DNA from: Spirochaetota bacterium
GTDB lineage: Bacteria; Spirochaetota; UBA4802; UBA5368
Assembly: GCA_004297825.1 (NCBI GenBank)
Contig: SCSX01000058.1
Coordinates: 1-50,366, forward strand
Length of the DNA stretch: 50,366 nucleotides
Direction: 5' to 3'
Every line of letters begins with the position of its first letter. Position 1 is the stretch's first letter. The notes beneath the pieces were generated by a model. It was not told the origin of the DNA. It saw only the letters and a list, made by a program, of their open reading frames with translations, and searched no databases. This document shows positions 1-50,366 of this stretch, piece by piece. The translations under genes and the position numbers were made by a program.

Positions 1-375
1 CCTCCGGCCGATGGCATAGTGAGAAAACTTTGCATAGTTATGCCTGTTTTTCTTGCCTTGCAATATTTCGTCCAGATATCGGTCCGTGGCGATCGCCACC
101 AGGTAGGAGACGGAAAACCTACCAAGCTTCCTGAAATCCGAAACAAGCTCATTCTCCGCCTCCCTAAAAGAAATCGGAAAACAATGCCAAAGTTTCCGGG
201 GGTCGCGCGGCTGATACTTCACCAGGGTAAAACCTCCCTGATAGCGATCGAAATCGCCCCGTATGCGGTTAAGCAGCATAATCACGACCGCGCGCCGGGA
301 TATTCCAAGCCGGACGGCGGCGATGCCTATCTTAAAGAAGATGTCGTTTTTCATGTTGATACTTGTTCGCAGCAT
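1..375 (-). CDS. Hypothetical protein, C-terminus cut by window edge
   Basis: An open frame runs on the minus strand from an ATG at 375 to the window edge (125 codons, no stop). The start is preceded by GGGGGA about 7 bases upstream; an internal ATG at 354 is an alternative. The product starts MLRTSINMKNDI and has a run near its middle (KYQPRDPRKLWHCFPIS, then a helix with REAENELVSDFRKLGRFSVS) that looks like a small spirochaete paralogous family rather than random translation, but I cannot name it. The opposite-strand ORF over 19-408 is taken to be its shadow. No signal peptide or membrane segment is visible. Function unknown. Confidence 0.55.
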   Translation of the reverse strand, partial: MLRTSINMKNDIFFKIGIAAVRLGISRRAVVIMLLNRIRGDFDRYQGGFTLVKYQPRDPRKLWHCFPISFREAENELVSDFRKLGRFSVSYLVAIATDRYLDEILQGKKNRHNYAKFSHYAIGRR

Positions 376-589
376 TCCGTATCCCCCGGGATAATGTGGA
401 GAGTATGAAATGAATACGAATGAGGGACGTAAAATAGGAACATTTTCTCGGATTTTCAATGCAAAACGTCCGGAATTTGATTCACACCAACCGCGCGGAG
501 CGCTGCCCCGGCGGCCGCGGACGCAACATTTTATCGCGTCAAACCTGAAATATGGTTGAGCGCCGCGGAACACCCGGTAGACTTCAGTC

Positions 590-2071
590 ATGCATGAGAA
601 ACCCTCCCGCGAATCGATGAGGCGGATCCTCGCCTCGTGCGGCATAGAGCTTTCGGCGGAAAGGCTCGCCCTCTTCTGGCGATTCTACGAGCTGCTCGCG
701 CGGCACACGCGCGCGCTCGACCTCTCGCGCCTCACCCGGTTCGACGACATCGTGGTGAAACACTTCGCCGATTCCGCGCTCGTGCCCGCGCTGTGCACGC
801 TTCCCCGTCCACTGCTCGACATAGGCACCGGCGCGGGGTTCCCGGGAATCCCGCTCAAGATCATGCTCCCCGACCTGGAACTCGTGCTCGCCGAACCCCG
901 GCATGCCCGCGTCGAATTCCTGGAGCTCGCCGTGAAGGAGCTTTCGTTCGAGGGGGTTCAGATATACCCTCATCTCGTATCGGCCCATTCTCCCCTGGAG
1001 GCGCGCGGCGTGATCACGCGCGCCCTCGAGGGGGCGGACGAAACGCTTGCCCGGGTGAACCACATCCTCCCGGCGGGGGGACGCGTAATCCTCATGAAGG
1101 GGCCCTCGGCCGACGAGGACCTGGGGGAGCTGGGTCCCCAGAGCGCCGCGCACTTCGCGCTCGTGGACGACCGCGAATACACGATACCCTCGACCACGTA
1201 CCGGAGAAGGCTCCTCGTATTCGAGAAGACCTCGTCCTACCGGAAGCTGACATACCGCATCTTCACGCGCCAGGAAAACACGGCGACCGTGATCACCTCG
1301 GCCGACAACCGGCGGTTCAAGGAGCTCAAAAAAATGGCGGGGGGCGGGCCCGTGAAGAAAACCGGGGCGGTGCTGGTCTCCGGGAAAAAGCTGGTGCTCG
1401 AAACCGCGACGCGCTTCCCGGAGCGGGCGGAAACGCTGGTGACCTACGACGGCTACGCCGAGACCGACGCCGGGATGAACGCTCTCGTCGCGGCCTTCGC
1501 CGGGAACGATGCGCTGGTAATTCTAAAAAAGGCCCTGTTCAACGAACTGGACTCGTTCGATACGAACGCTCCCCTGCTCGCCCTGCGCGTGACCGAGCCG
1601 CCGGAATGGGACGGGGCGCTTTTCGATGGATGCACGCTCCTGGTCCCGTTCCAGGACCCGGCCAACGTGGGGGCGGTGATCCGCTCCGCGGCGGCGTTCG
1701 GCGCGGGGGGGATCGTGATGCTCAGGGAGGCGGCGCATCCGTTCCATCCCCGGAGCATTCGGGCGTCGGGGGGGGCGGTCCTCGCGGCGCCGCTCTACCG
1801 GGGGCCGTCCCTGGGTGAGCTGCCGGCGCTCTGCGCGCGGCATCGCGACTCCTTCTACGCGCTCGATATGCGGGGAGAGCCTATCGGCGCGGCCGCCTTC
1901 CCGGAAAGATTCATCCTCCTGCCCGGCGTCGAGGGCCCCGGGATTCCGCGCGACCTCCCGGCGCGGCGCGTTGCGATTCCCATGAGCGGTGCGGTCGAAT
2001 CGCTCAACGCGGCCGTCGCGGCATCGATCGCGCTCTACGCGTGGAAGGCGGCGCACACGCGACGATTCTGA
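590..2071 (+). CDS. rsmG: Fusion of RsmG 16S rRNA methyltransferase and TrmH/SpoU-type RNA methyltransferase
   Basis: Residues 1 to about 215 match RsmG (GidB), which methylates N7 of G527 in 16S rRNA: the SAM loop LLDIGTGAGFPGIPLK lies at about 75-90, preceded by a helix ending VVKHFADSALVP. Residues about 225-493 are a SpoU/TrmH-like trefoil-knot methyltransferase: an N-terminal substrate-binding part (SADNRRFKELKKM), then motif 1 DPANVGAVIRSAAAFG, motif 2 LLPGVEGPGIP and motif 3 IPMSGAVESLNAAVAAS. Both halves keep their SAM-binding motifs, so both are probably active. RsmG is normally about 210 residues and TrmH-like proteins about 250, so 493 residues fits a simple head-to-tail fusion. 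No clear ribosome binding site precedes the ATG at 590. The target of the second domain cannot be told from sequence. Confidence 0.9.
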   Translation: MHEKPSRESMRRILASCGIELSAERLALFWRFYELLARHTRALDLSRLTRFDDIVVKHFADSALVPALCTLPRPLLDIGTGAGFPGIPLKIMLPDLELVLAEPRHARVEFLELAVKELSFEGVQIYPHLVSAHSPLEARGVITRALEGADETLARVNHILPAGGRVILMKGPSADEDLGELGPQSAAHFALVDDREYTIPSTTYRRRLLVFEKTSSYRKLTYRIFTRQENTATVITSADNRRFKELKKMAGGGPVKKTGAVLVSGKKLVLETATRFPERAETLVTYDGYAETDAGMNALVAAFAGNDALVILKKALFNELDSFDTNAPLLALRVTEPPEWDGALFDGCTLLVPFQDPANVGAVIRSAAAFGAGGIVMLREAAHPFHPRSIRASGGAVLAAPLYRGPSLGELPALCARHRDSFYALDMRGEPIGAAAFPERFILLPGVEGPGIPRDLPARRVAIPMSGAVESLNAAVAASIALYAWKAAHTRRF

Positions 2072-2164
2072 TACTGCGCTTACTGCTCAGGCGCCTTTCA
2101 AGGGAGATGAGGGGACGGATTTATCAATCCAGTATTCGGGTTAACAGGCCCGGTGGAGGTTCAC

Positions 2165-4555
2165 ATGGGATCAGCCTTGAACGTCTACACGCCGGCGGTC
2201 CAGGATGACGAGGCGACTTTTTCCGCCCGGAAAAAGAAATTCATTGATTTTGCGATTAACAATTCGAACCCGCAGCATGATCCCGGCGGAAGTCAAATTC
2301 CGGATAAGAAACTGCATTACCAGCTCGTACGGATGTTCAATAATTCAGGGGAAAAACCGCCGGTCGAGATCAATTGGGCCACCATCGAGACGAACCTGGA
2401 CAGAATTGCACGCAGAGAAGACACCTCCGATTTCATGCTGCTCGCGTTCGTACGCATGCTCTACCAGTTCCCCGGACAGATCCCCCCGGACAAACTCACC
2501 GCAATCCAGGATACGCTTTACAGTTTCAAATACTGGCCGAACGAGACGGGGAAGGACGGCATGTGTTACTGGAGCGAGAATCACAGCATCATGTTTTCCA
2601 GCAATCAGTTCCTGATAGGCCAGAAATACAAGGAAACCTGCTTTTCCTCACCCGGGAAAAAAGGCGCCGAGTTGATGGCCGAGGCGCGGGAGAGGATCAT
2701 CACATGGCTCACGATGCGCTACAGAACCGGATTCTGCGAGTGGTTGTCGAATCTTTATTATAACGAAGACATGCCGGCGCTTCTCAACCTTGTGGATTTT
2801 TCCGAGGACGGGGAGATCGCCGCAAAAGCGGCCATCGTCATGGATCTGCTTCTTTTTGATATTGCGCTCAACAGCCTTCGCGGGGTTTTCTGTTCGACGC
2901 ACGGGAGAACGCATGCGCCGCACAAGATGTATTTTTACCGCGAATCGACGATCGATGCGCAAAGGCTGCTCTTTGGGATGGGTCTTTGCCACATGACCGA
3001 CAACAAGAGCTCCGCGGCGCTGGCCCTTGCCGTGCGCTACAAGGTGCCCGCGGTACTCAATGACATCGCCGCGGACACGGAATGCAGGATGATCAACCGG
3101 CAGAAAACGGGAATAAAAATAGATGAATATGCACGATGGGGCTTCGACCTGGAAAACCTGAATGATGTATTCAGACTTCTCGAATACGGCGCGTACCTGC
3201 ATCCCTCTGTAATTGAGGCCATGGTCAACCTGTTCAATACGTGGAATATCTGGGATAGCGGCTTTTTCAATCCGAACAACAGCAAAACCACCGCGAAGAT
3301 GATCACGATTGCACGGTGGATATTGAATAACCGCCTTCCCTATGTGAAACGTTTTATAGAGGAGAATCTTGACCTGGTGACGCCGACAACGCTGCAGGAG
3401 GTCGATATCTGCACCTTCAAAACACCGGCCTATATGCTGAGTTCGGCCCAGGATTACAGGAACGGGAGCCTGGGGGCCCAGCAAAGCATCTGGCAGGCGG
3501 GACTGACGCCCTCGGGATCCATGCCTGCACACGACGAAGGCCCGGGGTATAAAAACCCGACATGCTTCGTCATACACAAGATGGTCAACAATCCGTTTAA
3601 AAAGCCCAAAGAGGGGGACGAGTATTTCGGCGGCTTCGGGATACTGCCTTCTGTCGTCCAGGTTGAAAACGTACTCATGGCGCAGTATGCGACGTCGATT
3701 GATTATCCGGACAAAATTCGGGACATCCTGAAGCTCGTGACAGAAATATTAAATCCTTCTCATAGAATCAGCATTAAAAATTTTGCTGATACGATCTCAC
3801 GCCTCGTCCGGGCGGAAAAAAACGTATCGATACTGCCCGACTCGGTCGTCGCCGGAATGGGGGAAGATTCACGCCCTGTGGAATCGAAAAAGCCGGAGGA
3901 TAATAGCACCGTAACGCTGCGTGACGTCGCCAAGGCATATTTCCGGAACGGTTCGAGCCCGGCGCGTTCAATCAAGGGCTTCTTTCAGACGGCGCGCACC
4001 CTGATAAAATACTACCTGCTGCATGAGAGCTCCACCCACGCATATTTCCCCGGGAATTCATTCGACGAATATGAAACGCGCGGGCGTTGGACCTTTGCGA
4101 GGAGCGGGACCGGATTCATCGCCCTTTATTCGCGCAACGATTTTTTCTGGCAGAAGATCGGCATCTATGCCGACAAGGAAATCATCGCGCCGGGGAAAAA
4201 CAACGTCTGGATATGCGAGATGGGAAGCGGTGACGCCGGTGAATTCGGGGATTTCATGAACGGGGTTGCAGGAAGCGCAATAACGGTCACCGGTTCCGCG
4301 GTGCAGTACGACTCGCCGTCACAGGGACGGTTGGTCTTCGATTTGAAACGCGGTAATCTGCAGGTAACAAACCAACGGGGCGACGAAATCGTCGATTCGC
4401 ATTCTTCACCGCGGTACGACAATACTTATATTTCACCGGACACACCCTGCGGGTTTCCCCTCCAGGATAAAGTGACGATAGTCAATCAGGGAAAAAGGTC
4501 TTTCCTTGAAATCGATTTCGCGCGCAACATTCGAAATTCAAGCGGTTATATTTAA
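2165..4555 (+). CDS. Large hypothetical protein with toroid plus beta-sandwich character (lyase-like)
   Basis: The ATG at 2165 is chosen because GGAGG lies 5 bases upstream; a GTG at 2153 would overlap that site. The product is 796 residues with no signal peptide or membrane segment. Residues about 90-450 are helical and rich in aromatic residues (YWSENHSIMFSSNQF, a run GRTHAPHKMYFYRES), typical of an alpha/alpha toroid. The last 200 residues are beta-rich and contain GTGFIALYSRN, a segment EIIAPGKNNVWICEMGSG and VQYDSPSQGRLVFD, like the C-terminal beta-sandwich of heparinase II/III-type or related polysaccharide lyases. This is a fold-level guess from pattern only. Base composition is less GC-rich than both neighbours, and the gene ends exactly where a methyltransferase is broken off, suggesting acquisition by recombination. 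Confidence 0.75.
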   Translation: MGSALNVYTPAVQDDEATFSARKKKFIDFAINNSNPQHDPGGSQIPDKKLHYQLVRMFNNSGEKPPVEINWATIETNLDRIARREDTSDFMLLAFVRMLYQFPGQIPPDKLTAIQDTLYSFKYWPNETGKDGMCYWSENHSIMFSSNQFLIGQKYKETCFSSPGKKGAELMAEARERIITWLTMRYRTGFCEWLSNLYYNEDMPALLNLVDFSEDGEIAAKAAIVMDLLLFDIALNSLRGVFCSTHGRTHAPHKMYFYRESTIDAQRLLFGMGLCHMTDNKSSAALALAVRYKVPAVLNDIAADTECRMINRQKTGIKIDEYARWGFDLENLNDVFRLLEYGAYLHPSVIEAMVNLFNTWNIWDSGFFNPNNSKTTAKMITIARWILNNRLPYVKRFIEENLDLVTPTTLQEVDICTFKTPAYMLSSAQDYRNGSLGAQQSIWQAGLTPSGSMPAHDEGPGYKNPTCFVIHKMVNNPFKKPKEGDEYFGGFGILPSVVQVENVLMAQYATSIDYPDKIRDILKLVTEILNPSHRISIKNFADTISRLVRAEKNVSILPDSVVAGMGEDSRPVESKKPEDNSTVTLRDVAKAYFRNGSSPARSIKGFFQTARTLIKYYLLHESSTHAYFPGNSFDEYETRGRWTFARSGTGFIALYSRNDFFWQKIGIYADKEIIAPGKNNVWICEMGSGDAGEFGDFMNGVAGSAITVTGSAVQYDSPSQGRLVFDLKRGNLQVTNQRGDEIVDSHSSPRYDNTYISPDTPCGFPLQDKVTIVNQGKRSFLEIDFARNIRNSSGYI

Positions 4556-4758
4556 AACGATGCGCCCAGCCGCTCGGCGATCTCGATGAGGGGGAAGCCG
4601 GTCCCGCTTCCCAGGTCGAGCACGCTCATGCCCGCACGGTACGGAATCTCGTCAAGGAGCGCCATCCCGAACGGCGCCGACCAGAGAGACATCTCGTCGA
4701 GCGCGGACACGAGGCAGGGTTCGTCAAGGTTGAAGCCTTCCCGGCGGGCTTCAGGCAT
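4552..4758 (-). pseudogene. 5' fragment of a class I SAM methyltransferase
   Basis: The 68-codon frame encodes the start of a SAM-dependent methyltransferase: SLWSAPFGMALLDEIPYRAG followed by motif I, VLDLGSGTGFPLIEIAERLG, and then stops at once. Normal family members run to 200-270 residues. Its ATG at 4758 overlaps the stop of the radical SAM gene (4751) by 8 bases, the usual sign of a coupled downstream gene, so it was probably a working operon member. The break falls within a few bases of the stop codon of the convergent 2165-4555 gene, which points to a recombination junction near 4552-4560. A short peptide could still be made but cannot be a complete enzyme. Confidence 0.8.
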
Positions 4759-6397
4759 ATCGGCCCCCCAATTTTTTTAGGATATCCATGATGTTGCGCA
4801 CGCGGAAATCGTGGGGGTTTCGCGAGAATGCCTCTCCCGCGCAGAGCTTCGCCTCGTCGCGCTTCCCGAGCGCGAGCAGGCTTTCCGCGCGCTTGAGCCA
4901 GCCGCCGTAATAGCGGGGGACGATGCTCGTCACCCGCGTATAGTATTCCGCGGCTTCCTCGAATTTCCCCATGTAAAAGAAGATTTTTCCAAGGCGGAGG
5001 AATCCCCAGGGATTGTCCGTGTATCGGCCCGCCACGCGCAGGTAGCTGGCCTCGGCCTCCTGGAAGCGTTCGTTGTCGCGGTAATAGTCGCCCTCCAGGA
5101 TGTCGGTCACCCAGCACTCGGGGCCCGCGACGCGCCGGTGAAGCCTGAAGTCCTTCTCGCGGTACCACGAATGCTCGCGTACCACGCCCAGCTCGGCGAG
5201 GAGCATCGAGATCCATTTCGCGACGTCGGCATCATCGCGTAAAAAAATTCCCGATTCCCCGCGCGCGGACCATATGCCGTCGTCGATCGCCCCCGCCCGC
5301 TTCCGGTCCTCGTAAATGGATGTGCCGGGGTAGAGCGCGACGGGCGAAACGATGCCGTCCCCGGGAAGGGTCTGCCGGATGAGGCCGATCGTTTTGCGCA
5401 CGTCGGCGAGCTTCTCGCCCTCCATCCCCGCCATGAGATAGTAGAAGACATACAGGCCCACCCGGCGCGCGATGCGCGCCGCCTCCTGGACCTGCTGCAC
5501 GGTGATGCCCTTGCGGTAACGCTCCAGCACCTGCGCGGAGCCGCTCTCCACGCCGAACTGGATCTGCTCGCACCCGGCGAGTTTCATCTCGACGAGCATC
5601 TCCTCGTCCACGGTATCCACCCGGGACTGGCAGTTCCACATGACGTACATGCCGCTTTCCCGGAGCCCGCGGCAGAATTCGATGACCCTGTCCCTCCGGA
5701 GGGTGAAGTTGTCGTCCCGTATGGAAAAGAAAATGATGCCGCGCTCACGGTACAGGTATTCGATCTCGCGGAGTATGTGGGCCGCGCCGCGGAACTGAAC
5801 GGTGCGCTCCCACATCCCCGGAGAACAGCAGAAGGTGCACGCGTAGGGACAGCCGCGGGAGGTGATGACGGTCTTGAACTGCTCGTTCACGTCGACACCG
5901 GACATGGGCCCGGCATAACTCCCCGGCGAAGGAAGCTTGTCCAGGTCGCGGATGCGCTCGCCATGGAAGACGCCCGGAGGCGGCGCCTTGCCCGCCTCGA
6001 TCTGTTTCAACAGCGCGGGGAGGGCGTTCTCCGCCTCCCCCGAAATGATGTAGTCGAGGCCCGGTGCGCGCGCAATGAGCGTATCGGCCAGGGCGGTCGC
6101 ATGCGCTCCCCCCGCAATGGTCACAAGGCGCGGCGCGCGCTTCTTCGCCTCTTTCAGGAGCCTTAGCGTATCGATTCTGTTGTGCGTGAAAAGTGAAACC
6201 GCCACCACGTCCGGGGAAAGCTCCTCGATCTTCTGAAGCGCCCCGCGCACGCCCTCCTTTGAAAAATTCGCGAGGTGCACGTCGAAGCCCGACCCGTGGA
6301 GCTGCGCGGCGAGGGACACCGCGCCCACGGGGAGCATGGACAGAAAGTAATCATGCCGGTCGGCATGGTGGCAGAGATACGCGATTACCGTTTTCAT
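4751..6397 (-). CDS. B12-binding-domain radical SAM protein with C-terminal TPR repeats
   Basis: 548 residues. Residues about 1-140 are a Rossmann-like cobalamin-binding domain (PVGAVSLAAQLHGSGFDVHL, SPDVVAVSLFTHN, AGGAHATAL), without the DxHxxG lower-ligand motif, as in many BchE-type proteins. The radical SAM core follows, with the cluster motif at Cys183, Cys187 and Cys190 (RGCPYACTFCC), plus CEQIQFGVESGS and a GE/GD strand typical of the Elp3/MiaB/NifB superfamily. Residues about 430-545 hold TPR helices (EGDYYRDNERFQEAEASYLR, GKFEEAAEYYTRV). Such proteins modify lipids, cofactors or peptides; the substrate here is unknown. The truncated methyltransferase gene overlaps its 3' end and may once have acted on the same product. 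The TPR tail suggests a protein partner or a scaffolded substrate. Confidence 0.88.
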   Translation of the reverse strand: MKTVIAYLCHHADRHDYFLSMLPVGAVSLAAQLHGSGFDVHLANFSKEGVRGALQKIEELSPDVVAVSLFTHNRIDTLRLLKEAKKRAPRLVTIAGGAHATALADTLIARAPGLDYIISGEAENALPALLKQIEAGKAPPPGVFHGERIRDLDKLPSPGSYAGPMSGVDVNEQFKTVITSRGCPYACTFCCSPGMWERTVQFRGAAHILREIEYLYRERGIIFFSIRDDNFTLRRDRVIEFCRGLRESGMYVMWNCQSRVDTVDEEMLVEMKLAGCEQIQFGVESGSAQVLERYRKGITVQQVQEAARIARRVGLYVFYYLMAGMEGEKLADVRKTIGLIRQTLPGDGIVSPVALYPGTSIYEDRKRAGAIDDGIWSARGESGIFLRDDADVAKWISMLLAELGVVREHSWYREKDFRLHRRVAGPECWVTDILEGDYYRDNERFQEAEASYLRVAGRYTDNPWGFLRLGKIFFYMGKFEEAAEYYTRVTSIVPRYYGGWLKRAESLLALGKRDEAKLCAGEAFSRNPHDFRVRNIMDILKKLGGRYA

Positions 6398-6549
6398 TCA
6401 TCGTTCGGGGGATGCGGGAAATAATTCTGCCGCGTCCCCCCGAAGCCTGCGTCCCGTTTACTTTTTTTTCAAGTTATTAACTTCCTGCTTGCTTATTTTT
6501 TGCAGCCGGGCGCACACTACACGCGCTTATCCCGGACCGATACAAAATA

Positions 6550-7725
6550 ATGAGGATGCAATTCAAGCCGTTTTTTCTTGCGCCCCTCCTGTGCGCGATC
6601 GCATTTGTCGTGTCTCCATGCCCTTTCGCCGCCGCCCAGGAGAAGGCCCCGGGCGAGGCGCTCAAGGATGAGGAGGCGAAAAAGAAGCTCGCCGTCATCG
6701 ACCGGAACGGATTCCTGGTTATTCCCGTCGCCTACTACAAGCCCGAAACCAGTTTCGCGGGTGGGGGCGCATTCATCACCTATTTCCGCACCGACGACGA
6801 CAAGGTCGACGAGGAAAACAACCTGCCCCTGCACCTTCGCCCCTCGTCGGTCGCGACGACCCTTACCTACACGGAAAAAAGGCAGATTATCTGGGAGCTT
6901 TTCCCCGAGTTCTACCTGGACTATGAACGATACCACCTTTTAGGATCCATAGAATACCAGAAATACCCCAACCAGTTCTGGGGAGTGGGCAACGATACGC
7001 GCGCCGGCCAGATGGAAAAGTATACCGAAAATACCCTGCGCGTGCGCAGCGATCTCCAGCGCGAAGTCGCCCACAAACTCTACCTGGGTCTTATCTACCA
7101 TTACGAACACAACCGCATAAGCGAGTTTGAAGAGGGCGGCATCATAGACCAAGGCGGCGTCCGCGGGACCAGGGAGGCCGCGGCGCAGGGATTGGGCTTT
7201 TCGGTCAATTTCGACGTGCGCGACCACGACCGCTACACCACGAGGGGCGGCCTCTACCAGCTCACCTGTACCGCCTTCAACCCGGTATTCAACAGCGACT
7301 ATAACTTCGTCAAATGGACGCTCGACATAAGGCAGTTCTTTCCCCTGTGGTGGAATCACGTGCTCGCCCTCCAGGGTTACGGGGTGATCATATCCGGCAA
7401 GCCGCCCTTCGAGATGATGGCGCTCCTGGGCGGCAAGCGAATCATGCGCGGTTATTACGAGGGGCGCTACCGCGACGAGGACCTGCTCACCGCCCAGGCG
7501 GAATACCGCATGCCCCTGTTCTGGAGGCTGGGCCTCGTCGGGTTCGCGGGGGCGGGCGAGGTTTCGCCCACGCTCAACCGGTTCACCGTGGACGGGATCA
7601 GGTACGCCTACGGCGGGGGACTGCGCGCGAGCATAAACCAGATGGAAAGGATGAACATCCGTGTGGACGTGGGACGCAGCCCCGGGTTTACCGGGGTGTA
7701 CGTTACGCTGGGCGAAGCGTTTTAA
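6550..7725 (+). CDS. Outer membrane surface-antigen (Omp85/BamA-like) beta-barrel protein
   Basis: 391 residues. A signal peptide (hydrophobic stretch LLCAIAFVVS then PFAAAQ) is followed by the start pattern IPVAYYKPETSFAGGGAF, typical of the C-terminal barrel of the bacterial surface antigen family. Barrel strands end in phenylalanine (VTLGEAF), the outer-membrane sorting signal, and GGKRIMRGYYEGRYRDED matches the conserved RGY-type region of loop 6 in Omp85 proteins. There are no POTRA repeats: only about 35 residues separate the signal peptide from the barrel, so it is a barrel-only member rather than BamA itself. It is convergent with the peroxiredoxin gene, 4 bases apart. The region upstream (6398-6549) is divergent with the radical SAM gene and probably carries both promoters. 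Confidence 0.85.
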   Translation: MRMQFKPFFLAPLLCAIAFVVSPCPFAAAQEKAPGEALKDEEAKKKLAVIDRNGFLVIPVAYYKPETSFAGGGAFITYFRTDDDKVDEENNLPLHLRPSSVATTLTYTEKRQIIWELFPEFYLDYERYHLLGSIEYQKYPNQFWGVGNDTRAGQMEKYTENTLRVRSDLQREVAHKLYLGLIYHYEHNRISEFEEGGIIDQGGVRGTREAAAQGLGFSVNFDVRDHDRYTTRGGLYQLTCTAFNPVFNSDYNFVKWTLDIRQFFPLWWNHVLALQGYGVIISGKPPFEMMALLGGKRIMRGYYEGRYRDEDLLTAQAEYRMPLFWRLGLVGFAGAGEVSPTLNRFTVDGIRYAYGGGLRASINQMERMNIRVDVGRSPGFTGVYVTLGEAF

Positions 7726-7729
7726 AGTT

Positions 7730-8383
7730 CTATTTCGGTTTTACCATTTTCTGCCCCGGGCGCCAGCTCGCAGGGCAAAACCCGCCGTCGCTCTCCCTTA
7801 CCGCGACAGCGGCCTCGAGCTTGCGCAGGAGCTCGGCCGCGCTCCTTCCGATGGCCTCATCATGCATCTCGCAGGCCACGATAGTGCCCTCGGGCGATAC
7901 CACGAACGAGGCGCGCATCGCGATACCCCGGTCCTCCGCGTATACACCCAGCGCGCGCGACAGTCTTCCCGCCTGGTCCGAGAGCATGGGATAGGCGATC
8001 TTTTTAATGTCTTCGTTCTGTTCGGCCCAGGCGCGGTGCGCGTAGACGGAGTCGGTACTCACGCTGACGACCTCCGCGCCCGCCTTGCGGAACTGGTCAT
8101 AGGAATCGGCCATCTCCCTGAGCTCGGTGGGACACACGAACGAGAAATCGGCGGGATAAAATATGACGACGAGCCATTTCCCCCGGAAATCGGCGAGCTT
8201 TACTTTTTTGAGCGCGCCCTTGTGGAAGGCGTCCAGTTCCAGTCCGGGGAACGCGCTGCCTATAAGCTGCTTCGGCATCGATTGCGCGCCGTCCGTTGCT
8301 TTCGCGGGTTCGACCGGCGGCCTGGAACAGGCTAAGAGTGCTGCCGCGGCGATGAGGGTTGTCATGATTGGTAAATGTTTCAT
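7730..8383 (-). CDS. Lipoprotein peroxiredoxin (AhpC/TSA family)
   Basis: The ATG at 8383 is chosen because GGAG sits 7 bases upstream and the product then begins with a lipoprotein signal peptide, MKHLPIMTTLIAAAALLAC, with lipid-bearing Cys19. The mature protein is a typical 2-Cys peroxiredoxin: peroxidatic Cys84 in YPADFSFVCPTEL and resolving Cys203 in GGFCPASWRPG. It would reduce hydrogen peroxide or alkyl peroxides at the periplasmic face of a membrane; most 2-Cys peroxiredoxins are cytosolic, so the lipid anchor is the odd point. The electron donor is unknown; the VKOR-DsbA fusion at 19.7 kb shows the cell has periplasmic thiol chemistry, but no direct link can be claimed. A longer frame upstream (to 8437) is not used. 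Confidence 0.92.
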   Translation of the reverse strand: MKHLPIMTTLIAAAALLACSRPPVEPAKATDGAQSMPKQLIGSAFPGLELDAFHKGALKKVKLADFRGKWLVVIFYPADFSFVCPTELREMADSYDQFRKAGAEVVSVSTDSVYAHRAWAEQNEDIKKIAYPMLSDQAGRLSRALGVYAEDRGIAMRASFVVSPEGTIVACEMHDEAIGRSAAELLRKLEAAVAVRESDGGFCPASWRPGQKMVKPK

Positions 8384-8817
8384 TGTGGTTCTCCTCAACT
8401 CGAAACAAGGGAAACGATAACCGGTTACTGTGAGCATTTCTCAACGGTTGATCTTGTTCCTAATTATATCCGCGCCATGTCGAATGACAAGCTGTTTTCG
8501 GCAAGACCTGCTCATTATACTAATAAACTGTAAATAGAGAAGGTCGAATTGGCGCCCAGCAATCGGGGGTTCAGGGGATAGAATTCGATTCCCATTCGTC
8601 AATCAAAAACCTAACTTTTTCATACCTCATTTTTTCAATTTTAACTATTAACTTTTTCTTTTATGTAATATATAATTGCATCCCATATTATGTGGCTAAC
8701 AATGTATTGTTTTCCTTAATTAGCAAATATATTGACAAAAGTAAATATATACAGAATCCTGATTCCTGTAAGTTAGGAATAATGTGGTTGTATTTATAAT
8801 TAGGATAATACAATATA
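8384..8817. other. AT-rich spacer, left edge of foreign island
   Basis: 434 bases without a supportable gene. The first 60 are the peroxiredoxin leader. From about 8500 the base composition drops sharply to AT-rich and stays so until about 11,930. A motif CTGTAAATAGAGA at 8528-8540 recurs at 42,235-42,247 and nearly at 28,993. A promoter-like region at 8762-8800 serves the following operon. No tRNA or direct-repeat attachment site is evident. Confidence 0.6.
8762..8800 (+). promoter_or_regulatory. Probable promoter and operator-like inverted repeat of the three-gene island operon
   Basis: ATTCCT (8762-8767) and AGGAAT (8775-8780) form a perfect 6-base inverted repeat with a 7-base spacer. 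A consensus -10 box TATAAT follows at 8795-8800, 17 bases before the ATG at 8818. The repeat covers the place of a -35 box, so a protein bound there could block transcription. Restriction-modification operons often have such controller sites; that this one is regulated is inference. Confidence 0.45.
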
Positions 8818-9930
8818 ATGGCTATGCAAGAACCTAAAGCATTAATAATAAATTCAATTCACGTTGATCGCCTCCTGTTTGATGATGAAAATCCTCGATT
8901 AAGTGCAATTGGAGTAAAAAAGACGCAAGATGATCTACTTCGTGTCCTTTGGGATGAAATGGCTGTGGACGAGGTTGCATTATCTATTGCTGCAAACGGG
9001 TACTTCGAGGAGGAGCCACTTTTTGTTGTTCCGCTGCTGCCAATCGAAAAATCCCAAATCAAGCAAAAATACGTCGTCGTTGAGGGAAATCGACGGTTAG
9101 CAGCTGTTAAACTATTGATAAATGCCGATCTACGTCGTCTAACAAAAGCCACTGACCTTCCAAAAATAAATATACAGCAGCGAAAGGCACTCGAACAATT
9201 GCCTGTATCTGTTTATACTGATAAAAAATCACTTTGGGAATATTTCGGTTTTCGGCATGTCAATGGTCCTAAAGAGTGGGATTCATTCAGTAAAGCCGCC
9301 TATATTGTAAAAGTTCGCCGAGAATGGAATGTCCCACTGAATGAAATTGCCCGTAAAATAGGTGATCAGCACAGTACAGTAAGCCGTATTTATCGAGGTT
9401 ATGTTCTTCTAGAACAAGCCGAAGGAATGACCGAGTTTGATCGCAATGACCGAATTGCAAACCGTTTTTACTTTTCACATCTTTATACTGCAGCTGATCA
9501 AAAGGAATTTCAGCATTTCTTGGGCATAGACGCTGAACGCTCACTAAAAGATAATCCCGTGCCCAAGGTTCATCTAAAACAGCTCCAAGAACTTATGGTC
9601 TGGTTATTTGGAAGTAGAAGTGAAGGTAAATCACCGGTCGTCGAAAAACAAAATCCTCATCTTGGATATCTCCGTCATGCAATCAGCAATAAACAGGCGC
9701 TCTATGCCCTGCGTTCCGGCATCAGTCTTCAACGTGCCTATGAGATAAGTCTAGGAGATGCTCGACGTTTTCAGGAAGCTTTGGTAAAAGCGAAAGACGC
9801 GCTTCAAGAAGCCAAGGCAACCATCACCACTGGATACAAGGGTGATAAAGAAATGTTGCAGCTCATGGAAGGCATACTTAATGTTGCCAACAGCATATCC
9901 GATGAGATGCACAAAATTATTAAAGAGTAA
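8818..9930 (+). CDS. ParB/Srx-domain protein with HTH, first gene of putative defence operon
   Basis: 370 residues. Residues about 10-135 form a ParB/sulfiredoxin-type domain: INSIHVDRLLFDDENPRLSA, then YVVVEGNRRLAAVKLL at about 85-100, which aligns with the GxxRR nucleotide-binding box of ParB (canonical GEHRRLAA; here EGNRR). Residues about 170-195 form a helix-turn-helix (VPLNEIARKIGDQHSTVSRI). The C-terminal 60 residues are helical and charged. No partner ParA is present and the codon use is AT-rich, so this is not the chromosomal ParB. Its stop is 2 bases before the next ATG, so it is cotranscribed with the putative nuclease and methyltransferase. ParB-like domains in such settings can bind DNA with CTP/ATP, act as nucleases or regulate; which applies here is not visible. 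Confidence 0.85.
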   Translation: MAMQEPKALIINSIHVDRLLFDDENPRLSAIGVKKTQDDLLRVLWDEMAVDEVALSIAANGYFEEEPLFVVPLLPIEKSQIKQKYVVVEGNRRLAAVKLLINADLRRLTKATDLPKINIQQRKALEQLPVSVYTDKKSLWEYFGFRHVNGPKEWDSFSKAAYIVKVRREWNVPLNEIARKIGDQHSTVSRIYRGYVLLEQAEGMTEFDRNDRIANRFYFSHLYTAADQKEFQHFLGIDAERSLKDNPVPKVHLKQLQELMVWLFGSRSEGKSPVVEKQNPHLGYLRHAISNKQALYALRSGISLQRAYEISLGDARRFQEALVKAKDALQEAKATITTGYKGDKEMLQLMEGILNVANSISDEMHKIIKE

Positions 9931-9932
9931 TA

Positions 9933-10808
9933 ATGTCAAAAAGCATTCCCCTACCCTCAGATATAACAGACCCAATTATTTTAGCAGATTGGCTTGAGTT
10001 AATTGCACTCACGGCGGCTGATGGTAATTCGAGCCATGGTGACCTACAAAGAGTGCTAAATCGCCTGGGTGTTGAAAATCTTGATACTCTGTGCAATGAT
10101 ACCATGCGTGAATTAAATAGACGTGTGACATCGTCAAAAGATAGCTACCCATTTTCTTTCTCGGGGACATTACTTAAAGTCAGAAATAATTGGAAATGTT
10201 TTTCGCCTTATATATTTTGTCTTCTCCTTTCATATTGCGATAATTCAAAAAAGAGCGTTAAAGGATTTCGTCATGAGGTAATGTTTGAGCAATTATCTTG
10301 CATAGCCGCTAAACACTACATCGGTGGTGATTCGCTGAGATTCGGTTTTCCTCGAGATACTTTGCCCAGCGGTTTTCTTCAAGCTTTGAAACATGTTTGC
10401 GGACAAGTAGGCGAATGGACTGTCTCACGCCGCACCAATACACTTAGAACGAAGGATGGCGGGTTGGATGTAATCGCATGGAAATCTTTTCCTGATCAAC
10501 TTATTGGAAAGCTTATTTTATTTGGTCATTGTGCTTCAGGTGAGAACTGGAATGAGAAAATAAACGAGCTTCAGCCAAATGATTTTTGCAGCCAATGGCT
10601 TGATGGAGATAAAAGTCCCATTGTTAAATCTTTTTTTATTCCCCACAGAGTATCTCCCGAGATATTTGAGCATCGCGCCATTTCAGCAAAATTGTTTTTC
10701 GATCGGTGCCGTATTGCTTATTGGGCTACAGCAGACGAGTTTAACCATACCACAATTGGGAATAATTTAAAGTGGTGCGAGAAAATGTTAAAGAGGATAA
10801 GGTCATGA
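9933..10808 (+). CDS. Putative PD-(D/E)XK-like nuclease of the island operon
   Basis: 291 residues, not recognised as a named family. An N-terminal helical part (1-105) is followed by a helix KGFRHEVMFEQLSCIAAKHYIGG with acidic residues at 115 and 119, then DGGLDVIAWKSF (Asp175, Asp179, Trp183, Lys184) and LILFGHCASGENWNEKI. A helix with Glu, then Gly-x-Asp in a strand, then a strand with a polar residue and Lys is the layout of PD-(D/E)XK nucleases, although the exact (D/E)xK motif is degenerate, so the nuclease call is inference. It lies 2 bases after the ParB-like gene and its TGA overlaps the methyltransferase ATG (ATGA at 10,805-10,808). This gives it the position of a restriction enzyme in a restriction-modification operon. 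Confidence 0.7.
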   Translation: MSKSIPLPSDITDPIILADWLELIALTAADGNSSHGDLQRVLNRLGVENLDTLCNDTMRELNRRVTSSKDSYPFSFSGTLLKVRNNWKCFSPYIFCLLLSYCDNSKKSVKGFRHEVMFEQLSCIAAKHYIGGDSLRFGFPRDTLPSGFLQALKHVCGQVGEWTVSRRTNTLRTKDGGLDVIAWKSFPDQLIGKLILFGHCASGENWNEKINELQPNDFCSQWLDGDKSPIVKSFFIPHRVSPEIFEHRAISAKLFFDRCRIAYWATADEFNHTTIGNNLKWCEKMLKRIRS

Positions 10809-11920
10809 ATGCGCGCAGATTACCGCTTCATGCCATTTGTCCCTATTTTGCCATGTTCCCCGAGAGTTTTGTCAGGGAATATGTTGAAGCATACACCAAT
10901 ACCGGCGATTTAGTTTTTGATCCTTTTTGCGGTCGCGGAACTACAATTTTAGAATCCCTGCTTTTGGGCAGAAATGCAGCCGGGTCAGATATAAATCCAG
11001 TCGCATATTGTGTTTCACGAGCGAAAGCCGAGCGACCAAAACTTAATAGTATAATTTCGCGCCTCAGGGAGGTGGAAAAGATTTACCAAAATTCTGTTAT
11101 AGTTCAAAATGAGAAGTATCGGCTATTGTTGCCTCCATTTTTTCGACGCGCATTCTATCACACCACATTGAAAGAATTACTATTTTTACGACATACTTTA
11201 GATTGGAAGAATAATAAAATTGATAGATTCATAGCAGCTCTAGTTATCGGCTCCCTTCATGGAGAAATGGGTCGTTCCACCGCTTATTTCAGCAACCAAA
11301 TGCCACGCACAATTTGCCTTAAGCCTAATTACTCTTTACAATATTGGGGAAAACATGAATTATTTCCGAAAAAACGCCGTGTCTTTGCAATGCTTCAGCA
11401 AAAAGCCGAGTATCGGTTGATGGATATTCAAGCTAATTCTAAAGGTATGGTACGGCTTGCAGATTCACGCAAAGTATCTTCTGTTTTCCGAAGTCAGTGG
11501 GGAAAAGTGGAACTAGTTATTACCTCTCCGCCGTATCTAAATGTTACTCGATATGAAGAAGACCAATGGCTACGACTCTGGTTTTTAGGAGGACCGCCCT
11601 ATCCAACCTATGGGAAGATATCCAGAGATGATCGTTATGAAGTAGCGAATAAATATTGGAAATTCATAGAAGACTCTTGGGCTGGACTTGTGCCTTTGCT
11701 CAAAGAAAATGCGAAAATCATTGTTCGATTAGGTGCAATTGGACTCAATGAAGAGGAGATGACAATTCAATTTATTAAGTCCGTCAAGAATGTATTCCCA
11801 AAGGCCCGATTAATTCAAAAACCCAAATATACCGAAATCGTTAGGCGTCAGGCACAGAGTTTTTTACCTTCAAGCAAAGGATGCCTCTACGAGATTGATT
11901 ATGTGTTGTCTGTCTGTTAA
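10805..11920 (+). CDS. DNA methyltransferase with TSPPY motif
   Basis: 371 residues from the ATG at 10,805, chosen because it overlaps the upstream stop (ATGA) and has AGAGG upstream; a GTG at 10,772 would overlap the neighbour by 37 bases. Motif I is FDPFCGRGTT (residues 38-47), followed by GSDINPVAYC; the catalytic motif IV is TSPPYLN, about two-thirds along. TSPPY is typical of amino-methyltransferases acting on N4 of cytosine, sometimes N6 of adenine. The order motif I then motif IV differs from the usual beta-class order (IV before I). The stretch between them, about 190 residues, may hold the target recognition part. As last gene of the operon it would protect host DNA from the putative nuclease. 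Confidence 0.88.
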   Translation: MNARRLPLHAICPYFAMFPESFVREYVEAYTNTGDLVFDPFCGRGTTILESLLLGRNAAGSDINPVAYCVSRAKAERPKLNSIISRLREVEKIYQNSVIVQNEKYRLLLPPFFRRAFYHTTLKELLFLRHTLDWKNNKIDRFIAALVIGSLHGEMGRSTAYFSNQMPRTICLKPNYSLQYWGKHELFPKKRRVFAMLQQKAEYRLMDIQANSKGMVRLADSRKVSSVFRSQWGKVELVITSPPYLNVTRYEEDQWLRLWFLGGPPYPTYGKISRDDRYEVANKYWKFIEDSWAGLVPLLKENAKIIVRLGAIGLNEEEMTIQFIKSVKNVFPKARLIQKPKYTEIVRRQAQSFLPSSKGCLYEIDYVLSVC

Positions 11921-11971
11921 AGTGGCACCGGACATCATCAATACAACCCGCCATTTATACCATATGTGATA

Positions 11972-12150
11972 TTAAACCATGATCTCTTCAATCTTCACCT
12001 CCCCATTCCCTTCTCGATCAAAAATAACGTTCTTTAGAATTTCGGGTAAAGGTGTATCCACGTAAATTATCGGCCCCGCGAGAAGACACGCGGATTCAGG
12101 AAATGGGGCGTCGATACGGAAATTTCTTCGACGGGTGCGGGATTCCGTTC
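11972..12150 (-). pseudogene. Orphan C-terminal fragment of an unidentified protein
   Basis: Reading the minus strand upstream of a TAA at 11,972-11,974 gives an uninterrupted, protein-like frame of about 55 codons ending ...GPIIYVDTPLPEILKNVIFD and then REGNGEVKIEEIMV. It has no start codon of its own and overlaps the tail of the SNF2 remnant in another frame. The amino acid pattern is clearly coding-like, but I do not recognise the family. It is best read as the 3' end of a gene whose front was lost, next to the right edge of the AT-rich island. Confidence 0.45.
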
Positions 12151-12536
12151 CGGGAGTGCCGGCTCCCCACCCATATTCTCTCCTCGATGGAGTCCCTCGC
12201 GATCAGGTCAATCACGGTGACCGATGCGCTTTTCTGCCCGATCCGCACGAGCCTGCCGATCCGCTGGTTAAGCTTCGCGGGGTTCCAGGGCGGTTCGATA
12301 TTGATGACGCAATCGGCGCCCTGCAGGTTCAGGCCCAGCCCGCCCGCGTCCCGCAGGGACAGCATTACGTCGTAATCGCAGAACTCCCCTCCGACCACGT
12401 AGGCATATTCATTCGCAACCCGGTCCGCGCGCGCAATCCTGTACTGTCCCAGCCTGTACATCCCCTCCCCGCGCGCGAACTCGATGGGCGAGTGCGCAAT
12501 GATGTTCCTGATGGTGTCCTCGGTGAGTGTGAACAT
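12096..12536 (-). pseudogene. SNF2-family helicase remnant with large internal deletion
   Basis: From the ATG at 12,536 the first 55 residues (LTEDTIRNIIAHSPIEFARG onward) look like the N-terminal SWIM-type region of bacterial SNF2/DEAD helicases, where a conserved FARG-x-x-x-Y pattern occurs. The frame then passes directly into helicase motifs V and VI: DAGGLGLNLQGADCVINIEP, PWNPAKLNQRIGRLVRIGQK and DLIARDSIEERI. All of motifs I to IV, several hundred residues, are missing. The junction lies near 12,350. After SIEERI the frame continues as a non-homologous tail of about 25 residues. The normal protein has about 900-1100 residues; this one has 146 and cannot be a working translocase. Confidence 0.8.
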
Positions 12537-12729
12537 GAGGGTCCCTCGCCATTTAGCGTATACGGGGAACGGGGCGCCGTGCAGCGGCATCCCCGTTCCT
12601 TCCGATTTCTATACGCGCGGGAGGACCTTTTAGTAAGAGGAAATATCGGACATGAAAAAAAGGTGCACTACGGCCTGCCCCTCGGTGAGGGGGGAACCGG
12701 GGTTTTGCCGGGACGTTGCGCGATCGTCT

Positions 12730-13254
12730 TCAAACCCCTTCGATCGCCCGGACGAGCTCGCGGCAGAACGCCGGAATGTCCTCCACGACCCTTCCCCAGA
12801 CGATGTTCCCGTCCCGAAACGCGGGCTCGTCGACCCAGGTTGCGCCGGCGTTGACGAGATCGTCCCTTATCCCGGCGCTTCCCGTCGCGCGCCCGCCCCT
12901 GACGATGCCGGCCGAGATGCCCACGAGCCCCGCGTGGCAGATGAGGCCGATGATCTTTCCCTGTTCGTTGGCACGGCGCACGAGCCCGGTGACCGCGGGA
13001 TAACGGCGGAGCTTGTCCGGGGCCCAGCCGCCCGGAACCACGACCGCGTCGAAGTCATCGGCGCTCAAGGCGGATGCAGCGGTTTCGCTCGTGGCGGTGA
13101 GGCCGTTTTTCCCGCGCACCGTCTTGTGCGCTTCAACTCCCACGATGACCGTCCGGGCTCCCTCCTCGCGAAGCCTCATGACCGTGACCCAGAACTCAAG
13201 GTCTTCGAATCCTTCTTCCAGGAATATCGCGACACGTTTATCCTTCAACCGCAT
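12730..13254 (-). CDS. DJ-1/PfpI family protein
   Basis: 174 residues from the ATG at 13,254, which has GGGGTGA 7 bases upstream; an ATG at 13,281 would add nine residues but lacks a site. The family fold is clear: VAIFLEEGFEDLEFW with the conserved acidic residue, DAVVVPGGWAPDKLRR, and the nucleophile elbow GLICHAGLVGISAGIV with the reactive cysteine followed by histidine. The family includes proteases/chaperones, glyoxalase III and deglycase-like enzymes; PfpI-type members of this length are often stress proteins. It stands alone, divergent from the SRPBCC gene, with the two sharing the 175-base region 13,255-13,429. The exact substrate cannot be read from sequence. Confidence 0.9.
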   Translation of the reverse strand: MRLKDKRVAIFLEEGFEDLEFWVTVMRLREEGARTVIVGVEAHKTVRGKNGLTATSETAASALSADDFDAVVVPGGWAPDKLRRYPAVTGLVRRANEQGKIIGLICHAGLVGISAGIVRGGRATGSAGIRDDLVNAGATWVDEPAFRDGNIVWGRVVEDIPAFCRELVRAIEGV

Positions 13255-13429
13255 AGCCGTCACCCCGCGTTCATTAGACATGACTCAATAGTATAGAAGA
13301 ATTCGGCGGGCGGACAGATAAATTCCGTTGAAACCACCTCGAAAATGCGGGAGCCCATCGTTATCTTACAGGCAAGGGTTCCGATACGCACACGCCATTG
13401 CGAGAAACTTTTAAAGAGGAAAACCAAAC

Positions 13430-13879
13430 ATGAAAAAACTGCGATTTGAAATTTCGATAAACGCCCCCAGGAAAAAGGTCTGGGAAGCCGTCGTAAACGA
13501 CCAGCCGTACCGGGAATGGACCTCCGTATTTTTTCCCGGTTCATACTTTGACGGAGGCTGGAACAAGGGCGACAAGATACGATTCCTTGCGAAAAACAGC
13601 GAAGGCCAGCTCGACGGCATGAGCAGCGAGATCGCGGAAAGCAGGCTGCATGAGTTTATTTCGATTCGCCATCTTGGCGTCATAAAGAACGGCGTGGAGG
13701 ACACCACGAGCGATGAGGCCGTGAAATGGGCGCCCGCATATGAAAACTATACGTTGAGCGAATCCGGGGGCACTACAAGCTTCGTTGTCGATATTGATAT
13801 CGACGACAGCTACCAGGATATGTTTAACGAGATGTGGCCGAAGGCGTTGAAAAAATTAAAAGAGATTTCCGAATCCTGA
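13430..13879 (+). CDS. SRPBCC (START/AHSA1-like) domain protein
   Basis: 149 residues that make up a single SRPBCC domain: MKKLRFEISINAPRKKVWEA, then the typical WTSVFFPGSYFDGGWNKGDK turn and the C-terminal long helix DSYQDMFNEMWPKALKKLKE. AHSA1-like domains bind hydrophobic ligands in a deep cavity or act as co-chaperones or stress proteins. AGAGG lies about 11 bases before the ATG. No partner gene is adjacent. A function beyond ligand binding is not evident. Confidence 0.88.
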   Translation: MKKLRFEISINAPRKKVWEAVVNDQPYREWTSVFFPGSYFDGGWNKGDKIRFLAKNSEGQLDGMSSEIAESRLHEFISIRHLGVIKNGVEDTTSDEAVKWAPAYENYTLSESGGTTSFVVDIDIDDSYQDMFNEMWPKALKKLKEISES

Positions 13880-14011
13880 AGCCTTACCCGGCATCCGGGG
13901 CTGCGTGTCCATTCAGGACCGGAGCCCGGGCCGAACCATCGAACAGCTCTCCAGGGCACGGTGCACGCGAAATCCGTGCGAGGGGTACGGCGGGGGCGGC
14001 CCGGCAAATCG

Positions 14012-14470
14012 TTATTTCGATTCGAGCTGGGCCACGGACATTCCGTACTTTAAATTCATGTGCCTGAGCCGCTGTGCCAGGATTGAAGCGAGCTCCTTCA
14101 TTATCTTTAACGAGAAGCGCGTATCGCTTTCGCTCATTTCGCCGAAGGCCTCCTTTGAGATGAACAGCAGGGTTCCCTTCTTGCGGCACACAACCGAGGC
14201 CGAGTGCGTCTCGTCGTTCAGGATGGACATCTCGCCGAAAAAATCTCCCCGGTCGAGACGCTGGAGGCGCTTGTATTTATTGCCGCCCATGCTCTTCACC
14301 ACGTCGAATTCGCCGTTCACGATGAAGTAGAGCCCCTTGGGATGCTCGTTTTCCCTGATGATCATTTCCATGTCCCGCGCCGAGATCACCTCGGCGATGC
14401 TGCTTACCTCGTCCAGCTCGTCGTCTTTGAAGCCGCTGAAAAATCCGATGAGTTTAAGGTATTCTTTCAT
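14012..14470 (-). CDS. Stand-alone cyclic-nucleotide-binding (cNMP) domain protein
   Basis: 152 residues with one Crp-type cNMP-binding jelly roll: LYFIVNGEFDVVKS, then the phosphate-binding cassette RGDFFGEMSILNDETHSASV, and a C-terminal helix. There is no HTH, kinase or channel domain. In the cassette, the arginine that holds the cyclic phosphate in true cAMP sensors (R-S/T-A) is replaced by His (THSAS), so cAMP binding is doubtful. Such single-domain proteins are common in spirochaetes and often act as regulatory subunits or partner domains. It is transcribed in the same direction as the flagellin-like gene upstream (195 bases away), with a weak terminator-like palindrome between. Confidence 0.88.
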   Translation of the reverse strand: MKEYLKLIGFFSGFKDDELDEVSSIAEVISARDMEMIIRENEHPKGLYFIVNGEFDVVKSMGGNKYKRLQRLDRGDFFGEMSILNDETHSASVVCRKKGTLLFISKEAFGEMSESDTRFSLKIMKELASILAQRLRHMNLKYGMSVAQLESK

Positions 14471-14505
14471 GGCTGGTCATGGCTCCATTATTTATTTCCA
14501 GAAAA

Positions 14506-14524
14506 TACCGTTTCCTGAACGGTA
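14506..14524 (-). terminator. Possible terminator or operator palindrome
   Basis: TACCGTT (14,506-14,512) and AACGGTA (14,518-14,524) pair perfectly around a 5-base loop. Read on the minus strand the hairpin is followed by TTTTC, so it could end the flagellin-like transcript. Its position 36 bases before the cNMP gene start would equally suit an operator. Confidence 0.4.
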
Positions 14525-14665
14525 CAGCGTTACTGCAAAAAGTCAATTAATTATCCGTGTTCCGATCGAGCCGCGATCAGGGAAGAAGCCGGATATCCAC
14601 TCTCCCTTTCCGTGGAAATCCGAAACTGCGCTTCATCCACAGGCGCCTTTCTTACGCATGCATAT

Positions 14666-15481
14666 TTATTTCGGAAGCATGAGCACCCCGTACTGCGTCT
14701 TGAGCAGCACGGAGTTTTTCATGAGCGAGGACACCCCTTCGGCCATGTCAAGGTCGCGCAGCCTGCTCTCGGCCTCACCCATGTTCAGGATGTAGAGACT
14801 CTTTCCCTCGATCTGCAGGGTGAGCACGTTCGCCTTCACGCCGGCGCCCGTGCGCATCACCTGGATTTTCTTGAGGGCCGTATCGGCCATGCCGATCGCG
14901 CCGGGTGCGTCCCTTGCGACGTCGGCCGCGGCGATTCCCAGGAAGGCGGCGGTGATCTCCTTCATGACGTTCTTTTTATTGAACTGCGTGAATTCCGCAT
15001 TCATGTCTATCTGCGCCAGCACCTCCCGCACCTCGGCCTGGATGAGTGCGCGGTCGTCGGGGCCCAGAATCCCCGAGGAGGCGCGCAGCGCGAGCTCCCG
15101 GATGCGCGTGATCAGCTCCTGGTCTGCGCCCAGCGCCGATTCCAGGAAATTCACGTAGTTGCGCATGTCCTCGGCGTTCATCGATTCCTGCTTAAGCCCC
15201 CGGATGAGGGAATCCATTTTCTCGGCCACGGCGAGCCCCGCCGGGTCGTCGCCCGCGGTAACGATCCTCTTGCCGGACGAGAGTCCCGCGAAATCTTTCT
15301 GAAGCCGCCACTGCGTGAGCTTCGGCTGGTTGATGATGAACTGTTTTCCCCCGCCCGCGCCGTACACCAGGAAGTTCGCGCCGTCGGGCGCGAAGAGATA
15401 GCGTGCCGGCTCCGCTCCGGCGGCGGGCGAAGCGAAAAGCGCGGCGGCTGCAAAAAGCGCGACCATAAGGTGTGTACGCAT
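14666..15481 (-). CDS. Secreted flagellin-like protein with Sec signal peptide
   Basis: 271 residues from the ATG at 15,481, preceded by GGGGG. It opens with a signal peptide (MRTHLMVALFAAAALFASPAAGA), unlike true flagellins, which leave by the flagellar type III route. Residues about 55-165 match the flagellin D0/D1 N-terminal helices: FAGLSSGKRIVTAGDDPAGL, then AVAEKMDSLIRGLKQ and ITRIRELALRASSG. The C-terminal 45 residues match the flagellin D0 C-terminus: GEAESRLRDLDMAEGVSSLM. The variable centre is only about 60 residues. It could be a periplasmic filament sheath or capping component, or an adhesin that reuses the flagellin coil. No other flagellar gene is nearby. Confidence 0.82.
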   Translation of the reverse strand: MRTHLMVALFAAAALFASPAAGAEPARYLFAPDGANFLVYGAGGGKQFIINQPKLTQWRLQKDFAGLSSGKRIVTAGDDPAGLAVAEKMDSLIRGLKQESMNAEDMRNYVNFLESALGADQELITRIRELALRASSGILGPDDRALIQAEVREVLAQIDMNAEFTQFNKKNVMKEITAAFLGIAAADVARDAPGAIGMADTALKKIQVMRTGAGVKANVLTLQIEGKSLYILNMGEAESRLRDLDMAEGVSSLMKNSVLLKTQYGVLMLPK

Positions 15482-15573
15482 ATCGACCCCCGTCCCCTGA
15501 AGAATACCATTGGACCAGGTTTCGATCAACAAATATCTGTATTCGCTCTAAAGAGCGCTTTGACAAAAAAGCA

Positions 15574-18500
15574 TCAATCCACCTGCTTGAAGACCCTCAG
15601 GGAACCAGTTCCGTTTCCGGCCGACATGTACAGGTAATGACTCCCGGAGTATTCCACGTGTGCGCCCGAGAAAAACCTATGGGCGCTGCAATCCTTTCCG
15701 AATGCCTTGCTGTCGCCGAATCCGCAGGCCGGATTGTCCGCCCGTCCCAGTTGCGTGAAATCACCCGCGGCGCCCGGCGAACCGGCAGCAAGGTCGGCAT
15801 AGACAAGGTGCGCCCCCTGCGAAGCCGAATCCATCCCGATGTAGAGCCTTCCCCCGCTCACCATCAGGAGACTTATCGCGTCTATTGACGCATTAAACGA
15901 AGCCGCGTCGAACACCTGGGTCCATATCCAGTTGGCGGACACTGTCGGGTCGCCGCTGTAGGTCCCCTTCCAGAGCTCCGGGGTAAGCGCCGTTGAGCAG
16001 AGGGCGGTGTCCGAGGCTGACGCGAGGGTGCAGCGATTCCTCGCCACGTACACGGTGCCATCGTATTGCACCACCGCCGGGATACCCCGTTCCCATGGCT
16101 GCAACGTGGTAATTTTGTTGTACACCCTTGTATTCGTGGTCCCCGACCTGTTCCATAACGATGTCTGGACGTTCGTAAAATCACCGGCACCATCCGGGTA
16201 ACCGTTCACGGTGTCGATCAACGCGATGTCGAACGCATTGCTGTTCGCGACCACCAGGTAATCATTGGACCCGTCGTGTATCGATGTGATTACATCGATA
16301 CCGATTACGGTCCTTGCCGTGCCCGATCCCTTGATACCCGGCAAATCTTTCCCGAACGCGAGCGCCGTACCACAGCTTTCACCGTAGCTTTCATCGGTAA
16401 CCGCGATCACGTTGAACCCCGGCTTCTGGGCCGATGCGGACGAGGCCATGCCGACGTAGAGCTTGCCGCCATAACCGTACACCGCCGAGGTGCTGCTCAC
16501 GTTGGCGGGCGCCGTCAGACCGCACCTGAAAAATTCAAGCGTCGTACCGTATTGCTTCGAAAGGAAGAGCTGGTTCAGCTTGGGGTTTGCCCCTGAAATC
16601 TCCTGAACGCCCGCGACTAAGTATTGGAGGCTGTTGATAGTGACGGCGGTGAAATATCCTACACCATCCACCAGGTCCGGTCCCCCGTTTACATCGGCGG
16701 TCTCATGACCGAAGTCATAGCGGTTGGCATCGGGAGTATAATAATCCCATTGAAGGGTCGAACCGTTCCAGGACCGCGTGTCGAAATTCACCTGGATGAG
16801 GTTCCTCCCGTTGGGATCGAACCGGACGAGTGCGGCGTTGCCCGCGTTCGGCCCGACGTATACCTTCCCGTTGTAGACGAAGCTGAAGCCGGTGGCCGTC
16901 AGGTCTCCGAACGGATCCTCGAATTGCGCGCCGTCTCCCGGGGTGGTGATGGGCGTGCCCATGCCGGTGAATGAAGCGCGGTCCCTGGGCGCCGCCTGGA
17001 GATTCTGGAACGTTTCCGGATCCGGATTCGTGGATGTTTTAAACTTGATGCTTTCGCCCGCGGCGTTATCGAACTGGTCCCCGCTCAAGCCGTTCGCGCA
17101 AATGATGCTGTAGTTGCCGCCGTCCTGCTCATCCTGGTGCGTCACCGTGACCCTGTTTTCGTGAACCGTGGCCAGGGTGATGTCGCCGAGCGAGGGAAGT
17201 ATCTTGTAAAGCTTAGCACAGTCGCTGTTGGTGGCGCACGCCGCCGACAGCGCGTGGACCGGCTTGTTGAAGGTCAGTACAACCGATGTTTTCGATTCCG
17301 CTTCCGCGAGCACCACCTTCAGCTGTTCATTTCCCAGAAACGTGAGGGTCAGGGGCTCGGCCAGTTGGTTCGCTGTCGGGATCGCCTTGTCGGTGACTGT
17401 CGGCGCGACAGCGATCCTGTACTGCACCGACTCGATCGGGTACGTAGACGTATCCAGGTTCAGCTGGAACGTATAATCATTAATTTTATCCACGGAGGAA
17501 ATGGACGGAACGTCGGTGTTCCCCGAGGTCTTCGTCAGCGTATAATTGTCCTTGTTATCGGCCGAGTCGGTCGTTCCTCCCTGCGTCATATCTTCCGAGA
17601 AACGCACGATGAGGGTCTGCGGGGTGTTGTTGATCGCTCCCAGCAGGTACGGCGGCACGGTATCGAGACCCTGGAAGGTCGCCAGGTTTTCACAGTCCAG
17701 GGTGTTGCCCGCCAGGTCCTTGAGCGCCTTGCTGACGACCACTTTGTACGTCTTAGCCTGTGTACCGGCATTAAGCTGGATGATGAACTCTGTCAGGGAT
17801 TGCGCCGAAACCGAGCTTATCGCAAAATCAGCCGTCTGGTCGCCCGCATTGAAGTTGGTATCATCGCCGCAACCGCCCGTGACGTTTTCCGCGATGATGT
17901 AATTGGCCGGCTCCGTGGCGGTGACGATATCCATGGATTCCGAGAACCGGACGAGCACCCTGTTGCCCGAAAGCAATGCCGCCACAGGATTGACGCCGGG
18001 CTTTGCCGTTTCCGGAATGTTCACGGCAAAGCCGGTCGAGCCCTGCACGTAATCCCGGGATGCCGATATGGCGGCCGTTCCACTGGCGATCGCGGTGACG
18101 ACGCCCTTCGAACCCTTGGCGTTGCTTACCTGGGCGATCGTGTTATCGCCGCTTCTCCAGATTACCTGGGTGGTCAATTCCTGCACCGTGCCGTCGGAAT
18201 AAGTCCCGTTTGCCCTGAACTGTTTCACGGTGCCGATATTCTCGGAAGTTCCCGCCGGGACGACGGCGATGGACTGCAGGGTGGTCAGCTTGACCTCGAG
18301 CGAGGTCGTCGCCTCCACCAGGCCGAACACGGCGGTAATATTCGTGGTACCGGGCCCGACTGATGTCGCCAGGCCGTTCTGTCCCGCGGCATTGCTGATT
18401 GTCGCGATGCCCGCGTTCCCCGAAGACCATTCCACGGCTGATGTAATGTCCTGGGTCGCTCCCCCGGTATAATACCCCGTTGCGGTGAACTGCTGAGATG

Positions 18501-19488
18501 TCCCGTATGATATGGGATTGTCAGGCGTGATCTGGATTGACTCAAGAGCCGCGTTTGAAACCTCAAGACCGGTGGTCGCCGCTTTTAAAACCCCGGCGGT
18601 ATATTCAGCCTTAACGGATACTGTTCCCGCGATGCAGACGGGATCGGCTATGGTGGTGGCAAAATTCCCTTCGACAACGGTCGCGCCGCCGGTACCGTCA
18701 ACCGGGAGCGTCCATGTCGCCACGCTGGTGACATCCATCCTGGTGTTATCCGAGAAATACGCTGTAGCGGTATATTTCAGCTTTGTACCAAGCGCGATTG
18801 TCTTGTTGACGGGTGAAACAATGAGCGCGGAAAGCGTTGCTGTAGAGACGGTAATCGCCGCTCCGGCGGATTTGCCTCCATACACTGCGGTAATCTGCTC
18901 GGCCCCTTCCGCATCTCCGTGCACTTTGCCTTTATTTGCGTCATTATTGACCGACGCAAAGCTCGCCAAAGCCTCGTCGGACCATTCGGCGGATGTCGTA
19001 ATATCCTGGGTCGTTTTATCGGTGAAGATGGCTATTGCCCGTAACTGGAGATCGGTACCGGCCGGGATCGTCTTCGTAAGCGGGCTTATCTCAATGCTGA
19101 CGACTTCCTTATCGGTGATTGTTATGGTTGCGGCCGCCGTCTTGGCAAGGTAGGTCGCCGTTACCGTTACGGTCTGGGGATCGGTTTTCCTGATGGAGCG
19201 GAACTCGCCGGTCGCCGTTACATACGCGTTATCGGGATTATCCACCTCCCACATGACCTCGGCGGTAATCTCCGGCATCGTGTTGTCAGAATAAATCGCA
19301 TTTACGACGAGCTGCTGGTTGGTGCCGTTGGCGAGTGACGTATTCACAGGGGTGACTTCGATCCGGCGCAGGGTCTTTCCGCCCTTGCCTCCCCCTCCGC
19401 CCCCGCCACCGCATGCCGTGTTAACCGCGAGAGAAGCGATGATAATCGCGCCTATCGTAGAAATGAATTGTTTTGAACTTAACCTCAT
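15574..19488 (-). CDS. Giant lipoprotein with five Ig-like (Big_2-type) and several SbsA-like Ig domains
   Basis: 1304 residues from the ATG at 19,488 (AAGGAG 7 bases upstream). A lipoprotein signal peptide ends at Cys26 (SLAVNTAC), followed by a glycine-rich tether. Five repeats of about 85-95 residues follow, each beginning with a pattern like LxxIxVxPxxxxxxxGTxxQ and a later Y(S/T)D-x-T-x-x-(I/V)T strand, as in Big_2 domains. Residues about 500-830 hold three SbsA/Big_5-like domains (VLVRFSESMD, LIVRFSEDM, VVLTFNKPV), and the last 450 residues look like a beta-propeller or repeated beta domain (NGKVYVGPNAG, GGKLYVGMASS, GGRLYIGMDSA). It is probably surface-displayed and adhesive or matrix-binding. 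Leptospiral Lig proteins share the Big_2 idea but not the tail. Confidence 0.88.
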   Translation of the reverse strand: MRLSSKQFISTIGAIIIASLAVNTACGGGGGGGGKGGKTLRRIEVTPVNTSLANGTNQQLVVNAIYSDNTMPEITAEVMWEVDNPDNAYVTATGEFRSIRKTDPQTVTVTATYLAKTAAATITITDKEVVSIEISPLTKTIPAGTDLQLRAIAIFTDKTTQDITTSAEWSDEALASFASVNNDANKGKVHGDAEGAEQITAVYGGKSAGAAITVSTATLSALIVSPVNKTIALGTKLKYTATAYFSDNTRMDVTSVATWTLPVDGTGGATVVEGNFATTIADPVCIAGTVSVKAEYTAGVLKAATTGLEVSNAALESIQITPDNPISYGTSQQFTATGYYTGGATQDITSAVEWSSGNAGIATISNAAGQNGLATSVGPGTTNITAVFGLVEATTSLEVKLTTLQSIAVVPAGTSENIGTVKQFRANGTYSDGTVQELTTQVIWRSGDNTIAQVSNAKGSKGVVTAIASGTAAISASRDYVQGSTGFAVNIPETAKPGVNPVAALLSGNRVLVRFSESMDIVTATEPANYIIAENVTGGCGDDTNFNAGDQTADFAISSVSAQSLTEFIIQLNAGTQAKTYKVVVSKALKDLAGNTLDCENLATFQGLDTVPPYLLGAINNTPQTLIVRFSEDMTQGGTTDSADNKDNYTLTKTSGNTDVPSISSVDKINDYTFQLNLDTSTYPIESVQYRIAVAPTVTDKAIPTANQLAEPLTLTFLGNEQLKVVLAEAESKTSVVLTFNKPVHALSAACATNSDCAKLYKILPSLGDITLATVHENRVTVTHQDEQDGGNYSIICANGLSGDQFDNAAGESIKFKTSTNPDPETFQNLQAAPRDRASFTGMGTPITTPGDGAQFEDPFGDLTATGFSFVYNGKVYVGPNAGNAALVRFDPNGRNLIQVNFDTRSWNGSTLQWDYYTPDANRYDFGHETADVNGGPDLVDGVGYFTAVTINSLQYLVAGVQEISGANPKLNQLFLSKQYGTTLEFFRCGLTAPANVSSTSAVYGYGGKLYVGMASSASAQKPGFNVIAVTDESYGESCGTALAFGKDLPGIKGSGTARTVIGIDVITSIHDGSNDYLVVANSNAFDIALIDTVNGYPDGAGDFTNVQTSLWNRSGTTNTRVYNKITTLQPWERGIPAVVQYDGTVYVARNRCTLASASDTALCSTALTPELWKGTYSGDPTVSANWIWTQVFDAASFNASIDAISLLMVSGGRLYIGMDSASQGAHLVYADLAAGSPGAAGDFTQLGRADNPACGFGDSKAFGKDCSAHRFFSGAHVEYSGSHYLYMSAGNGTGSLRVFKQVD

Positions 19489-19712
19489 TCCCTTTCTCCT
19501 TGAACAATGGGATCGAATCATGGAATGTGATCAGTCATTCGCCCATCTATTCAAATATCCGTTGACATTCACTCACCGGTTCCCTAGCCCCCTATAGCAT
19601 ACTGCGACTTATAATATTTTCAGATAAAACTTGAATTTTGTTCGGAAATTGCTTCACAACAGTGTAAATTAATATGAACATAATGGGATAATTTATTCTA
19701 AGGGGACATAGC

Positions 19713-20987
19713 ATGATCGATAGACGAAGAGCACTGACCTCCGCATTGACCGGCATCGCGTGTATCGGCCTGGTTTCTTCGCTCATGCTCCTTTCACACC
19801 ATCATACGCGTACCGGAACCGGGCACGGCCCTTTAGCCCAATCGCTCAGCATAGCTTCGGAAAGCCTATGCGGCCCCGACACGGGATACATAAGTTGTGC
19901 AAGGGTATCGGAATCGCGGTATTCGTCGATAGGGGGATTCCCTCTCGCGGGCGCGGGGATATTCTATTTTACCTTGATTATGATCCTCGCGCTCTTCGTA
20001 GCGGTGCGGGACGAGACCGCCTGGCCCGGACCAAGGGCACTGTTCTTCGCGTTCACCTCGATTGGATCCATTGCCGCAGTGTTCCTGCTCGTAGTGAGTA
20101 TTGGCGTTATCCATGGGATCTGCACGCTTTGCGTGGTGACGTACTTTTGCTCATGGTCCTCGCTGGTCGTTTATTACCGTCTTTTCGGAAAGGAGAGCGG
20201 CAATCCGGCTGATTTTGCATGGAAAGAAATTAACATTATTAAAGGCGTATTCTCCTCGAACAGGCTGAATCGGATCATCGTGATCGCCGCCGTCGTCATC
20301 GTCTCTCTGGGAATGACCCTGTCCTTTGAATACCTTATCGGCGGGCCGGGATCTTCCGCGGGGCGGGGGATCGGCAACCCGGTCTCGGCGGCGGCATCGG
20401 TGTTTCACGGCCGCGCGGTTAAATTCGGCGCCGTACCGTTACCCGTTTCCGGGAATACGGACGCCCCCGTCGAAATCGTGGAGTTCTCGGACTTTCTCTG
20501 CCCCGCGTGCGCGCGTTCCGGCCTTCTGCTCGAGAAGTACGCGAGCTCCCGGCAGGGGAAGGTGAGGCTCACCTTCTTCAACCTTCCCCTCGACAGCGCA
20601 TGCAACCCGTCGATAAAAACCCGGATACATCCAGGCGCCTGCGAGATAGCACTGGGCTCGTTCGCGGCGTCGCGGCAGGGGAGATTCAGGGAATATTACG
20701 ATGCGGCATTTTCCGGCAGGGCATACGCCGGGGCGCGCGACATCGCCACGGCGGCTTCGCTTGACTTGAACGCGTTCGACCGGGACATGGGCGATCCCGC
20801 GCTTGAAACGCTGCTGGCGTTCCATGTATCCGAAGCGGCTAACTATGGAATACGCTCGACACCATCGATTTATATTAATGGGAAAAAATATGCATACCCG
20901 GTGCGGGAAGATGTTCTTGACCTGATCGTCGAAGAGGAGATCAAAACCAGGCCATTAAAGGATGTTCTGGAAAAAAGGCCGCGGTAG
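19713..20987 (+). CDS. Vitamin K epoxide reductase (VKOR) fused to DsbA-like thioredoxin
   Basis: 424 residues. Residues about 10-160 are a four-to-five-helix VKOR domain with the loop cysteines Cys53 and Cys62 (SESLCGPDTGYISC), the conserved serine region VSESRYSSIGGFPLAG and the active-site Cys137-x-x-Cys140 (IHGICTLCVV). After a further membrane helix at about 187-210, residues about 245-424 are a DsbA-type thioredoxin with Cys263-Pro-Ala-Cys266 (FSDFLCPACARSG) and a cis-proline loop (RSTPSIYING). The fusion passes electrons from DsbA to quinone and so makes disulfides in the periplasm, replacing DsbB. AAGGGG precedes the ATG. It is transcribed divergently from the giant lipoprotein gene. 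Confidence 0.92.
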   Translation: MIDRRRALTSALTGIACIGLVSSLMLLSHHHTRTGTGHGPLAQSLSIASESLCGPDTGYISCARVSESRYSSIGGFPLAGAGIFYFTLIMILALFVAVRDETAWPGPRALFFAFTSIGSIAAVFLLVVSIGVIHGICTLCVVTYFCSWSSLVVYYRLFGKESGNPADFAWKEINIIKGVFSSNRLNRIIVIAAVVIVSLGMTLSFEYLIGGPGSSAGRGIGNPVSAAASVFHGRAVKFGAVPLPVSGNTDAPVEIVEFSDFLCPACARSGLLLEKYASSRQGKVRLTFFNLPLDSACNPSIKTRIHPGACEIALGSFAASRQGRFREYYDAAFSGRAYAGARDIATAASLDLNAFDRDMGDPALETLLAFHVSEAANYGIRSTPSIYINGKKYAYPVREDVLDLIVEEEIKTRPLKDVLEKRPR

Positions 20988-21179
20988 GAGAAATCAGCGC
21001 CAGTGTCATGCGCGCCCCCCTGCTTAACTTCTTTTATCCCCCCCATCTCTTCCATCTCCACTTCTCCCCTTCCGTTTGACAAGAGCGGCCAGGCGCAATT
21101 TTTCGATTTCGGGTTGCCGGGCGTGTAGAATTCCGGTTAATTGATATATTGAATTTGTTCCACTTCCATGGAGGTTCCC

Positions 21180-22265
21180 ATGATCATCCGTGCAGCGGTC
21201 GTGATCGCGGTGTTGGTTTTTGTCGGATGCGCCTCCGGCGGCGCGTCCTTCGAGGAAAAGGAATGGCGCGCCCGCGTCGAGGCCGAGGACCCCGCGACGC
21301 TCACGTCGCCTCATTTCGCGGACGGCGAATATTTCAACCCGTGGATGGAAATGGAGGACCGGGGCTTCTTCCAGTTTCTCGTGTGGAGGCTCTTCGGGAA
21401 AAAAGCGCCGTACACCGACGAGGAGCGCGGCTACCTTCCCGCGGTAATACCCGGCGCCCCGGAACGGATCGCGTCGCTTAACGGCAGCGACTTCATCCTC
21501 TGGGTGGGGCACGCCACCTTCCTCATGCGCCTGAACGGTGAATACTGGATCACCGATCCCGTTTTTTCAGACCGCATCATCCTTCCCGTGCGCGTCACGC
21601 CGCCGGCGCTTTCGCTTGCGGACCTCGCGAACCTGGGGGCCCCGCTCAACGTCGTGATCTCGCACAATCACTACGACCACCTCGACATGCCGAGCATCAA
21701 GGCGCTTCCGCAGGGAACGCGCTTTTTCGTGCCGCGGGGGATCGGCGCGATAATCCGGGACGCGGGGTGGAGCGAGGTGGCCGAGCTCGACTGGTGGGAG
21801 GAGACGAAAAGCGCGGGCGGCGCCGCGGTGACCTGCATCCCCGCGCAGCACTGGTCGCGGCGAATCCTTGAAGGCCGCAACAAGGCGCTCTGGGGGAGCT
21901 TCCTCATCCGCGCGGGACACAGGACGGTGTACTTCGCGGGCGACAGCGGATACTATATCGGCTTCCGCGAGATCGGCCGCAGGTTCCCGGGGATCGACTA
22001 CGCGCTCATGCCCACGACCGCGTACAACCCGCGGTGGTTTATGCATTACGCCCACATGGACGTGCGCGAATCCCTGGACGCCTTTACGGATCTGGGGGCC
22101 CGATATTTTATCCCGACCCAGTGGGGAACGTTTCACCTGGGAGAGGAGCCGCCGGGCTACCCCGCGCTCGACCTGCGCCGTGAGATCGTGAAGCGCGGGC
22201 TCGACCCCGCGCGGTTTCTCATCATGGACATAGGCGGAATCGCCGAGATCGCCGGGCAGCCCTGA
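21180..22265 (+). CDS. Metallo-beta-lactamase-fold lipoprotein, NAPE-PLD/UlaG-like
   Basis: 361 residues from the ATG at 21,180; GGAGG lies 5 bases upstream, so an in-frame ATG at 21,168 is rejected. A short lipoprotein signal (VIAVLVFVGCASGG) suggests a periplasmic lipid anchor. The metal motif SHNHYDHLD is the HxHxDH signature; further ligands are in PAQHWSRR, FAGDSGYY and the final histidine in GTFHLG. The arrangement WVGHATFLMRLNGEYWITDP and the QHWSRR strand resemble N-acyl-phosphatidylethanolamine phospholipase D-type enzymes and the YfhI/UlaG branch. It probably hydrolyses a phosphodiester or lactone, perhaps in a membrane lipid. Confidence 0.9.
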   Translation: MIIRAAVVIAVLVFVGCASGGASFEEKEWRARVEAEDPATLTSPHFADGEYFNPWMEMEDRGFFQFLVWRLFGKKAPYTDEERGYLPAVIPGAPERIASLNGSDFILWVGHATFLMRLNGEYWITDPVFSDRIILPVRVTPPALSLADLANLGAPLNVVISHNHYDHLDMPSIKALPQGTRFFVPRGIGAIIRDAGWSEVAELDWWEETKSAGGAAVTCIPAQHWSRRILEGRNKALWGSFLIRAGHRTVYFAGDSGYYIGFREIGRRFPGIDYALMPTTAYNPRWFMHYAHMDVRESLDAFTDLGARYFIPTQWGTFHLGEEPPGYPALDLRREIVKRGLDPARFLIMDIGGIAEIAGQP

Positions 22266-22376
22266 GCGCGCTTCCGCCGATACGCGTTATGCGTTACAGA
22301 TTGTCGAGATCATGCTTCCATCTCTTCAATCCCCACATCTCCCATTCCGTAGGATTCCGATGGTAGCACGGCGCAC

Positions 22377-22405
22377 TTGACATATGGCCTTCCGGACCGT
22401 ATCAT
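22377..22405 (+). promoter_or_regulatory. Sigma-70-type promoter of the carboxymuconolactone decarboxylase gene
   Basis: TTGACA at 22,377-22,382, a 17-base spacer and TATCAT at 22,400-22,405 make a near-consensus housekeeping promoter. The start codon of the next gene is at 22,492, giving a leader of about 80 bases. Confidence 0.7.
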
Positions 22406-22491
22406 TATTTCGAACTACGGCTCGCATCATTGCCTTGCATACCGACCCCTGCATACGAAGAGCCATTCCTGAGCGGAGCGGGAGGGACATC

Positions 22492-23277
22492 ATGACGGAA
22501 AAACAGGAAGCACTGCGCCCCGGCGAACGGGTCGCGGAATCCATCTGGGGAGAGGGCTACGGAGGCCTGCTCAAGGGCCTTATCGATTCCTACGACCCGG
22601 GCCTGACCGAGCACATCGTTTCTTTTTTCGGCGAGACCTACGCGCGATCCGCGCTCGACACGAAGACGCGGCAGTTGTGCACCCTCTGCGCGCTGGCGTC
22701 CATGGGCCTGGCCCCCGAAATGACGGTCTATTTCAGGGGTTCGCTCAACCTGGGTTGGTCGCAACAGGATATCCGCGAGGCGCTCCTGATCACTATATTC
22801 ACCGCGGGAATTCCGCGGACCATCAACGCATTCAAGGCCTTCAACGAAACCCTGACCGGGCTCAAGATCGCGCCCGAAACCGACCCCTACCACGCGCACG
22901 AGGGAAAGGTCGAGGAGACCGGCCTGCACCGGGGACGCGCCCTTTTCGGCGACGCCTTCACGGGGCTTGTGGACGGCGTGCGGATTTTCCACCCGGCCTC
23001 CGCGGACTTCCTGGTAGCATCGATCTTCGGCCGCGTATTCGCGCGCCCGCGCCTGGACGACCGGACACGCGCGCTCATCCTGGTTGCCTCATGTACCGTC
23101 ACGGGAAATGCGCGCATCCTCCGCGCATTGCTTCCGGCCGCCGAGCGTATCGGCGCCACGAGGGGCGAGATGGAGGAGGTAATCTTCCAGATGCACGGGT
23201 ACGCCGGATGGCCCGCGTGCATGGACGCGATCGGCGTGTACTGCGAGGTGTTCCCCCGGAGGGGAACCGGGAAATAA
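22492..23277 (+). CDS. Carboxymuconolactone decarboxylase (CMD/AhpD-like) family protein, two repeats
   Basis: 261 residues from the ATG at 22,492 (GGAGGG 6 bases upstream; a frame extends to 22,384 but has no site). Two CMD-like helical repeats are visible: residues about 55-130 with LDTKTRQLCTLCALASMG and residues about 190-250 with LDDRTRALILVASCTVTGNA. The first carries a Cys-x-x-Cys pair (LCTLC), as in AhpD-like redox members; the second has a single cysteine. Family members act as gamma-carboxymuconolactone decarboxylases in aromatic degradation or as AhpD-like peroxidase reductants. No aromatic-degradation genes are near, so the redox reading is a little favoured, but neither is proven. 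Confidence 0.88.
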   Translation: MTEKQEALRPGERVAESIWGEGYGGLLKGLIDSYDPGLTEHIVSFFGETYARSALDTKTRQLCTLCALASMGLAPEMTVYFRGSLNLGWSQQDIREALLITIFTAGIPRTINAFKAFNETLTGLKIAPETDPYHAHEGKVEETGLHRGRALFGDAFTGLVDGVRIFHPASADFLVASIFGRVFARPRLDDRTRALILVASCTVTGNARILRALLPAAERIGATRGEMEEVIFQMHGYAGWPACMDAIGVYCEVFPRRGTGK

Positions 23278-23373
23278 CGACGCGTGGCGGAAAGTCCCCG
23301 GCGGGACCGCACGCATCGGCGCCCCGCTGCTTTCGCCTGCCAACCGGAAAGCATGCGGTGACCGTTATATTGT

Positions 23374-23402
23374 TTGACAGCGATCCCGCCGCGGAATATA
23401 GT
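23374..23402 (+). promoter_or_regulatory. Sigma-70-type promoter of the dipeptidase gene
   Basis: TTGACA at 23,374-23,379, a 17-base spacer and TATAGT at 23,397-23,402. The start codon at 23,518 is 116 bases on. With the site at 22,377 this gives two near-consensus promoters with identical spacing upstream of consecutive genes. Confidence 0.7.
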
Positions 23403-23517
23403 CTTGGAGGCATCCGTCTTCCCCGTTGCACTCATTCAACCATGCATTGACCGCGCGGTATCGGTGCGTTTGGGGCGGCCTGTCACACCTGAAAAATCTG
23501 AACCTGGAGGAAACAAT

Positions 23518-24681
23518 ATGCGAAAAGTGCTTATCGGCCTGGGCGTGGTGATCGCGCTGTTCATTCTCGTGTTCTTCATTTATCTTCCCGCCGATCTGGA
23601 CGGTAAATGGAACTATGGCTACACGAAGGGGCCCTACAAGGTCTCCCCGGCCGCCGCGGGGCTTCACAAGCGGATACTGGTCGCCGACATGCACAACGAT
23701 TCCCTCATGTGGAACCGCAACCTCCTGGTGCGAAACACCCGCGGTTATATCGACGTGCCGCGTATGCAGGAAGGCAATATCGCGCTCCAGAACTTCATGG
23801 CCGTCACGAAGACCCCCCGGGGGATGAACATCGACCACAACGACGGCTCCACCGACAATATCACCATCTTGGCCGTCGCCGAACTCTGGCCGGTCTCCGC
23901 GTGGTTCAGCCTTAAGGCACGCGCCCTTTACCAGGCACGCAAGCTGAACGACCTCGCCCGGGATTCAGGGGGAAGGCTTTCCGTGATTACGAGCGCGGAT
24001 GGGCTCGCAAAATTCCTGGAGCGCCGCGCACGCGAAACGGACATCGTCGCCGGGGTGCTGGGAATCGAGGGAACGCAGGTACTGGAAGGCGATCCGGGGA
24101 ACATCGCGGCCATCTTTGACGCGGGCTACCGGGTCGTGGGACTTACCCATTTCTTCGACAACGAGATGGCGGGCTCCATGCACGGCATGACCAAAGGCGG
24201 GCTCACCGAAAAGGGAAAGGAAATGCTCCGGATCGCCGATCAAAAGAAAATGATCATAGACCTTGCGCATTCCTCTTCAAAGACGATCGATGACGTGCTC
24301 GCGCTTTCGACGCGTCCGCCCATAGTCTCGCATACCGGCGTAAAAGGAACGGTCAACAATAACCGCAATCTTTCCGATGACCAGTTACGGCGCATATCCG
24401 CGAAGGGAGGGCTTATCGGGATCGGTTTCTGGGAGGAGGCGGTCGGCCCGATCACGAGCCTGGACGCGACGGTACGCGCGATCAGGTACGCCGTGAAAGT
24501 CGCGGGGATCGATCATGTCGGACTGGGTTCCGATTCCGACGGCAGCGTGCCCATGCCCTTCGAGTCTTCGGGCATGGCGCTCCTCACGGAGGCGCTCATG
24601 AAAGAGGGGTTTTCCGATACGGAGATCGGGAAGATCATGGGCGGGAACCAGATCGCGTTTTACAGGAAATGGCTTCCCTGA
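23518..24681 (+). CDS. Membrane-anchored renal-dipeptidase-type (peptidase M19) dipeptidase
   Basis: 387 residues from the ATG at 23,518, with GGAGG 7 bases upstream; the longer frame to 23,374 starts inside the promoter. One N-terminal membrane segment (VLIGLGVVIALFILVFFIY) anchors the catalytic domain outside the cytoplasm. M19 metal motifs are present: VADMHNDSLMW (HxD), GIEGTQVLEGD with the bridging glutamate, IDLAHSSSKTIDD and PPIVSHTGVKG with the two histidines, and HVGLGSDSDG. These zinc enzymes cleave dipeptides, often with a D-residue, and some act on cell-wall peptides or beta-lactams. It is followed by a strong palindrome at 24,691 that can end transcription. Confidence 0.92.
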   Translation: MRKVLIGLGVVIALFILVFFIYLPADLDGKWNYGYTKGPYKVSPAAAGLHKRILVADMHNDSLMWNRNLLVRNTRGYIDVPRMQEGNIALQNFMAVTKTPRGMNIDHNDGSTDNITILAVAELWPVSAWFSLKARALYQARKLNDLARDSGGRLSVITSADGLAKFLERRARETDIVAGVLGIEGTQVLEGDPGNIAAIFDAGYRVVGLTHFFDNEMAGSMHGMTKGGLTEKGKEMLRIADQKKMIIDLAHSSSKTIDDVLALSTRPPIVSHTGVKGTVNNNRNLSDDQLRRISAKGGLIGIGFWEEAVGPITSLDATVRAIRYAVKVAGIDHVGLGSDSDGSVPMPFESSGMALLTEALMKEGFSDTEIGKIMGGNQIAFYRKWLP

Positions 24682-24690
24682 TCCAACGGT

Positions 24691-24739
24691 CCCCGAAACC
24701 GTAGAGACGTGCGGCCCGTACGTCTCTACGGTTTCGGGG
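24691..24739. repeat. Perfect 20-bp inverted repeat between convergent genes (bidirectional terminator or REP-like element)
   Basis: Bases 24,691-24,710 (CCCCGAAACCGTAGAGACGT) and 24,720-24,739 are exact inverted complements around a 9-base loop (GCGGCCCGT). It sits between the dipeptidase gene and the convergent maturase gene and includes the maturase stop codon and its last two codons. There is no T-run, so it is not a classic terminator; the GTAGAGACG...CGTCTCTAC core resembles palindromes found dispersed in other genomes as REP-like elements. Confidence 0.75.
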
Positions 24740-25868
24740 CGCCATGCGCCTGGGTCCATTCATCGGCCAAGCGGCGCAGGTGCGGATCCGCGTGCGGGAA
24801 AAATATCCTGAACGCAGCGCAGAAATGGTTGAGCCCGCCGTCCGGGGAATCGCGAAGCCTGTCCTTGGTGCACCCGCCGCGGCAGAGCTCCTTCCACGCG
24901 CACGGGAGACAATCGGCGTGCAGGTCCCGCTTCATGGCCCCGAATTCCCGCTGCCTGTCTGAATTCAGCAGATCGGTGAGCGGCGTATCGAGAAGGTTGC
25001 CGAGTCTCCACGCTGGTTCCACGAAGAAATCGCACGCGTAGACGTCGCCGTTGTGCTCGACCACGACATAGCCCCCGCACTCCTCCTGGAGCGTACACTC
25101 CGGCGCGGGAAAGCCCGCGTACCTGAACAGGAGCGATTCGAAGAAACGGATCGACGTTGTCGGTTTTCCGTCCGAGAAATCGGCGAGCCAGAGGTCGAAG
25201 ATTTTGCAGAGGAAGTTTCCATAGCCTTCGCCCCCGGCGGAGAAGGGCGCCGCCTTTCCGGGGTCCCACGCATCGGGTTCCACGCAGGGAATGAACTGCA
25301 TGAACGGGAGACCGAGCGATTTGTGGAAGGAATATATCTCTTCCGGAAAGCGCTGGGAGTAATCGTTCACGACGGTGAGCGCGTTCACCTCCACGCCCGC
25401 GTCAAGCATGAGCCGCGCCGCGTCGCTCACCTTTCGCCACGATCCCAGCCCGCCGTGGTTTTTCCGGTAATGGTCGTGCACGTGCTCCGGCCCGTCGATG
25501 GACAGGCCCACGAGGAATGAATATTTTTTAAAGAAGCGCGCCCAGGATTTGTCGATGAGCATGCCGTTGGTCTGCAGCCCGTTCGAAACGGCCTTCCCGT
25601 CGCCGAAGCGCTTCATGTAACCGACGGCCTTCTCGAAAAACGGGAGGCCCATGAGCGTGGGCTCGCCGCCCTGCCAGCCCATTGATATCTGTGGAACGGG
25701 CTGGCCCATGAGCTGGCGCATCAGCGCCTCGAGGACCTCGCCGCTCATCCGCGTCTTCGCGCCGGGGAAGAACGCTTCCTTGCCGCTGTAAAAGCAGTAG
25801 TCGCACGCGAGGTTGCAGTCGGGGCCCGCGGGCTTGACGAGCACATCGGTTACGGGCCGCGGCGTCAT
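24726..25868 (-). CDS. Anaerobic sulfatase-maturating enzyme (radical SAM, SPASM)
   Basis: 380 residues. The radical SAM cluster motif is Cys18, Cys22, Cys25 (PDCNLACDYCF). Further marks of the anSME family are MGWQGGEPTLMG, NGLQTNGMLID and LVGLSIDGPEHVHDHYR. The C-terminal SPASM region has the cysteine set for two extra Fe-S clusters (CTLQEECGG, YACDFFVEP, CLPCAWKELCRGGC). It oxidises the cysteine or serine of a sulfatase CxPSR/SxPSR motif to formylglycine without oxygen. It starts 1 base after the sulfatase stop, so the two are translationally coupled and the neighbour is the obvious client. The last codons and the stop overlap the palindrome at 24,691-24,739. Confidence 0.95.
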   Translation of the reverse strand: MTPRPVTDVLVKPAGPDCNLACDYCFYSGKEAFFPGAKTRMSGEVLEALMRQLMGQPVPQISMGWQGGEPTLMGLPFFEKAVGYMKRFGDGKAVSNGLQTNGMLIDKSWARFFKKYSFLVGLSIDGPEHVHDHYRKNHGGLGSWRKVSDAARLMLDAGVEVNALTVVNDYSQRFPEEIYSFHKSLGLPFMQFIPCVEPDAWDPGKAAPFSAGGEGYGNFLCKIFDLWLADFSDGKPTTSIRFFESLLFRYAGFPAPECTLQEECGGYVVVEHNGDVYACDFFVEPAWRLGNLLDTPLTDLLNSDRQREFGAMKRDLHADCLPCAWKELCRGGCTKDRLRDSPDGGLNHFCAAFRIFFPHADPHLRRLADEWTQAHGAPKP

Positions 25869-25869
25869 T

Positions 25870-27429
25870 TTACTTCCCGGTCCATCCGCCCGGGTTCTCC
25901 GCGATATCGGACTCCCATGCCGTCATGATCTTTTCGAGTCTTGCGCACACCTCGGGGTGCCGCGAGGCGAGGTCGTAATTTTCGCCTTCGTCGGTCGCGA
26001 TGTTGTAGAGGTTGGGCCAGCTCCCGAGGAACCGGTCCTGCGCCGCCATGCCCAGGAATGTCGTGGGCTTGTCGAGCGGGATGGGCCATTCATAATGGTT
26101 CACGCGGTGCAGATATTTCCAGTCGCCCGCGCGCACGCCCTCCAACTGTTCGTGATGGTAAAAAAAGAACGCATCGTGCGGCGTCTTCCCTTCCTTCCCG
26201 GTGAGCAGGCCCGCGATATTCTTCCCGTCGACGATCCTGTCCCCCGGAATCCCCAGTCCCGCGAGCGAGAGGAGCGTCGGGAAAAAGTCGATATTCATCG
26301 CCGCGTGCGCGCACACGCTCCCGGCAGGAATATGCCCCGGCCAGCGTGCGATGAGCGGCGCCTTGAAGCCGCCCTCGAAGCTCTGTCCCTTGCGGCCGCG
26401 GCGCTCCGCCGCGGGACGCCCGTTGTACCAGGGGCCGTTGTCGCTGGTGAAGATGACGAGCGTGGTGCGCTCGATGCCCTTGTCCCTCAGGGATTTTAAA
26501 ACCTCCCCCACGCCCCAGTCGAGCTCCTCGACCACGTCGCCGTAGATGCCCGCCTTCGATTTATCCTTGAAGCGCGCGGACGCGTAGAGCGGGAGATGCG
26601 GCGCGTGGTACGCAAGGTACAGGAAAAAAGGCTGCGCGGCGCCCGAGCGCTCGATGAAGCCGACCGCCTCTTTCGTCGACATGCCGGTAAGCCGTGCCTG
26701 GTCCAGGCCTATGTCATCCTCGAGCATGGTCTCGTTCCGATACAAGGGGTTCGGCAGCTCGTCGTTCGTGTTGGGGGTTCCGAAAAACTCGTCGAAGCCG
26801 TGACGGAGCGGATGGTACCGGGGCTCCACGTGGAAATCGCCCAGGTGCCATTTGCCGATCGCCATGGTGCGGTAGCCCGCGGTCCTGAGCGCATCGGCGA
26901 CGGTGATCTCGCCGTCGGGAAGGCCGTCCACGAAGCTCGCCCTGGTCATGTCGAACGCGCCGCGCCTTCCCAGCCAGCGCGCGACCGACTGGAGCACGCG
27001 CCCGATGAAGGGCTGGCGCCCGGACTGCACCGGGAATATGAGGTCGCTTCGTATCGCATAACGGCCCGTGAGGAGGCCCGCCCGGGAGGGCGTGCACAGC
27101 GAGGCCGAGGCGTAGAAATCCGTGAAGCGCACCCCCTCGCGCGCGAGGGAATCGATGTTGGGCGTGCGGAGCGTCCTGTTCCCGTACGCGCCCGCGTCCC
27201 CCTGCCCAAGGTCGTCGCACAGTATAAGGACGACGTTTGGTCTTTCGCCGACAAAGCCGGGAAGTTTTTTGATCTGGCCCAGTCCCCTGGTCCTCGCGGC
27301 CAGGTCGCTCGCGTAGCGCCCCGCACCGTCAAGGAGCTTTCTCGCCCCCAGGTAACCGACAGCAAGCGCGGCCGCGGCGCCTCCCGCGAGGAGGATGAGT
27401 TTTCTGCGGGAAAGGGACGATCGGGGCAT
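25870..27429 (-). CDS. Type I sulfatase, cysteine type, with Tat-like signal
   Basis: 519 residues from the ATG at 27,429, where GGAG lies 7 bases upstream; upstream starts at 27,441 and 27,486 are less likely. The N-terminus SLSRRKLILLAGGAAAA has a twin-arginine pattern. The alkaline-phosphatase-like fold has the metal-binding LILCDDLGQGD at about 68-78, the modification site CTPSRAGLLTGRY starting at Cys112 (oxidised to formylglycine), and IGKWHLGD and TSDNGPW further on. It cleaves sulfate esters, perhaps from polysaccharides or sulfated glycans, in the periplasm. Tat export would let it fold and be matured in the cytoplasm by the adjacent radical SAM enzyme first. The substrate cannot be told; no glycoside hydrolase is adjacent. 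Confidence 0.93.
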   Translation of the reverse strand: MPRSSLSRRKLILLAGGAAAALAVGYLGARKLLDGAGRYASDLAARTRGLGQIKKLPGFVGERPNVVLILCDDLGQGDAGAYGNRTLRTPNIDSLAREGVRFTDFYASASLCTPSRAGLLTGRYAIRSDLIFPVQSGRQPFIGRVLQSVARWLGRRGAFDMTRASFVDGLPDGEITVADALRTAGYRTMAIGKWHLGDFHVEPRYHPLRHGFDEFFGTPNTNDELPNPLYRNETMLEDDIGLDQARLTGMSTKEAVGFIERSGAAQPFFLYLAYHAPHLPLYASARFKDKSKAGIYGDVVEELDWGVGEVLKSLRDKGIERTTLVIFTSDNGPWYNGRPAAERRGRKGQSFEGGFKAPLIARWPGHIPAGSVCAHAAMNIDFFPTLLSLAGLGIPGDRIVDGKNIAGLLTGKEGKTPHDAFFFYHHEQLEGVRAGDWKYLHRVNHYEWPIPLDKPTTFLGMAAQDRFLGSWPNLYNIATDEGENYDLASRHPEVCARLEKIMTAWESDIAENPGGWTGK

Positions 27430-27582
27430 GATAATCTCCATGTGCAGCTCGTTCGGTATGCTATCATGCGGGCATGTTCCGATCAATCAATAAATGGCGT
27501 GTCTCAGTGTCTCAAGCGAGTGAATACGAGCGGGTGGCAAAACGTATTACTGTTATAAGTGGATAGGTCGACGGGAAAAACT

Positions 27583-27622
27583 TTCAGGGGGGGCCTGCCT
27601 GTACGGCAAGACACCCCCTGAA
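27583..27622 (-). terminator. Rho-independent terminator of the FadL-like gene
   Basis: On the minus strand TTCAGGGGG pairs with CCCCCTGAA over a loop of about 20 bases, and the 3' arm is followed by AGTTTTT (complement of 27,576-27,582). It lies 9 bases after the FadL-like stop codon. Confidence 0.75.
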
Positions 27623-27630
27623 TTCATGAG

Positions 27631-28848
27631 TTAAAACTTATACGCAAGCCCGACATCCAGGGAATACTGGGACATCTTCGTCTCATACGAAGTGATTCCC
27701 TGACCGGCCGCGTTCGCGCCCTTCAGGCTGGCCTCGGGTGAATACATCCCGCCGATATTCAGCGTGAATTTCTCGCCGACCCCGATACCGACCCCCGCCG
27801 TGAAATGCTGCTCGGCGATCGCGGGAAAGGCTATGTTCTCGAACGCCCTCGTGCTGTCCAGCGGCATCTTGCCATAGTTGTACCCGGCCCGGACCGTGAG
27901 CATGGGAATAACTACGTACTGGATTCCGAACTTGTACACGAGCTGGTCGTCCCAGTTGAGATTCCAGGCCGACGCCGCGCTGCTGTTTTCCGTGTACTTC
28001 GGCTGATTCTTGCCGTTGGTCTCGGACCAGCGAATCCACTGGAGGTCGAAACCTATCACGAGTCCTTCGATGGGCATGATCCCCAGGCCGACCGTCGCGC
28101 TGGAAGGCTGGTTGAATTCGAGCTTGTCGACGCCCGCGCCGGTGTTGAATACGAAATCCTGGAACATGCTCTTGCTTTCGTAGGCGACACCCAGGGTGAG
28201 CATCTTCACGGGCGTGACCTTCACGCCGACAGTCGCTCCATACCCGAACGCCGAAGCGCCCATATGCGCCCGCTGGCCACCGGGAGAACCTTCCGGCGGA
28301 CCTGCATAATATTCCATGGTCGCGTACATTAAGTTCAACACGGCCCCGACGGAAATCATATCGTTGATCTTGTACGAGGCCCCGGGGGCGAATCGCATCT
28401 GCGAATAGGATGAGTAGGTTACGTTCGAATACAGGTTCATCGCATAATCCACGCCCATGCCCGCGATTCCGTATGCCCCGATCCCGAAGTTAACCTGGTC
28501 GGTGGCGGGAATGATAAGCCCGAACGCGGGGACGGGAGACGCTCCCCTGTCGGATTCGAACGTCTCTCCGTCATTCGCTACCATACCAGGGCCCGCACCA
28601 ACCGCCTTGTACTCCACGGACGGCGCGAAATAAGAAGCCCCGAAATCGATCCTTCCTCCCAGGTCGCTCATACCCGCCGGGTTGGTAAGTATCGACGCCG
28701 CGTCGAGCCCTATGCCCACGCTTGCGCCCCCCATCGATCGCTGCACGGGGCCAAATCCTATCATTCTCATCCCATTGGTGGCAAACACATCCGATGAGAA
28801 GAAAACGAAGGCGGCCGCCGCGAGCAACAACGCACCTTTATTTCTCAT
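27631..28848 (-). CDS. FadL/OmpP1/TodX-family outer membrane transport protein
   Basis: 405 residues. A signal peptide (GALLLAAAAFVFFSSDVFA) is cut before TNGMRMIGFGPVQRSMGGAS, the N-terminal plug typical of FadL proteins (the conserved NG...G...RSMGGA pattern), with DAASILTNPAGMSDL next. The rest is a 14-strand barrel pattern ending in LDVGLAYKF with a C-terminal phenylalanine. These proteins take up long-chain fatty acids or aromatic hydrocarbons through the outer membrane. AGGAGG lies 5 bases before the ATG. A motif shared with two other places in the window lies 141-160 bases upstream of the start. It stands alone as a transcription unit ended by the terminator at 27,583. Confidence 0.92.
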   Translation of the reverse strand: MRNKGALLLAAAAFVFFSSDVFATNGMRMIGFGPVQRSMGGASVGIGLDAASILTNPAGMSDLGGRIDFGASYFAPSVEYKAVGAGPGMVANDGETFESDRGASPVPAFGLIIPATDQVNFGIGAYGIAGMGVDYAMNLYSNVTYSSYSQMRFAPGASYKINDMISVGAVLNLMYATMEYYAGPPEGSPGGQRAHMGASAFGYGATVGVKVTPVKMLTLGVAYESKSMFQDFVFNTGAGVDKLEFNQPSSATVGLGIMPIEGLVIGFDLQWIRWSETNGKNQPKYTENSSAASAWNLNWDDQLVYKFGIQYVVIPMLTVRAGYNYGKMPLDSTRAFENIAFPAIAEQHFTAGVGIGVGEKFTLNIGGMYSPEASLKGANAAGQGITSYETKMSQYSLDVGLAYKF

Positions 28849-29572
28849 AAACCCTCCTGAAACATATTGTTATTTGGACTTAAATTTGATACCGGGCGCA
28901 GCTGTACAGTTTTATGTGTAAACCATGTTCATTGTCAGGGAATGTGACGTGAAGCATGATGACGAGAAACGGCGGACTCTTGGTTGTGGTGCTGAATAGA
29001 GAGGATTGATGGCGCTCATTGTACCCCGTGTACGTTCACACCGGGCACCGTTACTCATTGCTTGATTAACCTGCTGCAATTTAATGGAAGGAATGCCTGA
29101 GAAATCGACTGAATCCATGAACCGAACCTCGTTTTGCATAGATCAGCGTTGCTTATAATTTAAGAAAGTATTAAACTCCTTAAACTTGTCAACTATGTTT
29201 TTTAACATTTTTTAAAATTATAATTTAACCAATTAATTAATAACTGCGATTCAACTGTTTAATAATTTTGCCATCGCAGAGCGCGCTTCAACCGCCGCTC
29301 GCGCCCCCATCTCCAATCCCGGGAAACGCGCCCCTTCCAAACAAAATCTCAAGGATTTATCAGTTCCGATACTAACCCGCACCCGGGGGATGCGAGCTGC
29401 CCTGAATTTCACAATTGTTGAATGTTGAAATTTGATTGACCATTTTTTCAAAAAATGCTCTTTTTATTCAAAATGAACGGCCGTGGTTAAATGCACGCCT
29501 GTCATCCTCTCCCTCACTTGCAGCGCGAAACCGGCGGTTGTGGGCGCAATTACAGCATTCCCGGAGGCATTC
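28849..29572. other. Intergenic region between two outer-membrane protein genes
   Basis: About 720 bases with no supportable gene; a 75-codon minus frame at 28,912-29,139 lacks a site and family resemblance. GGTGCTGAATAGAGAGGATT at 28,989-29,008 closely matches 42,231-42,252. The stretch 29,150-29,260 is AT-rich, and CATTTTTT-C-AAAAAATG near 29,441-29,457 is a palindrome in the leader of the next gene. Divergent promoters are expected here. Confidence 0.55.
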
Positions 29573-30475
29573 ATGAAAAAGGTTCCATCAATTCTTGCCG
29601 TGTGTGTAGTAGCCCTTGGTATCGCAGCACCATCCTTTGCCGGAACCGTCATGCTTGGCGCGAAGGCGGGCAATTTCTACTGGTCGCCCTATTTCAAGGA
29701 GATGGACGGCAGCGGGCTCGAGTATATCAAATCCGGCGAGGGAAACCTTTACGGACCGGTGTTCAGTGCAACGCTGGGAGAATCATTTGCCTTCTCGGTG
29801 ACGGGGCTGTTTGGCAGCCAGCGCACCCAGTGGGACGATAATGGCGACAGGAAGACCTTCGGGGGGAGCACGTTTTACTCGACCGGTTCCAACTTCATGA
29901 GCGTCAATCGGATCGATGTCGATTCGGTGCTGAGCTATCAGCTCTCCGGGAGCTTCAAGGTGTTCGGGGGCGTCAAATACCAGCGCACGAAGATGACCTA
30001 TACCGCGACGATGATGGCGGATGATCCCGTTGGTTCAATAACAAATGATTATGTGATAACAGGTGAGGCGATCTTCACGGTACCGGCATACGGACCAGCG
30101 CTCGGGATGGGTTATTCGGTCGCGCTCACCGAGGGATTCTTCTTCGCTGCAAATGTTTCCATACTATATATGAGAAGCACCATAGAGCTCAGCAGCCATT
30201 GGAAGACCTATGAGGTGGGCGCCGTCGATTTTGCCACTGCTGTCCCTATGGATGCGACCCAGCACTACAAGATGCAGCATCTTGGCCTCAACGTGGAACC
30301 GTCCGTGGGCTCGAAGATAGGCGAGCATGTGATCGCATCAGTAGGCATCCGCTTTCAGTGGATGATGAATAAGTTTATCGACAAGCCGGAAATGGGCGGG
30401 CAGACGTTCGCCCCGGATTCATGGATGAGCGACTACCTGCTGGGCGGCTTCGTGAGCGTGCTGTACGTTTTTTAG
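29573..30475 (+). CDS. Predicted outer membrane beta-barrel protein
   Basis: 300 residues from the ATG at 29,573 (GGAGG 6 bases upstream; the frame extends to 29,483 but has no site). A signal peptide (VPSILAVCVVALGIAAPSFA) is followed by alternating hydrophobic strands such as FAFSVTGLFGSQ, FKVFGGVKYQRTKMTY and FFFAANVSILYMRS, and a C-terminal phenylalanine in VSVLYVF. There are no cysteines in the mature part apart from none in conserved positions. The family is not recognised; size and pattern suggest a 10- to 14-strand barrel. It is convergent with the MacB gene. Confidence 0.8.
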   Translation: MKKVPSILAVCVVALGIAAPSFAGTVMLGAKAGNFYWSPYFKEMDGSGLEYIKSGEGNLYGPVFSATLGESFAFSVTGLFGSQRTQWDDNGDRKTFGGSTFYSTGSNFMSVNRIDVDSVLSYQLSGSFKVFGGVKYQRTKMTYTATMMADDPVGSITNDYVITGEAIFTVPAYGPALGMGYSVALTEGFFFAANVSILYMRSTIELSSHWKTYEVGAVDFATAVPMDATQHYKMQHLGLNVEPSVGSKIGEHVIASVGIRFQWMMNKFIDKPEMGGQTFAPDSWMSDYLLGGFVSVLYVF

Positions 30476-30507
30476 CCGAACAGTAGTATCGGCCCCCGTG
30501 ACGTTGG

Positions 30508-32463
30508 TCATTCGTACCTGAGCGCCTCTATGGGATTCAGGCGCGAGGCGATCACGGCGGGCCACAGTCCGAAGCACACGCCCACCATCATCGAGAAGAC
30601 CGACGAGAGGACGACCGAGTAGGGCGTCACCTTTACCGCCCAGCCCGCCATCCCCGAGAGGAGCACGGAGACCGCGACCCCGGTGACGATTCCCGCGACG
30701 CCGCCCGCGAGCGACATGAGCGCCGATTCGATCAGGAACTGCACGAGCACGTCCCGCCCCCGCGCACCGATCGCCTTCCTGAGACCGATCTCCCTGGTCC
30801 GCTCCTTGACCGATACGAGCATGATGTTCATGATCCCGATCCCGCCCACGAGGAGCGAGATCGCGGCGACCGCGCCCAGGAGAAAGCTCATCGTGCGCGT
30901 GGTGCTCGAGAGCGCCTCGCGGATCTGGGTCATGTCGCGGATCTGGAACGAATCCTCCTTCTCCGCGGCGAGGTGGCGCGTCTTTATGATATGATCGCGG
31001 AGCGCCTCCGTCGCCGTGTCCATATCGACCCCGTCGCGCACCTCCACGTCGATCGAATCGACGTACTCCTTGCCCAGGAGCCGGTACATGCCCGTGGTGA
31101 CGGGGACGATCACGAGGTCATCCTGGTCCCTGAAGAACGACGCGCCGCGCGGCGGAAGGATCCCGATGATCGTAAAATTGACCCGGTTTATTTTCATCGC
31201 CTGGCCGATCGGGTCCGCCCCCTCGAAAAGATTCTTTATGACCGTCGAGCCCACGAGCGCCACCTTCTTCCTGCTGCGCAGCTCTTCCTCCGTGAAAAAC
31301 CTCCCCGCCACCGGCGACGCGGCCCTCATGGATTCATATTCCACCCCCACGCCCTGGACCATGGAATTCCAGTTTTTCCCGGCGGCGACCAGCTGTACCC
31401 TCCCCTGCACGGCGGGCGAGGCGCGCCTCGCCTCGGGAAGCTGGGCGAGGGACTTCACATCCTGGAGCGTGAAGCGCGTCACGGTGCCCGCCTCCAGCGC
31501 GACGCCCCCCTGGCGGAACGCGCCGGGCATGACGGTGAGCAGGTTGGAACCGAGCGCGGAAAGGCTTTTCGTTATTGACTCGCTTGCCCCGGCGCCCAGC
31601 GCAAGCATGGAAATGACCGCCGCGACGCCTATCAGGATTCCCAGCATGGAAAGAAGCGAACGCAGCTTGTGGGTAATTATGGAATCCAGCGCCTGCTTCA
31701 GGTAGTCCAGGAACTCGGCCCGCGCGAAGCGCTTGTGGCCGGCCGCAGGGCCTTCGTCCACGTTGCCCCGGGCAGGCCGGCCCTTTCCCTTCCCCGCGCG
31801 CCGCGTATCCGAGATCACCACCCCGTCGCGGAACCGGATGACGCGCTGGGCGTACCGCGCGACCTCGTCGTTGTGGGTGACCATGATGATGGTCCTTCCC
31901 TCCTCGTGCAGGCGCGCGAGGATGCCCATGATCTCGCCCTCGCTCGCGGAATCGAGGTTGCCCGTGGGTTCGTCCGCGAAGATAATGAGCGGGTCGTTCA
32001 CCATGGAGCGCGCGATCGCCACACGCTGCTGCTCGCCCCCGGACATTTCGGAAGGGTAATGGTCCGCGCGGTGCGCGAGGCCCACGGCCGCGATTGTGCG
32101 CTCGGCCGACTCTTTCAGGTGGCGCTTTCCGGCGTAGACCAGGGGAAGCTCTGCGTTACCGAGCGCCGTCATGCGGGGGAGCAGGTGGAACTGCTGGAAG
32201 ACAAAGCCCGCGACGCGGTTTCGCAGCGCCGAGAGCTCGTCGTCGGACAGGCCCGTGACGTCCCTTCCCATGAAGCGGTATCCGCCCGAGTCGGGCTTGT
32301 CCAGGAAGCCCAGGATGGAAAGCAGCGTCGACTTCCCCGACCCGGACGCGCCCATGATCGCGACGAACTCGCCCCGCGCGATCCCGAGCGTGATGCCGCG
32401 CAACGCGCGCACCTCGACCTTGCCGGTGTGGTAGGTCTTGGAAATGTTTTTCAGTTCGATCAT
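30508..32463 (-). CDS. macB: MacB-type ABC transporter, ATPase fused to permease
   Basis: 651 residues. The ATPase (1 to about 225) has Walker A GASGSGKST, signature MSGGEQQRVAIARSM, Walker B IIFADEPTGNLD and the switch histidine in MVTHND. A short linker leads to the membrane part with its first helix near 265-290 (LLSMLGILIGVAAVISML), a large periplasmic domain of about 230 residues, and three more helices (ISLLVGGIGIMNIMLV, VAGIVTGVAVSVLL, VFSMMVGVCFGLW). The conserved ERTREIGLRKAIGA segment is at the coupling helix. MacB works as a mechanotransducer that drives periplasmic substrates through TolC, and in E. coli exports macrolides, haem precursors and enterotoxin. It is the last gene of the TolC-MacA-MacB unit; 73 bases separate it from the adaptor. 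Confidence 0.93.
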   Translation of the reverse strand: MIELKNISKTYHTGKVEVRALRGITLGIARGEFVAIMGASGSGKSTLLSILGFLDKPDSGGYRFMGRDVTGLSDDELSALRNRVAGFVFQQFHLLPRMTALGNAELPLVYAGKRHLKESAERTIAAVGLAHRADHYPSEMSGGEQQRVAIARSMVNDPLIIFADEPTGNLDSASEGEIMGILARLHEEGRTIIMVTHNDEVARYAQRVIRFRDGVVISDTRRAGKGKGRPARGNVDEGPAAGHKRFARAEFLDYLKQALDSIITHKLRSLLSMLGILIGVAAVISMLALGAGASESITKSLSALGSNLLTVMPGAFRQGGVALEAGTVTRFTLQDVKSLAQLPEARRASPAVQGRVQLVAAGKNWNSMVQGVGVEYESMRAASPVAGRFFTEEELRSRKKVALVGSTVIKNLFEGADPIGQAMKINRVNFTIIGILPPRGASFFRDQDDLVIVPVTTGMYRLLGKEYVDSIDVEVRDGVDMDTATEALRDHIIKTRHLAAEKEDSFQIRDMTQIREALSSTTRTMSFLLGAVAAISLLVGGIGIMNIMLVSVKERTREIGLRKAIGARGRDVLVQFLIESALMSLAGGVAGIVTGVAVSVLLSGMAGWAVKVTPYSVVLSSVFSMMVGVCFGLWPAVIASRLNPIEALRYE

Positions 32464-32536
32464 GTACTCATCCTTGAGTTATCAACGGCGAAAAGAAAGG
32501 GAGATGCCCCTTTCCTTTATCTTTTCCTCAAAGCTC

Positions 32537-33499
32537 CTAACGGGGTTTCCGTCTTTCGGGCTGGAACGGATTTTTCCCCTGCGCGGCATCGGAGGCGGGG
32601 GTGAACTTTTTCGTGACGATGATGAGCGTCTCGTCCCCGGTCAGGCCCGTGAGGATTTCCGTATTCTTGTCGTCCGCGATGCCGGTCGTCACGGCACGCT
32701 TCTCCGGCGTTTTTCCCCTTCCCTTCACCGTCACGAAGCGCTCCTCGCTGTCCGAGATTATCGCCTCGCTGGGGACAAGGAGAGCCTTCTTCCTGGACTT
32801 CTCGACGATGCTCACGTTCGCGCTCATGCCGGAGCGGAACACCTCCGGCACGGAATCGGGGATGATTTCGACCTTGTACATGGTCACGTTGTTCACGACT
32901 GTCGATTCGTACGAGATGAGGTCCACCCGGGCGCCCACCTTGACCTCGGGATACGCGTCGAGGCCTATGACGGCGCGCTGTCCCGTCTTCACGCGGCCGA
33001 TATCGGTCTCGTCCACGTCGGCCTTGACGATGAGGCGGTCGGAGATCACGAGTATCGCGGTCGTGGTGCTCACCGTCGCGCCCGGTTCGACGCCGCGCAC
33101 GATCACGGTGCCGTTTATGAGCGAGACGACGGGTATCGGCTTATAGGCCTCCTCCCAGTACCTCGTGGACTCGCCCCCCTGGGCGCGAGCGGCATCGATG
33201 AGCGCTGCCCGCTCGGTCGAGCTCATCCAGACCAGGACCTGGCCGGTTCTCACGGCCTGCCCCTCGGAAACCAGCACCTCTTCTATCCGCCCGTTGATCG
33301 CGGGCTTGATCTCCAGCCGGTTGCGCGGCTGCACCGTGCCCGTGGTCGCGATGGATACCGAGATGTCGCCGGTGAACGGCTTCGCCTCCCGGCTCACGGT
33401 CTCGGGCTCCGCCGGGCGCGACAGCAGGTACGCGCCGAGCGCGGCCGCCCCTATGACGCACGCCGCCGCGAGCACGCCCGCGCGCTTTCTATTCTTCAT
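32537..33499 (-). CDS. macA: MacA-like periplasmic adaptor protein, short hairpin
   Basis: 320 residues. An N-terminal membrane segment (VLAAACVIGAAALGAYLL) anchors it. The two halves of the lipoyl domain are VQPRNRLEIKPAINGRIEE and IVRGVEPGATVSTTTAIL; between them lies only a short helical stretch, instead of the 60- to 130-residue coiled-coil hairpin of E. coli MacA. The beta-barrel (ADVDETDIGRVKTGQRAVIG) and the membrane-proximal domain (RAVTTGIADDKNTEILTGL) are normal. Its start overlaps the end of the TolC-like gene by 11 bases. The short hairpin means it may touch MacB differently or reach TolC by a different arrangement. Confidence 0.92.
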   Translation of the reverse strand: MKNRKRAGVLAAACVIGAAALGAYLLSRPAEPETVSREAKPFTGDISVSIATTGTVQPRNRLEIKPAINGRIEEVLVSEGQAVRTGQVLVWMSSTERAALIDAARAQGGESTRYWEEAYKPIPVVSLINGTVIVRGVEPGATVSTTTAILVISDRLIVKADVDETDIGRVKTGQRAVIGLDAYPEVKVGARVDLISYESTVVNNVTMYKVEIIPDSVPEVFRSGMSANVSIVEKSRKKALLVPSEAIISDSEERFVTVKGRGKTPEKRAVTTGIADDKNTEILTGLTGDETLIIVTKKFTPASDAAQGKNPFQPERRKPR

Positions 33500-34772
33500 A
33501 GCTCAATGTCTCCCCCCTGGACTGGACCCATTCGGCCTCCGCGACGAGCGCCTGCGCCCCCGCGTCCAGGTAACTCTTCTTAAGCTGCACCAGATTGTCC
33601 TCGATGATCACCCAGTTGTCGAACTGGATGAGCCCTATGGAATACTGCGACTCCGCGATCTTCGCGCGCTCCTCGGCCGCACGCAGGAATTTCTGTTGCA
33701 CCCCGGCGTCCTCTATGGCGTTGCGGTAGTTCACCCATTTCTCCTGCATCGTGAAAAGGACCGCGCCGCGCGTGCTCCGCGCGTCCTCGCTCGCCTGGCG
33801 CAGTGCCGCTTCCTTCCCGCGTACCCCGTGGTAGGTCGCGCCCCCCTCGAACAGCGGGAGCGCCATCTGCACCCCCGCCGACCACTCGGTGGCCGACGAG
33901 GGCCTGCTGGTCCCCGAACGGTCGGCGCTCAGGAATCCGTACACGGTGGGAAAGTATTCCGCTTTCGCCGATTCAACATTCAGCACCGCGAGCTCTCTCT
34001 GCGCCATCATCTTTTGCAGCACGGGGTTGTCCCGCACCAGGGCCTCGAAATCCGGCTGGTCCGATACGGCCGGTGCCGCGGTAAGGGAGCCCGTGACCGC
34101 AAGCGGCCCCGATACGGCGAGTCCCAGCACCTTTGCGAGTCCCTGCCGGGCGAGGACGAGCCCCCGGGCGGCCTGCGCCGAATCCGCCTGGGCCCGCGCA
34201 AGGCTCGCCTCCGCGGTGAGCAGCGAGCCCCGGTGCTCGCGTCCCGCCTCGTAGCGCATCTTCACGAGCGTGAGATTCTGCTTTCGGCGCGCGAGTATCT
34301 GCGCGTAAAGGTCTATGGATTCCTGGGCGCGCAGGAGCTGGACGAAGGCGCTCCGGAGATCCAGGCGCACGTTGGACGACGTCACGAGGTAGTCGTACTC
34401 GGCGCTCTCGAGGCTTTTTCCCGCCGCCTTGAGATCGTACACGGATTTCATCCCGTCAAAGACGAGCTGCTTCGCGGTGACGCCGTAGCTGTACGAATTG
34501 GTCCTGCCCTCCTGCCCCCCGAGGGTGCTCGTCTCGGTCTTCCCCGTGGATACGCTCGCATCGGCCTCCACACGGGGAAGGAGCACGCTCCGGGCGGTGC
34601 CCACACCGGCGCGTCCCTGCATTATTTTTTCATGCGAGGCACGCACGTCCGGGTTGTTCGCGGCCGCTATCTCGACGCATTTTCTCCACGTGAGCGCTTC
34701 CTCGCCGGCGCCCGACGCCACAGGCAGGACGGCCGACAGGAGCACGATGATCAGGGTGCCGATACTCTTCAT
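33489..34772 (-). CDS. TolC-like outer membrane efflux protein
   Basis: 427 residues. A signal peptide (TLIIVLLSAVLPVASGAG) is followed by two OEP repeats, each with long helices and a strand pair: ALTWRKCVEIAAANNPDVRA at the start, and EALVRDNPVLQKMMAQRELA at the second repeat. The strand pattern YGVTAKQLVFDG and VQMALPLFEGG marks the two halves of the barrel. It forms a trimeric channel through the outer membrane and periplasm for the MacA/MacB pair downstream. It is the first gene of the operon, with its promoter expected in 34,773-35,012, which holds no gene. Confidence 0.93.
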   Translation of the reverse strand: MKSIGTLIIVLLSAVLPVASGAGEEALTWRKCVEIAAANNPDVRASHEKIMQGRAGVGTARSVLLPRVEADASVSTGKTETSTLGGQEGRTNSYSYGVTAKQLVFDGMKSVYDLKAAGKSLESAEYDYLVTSSNVRLDLRSAFVQLLRAQESIDLYAQILARRKQNLTLVKMRYEAGREHRGSLLTAEASLARAQADSAQAARGLVLARQGLAKVLGLAVSGPLAVTGSLTAAPAVSDQPDFEALVRDNPVLQKMMAQRELAVLNVESAKAEYFPTVYGFLSADRSGTSRPSSATEWSAGVQMALPLFEGGATYHGVRGKEAALRQASEDARSTRGAVLFTMQEKWVNYRNAIEDAGVQQKFLRAAEERAKIAESQYSIGLIQFDNWVIIEDNLVQLKKSYLDAGAQALVAEAEWVQSRGETLSYEE

Positions 34773-35012
34773 TATATTTCACCGAAAATTTCTATTGAAC
34801 GGGAGCGTTGCGCATCGGCCCCCTTGCTTCTTTCCGTCCGCGTCCTGAAACACCAGCCCCGGATCCGGGCGCGGGACTTCAAAGGATAGGGAGACGGGTT
34901 CATCTCCTTTTCCTTAAAGCCCGCATTTATCACGACGTGCAAGCTTTTAGCATATGACCCGGGAATTGCAACAACGGTTCGAAAAAATTCAAGAATGCGC
35001 GCGGCCGCCCCG

Positions 35013-37424
35013 TTACCCGTCCCCCAGCCATCTCACGTTCGCGCCCCCGGGCGCGCGCGTGATCTCCATGATGCAGGGGAACTCTTCCTTTATTTCTTCG
35101 ATATGGGAGATGACGAAAATCTGGCGGTACTTCTCCTTGAGCCGGTGAAAGGCCGAGAGTATCTCGCGGCGGCGCTCCCCGTCCTGGCTGCCGAATATCT
35201 CGTCGAAACCCAGGAATCCCATGGACGCCCCGCCCGCGAGCTCGCTCACGGCGCGGCTGATGGCGATGCGCAGGCACAGGTTCGCGAGGTCCACCTCGCC
35301 GCCGGAAAAGCGCTCGATGGGAAAGTACGCGCCGTCGTCCATGATGTGAAAGCCGAAATCGTCGTCCACCGTAATGGACTCGTACCTTCCCGCGGTGAGC
35401 TCCGCGAAAAGGCGGCTCGCGCGCCCGGCGATGAAGGGGCGCACGCGGTCCAGCACCGCAGCCTTGAATCCGTCCATGAGCGCATCCAGGCGATCGAGCA
35501 TTTCCCGCTCGACGCGCGACTTCTCCACGGTCTGCATGCGCGCGGCGTTTTCATCCAGTTCCCCCTTCAGCACGGACAGTTTTTTGTCCAACGCGTGCAG
35601 GGTCTCCTTCAAGACGTCGGCGTCACTGCGCGCCTCGTCGCGGGCTTTCTCCGCCTCGCGCTGGGCCTGCTCGGCGTCGCGGAAATCCTTTTCGGCGTAT
35701 GGGATCTCTTCCATTTTTTTCCGCCGGGCGCTCACTTCGTTTTGAATGCCTGCGCGCTCCTTCTCCATTACCGCGATCTTTTTCACCAGCGTGGGAATCT
35801 CTTTTACTTTCTCGGCAAGGCGGATGTAGCGTTCGTGCGATTTCTCGAGCGACGCGAATTCACGCTTCGCCGCCTCATGCGCCTTCGCGTCGTAGGCGAT
35901 CTCGCCGAGCGCTTCAATCCTCCCGCGCAGGTCCTCCATTCCCCGGTTCTTGTCGGCGAGGGACTTCCTGATCCTCGCGGCGTTCTTCTCCCGCGCGCCT
36001 TTCTGCTCCGCGAGCGCGTCGAGCTTCCTGACCGCGTCCCCGGCCTTCTTTCTCTCTTCCGCGAGCAGTAGGCTTTTCGCCTTAATCTTCGCAAGGTTTT
36101 CCGTGCATACGTTAAGCTCTTCATTCTGATAATGCGCGATCTCCGCCTCGAATTTCGCGAGCGTGGATTCGTACGCGTCTTTCAGGGGGCGCAGGCACGT
36201 GGGACATTCGGAATCCCGTCCCAGCGTTCGTATCTGGTCCATGCGCTCCGTGCGCTCCCGGATGAGCCCGCCGATGCGTCCGGTTTCCGCCTTGAGCGCC
36301 TTCTCTTCCTCACCGCACGAATCGATCGCCTTATCGGCAGACTTGAGTGCACGCTCCGCCTCCGCGCGCTGCGCGTCCAGGCCACGGTGCGCCTCGACAA
36401 ATTGGGACTCGATAACGAGCTCGGCGGAAAGGCCCGCGGCGTCCTTCCCGTTCTCGTCAATCTGCGCGCGCAGTCCCAGGAGCTCGGCGTGCCGCGCGCT
36501 CTGCGCATCCAGTCTCTCCTTTTCCCCCTTCGCCCGCACCCATGCGGCTTCCGGCTCGGAGAGGCCTTCCAGCTCCCGGGCGCACTGCTCCAGCTCCGCC
36601 TGCCTCTCGGCCGCTTCCGCAAGGGACTTGTTCGTTCCCTGGAGCCCGGCCTCTTTCTCCACGAGCCCCGTCCTCGCCTCGTTGTAGGCGCGTTCCAGGT
36701 CCTGCTGCTCCGTGAAGCGCGCCTTCGCCGACTCGTAGGCTTCCTGCGCCGCGGCGAGCGCCTTTACCAGTTTCGCATGGGAGGCCTTTACGGCCCTGGA
36801 TTCTTCCCCCAGGCCTTTCAGCTCCTCCTCTTTCCGCGCGCGCTCCTCTTTCCCGATCAGGAGCGCCTCCTGCCCCTCTATCCTTTTCTTCAGATCGTTG
36901 CGCTCGTCCCGCACGAGCTTCTGCACCGCATCGACGCGGTCCATCCCCACCATCCTGCGCACCAGCATGCGCCGCTCCGCGCCCGTCACCGAGGAGATCG
37001 CCCCGAGCTCCTTCTGCCCGGAGAAGATGGAGCGTGTGAAGGCCTCGAACCCCATCCCCACCAGGCGCTCCACCGCCGCGGTCACCTCCTTCTGCCCGGT
37101 CGCGACGAGCGCATCGCCCGGCCCGCGCAGCTCCGCGCCGGGCGCGAGCGCCTTGCCCCGGAATTCGCGCCTCACCGCGTGGCGCTTCCCGGAAACCTCG
37201 AACTCGAGCGCGACGCTCACCGGCTCCCTGTCGCCCGCCCCGCTCGTGCGCAGGTGCCCCTTCACGAAGGGTATCTCGCCGTAGAGCGCGAGCAGCACCG
37301 CCTCGAAGATGCTGGATTTCCCCGCCCCGTTGCGGCCTATTATGCCAATGAGCCCCTCCCGGAACTCAAGGTCCAGTTCGCGGTACTGTTTGAAGTTGCG
37401 AAGCGCGAGCGCGCGCAGTATCAT
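35013..37424 (-). CDS. sbcC: SbcC/Rad50-type exonuclease ATPase subunit
   Basis: 803 residues, shorter than E. coli SbcC (about 1050), mainly through shorter coiled coils. Walker A is GRNGAGKSS at 30-38; long coiled coils run from about 165 to 400 and 425 to 640, with the zinc hook Cys407-Pro-Thr-Cys410 between them. The ABC signature is FSGGEVDLANLC and Walker B with D-loop is GFDEIFGSQDGERR, followed by FVISHIEEI. With SbcD it opens hairpins and processes DNA double-strand ends. The start has AAGGAG upstream. It follows sbcD by 22 bases, with a small hairpin at the boundary. Confidence 0.95.
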   Translation of the reverse strand: MILRALALRNFKQYRELDLEFREGLIGIIGRNGAGKSSIFEAVLLALYGEIPFVKGHLRTSGAGDREPVSVALEFEVSGKRHAVRREFRGKALAPGAELRGPGDALVATGQKEVTAAVERLVGMGFEAFTRSIFSGQKELGAISSVTGAERRMLVRRMVGMDRVDAVQKLVRDERNDLKKRIEGQEALLIGKEERARKEEELKGLGEESRAVKASHAKLVKALAAAQEAYESAKARFTEQQDLERAYNEARTGLVEKEAGLQGTNKSLAEAAERQAELEQCARELEGLSEPEAAWVRAKGEKERLDAQSARHAELLGLRAQIDENGKDAAGLSAELVIESQFVEAHRGLDAQRAEAERALKSADKAIDSCGEEEKALKAETGRIGGLIRERTERMDQIRTLGRDSECPTCLRPLKDAYESTLAKFEAEIAHYQNEELNVCTENLAKIKAKSLLLAEERKKAGDAVRKLDALAEQKGAREKNAARIRKSLADKNRGMEDLRGRIEALGEIAYDAKAHEAAKREFASLEKSHERYIRLAEKVKEIPTLVKKIAVMEKERAGIQNEVSARRKKMEEIPYAEKDFRDAEQAQREAEKARDEARSDADVLKETLHALDKKLSVLKGELDENAARMQTVEKSRVEREMLDRLDALMDGFKAAVLDRVRPFIAGRASRLFAELTAGRYESITVDDDFGFHIMDDGAYFPIERFSGGEVDLANLCLRIAISRAVSELAGGASMGFLGFDEIFGSQDGERRREILSAFHRLKEKYRQIFVISHIEEIKEEFPCIMEITRAPGGANVRWLGDG

Positions 37425-37437
37425 CCGGTTCTCCTTG

Positions 37438-37457
37438 GCGGGGGCCCTAGCCCCCGC
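37438..37457 (-). promoter_or_regulatory. Intercistronic hairpin at the sbcD-sbcC boundary
   Basis: GCGGGGGC (37,438-37,445) pairs perfectly with GCCCCCGC (37,450-37,457) around a 4-base loop. The sbcD stop codon TAG falls at the hairpin centre and the sbcC ribosome site AAGGAG lies just after it on the minus strand. It may affect mRNA stability or the ratio of the two subunits. Confidence 0.55.
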
Positions 37458-38574
37458 GTTCGTCCATGCTGAAATATTTCGCGGCGAGACGCGCGAAGCG
37501 CGCGCGCTCCGCCTCGTCCTTCATGGTGCGCGCAAGGTAATCGGCGAACATGTCCTCCAGGCTCTCCACGGCGGCGTCCCCGCCGCCCTGGCGGGCGTCC
37601 GGCCCCCGGTACGCCCTGCGAACCTGCACGGCGAGCGCACCGGGAAAGCGCCCGGCGATCCACGCGTTGGGGATGCCCGCGCCCTGTTCCGGCTTCAGGT
37701 CGAGCAGGTAGAGGCTCACTACGGCCCCCTCATGCGCCCCTCCCGCGCATTCGGAAATTTCTTTCCTGATCCGGTCGACGCTTTTTTCCCCACAGCCCGC
37801 GATGTCGTAACGAATCCAGGGGCGAACAGGCAGGGGCCGGAATTCAACCGAGAGGGCACTGCCCGTTTTCACCAGCGCGAAACCTTTTTCGGATCCCGCT
37901 TCCCGGTCGCTCAGGCGTTCGGTGGACCCGCAGTAATACGCGCGCTTAAGTCCCTTTACACGCTGGAATCCGTGCCAGTGCCCCAGTGCGGTGTAGTCGA
38001 ATGCGTCCAGGCGCACCATCTGGTCGCCGTCAAGCACGCGCTCGCCATATTCCTCCATGAGGTATCCCTTTCCCACCGAGGTATGCAGCATGAGCACGTT
38101 CGTCTTCCCCGGATCCGGCTCAATCTTTTCGAGCTCCTCGCGGTAGGCAAGCTCGTCGTTTACGTGCGGTACGCCGTGGAAGACGCCGCAGTCCAGCTCG
38201 ACGCGCTCGTAGCGCTGTTCAAATATGGGGTGCACACCGGGGATCGCCTGGAACGCCTTGAGTATGGGGCTCGTGTAGACGGTCCGGGGCGTCGAGTGGT
38301 TCCCGGCGATTATCACCGCGGGTATGCCCGCGTCCGAAAGCCTCCTGAGCCCCGCGAGGCCCTCGATCATGGGACGATTGGCCGGCGATGGCCTGTGGAA
38401 GAAGTCTCCCGTGTGGATCACGGCGTCGGGGCGAAGGTCGAGGGCGGCGTCGATCACGCGGTTGAACGCGTCGTAGAAATCGGCCTCGCGGCAGTTCACG
38501 CCCGCGGCGTTCACACGATCGAGCTCGCTGTAGCCCAGGTGCGTATCCGACAGGTGCAGCAGGGTGACGGTCAC
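37447..38574 (-). CDS. sbcD: SbcD/Mre11-type nuclease subunit
   Basis: 375 residues with the five Mre11 phosphodiesterase motifs: LLHLSDTHLG at 5-14, VIHTGDFFHRP, VIIAGNHSTPR, MLHTSVG and ALGHWHGFQ. The last third is the capping and dimer region. It is the manganese-dependent 3'-5' exonuclease and endonuclease that works with SbcC, encoded just downstream. A promoter is expected in 38,575-38,700; the region up to 38,980 otherwise holds only the VOC fragment on the other strand. Confidence 0.95.
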   Translation of the reverse strand: MTVTLLHLSDTHLGYSELDRVNAAGVNCREADFYDAFNRVIDAALDLRPDAVIHTGDFFHRPSPANRPMIEGLAGLRRLSDAGIPAVIIAGNHSTPRTVYTSPILKAFQAIPGVHPIFEQRYERVELDCGVFHGVPHVNDELAYREELEKIEPDPGKTNVLMLHTSVGKGYLMEEYGERVLDGDQMVRLDAFDYTALGHWHGFQRVKGLKRAYYCGSTERLSDREAGSEKGFALVKTGSALSVEFRPLPVRPWIRYDIAGCGEKSVDRIRKEISECAGGAHEGAVVSLYLLDLKPEQGAGIPNAWIAGRFPGALAVQVRRAYRGPDARQGGGDAAVESLEDMFADYLARTMKDEAERARFARLAAKYFSMDERGG

Positions 38575-38752
38575 CGATGTTCTCCTCGCGCGGGCGGCGC
38601 ATATCCATATTCCGGATGCGGGAAAAATTATCCATACATAAAATGGGGCGCCCGCGAGAGAAATCGAAATATTTTCTTCGTCCCGCCCGCGGGTAGAAAT
38701 CCGCGCTGGAGCAGCCTATAATTGGAAGCTTCCCTCTATTCGTCGGCAGGGA

Positions 38753-38968
38753 TAATCGCATCGCGATGGTCCAATTCACCTGGAAGGAGAATTGGCATGG
38801 GCGCTCTTCACCGCGCATTCGGGAGATCTCGCCGTGGAGCTAGCGCGCGTCGATGCCGCGGAGGGAAAGGTCTTGAAGAAGAAAACGCTCATCGCCCGGG
38901 ACGTGGGCTACAGGGGGCTTTTCACCGACACGGAGGATAACCGGATCGCGATCCATTCCAGCGCCTGA
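38753..38968 (+). pseudogene. 3' fragment of a VOC (glyoxalase/bleomycin-resistance) family gene
   Basis: Between a TAA at about 38,753 and the TGA at 38,966-38,968 an open frame without a plausible start encodes about 70 residues ending in a clear VOC-domain C-terminus: ELARVDAAEGKVLKKKTLIA, then GYRGLFTDTEDNRIAIHSSA. The typical family ending is G-x-x-x-x-F-x-D-T-E-G-N-x-I-x-x-H-S; here one Gly is Asp. The N-terminal metal-binding half is absent. It lies divergently beside sbcD and convergent with the 38,981 gene, so it is a decayed relic rather than an unnoticed small gene. Confidence 0.6.
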
Positions 38969-38980
38969 GCAGGAGCGCGC

Positions 38981-39676
38981 TCAATTGGCCCCTGCCCCGG
39001 GTGCTCCTTCTTCCTCTTTCGCGGGCTCACCGGCGGCCTTCGGGGGACCGGCTTCCTCTTTAGACGCCGCCGGGGCGGATTCCTGGGGGAACGCAAGCAT
39101 CCCGGCCACCGACTCTATTATCGCATCCGACGAGAGCTCCGCGTCCAGGAGCTTTATGGAAAACATCTCGTCGAACCTGGCGCGATTGCCCTTGAGCTCC
39201 TCGATGAAGAAGTTGATCTCCGGGTTCTGGGTCGAGAGGAGCTTCACGACGCCGTGAGGGTCGGCGCCCAGCCCGAATTCTTTTTCGAACGAGTCACCCT
39301 TGGTAAGCAGGATGAAGTTTCCCCTGAGGCTCCGGCAGTCGGCACCCTTGCTCAGGATGATGTAGGTGATGATCATGGTTTTTAAAAGCTTTATGCCGCC
39401 CGCGTCAAGGGCGGGGTCCAGGCCCAGCTCTATCCGGCTGTCCATGATGATGCCGCGGGGAAATCCCTTCTCCTTGATGAAGCGCAGGAGCTCGGTCCTG
39501 ATAAACGCGGTCCTGCCCGTCCGCGCGATGCCCTTGCGGATGAGGGGAATGGAGCTCAACGCCGGGTAGTCCGTCGCGAATTCGAAGCCGAGCTTGTTCA
39601 GGGCGATCTTGATGGGCGTCGCGATACGGGTCCGTTCGCTTATGAATATGACCTTGTTCGAGTATCCTATCGCCAT
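38981..39676 (-). CDS. Hypothetical protein, receiver-like N-terminus, Pro/Ala/Glu-rich tail
   Basis: 231 residues from the ATG at 39,676 (AAGGAAG upstream; the open frame upstream to 39,931 has no site). The N-terminus KVIFISERTRIATPIKIALN and the segment GFPRGIIMDSRIELGLDP suggest a flavodoxin-like or degenerate receiver fold, with a later YIILSKGADC; the conserved aspartate pocket of real receivers cannot be confirmed. The last 35 residues are a low-complexity Ala/Glu/Pro tail (PAASKEEAGPPKAAGEPAKE). No membrane segment. Function unknown; the name receiver-like is only a shape guess. Confidence 0.75.
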   Translation of the reverse strand: MAIGYSNKVIFISERTRIATPIKIALNKLGFEFATDYPALSSIPLIRKGIARTGRTAFIRTELLRFIKEKGFPRGIIMDSRIELGLDPALDAGGIKLLKTMIITYIILSKGADCRSLRGNFILLTKGDSFEKEFGLGADPHGVVKLLSTQNPEINFFIEELKGNRARFDEMFSIKLLDAELSSDAIIESVAGMLAFPQESAPAASKEEAGPPKAAGEPAKEEEGAPGAGAN

Positions 39677-39852
39677 AGGTTCTTCCTTCACTCGCGTCAC
39701 GTCGCGGGGACCGCGTTGTGCGCAGTGCATGTCGCCGGGGATTTGACCGATGACCGAACGGCGACGCCTTATATTTTGTCGTATGCTACACGATCCCGCG
39801 CGGAGCGCAAGCATATTCCACGATTCGCCGCGGGCTTCCCGTCCCGGGGCCA

Positions 39853-40101
39853 TTGGACGGTGATCAACAGAGTAATGAAAAAAGTCATTTTCTGGTTGCA
39901 GAATACCGCGCGGAGGAGGACTACGCGGCACTCGTGTACGAATCCACGGACCTGGATCGCATCGTGGGCGACAACGAGGAGCTCAGGGAAATGGCGCTCG
40001 AGGTGCTGGACGAGGAGATACGCCGCGAGGGACTGGACCGCGCGATACTCTCGATCTACTGGCGGCGCAACGAGGCGGAGATGATGAAGGACGCGTGGTG
40101 A
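39853..40101 (+). CDS. Small conserved-looking hypothetical protein
   Basis: 82 codons from a TTG at 39,853; no ATG or GTG exists in this frame. The product is highly charged and helical (DLDRIVGDNEELREMALEVL, then DEEIRREGLDRAILSIYWRRN) with no cysteine. The acidic, GC-rich third-position pattern looks coding, but the weak start leaves doubt. It stands between a hypothetical gene and the 5'-nucleotidase-like gene. Confidence 0.5.
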   Translation: MDGDQQSNEKSHFLVAEYRAEEDYAALVYESTDLDRIVGDNEELREMALEVLDEEIRREGLDRAILSIYWRRNEAEMMKDAW

Positions 40102-40177
40102 AGACGCGCGGGGGGCGGGGCGCCGATACACCCTCACCCCTTCCGCGCGCACGTTCAGGAGAGCGCGAAGACGTCCG

Positions 40178-42154
40178 TTACGGCGCCGCATGCTCCGCGA
40201 GGTCCCACACCCGTCGCCAGGCGGGACCCACCGGGTTCCCCGTGCTTCCATCCGTATAGGTGTCGTCGTAACGCGCCGGCAGCGTCCCCCCAAGGCCGCT
40301 GATATACTGCGCGACCGCGTACCAGGCCTTCACCTCGTCCCCGCCGCTCGTGACCCTGAATGTGTCGAGCTGGGAAATAGCCGTCCATTCCACCGGTGAG
40401 CCAGCTGCCGTGCGCGGCCACAGGTTGATATCCCCGCCGGGACCGTCCGAATCGGACACGTACTTGAGGCCCACGAGCGTGATCAGTGTCGTGCTCACCG
40501 AAAGCATCTGGTAGGGATCGCCCGCGACCGCCGTGGTGCCGGGTGCGGATTTCCATCCCCCGTAGGGGAAGCCCGCCGGGTCACTCCGATCGAAGACGAG
40601 CGTCTCGGTCCCCTCGTCCGCGGATACGATGTACATTTTTATGATATACCCGGGACCCGTGCCCGCCCGGAGGTCCGTAGTATCGCAGACGATCCTGATC
40701 CCGGAGGGGACGACGAAGAGATCGGGGCTCGCCTGCCCCATGTTGCAGGTTCCCAGCTCAAGTATTCCCTGAATCTCCGCGGCGAGGAAATTTACCTTAT
40801 AGAGCGCCCCTCCGTGGAGCCCGTCCCGTCCCATACTGTGCGACATGGACGCGTAGGCGCCGTACACCGTGATGTCGCCGTTCGCGTCCGGCCTCGCCCA
40901 GGCGGTATCCGCGCCCGGCGTGACCAGGGCGACGCCCGCGCCCGACACTGATCGCATCGCGTCGCTCACCATGTACATTCCGTTAAGCTGGCCGTAGGTG
41001 AAGGAAGCGTGCGCGAGAACGTCAAAAAGCCCCCCGCTCGCGAGTGTGGAAAACTCCGTGAGGTAATCCGTTTCAACGTCCGTGATAAGACCGGCGATGC
41101 GCGCCGCGATTCCCGCGTCCCCGGCGACCGTGTCGTCCACCGCCAGTATGTCCAGGTCTGCCCTGGATGAATCCGTGCCGTCCTTTTCCGGGCGAAGCTT
41201 CGCCTCGCCCACGTACTTCGCGCCGTCATCCGCCTCCATGATGGCGGTCTTCCAGTTCGCTCCCGAAACCTCACAGGCAACCATTGCCGTCGCCTGGCTG
41301 TGAGAATGCCCCGCGGCGATCAGGTCGATGCCCGAGACGTTCTTCGCGAGCGTGGCGAGCTCGCCGCTCGCGACCCCGCCGGGCGCGCTAAAACCCGCGT
41401 GGGCGACGCAGATCACCGCGTCCACGCCCTGCGTCGTACGCAGCGTATCGACGATCGCCTGAACGTCCGTGTAGACGACCGGGAAGGTGCAGGGCATCGC
41501 GTCGGGCATGAAGACATTCCCGCCCATGAGACCGAACAGTCCCACCTTCTTCCCGGAGGGAAGCGTACGCACGATCCAGGGAAACACGTATTTCCCGGGG
41601 TCGCCCTCGTTCCCGTAAAGGGCCTCGAGCGTGTCGTCGGTCGCGTCCGTCGCGCTGAAATGGATGTTCGCGCACAGGAGCGGCACCATTTTACCCTGGG
41701 CGTCCTTCTCCGCGTTGTTGATCATCTGCGCCAGCCCCGCGGGTCCCAGCGACATCTCGTGGTTGCCGATACAGGCCGCGTCGTAGCCGAGCGCGGTGAG
41801 AATATTCAGGTCCGCGGCCCCGTCCTCCGCCGCGATAAACGCGGTCCCGTCGCTGAAATCGCCCGCGTCCACGACAAGCACGTCGCCGTTCGCCGCGCGC
41901 GCGTCGCTGAATATCGTCGCGACCCGCGCGAGTCCGCCGCGCGAGCCCGCGCTTAGCTCCGCGGGATTCGCGGGATTATAGGGTGTGTCCAGGTACTGCG
42001 AATGACGGTCATTGGTGGAGAGCACCGTGATCGATTCCCCGGCCCCGGAGGACGAGTCCCCCGCTCCCCCGCATCCCGCCATGACGGACGCCCCCGCAAG
42101 CGCGAGCGCCGCCGATACTATAAGTAATAACCTCGAAGCCTTGCAAAACCGCAT
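40178..42154 (-). CDS. 5'-nucleotidase/2',3'-cyclic phosphodiesterase-like lipoprotein
   Basis: 658 residues. The signal peptide ends at Cys28 (GASVMAGC), with a Gly/Ser tether. The metallophosphatase domain has TVLSTNDRHSQY at about 42-54 (usual motif NDxHG, here NDRHSQ), VVDAGDFSDGT, CIGNHEMSLGPAG, VICVAHAGFS and IAAGHSHSQAT, the full set of di-metal ligands. The C-terminal 5_nucleotid_C part follows from about 400 (FTYGQLNGMYMVSDAM, ALVTPGADTAW). It probably dephosphorylates nucleotides or other phosphoesters outside the cytoplasm to supply phosphate and nucleosides. GGGGG precedes the ATG. A motif shared with two other loci lies 77-98 bases upstream of its start. Confidence 0.9.
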   Translation of the reverse strand: MRFCKASRLLLIVSAALALAGASVMAGCGGAGDSSSGAGESITVLSTNDRHSQYLDTPYNPANPAELSAGSRGGLARVATIFSDARAANGDVLVVDAGDFSDGTAFIAAEDGAADLNILTALGYDAACIGNHEMSLGPAGLAQMINNAEKDAQGKMVPLLCANIHFSATDATDDTLEALYGNEGDPGKYVFPWIVRTLPSGKKVGLFGLMGGNVFMPDAMPCTFPVVYTDVQAIVDTLRTTQGVDAVICVAHAGFSAPGGVASGELATLAKNVSGIDLIAAGHSHSQATAMVACEVSGANWKTAIMEADDGAKYVGEAKLRPEKDGTDSSRADLDILAVDDTVAGDAGIAARIAGLITDVETDYLTEFSTLASGGLFDVLAHASFTYGQLNGMYMVSDAMRSVSGAGVALVTPGADTAWARPDANGDITVYGAYASMSHSMGRDGLHGGALYKVNFLAAEIQGILELGTCNMGQASPDLFVVPSGIRIVCDTTDLRAGTGPGYIIKMYIVSADEGTETLVFDRSDPAGFPYGGWKSAPGTTAVAGDPYQMLSVSTTLITLVGLKYVSDSDGPGGDINLWPRTAAGSPVEWTAISQLDTFRVTSGGDEVKAWYAVAQYISGLGGTLPARYDDTYTDGSTGNPVGPAWRRVWDLAEHAAP

Positions 42155-42386
42155 GGTAGACCCCCTGGAATATATCTGTCACGATCGACCCGTGCCGATC
42201 GTCGGCTACGAGTGTGACCCGGGGGGACGGGGTGCTGTAAATAGAGAGGATTACTCACGGCGCCCGTTTTTCGCGGATTTCCCTGAGCAGATATGCTCAA
42301 TTTCCGGAATTTTTTTCCAATTTGACTTGAGTTAATGGTATCCGGCGCCGCATGATGATGCTTGGCCCTGGGGGGCCTGTGTGCCT

Positions 42387-43853
42387 ATGAAAAGGATCGC
42401 GACCGGACTACTATTGCTATTCTGTTTCCTGTACTCGGACGCGCCTGCGGCCACGCCGGACACGGGGCTCCATGGCACGTGGGAATACCGGGAGGGATTC
42501 CACGAATCCTGGCTTTCCGGCCGCGACGGCGCGGGATGGGAGGCGACGCCCGTGCCGCGCACATTCCTGCCCTCGGGCGGCCCTTCCGACAAGGGCGCAT
42601 CGTTCACGCTGCGCGCCCGCCTTTCCCGCGAATCGGCGCGCGCGCTCGCGTCCGGGCAGGGGCTGGCGTTCGAGAGCGGGATCCTTACCGCCCACCGGGT
42701 GGAATTCTATTTCAACGGCCGCCTCTTTGGCGCGGTGGGCTCGCTGGAACCGTTCCGGCCCGCGATGGGACGCGAGTTTATCGGCCCCCTGCCCTGCCGT
42801 GACATGAACCTCAAAGAAGAAAATTTTATCCACATGGTGTTCCGGGTGCGTGGCGGTGACCGCGTGGAGCACGGGCTCTACGAAACCCCGCGCGTCACGA
42901 CCGTTGCGGCGGCGCTCGCGCGCGCGCAGGAGGAACAATACCCGGGGCTCGTCCTGGCGGCGGTGATCCTCACGGTGGGACTGCTCTTCCTGCTCCTGTG
43001 GATGCGCAACCCCGCGGAGCTTTACAATCTCTATTTCGGGCTCTTCTCGGTGAGCTACGCCCTTTTCGTGACGACCAATCTCCCGTGCAAGGAGTTCATG
43101 TTCGGCGACGGCGTGCTCCTGCGCATGAGGATCGACCACGTGACCCTGAAGACGACGATCGCGGCCTTCGCGCTGTTCGTCACGCACCGCTTCCGCGGGC
43201 GGCACACCGCCTTCGCGCTCGTGCTGGCCGCGTACTGCCTCGCGCTGGCCGGCCTTGACGTCTTCAAGGGCTTCGAGTACACGATCTTCGACCGGTACAA
43301 GTTCTGGTATCCCGCGCTCTTCGCCGGCTTCCCCTACCTTCTTTACATCCTGGTTGGAAGGTCGCGCGGCGGCGACCGCGACGCGATGGTGCTCCTCGCC
43401 TGCACGGCCCTTTTCGCCGCCAGCTCCGCGTGGGACATCCTGGTGGACGCGCGCGTCGTCGGGGGGCCGCTTCTCATACACTCCGTCACCGCCCTCATCT
43501 TCCTGTCGATGGTGGTGCTGCTGGTTAACCGTTATGCGAAATTAAGAGCGGAGGCCCGGTCGCTCAACGTGGACCTCGAAAAGAGGGTGCGGGAGCGCTC
43601 GGAGGAGCTCAGGGAGGCGAACGAAAGGCTTTATTTCATGGCGCGCAAGGAGCGTTTCATGAACGCCTTCAATCTCACCGGCAGGGAGCGCGAACTGCTC
43701 GGCCTCATGATGGAAGGCCTCTCCGGCCCCGATCTTGCCGCGCGGCTCGGGATATCCCACCGCACGGTGAACAACCACGTCTACAACATCTACCGCAAGA
43801 CGGGCGTTCATTCCCACATGGAGATTTTCGCGCGGTTCCACAACTTCGAGTAA
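42387..43853 (+). CDS. Membrane-anchored LuxR-type regulator with 7TM-DISM sensor
   Basis: 488 residues from the ATG at 42,387; a GTG at 42,381 is a close alternative. A signal peptide (RIATGLLLLFCFLYSDAPAA) is followed by a periplasmic jelly-roll-like domain of about 160 residues typical of 7TMR-DISMED, then seven hydrophobic helices (from LVLAAVILTVGLLFLLLW to IFLSMVVLLVNRY). A coiled coil at about 390-425 (LNVDLEKRVRERSEELREAN) leads straight to a LuxR/GerE HTH at about 430-485: LTGRERELLGLMMEGLSGPD, LAARLGISHRTVNNHVYNIY. There is no kinase, receiver or GGDEF domain. It would be a one-component, membrane-tethered transcription factor sensing a periplasmic ligand, probably a carbohydrate. 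Confidence 0.9.
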   Translation: MKRIATGLLLLFCFLYSDAPAATPDTGLHGTWEYREGFHESWLSGRDGAGWEATPVPRTFLPSGGPSDKGASFTLRARLSRESARALASGQGLAFESGILTAHRVEFYFNGRLFGAVGSLEPFRPAMGREFIGPLPCRDMNLKEENFIHMVFRVRGGDRVEHGLYETPRVTTVAAALARAQEEQYPGLVLAAVILTVGLLFLLLWMRNPAELYNLYFGLFSVSYALFVTTNLPCKEFMFGDGVLLRMRIDHVTLKTTIAAFALFVTHRFRGRHTAFALVLAAYCLALAGLDVFKGFEYTIFDRYKFWYPALFAGFPYLLYILVGRSRGGDRDAMVLLACTALFAASSAWDILVDARVVGGPLLIHSVTALIFLSMVVLLVNRYAKLRAEARSLNVDLEKRVRERSEELREANERLYFMARKERFMNAFNLTGRERELLGLMMEGLSGPDLAARLGISHRTVNNHVYNIYRKTGVHSHMEIFARFHNFE

Positions 43854-43900
43854 ACGGCGGGGGGTCCGATACACCGGTCTTTCGCCCCGCCGCGCCGCGC

Positions 43901-44677
43901 TCATGACGGGGCCGGAAGCTCCAGCACGGGGCCTGCCGCGTAACGGTCCGCCACGTGAAGGGAAAAGCCCGCGCCCAGTACCTCCCGGTGCGCCCGCAGG
44001 GCGAGCGCCGGGGTGTTGTTCTCCCCCGAGAGGTGCGCCAGGCACAGCCACGCGAGGCGGCCCCCGTGCGCGGCGGCGAGCTCCGCCGCCTCGAGGTTTG
44101 AGAGGTGCCCGCCCTTCCCGCGGATACGCTTTTTAAGCGCGGCCGGGTACGATCCGTCCTCGAGCATGGCCGGGTCGTAGTTGCTTTCAAGCAGGGCGGC
44201 GTCCACAGACGAGAGGGCGCGCTCGAGCGCACCGAACACGTGTCCCAGGTCGGTGAATATGCCCAGGCGGACCGCGCCGTCGTCGATCACGAACGCGGAC
44301 CCGTCCGCGCCGTCGTGGGGCGTGGGAATGGTCTCCACGGTGAGCGCACCGATCCGGAACGCGTCCCCCGGGCGGAAGTGGCGCACCTCGCGGAGCGTAC
44401 CCTGGTCGCGCGACGCCCGCGCCGCGCGCAGCGTCTTCTCCGAGATATAGAGGGGCATGCCGAATTTACGATGGAAGATACCGGCGCACGAGACGTGATC
44501 GGCGTGATCGTGGGAGACGATGAGCGCGTCGACGCGCGCGATGTCGCGCCCGCAAGCCGCCAGGCGCTCTTTCGCGCGCTTCCCGCTTATACCCGCGTCG
44601 ATGAGCAGGCTCACGCCAGAGGACTCGATGTAGATGCAATTTCCGGCGCTCCCGGACTGGAGGGGTATTACGCGCAT
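43901..44677 (-). CDS. YycJ/WalJ-like metallo-beta-lactamase-fold hydrolase
   Basis: 258 residues from the ATG at 44,677. The frame extends to 45,127 but that part overlaps the next gene and is rejected. It opens VIPLQSGSAGNCIYIESSGV, with IDAGISGKRAKERL, the zinc motif VSHDHADHVSC, TIPTPHDGADG and GIFTDLGH, and a final AHLSGENNTP, all as in the YycJ group. These cytoplasmic hydrolases are 5'-3' DNA exonucleases or phosphoesterases. It lies 16 bases after the 44,694 gene and is probably cotranscribed. Confidence 0.92.
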   Translation of the reverse strand: MRVIPLQSGSAGNCIYIESSGVSLLIDAGISGKRAKERLAACGRDIARVDALIVSHDHADHVSCAGIFHRKFGMPLYISEKTLRAARASRDQGTLREVRHFRPGDAFRIGALTVETIPTPHDGADGSAFVIDDGAVRLGIFTDLGHVFGALERALSSVDAALLESNYDPAMLEDGSYPAALKKRIRGKGGHLSNLEAAELAAAHGGRLAWLCLAHLSGENNTPALALRAHREVLGAGFSLHVADRYAAGPVLELPAPS

Positions 44678-44693
44678 GGGCCGCGGGAGCTGT

Positions 44694-45533
44694 TTATGTC
44701 CATGATTCCTTTCCCAGGAGGGCGCGGTCGATGACCTCCCGGATCGTCTTCTTCGCCGTGTCGTCGTCCTGGGGCCCGTCCTCGGCGCTCGCCCACGTCT
44801 CGGCGGAGACGTAGCGCACACCCCGCTTTTCGAAGCGCACCGTGAAGATGCAGCGGCCCGACCAGCTCCGGTGGAAGTAAAAGACGCCTCCCTCCTCGTA
44901 GATGAACCAGCGGTCCTCCATGGCGGAGGGCTGGAAGCCGTGGCACATGCGGCTGTAGTCCGCGGGCGTGAAGGAAAGCCTGAGATCGATCGCCCGCCGG
45001 GCGCGCGCCATGGGCCGCGACGTATGGTCGGAGCGCACGGTCTTGATACCGGACGCGACCAGGTCCAGGTTGTCCCCCCGGGGGTCGTCGTACGCCACAT
45101 GGTCGCCGGGCGATTCGGTCCGCGCATCCGACGGCTTCGACCGCTTCGCGCGTCCTCGCGGCTCCTTCCCAGCGCCCTTTTTCTTCACGAAGGCCGCCGC
45201 GATCTCGAGCATTTTCGCCTGGGCGTCCAGGAGCAGCGTGACCGCCGCGTCCCCGCTCTCGCGCAGCATCGATTCGTCGATATAGGCCTCGGTCCCCTCG
45301 GGCATGGAATCGGACCAGCGCTTCCACTTCCCGGCCATGGCGAGACGCACGGCGCGCTCGAAGAGCGTCACGGCCAGCTCCTCGAGCTCTTCGCCCGTCT
45401 CGCGCAGCAGCGCGCGGTACGCCGCCGAGAGCTCGGGCTTGCTCTTCTTGAATTCCTTCAGGTCGACGACGCTGCCGTTGGCGCGCTTCACCCGCATGGG
45501 TGCCTTCCGCGGGGGCTTTATGTTATCGGGCAT
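44694..45533 (-). CDS. Hypothetical protein with conserved C-terminal domain
   Basis: 279 residues from the ATG at 45,533 (AGAGG 6 bases upstream; 45,578 lacks a site). The N-terminal 110 residues are helical and charged; a Lys/Arg-rich linker (KKKGAGKEPRGRAKRSKPSD) follows; and the C-terminal domain has a compact aromatic core: EDRWFIYEEGGVFYFHRSW, then SGRCIFTVRFE and RYVSAETWASAEDGPQDDD. That WFIY...YFHRSW...C(I)F pattern looks like a discrete conserved domain that I have the impression of seeing in other hypothetical proteins but cannot name. It shares an operon with the YycJ-like gene. Confidence 0.8.
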   Translation of the reverse strand: MPDNIKPPRKAPMRVKRANGSVVDLKEFKKSKPELSAAYRALLRETGEELEELAVTLFERAVRLAMAGKWKRWSDSMPEGTEAYIDESMLRESGDAAVTLLLDAQAKMLEIAAAFVKKKGAGKEPRGRAKRSKPSDARTESPGDHVAYDDPRGDNLDLVASGIKTVRSDHTSRPMARARRAIDLRLSFTPADYSRMCHGFQPSAMEDRWFIYEEGGVFYFHRSWSGRCIFTVRFEKRGVRYVSAETWASAEDGPQDDDTAKKTIREVIDRALLGKESWT

Positions 45534-45594
45534 GGGTTCCTCTTGTTCCAATTTCATAAAAAGGGGGCGGGTATTCAAGCAGAAAATAATGGGC

Positions 45595-45880
45595 CCTGGG
45601 GCGGGTGCCCCTGGCAGGGGCGGGGCTGCGAGACGCGCGCGGGACGCGATTGTCCCTTGCGGGGAGTGCCCCCCAGGCGGGGAATGCCTTCACGAGGGAG
45701 AAAGGCCTGCGTGGCCTCTCTCCCTCGTGGCTCCCACTCTCCCCGCTCCTCAATCGCCGGAGCGGCTGACGCCCGAACTCGCCTCGCCGGCTGGCGCCGG
45801 ACTCGGCTCACAGCCGGGCGCAGACGCGACCTCGTGTCGCGCGCCCGGCACTTGGACATCCTGTCCATCGCAGTGGGCTG
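45595..45880. other. GC-rich palindrome-dense intergenic block
   Basis: No gene is supported. The block is packed with inverted repeats: 45,691-45,707 with 45,713-45,729 (17 bases, one mismatch, 5-base loop), and 45,813-45,821/45,826-45,830 with 45,836-45,840/45,841-45,849 (a two-part stem with a 4-base bulge). TGGACA-TCC-TGTCCA is also present at about 45,855-45,869. It could be a structured RNA, a MITE/REP cluster or a decaying mobile element; the sequence does not decide. Confidence 0.5.
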
Positions 45881-46266
45881 AAGTGGTTTGCCGCTGGCGC
45901 GGCGATCTAGGTCTTAGTTCCCGTTCCGGATGCCACGAGTACTGCTTTCAGGGGCTCTTCCACGCTTCCGGGGACGTGTTGCTAACAAGGCTTTGCTTTT
46001 GGGGAACCGTGGATGAACACTGATTTTTGAAAGAAGAGTATATGTGTGCAGCGCAATCTGCCAAGTCGTCGCCCCCTCCCCTGAGTCCGTCGAAGGGTGG
46101 CCGGACAGAAACAAGAATGAGCCGGGATGACGTGGCGCTGAATGTACGCTCTTTCCGTAACACGCGATAAATTAACCGCGAATAAACGCGTCATATGGTA
46201 ATATTTATTAAAACTGTTTGAAATAGTATGATTATGGTGAATAATTCAAAGATGGGGTGATGCGTT
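45881..46266. other. Intergenic region with REP-like hairpin and a promoter for the small accessory genes
   Basis: No gene is supported. CCCTGAG...CGAAGGG at 46,078-46,097 resembles the widespread CCCTGAGxxTGTCGAAGGG intergenic palindrome. From about 46,150 the base composition falls. TTGAAA at 46,218-46,223, a 16-base spacer and AATAAT at 46,240-46,245 form a plausible promoter for the gene starting at 46,267. Confidence 0.4.
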
Positions 46267-46518
46267 ATGGCACAAAATCAAATTGCAACCGGGGTCGTTC
46301 ATGAGGTTCCTTTGGATTTAAGAAAGGCCCTTAAAGCGGCCCCCGCTGTGGTAAAACTCTGGAATGAACTTACGCCGCTTGCGCGCAATGAATGGATTTG
46401 CTGGGTTATTTCCGTAAAGAAACCTGAGACGAGAAAACAGCATATTGAGCGGTTATGCAATGAACTTCTTGCCGGAGAACGCCGACCATGTTGCTGGGCG
46501 GGTTGCCGGCATCGTTGA
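46267..46518 (+). CDS. YdeI/OmpD-associated (OmdA)-type protein
   Basis: 83 residues matching the bacteriocin-protection YdeI/OmdA family: VPLDLRKALKAAPAVVKLWN, LTPLARNEWICWVISVKKPE, TRKQHIERLCNELLAG, and the usual ending RRPCCWAGCRHR. The family is normally 80-200 residues and this matches the short form, so it appears complete. Members are linked to resistance to antimicrobial peptides and to envelope stress; the activity is not known. Composition is less GC-rich than the core genome, consistent with acquisition. Confidence 0.85.
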   Translation: MAQNQIATGVVHEVPLDLRKALKAAPAVVKLWNELTPLARNEWICWVISVKKPETRKQHIERLCNELLAGERRPCCWAGCRHR

Positions 46519-46586
46519 CCTGGATGACCATTGGCAGGCGTATCCGCGGCGAAGCGCGCTTATCTATATCATGACACGGAGGAACA

Positions 46587-47051
46587 ATGGAAGTAAGGTA
46601 CAAGATTGAAAACGGGCCTGATTTAGTATTTAAAACAGGTTTGTTATCGGGAGCCGCAAACCTGTTCGTTAACGGCATTAAACAGGAAAGAACGAAAGAA
46701 AAGGGGAAGCCGTGGAAGGTTACCCTGAATGACGGCTCACAAAAATCCATTCTTATCAAAAACATCTATAGTTTTTTATATGAACCTAAAATCACTATCG
46801 ATGGCAAAGAAGTTACAATCGATCGGAAACTTGCCTGGTGGGAACTCGTACTTTGTTTTGCACCGATGATCTTATTGATCGGGGGAGCGGTCGGCGCATT
46901 ATTCGGTTTGGTGTCATTTTTTATCAATATCCACGTATGCAGGAATAACTATTCAACAATAAAGAAGATCGGGTTAACCGTATTATCAACGGCTGCCGCA
47001 TTGTTTTCATATTTCATGATTGCGGTAATCATCAACAGCCTAAGGGCATGA
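46587..47051 (+). CDS. Small hypothetical membrane protein
   Basis: 154 residues with GGAGG before the ATG. The first 75 residues are a soluble beta-rich domain (IENGPDLVFKTGLLSGAANL, KPWKVTLNDGSQKSI). Then come three hydrophobic segments: WWELVLCFAPMILLIGGAVG, ALFGLVSFFINIHV and VLSTAAALFSYFMIAVIIN. Orientation and role are unknown; the PH-like or Bac-sandwich look of the first part is only an impression. It lies 68 bases after the OmdA-type gene, in the same direction, and a strong terminator follows at 47,440. Confidence 0.8.
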   Translation: MEVRYKIENGPDLVFKTGLLSGAANLFVNGIKQERTKEKGKPWKVTLNDGSQKSILIKNIYSFLYEPKITIDGKEVTIDRKLAWWELVLCFAPMILLIGGAVGALFGLVSFFINIHVCRNNYSTIKKIGLTVLSTAAALFSYFMIAVIINSLRA

Positions 47052-47256
47052 TTCGTCCTTCGCACGCGCGGGCACACGGAAAAATTCTGGGCGCGCTACG
47101 GAGCACGCGTACGGCATGCAGGTGCCGGTCGCTCGCGTCGACGGAACGCGCCCCGTCCTGAAAGTCCCAGAGCACCACCGGCAGCAGTCCCATCGAATGC
47201 AGGAGCTCGAGCGGGGGATACAGCGGAAAGCAGCCAATGGCCCTGCGGCCGCGCGG
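47040..47256 (-). pseudogene. N-terminal fragment of a 2-hydroxyacyl-CoA dehydratase subunit, frameshifted
   Basis: The minus strand encodes RRAIGCFPLYPPLELLHSMG then LLPVVLWDFQDG and DASDRHLH in one frame, then PYACSVARPEFFRV in the next. Both halves match the N-terminus of 2-hydroxyglutaryl-CoA/benzoyl-CoA reductase-type dehydratase D subunits. Deleting one T (complement of about 47,116) would restore DRHLQPYACSVAR. The normal protein has about 380-430 residues; fewer than 75 remain. It overlaps the end of the 46,587 gene region on the other strand and is clearly dead. Confidence 0.65.
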
Positions 47257-47328
47257 GGGCGTTTCGTGTATCGGACCCGGCCCGGCGGGACCGGAATATC
47301 GGTCCACGCATGGTGTAGACATGCTGGC

Positions 47329-47358
47329 CTCATGTTAGCCTCATGTTGATCTCATGTT
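47329..47358. repeat. Three 11-bp tandem repeats
   Basis: CTCATGTT recurs at 47,329, 47,340 and 47,351 with 3-base variable spacers (AGC, GAT, then GAA). An 11-bp period is one DNA helical turn. CCCCC-GAA-GGGGG, a small hairpin, follows at 47,378-47,390. No function is evident. Confidence 0.55.
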
Positions 47359-47439
47359 GAAGACATGCCCCCTAAATCCCCCGAAGGGGGACTTCAACAA
47401 TCGGCAGAATGTGCATTTTCTAATAATGACAGATGTCGT

Positions 47440-47470
47440 TGCCCCCCACCAGGGGTATGGGGGGCGTTTT
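47440..47470 (+). terminator. Rho-independent terminator
   Basis: GCCCCCCA (47,440-47,447) pairs with TGGGGGGC (47,457-47,464) around a 9-base loop and is followed by GTTTTT. It is in the direction of the OmdA-type and membrane protein genes and probably ends their transcript. Between it and 47,946 I see no gene, only scattered palindromes such as TTACTGGT/ACCAGTAA near 47,540-47,575. Confidence 0.7.
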
Positions 47471-47946
47471 TGACTTGTGGGTAATGGGTAGATATTAATC
47501 GGGGGACCGATATCAGCCCCTCCCTCCCCGGCGCTTCTCCCTTTTACTGGTACAAAGCCCCCGACGAACCAGTAACGACCCCGATATGGAGCCGAAACGG
47601 AGATTATCAGGCAGATGACTGGACGACGCCCGGACAAAGACGGGCACACCAGTGAAGCCGCGCCCCAACACGCTCGCAAAGAAGCGCGGGGCCGGCGCTA
47701 AAAGCATAATATCGGTTGACTTATTGCATTTCCCCCGGTATCACGCTTCCAAGGATGCCCACCATGCACTTGGAAACAAATCCCGGCCCGGGAACCCGTT
47801 TCATGCCCGCCCCACCCTGTACGGCGCACCACGCGCCTCCCCGGCTGATCGAGATATACGTTTTGGCGGATTGTGTGATATCAGATTGCTGCTTGTTTGC
47901 TTCACTGCATGGTGGGGGTAATTATTTGCCAATTCCAGAAGATAGC

Positions 47947-48123
47947 CAGGTGCATTCGTTCGCGACACACCTGGTGGAACGGGGGACCGTTAGCCGGTAT
48001 AGCCAGGAGTTTTTGGGACACAAAAGCCCGTCGACGACAATGGTGTATACGCATGTGAGTACGGTTTCTTTTGGGAATAGCATGAATCCGTTCGACGGGT
48101 TTGATGATGACGTGAAGGTATAA
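47947..48123 (+). pseudogene. C-terminal fragment of a tyrosine recombinase/integrase
   Basis: The last 58 residues of an open frame are the C-terminus of a tyrosine recombinase: [27 protein letters not shown] with the catalytic tyrosine and the LGH motif, and a tail [10 protein letters not shown]. The residue before the box II HSFATH is Val where the conserved Arg belongs, and nothing upstream (boxes I, N-terminal domain) is recognisable. The tail pattern YTHVST...G...P(F/L)D is typical of XerD-like phage integrases; an integron integrase cannot be excluded. It is inactive and marks the left edge of the AT-rich nuclease region. Confidence 0.75.
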
Positions 48124-48248
48124 TTGCTTACGCGAAACGTTGCGGATAAACATTTCTTTCAATGGTTTAGGTGTAGGGTTGCGGGAAAGAGGGGTTGTAC
48201 GCAATTTTCGCGGTCTTATTCTTTAAAATAAATACAAAGGATCACTAT

Positions 48249-49686
48249 ATGGCAATTATAAAAGATCCGATCACATTCTCGAAGCAGTTTAAAATATCAA
48301 AAGTCGGATTAGACAAACTTGGAATATTCAATCCGACACTGAATGTTGATACAAAATTATTTATAGATCCATTATTGCTAGAAACTTGCAAACACCCTGA
48401 AATTTCATCTTCGTCGGAAGACTTTTAATAAATTTTTTGAAACTATAATCAAGTTATTATCTAAATCACATAAACATGATGATGTTGCTTGGCGAAATGC
48501 AAAACGATTATTACGATTTAAAGAAGTAAGTGGTATTTGTTTGGGGTATGGAGCTGCTTCAATACAAGGAAGTGGTTTTGGACCTTATTTGTCCGACAAT
48601 TTGATCAATAATGCTAAAGAAATAATAGATTTAGGCGTAAATGATCCAGATTTATTTTTGGTCTTGGCCTTGTTTGAAGAAGGAATTGGTCCTGATAGAA
48701 TTAGTGATATGACCGCCAATATAATAATTGAAGATTTATCAGTATTTAGTGAAAAAATATGTTCTTTTTTAAAAATAAATACTGACGAATTTAGCTGTAA
48801 TGGTAAACTGCTAAAATTCCCCACTAATCCTGTAAATCCAAAATTACCAATTATATTACTTCCGAAAGAAATATTACGTGATTTACCAATTGCAACGGAT
48901 TGGGACGGAGTATCAAGTGCTGCCGCTCAAAACCAGGATATTCGCGATAAAATAAATAAAGCAATAGGTGATATTTGGTCAACTAAATCAAGAAAAGTCA
49001 AAAGCTTTATTCGTGATCAGATTCGATCTAATAAAAATGCTTTTAATTTAATTTTAGCAGCTATGCATGAAGTCAGAAAAGCGCCTTACGATTATGAAAA
49101 CGACCCAGAGGGTTTCATAACATGGCAGAAATATATTCGCGAAATTATGGACATCCGTCCAGGAGCTTTTCAGAAATGGACAAATAAAAAATTATCTATC
49201 GAAGATATTATCTCATTGGTAGATGAAATCCTATTACAATTTAAATTGCTTGTAGAGAAGAAGGGATTGTGGAAAGAGTTTTGGGCAGGAGATAAAAATA
49301 GACCGGAAAAAAGTGCTCAAAGGTTATTTTTTGCAGTTGCGGACTCCTTTTGTAAAGCATATGATTTAGATTTATCACCAGAAGCTGATTCTGGTCGTGG
49401 TCCAGTTGATTTTAAGGTTTCGCAAGGAAACAAAAAGGTTTTGATTGAAATAAAACTATCCAACAATACAAATTTAGTGACAGGCTACATAAATCAATTA
49501 GAATTATACAAAGAATCCGAAGAAACAGCGCATGCTGTCTATTTAATTATTGATTTAGGAAACTCAGGTAAAAAGGAGGACGAATTATTAAGAATTAAAA
49601 ATGAATACAATAGTAAAAAGTATCCATTATCTCAGATTTATATAATTGATGGATCAAGGAAAATATCTGCCAGTAAAACAAAGTGA
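48249..49686 (+). pseudogene. PD-(D/E)XK nuclease-type gene interrupted by a +1 frameshift
   Basis: The ATG at 48,249 opens a frame of 59 codons (IIKDPITFSKQFKISKVGLD...) that stops at 48,428. The next frame, from about 48,420, continues without a gap as TFNKFFETIIKLLSKSHKH and through to 49,686. One extra G in GAAGACTTTTAATAAA explains the break. The rejoined protein of about 478 residues ends in a PD-(D/E)XK core: ADSGRGPVDFKVS, then KKVLIEIKLSNNTNL, with later QLELYKES. Codon use is strongly AT-rich. It may be a dead gene, a sequencing error, or less likely a programmed frameshift. It is followed within 30 bases by an attC-like element. Confidence 0.75.
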
Positions 49687-49710
49687 TTGATAAAAACTGC
49701 GAAAACTGCG

Positions 49711-49809
49711 TACGACATAGCATACCCGCTTCTTCGCTGCGCTCCTCGGCCTTCGGCACACCGCGATTGAAGCGTGGAACGCGGCGTCGGGTATGCTTTG
49801 ACGTTATAT
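49711..49809 (+). other. attC-like recombination site (integron cassette boundary)
   Basis: AGCATACCCG (49,719-49,728) and CGGGTATGCT (49,788-49,797) are perfect inverted repeats around a long, partly self-complementary centre. The right side continues as TTTGACGTTATATG, with a core GTTATAT at 49,803-49,809 close to the attC R' consensus GTTRRRY. The left arm continues outward with ACGACAT, matching ACGTCAA of the reverse complement in 5 of 7 positions; its triplet is TAC instead of the conserved AAC. Placed 25 bases after one stop codon and 35 bases before the next start, it fits an attC site. The length of about 99 bases is within the attC range. Confidence 0.55.
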
Positions 49810-49843
49810 GAAATTGGCGCCCTTGTGGGTTTACGGAAATCAT

Positions 49844-50320
49844 ATGAATAGAAAACCGCCGACTGAAGTATTAAGACAATTACGTGATGAAGTCAATTTT
49901 GGATGTCCTATTCCAAATTGTGGAAATCCTTATCTCACTTGGCATCATTTTGATCCGCCATGGCATATCAAACAACAGCATGATCCATCTGGTATGATTG
50001 CTCTTTGTCGTGATCATCATGATAAAGCTGATTCTGGTATTTATACAATTGATCAATTACATGAATTTAAAAGATCGGCCATAAACAATAATACTAATAT
50101 CAAAAGTAAATTTGAATGGTTACGTAGAGATATTTTTACCATGATAGGGAGTAATATTTATTTTAATACGCCACTAATATTTGAATATAATAATAATCCG
50201 ATCATTTGGTATAATCGATCTGACAATGGATATATGTTATTAAATATGGGGCTTCAGACTATCGTGTGGAATCCGGAAACAGGTCTAATCCACCTAAATG
50301 AAACAGAATTGCGGTTTTAA
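49844..50320 (+). CDS. HNH endonuclease-like protein
   Basis: 158 residues from the ATG at 49,844; the frame extends to 49,808, inside the attC-like site. Residues about 18-63 are an HNH domain: [20 protein letters not shown] and [13 protein letters not shown], with two Cys pairs for structural zinc (C21, C26, then C55 with H58) and the catalytic HH at 34-35. The C-terminal 90 residues are beta-rich ([18 protein letters not shown]) and not recognised. AT-rich codon use matches the preceding nuclease-like gene, so both probably came together. A role in phage defence is plausible but inferred. Confidence 0.82.
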
Positions 50321-50366
50321 ATCTATTTCTATTGCGAAAACCACAGGCTTTACTTTTAATTTTCTG

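Follow-up and report, generated by a model that had tools for sequence, protein, structure and literature searches.

A cassette of a ParB-like protein, a predicted nuclease and an exchangeable DNA methyltransferase, probably a phage-defence system

PD-lambda-5, which consists of a ParB-like protein and a Dam methyltransferase, gives broad and proven protection against phages and has been described as a compacted restriction-modification (RM) and Abi system (Vassallo et al. 2022, PMC9519451). Operons of a ParB nuclease, a DNA methylase and a HEPN protein (MAE_28990), as well as ParB-HEPN fusions, were listed by Anantharaman et al. (2013, PMC3710099). Here, we describe a three-gene cassette whose nearest named relative is PD-lambda-5. 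It lies in a stretch of 50,366 nucleotides from a Spirochaetota bacterium (GCA_004297825.1, contig SCSX01000058.1, forward strand), referred to as the window, and is probably a phage-defence system.

The locus and its three genes

An earlier note on the window had described an AT-rich island with a three-gene operon. Three intact ORFs (P1, P2 and P3, in that order on the forward strand) are indeed found there, and the GC content drops from ~0.60 to 0.37–0.42 over about 8.5–11.9 kb before returning to ~0.6. P2 starts 2 bases past the stop codon of P1, and the ATG of P3 overlaps the stop codon of P2 as ATGA. The ORFs are preceded by an AT-rich, ORF-free leader (8460–8817), which from its GC drop and absence of an ORF is presumed to hold the promoter and operator. 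Sites such as the TTAACT-17-TATAAT at 8648–8676 occur at chance level (13 found, 10.3 expected), and no convincing direct repeats or att sites bound the island. The window contains a second AT-rich stretch at 48–50 kb (GC 0.33–0.36).

P1 (8818–9930, forward strand, 370 aa) is a ParB/Noc/KorB-like protein according to its model, Foldseek and profile comparison. Its AlphaFold2 model (pLDDT 90.6) has an N-terminal ParB NTPase fold, a central helix-turn-helix (HTH) and a helical C-terminus, which bears out the earlier reading of the first gene as ParB-like. The top 27 structural matches from Foldseek, those with E ≤ 0.001, were all to ParB/Noc/KorB proteins (E 1.3e-6 to 7e-4, probability 1.00), and P1 matched the 4umk ParB in hmmsearch (8e-5). 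The ParB identity of P1 is firm at the family and fold level, although the window copy itself scores only weakly against Pfam (ParB_N, E = 0.14). The sequence EGNRRLAA occupies residues 89–96 and contains the Box II or P motif (EGNRR, GxxR; 9082–9096, forward strand), where E89, G90, N91, R92 and R93 form invariant alignment columns in 41/41 family members. The Box II GxxR motif is required for NTP binding in ParB/Noc/KorB proteins (PMC12704722). P1 is a member of this superfamily by its modelled fold, has kept Box II, and is predicted to bind NTP. The HTH (9328–9387, forward strand) is suggested by a weak HTH_38 match at residues 171–190, by model helices at 174–181 and 185–204, and by ParB/KorB DNA-binding domains among the Foldseek matches. 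Neither the window nor the loci inspected showed a cognate parA next to P1. The PGAP name for P1 in E. coli is 'ParB/RepB/Spo0J family partition protein'.

P2 (9933–10808, forward strand, 291 aa) belongs to an unnamed family and is predicted to be a PD-(D/E)XK-like nuclease from its model (pLDDT 92.4, pTM 0.91), Foldseek matches and residues. MspJI ranked first in the PDB (probability 0.98, E 0.014), with further fold matches to VC1899, Cdn1, Can2, Card1 and, later, BamHI; the matches in a viral structure library were to Mrr-domain and restriction endonucleases. The Foldseek E-values were all above 0.001, and the case for a nuclease fold lies in the agreement among these weak matches, together with the residues. 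The model resembles PD-(D/E)XK nucleases and appears restriction-endonuclease-like, in agreement with the nuclease that had been proposed for the middle gene. P2 had no sequence match in Pfam, NCBIfam, PADLOC or the PDB, and falls in PHROG 14650/3984, where its function is listed as unknown. In E. coli RefSeq, it is annotated as 'hypothetical protein'.

We collected 137 P2 proteins, which form at least 51 clusters at 50% identity. Asp179 (10467–10469, forward strand), within DGGLDVIAWK (residues 175–184), is invariant in 137/137 and is a candidate metal-binding aspartate. Residue 199 (10527–10529, forward strand), within LILFGHCASG (194–203), is Gln in 133/137 members, where it forms the Q of a QxK motif, and the window P2 alone has His at this position. 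Six members contain the QxK motif; elsewhere, the place of its lysine is taken by Lys209 (10557–10559, forward strand), a candidate relocated catalytic lysine that is anticorrelated with Lys201. Lys209 is present in 128/129 members without Lys201 and missing in 5/6 with it (Fisher p 1e-7, with the relatedness of members ignored).

P3 (10805–11920, forward strand, 371 aa) is, from its sequence, a DNA methyltransferase of the N6/N4 type (N6_N4) with predicted activity, as had been proposed earlier. It matches PF01555 well above the cut-off (1.4e-18, 68.1 bits against 26.7), with motif I (DPFCGRGT, residues 39–46) preceding motif IV (TSPPY, 240–244), and shares 43–52% identity with the corresponding third genes in nine further operons. 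All motifs that the earlier note had cited are thus present, in P1, P2 and P3.

Conservation of the cassette in bacteria and phages

The co-occurrence on which the earlier note had staked its proposal recurs elsewhere. With P2 as bait, P1 was found immediately upstream in 55/55 loci with room, and a methyltransferase adjoined 51/52 loci with room; the 52nd (L026) has kept P1 and P2 beside a decayed Dam gene, in a metagenome-assembled genome (MAG) where an assembly error is possible. Independently, with P1 as bait, P2 was adjacent in all 76 loci that did not end at P1, and 73 of these contained a methyltransferase. The three exceptions are two contig ends and one C5 methyltransferase cut by a contig end. 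Of the flanking genes that encode 200 aa or more, 72/104 were methyltransferases, compared with a base rate of 5/180 among non-flanking genes. P1 and P2 are an obligate pair, and some DNA methyltransferase is near-universally adjacent. As P1-P2 adjacency recurs at every locus with room, whichever protein is the bait, the P1-P2-P3 arrangement is far beyond chance. The trio was found in genomes or MAGs across Spirochaetota, Pseudomonadota, Bacteroidota, Binatia, Parcubacteria, Actinobacteria and Chloroflexi, and many prophages also carry it. An apparent P1-P2 fusion (L033, from a MAG) arises because 2 bases present in L031 are deleted, and was given little weight.

The methyltransferases that adjoin P1-P2 are of three unrelated kinds (Dam, C5-cytosine and N6/N4), and the type changes at least six times on the P1+P2 tree, which fits a self-marking role open to any methyltransferase. 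Dam-like methyltransferases occur in 39 related loci. In some loci, the methyltransferase is convergent and lies outside the operon. Between L014 and L019, the closest N6/N4-Dam pair, P1 showed no hypervariable recognition region that tracks methyltransferase type. Two type switches are well placed in the tree; one involves L019, whose P2 is N-terminally deleted, and the other L035, whose P1 is frameshifted.

Many copies of the cassette, with a Dam or C5 methyltransferase, sit between genes A and Q of P2-type phages, an interval known as a defence hotspot (PMC9122126). Phage Wphi (NC_005056) and E. coli prophages carry versions of the system. In Wphi, gp98 belongs to the P1 family (2.6e-74) and gp96 to the P2 family (9.7e-29), and mth, a C5-cytosine methyltransferase, is convergent with them. 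These genes are annotated merely as orf98, orf96 and DNA cytosine methylase, and no description of gp98-gp96-mth as a restriction system was found in the literature searched. A search of isolate phages with P1 matched Wphi and its relatives, whereas tblastn with the P2 of L048 gave no match in isolate phages; the P2 lineages are therefore too diverged for a single-sequence search. The cassette, common to bacteria and temperate phages, is essentially undescribed. A 'putative plasmid partitioning system' has been reported in a fourth of P2-like phages (PMC9122126). Its identity with the P1-P2 cassette is unsupported, as megablast against 5426 E. coli genomes found the tested Dam version in only 20 and the tested C5 version in only 48.

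A restriction-modification reading and its rivals

We consider it likely, with a probability of roughly 0.7, that the cassette is an RM-like anti-phage system in which P1 and P2 form the restriction module and the exchangeable methyltransferase marks self. This reading follows from the obligate P1-P2 pairing, the methyltransferase adjacency above the flanking-gene base rate and the exchange of types, from the P2 fold and its D...Q...K residues, and from the hotspot location in P2-type phages and the protection given by PD-lambda-5. P3 would mark the DNA of its host by methylating a short motif. P1 would engage unmethylated DNA via its HTH and nucleotide-binding ParB fold and would deliver or activate P2, which, as a PD-(D/E)XK nuclease, would cut that DNA. 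We infer DNA cutting by P2, protection by methylation and phage restriction by the whole system, as well as a role for P1 as a recogniser or activator that uses an NTP clamp. Counting against the RM-like reading are the weak Foldseek E-values of P2, the His that the window P2 has where Gln199 is otherwise nearly invariant, and the decayed Dam beside P1-P2 in L026, which is unexpected under strict self-protection. The lack of a hypervariable region in P1 between L014 and L019 and the defects in L019 and L035 at the two well-placed switches also weigh against it. More tentatively, in what would be a new mechanistic class of RM, P1 might load at an unmethylated site, close on NTP, slide and license P2, with a site methylated by any of the three kinds of methyltransferase read as self; this scheme is modelled on ParB loading at parS, and we hold it possible rather than probable.

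P2 could also be a suicide nuclease of an Abi or toxin-antitoxin-like system, checked by methylation or the methyltransferase and freed when a phage perturbs methylation; RM systems are known to be addictive to their hosts. The description of PD-lambda-5, the nearest named relative, as compacted RM+Abi (PMC9519451) also points this way. However, plain restriction would just as well explain a DNA nuclease whose methyltransferase partners are interchangeable. The C-terminal domain of PD-Lambda-5_A is missing here and P2 is unrelated to that protein, and we regard this reading as unlikely.

P1 might instead be a mere operon regulator, analogous to a C protein, with P2 alone acting as a Type II enzyme for the site of P3. 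In favour of this, P1 carries an HTH, is encoded first in the operon and is similar to KorB and other repressors, and an operator could lie within the AT-rich leader of 358 bases. Yet in over 100 loci, P1 and P2 were never separated, with any methyltransferase type or orientation, even where the methyltransferase is convergent and outside the operon. The ParB module is also fused to other domains in PD-Lambda-5_A and PDC-M38A, which suggests a working subunit, and P1 keeps the invariant nucleotide-binding box. We give this alternative a small chance, and tentatively favour recognition of DNA or activation of the nuclease as the ParB role over simple transcription control.

An attack of P1-P2 on modified DNA, as in Type IV systems such as MspJI and GmrSD, with the methyltransferase as a passenger or regulator, would fit the best structural match of P2 (MspJI is modification-dependent) and the ParB-type domain of GmrSD, although the GmrSD_N score here is very weak (E 0.09). 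It is nonetheless highly improbable, as Type IV systems need no methyltransferase, yet one of three chemistries adjoins essentially every locus, and a methyl-dependent nuclease beside an enzyme that produces its substrate would be self-destructive. Finally, a partition or plasmid-maintenance locus, in which P1 would serve a centromere as a genuine ParB and its neighbours would be incidental, as the PGAP name suggests, can hardly be right given the lack of parA beside P1 in the loci inspected, the constant partners, the chromosomal and integrated-prophage locations and the distant relationship to partition ParB.

If the RM-like reading is true, it adds a widespread RM family with a nuclease that is nameless in the Pfam, NCBIfam and PADLOC libraries searched. 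The ParB fold, whose best-known form is the CTP-gated clamp of chromosome segregation, would take on the part of recogniser or activator for a restriction nuclease. The versions in the temperate phage Wphi and in some 70 complete E. coli genomes make direct testing in E. coli possible.

Comparison with known systems

Like PD-lambda-5, the cassette pairs a ParB-type protein with a DNA methyltransferase. The N-terminal ~300 aa of PD-Lambda-5_A are homologous to P1 (hhalign 99.6%, E 5e-25), and the Dam of L027, the one scanned, matches PD-Lambda-5_B (2e-94). P1, however, has no counterpart of the C-terminal domain of PD-Lambda-5_A, its HTH region is missing from that protein in the alignment, and the cassette adds a separate PD-(D/E)XK-like P2, for which fusion within PD-Lambda-5_A was ruled out (hhalign 0.1%). 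The window methyltransferase is of the N6/N4 type whereas PD-Lambda-5_B is Dam-like. The window locus is thus not PD-lambda-5 proper, as P1 covers the N-terminal part of A alone and its methyltransferase is not Dam-like. A scan of viral contigs with a true PD-Lambda-5_A gave no match, and its members were taken from genomes instead.

In the PADLOC candidate PDC-M38, the N-terminal ParB-HTH module of PDC-M38A (715 aa) aligns with most of P1 (1.1e-16), but P1 stops after this part and is not PDC-M38A. The C-terminal half (~350 aa) of PDC-M38A matches separate AAA/OLD-like ATPases instead of P2, which rules out a P1-P2 fusion. In the HEPN operons, which are presumed to serve defence, a DNA methylase likewise neighbours a gene of the ParB type, but the effector is a HEPN domain where the cassette has P2. 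GmrSD likewise combines a ParB-type domain with a nuclease in a restriction setting. Its nuclease, however, is of the HNH type and it is methyltransferase-free, whereas P1 groups structurally with ParB/Noc/KorB; in the window proteins, GmrSD_N (DUF262) scored 13.3 bits against a cut-off of 33.2 (E = 0.09) and HNH was absent. With classical Type II RM systems, the cassette shares separate genes for a (predicted) nuclease and a methyltransferase. It differs from them in that a third protein, with a ParB fold, is obligate, and in the association of one nuclease family, P2, with Dam, C5 and N6/N4 methyltransferases.

The operon, its setting and its neighbours

The operon comprises three intact ORFs on the forward strand, encoding a ParB-like protein (P1, 8818–9930, 370 aa), a PD-(D/E)XK-like predicted nuclease (P2, 9933–10808, 291 aa) and an N6/N4-type DNA methyltransferase (P3, 10805–11920, 371 aa). 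The layout described in an earlier note was confirmed at its position: P1 and P2 are 2 bases apart, P2 and P3 overlap by 4 bases (ATGA), and the operon forms an AT-rich island (37–42% GC) in a genome of ~60% GC. Every sequence motif cited in that note was present. The source genome is 4.9 Mb in 96 contigs, the window being contig C58. Of 117 related genomes, a single one (G863, same phylum, other family) has a comparable P1, with E far below ~1e-4 to 1e-7, the range of seemingly ordinary ParB proteins. The operon's distribution is therefore patchy, which fits acquired DNA. Bordering the island is a remnant of an SNF2 helicase gene (12096–12590, minus strand) with its N- and C-terminal parts joined; in the same-genus genome G761 (contig C330) ~1.8 kb separates the two matching stretches. 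A second AT-rich island (47716–50320, 33–36% GC) contains a C-terminal fragment of a tyrosine recombinase (47716–48123), an ORF with a PD...EIK-like nuclease motif (48541–49686) and an HNH-like ORF (49808–50320).

Conserved co-occurrence of the three genes, proposed earlier as a check, was borne out. With P2 as bait, 56 loci were collected from GTDB genomes and IMG/VR contigs, and P1 lies directly upstream in all 55 with sequence there. The methyltransferase is Dam-like in 38, N6/N4 (as in the window) in 10 and C5 in 3; the remainder are a decayed Dam gene (L026) and four contigs that end too early. With P1 as bait and P2 unused, we found 78 viral loci, ~24 of them on contigs already found. 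P2 adjoins in 76, the other two being contig ends, and the methyltransferases are C5 (40), Dam (29) and N6/N4 (4); of the remaining three loci, two stop at a contig end and one has a C5 gene truncated by the contig end. Among genes of at least 200 aa, methyltransferases account for 72 of 104 flanking genes versus 5 of 180 non-flanking genes. The 137 P2 sequences form 51 clusters at 50% identity and thus do not represent one clone. P3 itself matches PF01555 with a score well over the cut-off and is 43–52% identical to the third gene in nine other operons; a same-phylum genome carries P1-P2-C5 (L118). Plasmid searches added Mesorhizobium (N6/N4, the L012 locus), Vibrio (Dam), a Neorhizobium pair and a degraded fragment.

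Twelve of the loci found first, and others besides, lie in prophages resembling phage P2, between A and the portal gene Q; this region is a cos-proximal hotspot for anti-phage genes (PMC9122126). Among 5426 complete E. coli genomes, 20 carry a Dam version and 48 a C5 version, annotated as ParB, hypothetical and DNA methylase. The temperate phage Wphi has gp98 (P1), gp96 (P2) and mth (C5) in the same A–Q place, and its gene order recurs in E. coli phages vB_EcoM-12474 and Pseudomonas phage D14A. In Neorhizobium (Rhizobiales; L002 and L024), P1-P2 follows genes for a Z1-type ATPase and a PD-(D/E)XK-motif protein, and in L024 a C5 methyltransferase gene lies still farther upstream. Here P1-P2 may be an add-on within a larger restriction operon. 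In a Parcubacteria MAG (L007, 4709–7860), P1-P2-Dam is directly preceded by another methyltransferase gene and by a gene matching a Type II restriction enzyme (REase_II, 3e-34), together a putative dense cluster of defence genes in this candidate-phyla genome.

The ParB-like protein and the predicted nuclease

Single-sequence Pfam scores for P1 are weak (ParB_N 0.14), but among 41 relatives 9 have a ParB_N match. A search with the family profile picks up the ParB chain 4umk (8e-5), and PADLOC PD-Lambda-5_A models match down to 6.7e-17. The AlphaFold2 model (pLDDT 90.6) matches only ParB, Noc and KorB (27 matches with E ≤ 0.001, probability 1.00). Box II EGNRR is invariant in the family; ParB-fold proteins need the arginine of this GxxR motif to bind nucleotide (PMC12704722).

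By sequence, none of 43 P2 family members has a convincing match to Pfam or a solved structure. The structure model, proposed earlier as a check for a PD-(D/E)XK core, is confident (pLDDT 92.4, pTM 0.91). Its best PDB matches are MspJI, VC1899, Cdn1, Can2 and Card1, with BamHI lower in the list, and a viral library gave Mrr-domain proteins and restriction endonucleases. This is consistent with a PD-(D/E)XK-type fold, but not overwhelming, as no match reaches E 0.001.

All 137 members carry Asp179 and 133 carry Gln199; the canonical Q-x-K with Lys201 occurs in 6. The others nearly always have Ala or Gly at 201, and members lacking Lys201 almost always have Lys209, eight residues on, after Trp206. 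The two lysines are nearly exclusive (Lys209 in 1 of 6 members with Lys201 and absent from 5; present in 128 of 129 without it and absent from 1; Fisher p 1e-7, uncorrected for kinship), and we read this as a candidate catalytic lysine that changed position in a nuclease family that stayed active. Only the window P2 has His instead of Gln at 199, in the conserved QxA/QxK motif (10527–10529), which makes its own activity less certain than that of its family; relaxed or altered catalysis is possible.

Exchange of the methyltransferase and proposed mechanism

Exchange of the METHYLTRANSFERASE is seen on the P1+P2 tree (51 rows), where methyltransferase type changed at least six times. L014 (N6/N4) and L019 (Dam; its P2 lacks ~85 N-terminal residues, a caveat on this switch) form a sister pair (support 100), and L035 (Dam; its P1 is frameshifted, likewise a caveat) is nested in an N6/N4 clade (support 98). 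Between L014 and L019, the closest pair of differing type, P1 contains no hypervariable region. As the constant P1-P2 backbone takes interchangeable methyltransferases of different chemistry, this exchange argues most strongly for P1-P2 as the restriction module and for a methyltransferase that marks self.

We give restriction-modification as a whole a probability of roughly 0.7. P3 methylation would mark self, P1 would recognise unmethylated DNA, and P1 would then bring in or activate P2. That P1 acts as an NTP-gated clamp is an attractive, unproved extension, with about one chance in three. The alternatives are modification-dependent restriction, abortive infection, transcription regulation and partition. 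The literature searched (preprints, subscription papers, REBASE and current DefenseFinder models fall outside it) yielded no experiments on P1-P2-methyltransferase loci, and a description elsewhere is possible.

Comparison with known systems

The operon falls outside the membership criteria of PD-lambda-5, PDC-M38, ParABS and GmrSD. The nearest named system is PD-lambda-5, whose A protein is ParB-like and whose B protein is Dam-like (PMC9519451). The N-terminal ~300 residues of A align with P1 (hhalign 99.6%, E 5e-25), the HTH region of P1 falling opposite a gap; P2 is unrelated to A (hhalign 0.1%). PD-lambda-5 gave broad protection of E. coli in a host without mrr (PMC9519451), a choice of host that would fit an active new methylation pattern. 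Two Bacteroidales loci (L020, 5737–9900; L023, 216–4379) have consecutive genes for a PD-Lambda-5_A-like protein, Dam, P1 and P2, and L009 and L025 have a full PD-Lambda-5_A gene near P1-P2. These layouts suggest that the two systems move jointly or that one methyltransferase serves both.

Elsewhere in the source genome (L117, contig C19, 496–4404, minus strand), a second AT-rich operon encodes two P1-like ParB proteins of 327 and 335 aa. They flank a 144-aa protein, in which DGFIPDVYA...IIGEAKT looks like a PD-(D/E)XK motif, and an SNF2 helicase of 496 aa related to ZorD/DpdE. This second operon may encode a further ParB-based defence system. Anantharaman et al. 2013 (PMC3710099) listed ParB-HEPN fusions, together with operons that combine ParB, DNA methylase and HEPN, and PDC-M38A joins ParB-HTH to an ATPase. 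The ParB-HTH unit thus resembles a sensing module common to several systems whose effectors vary, the effector in the window operon being P2.
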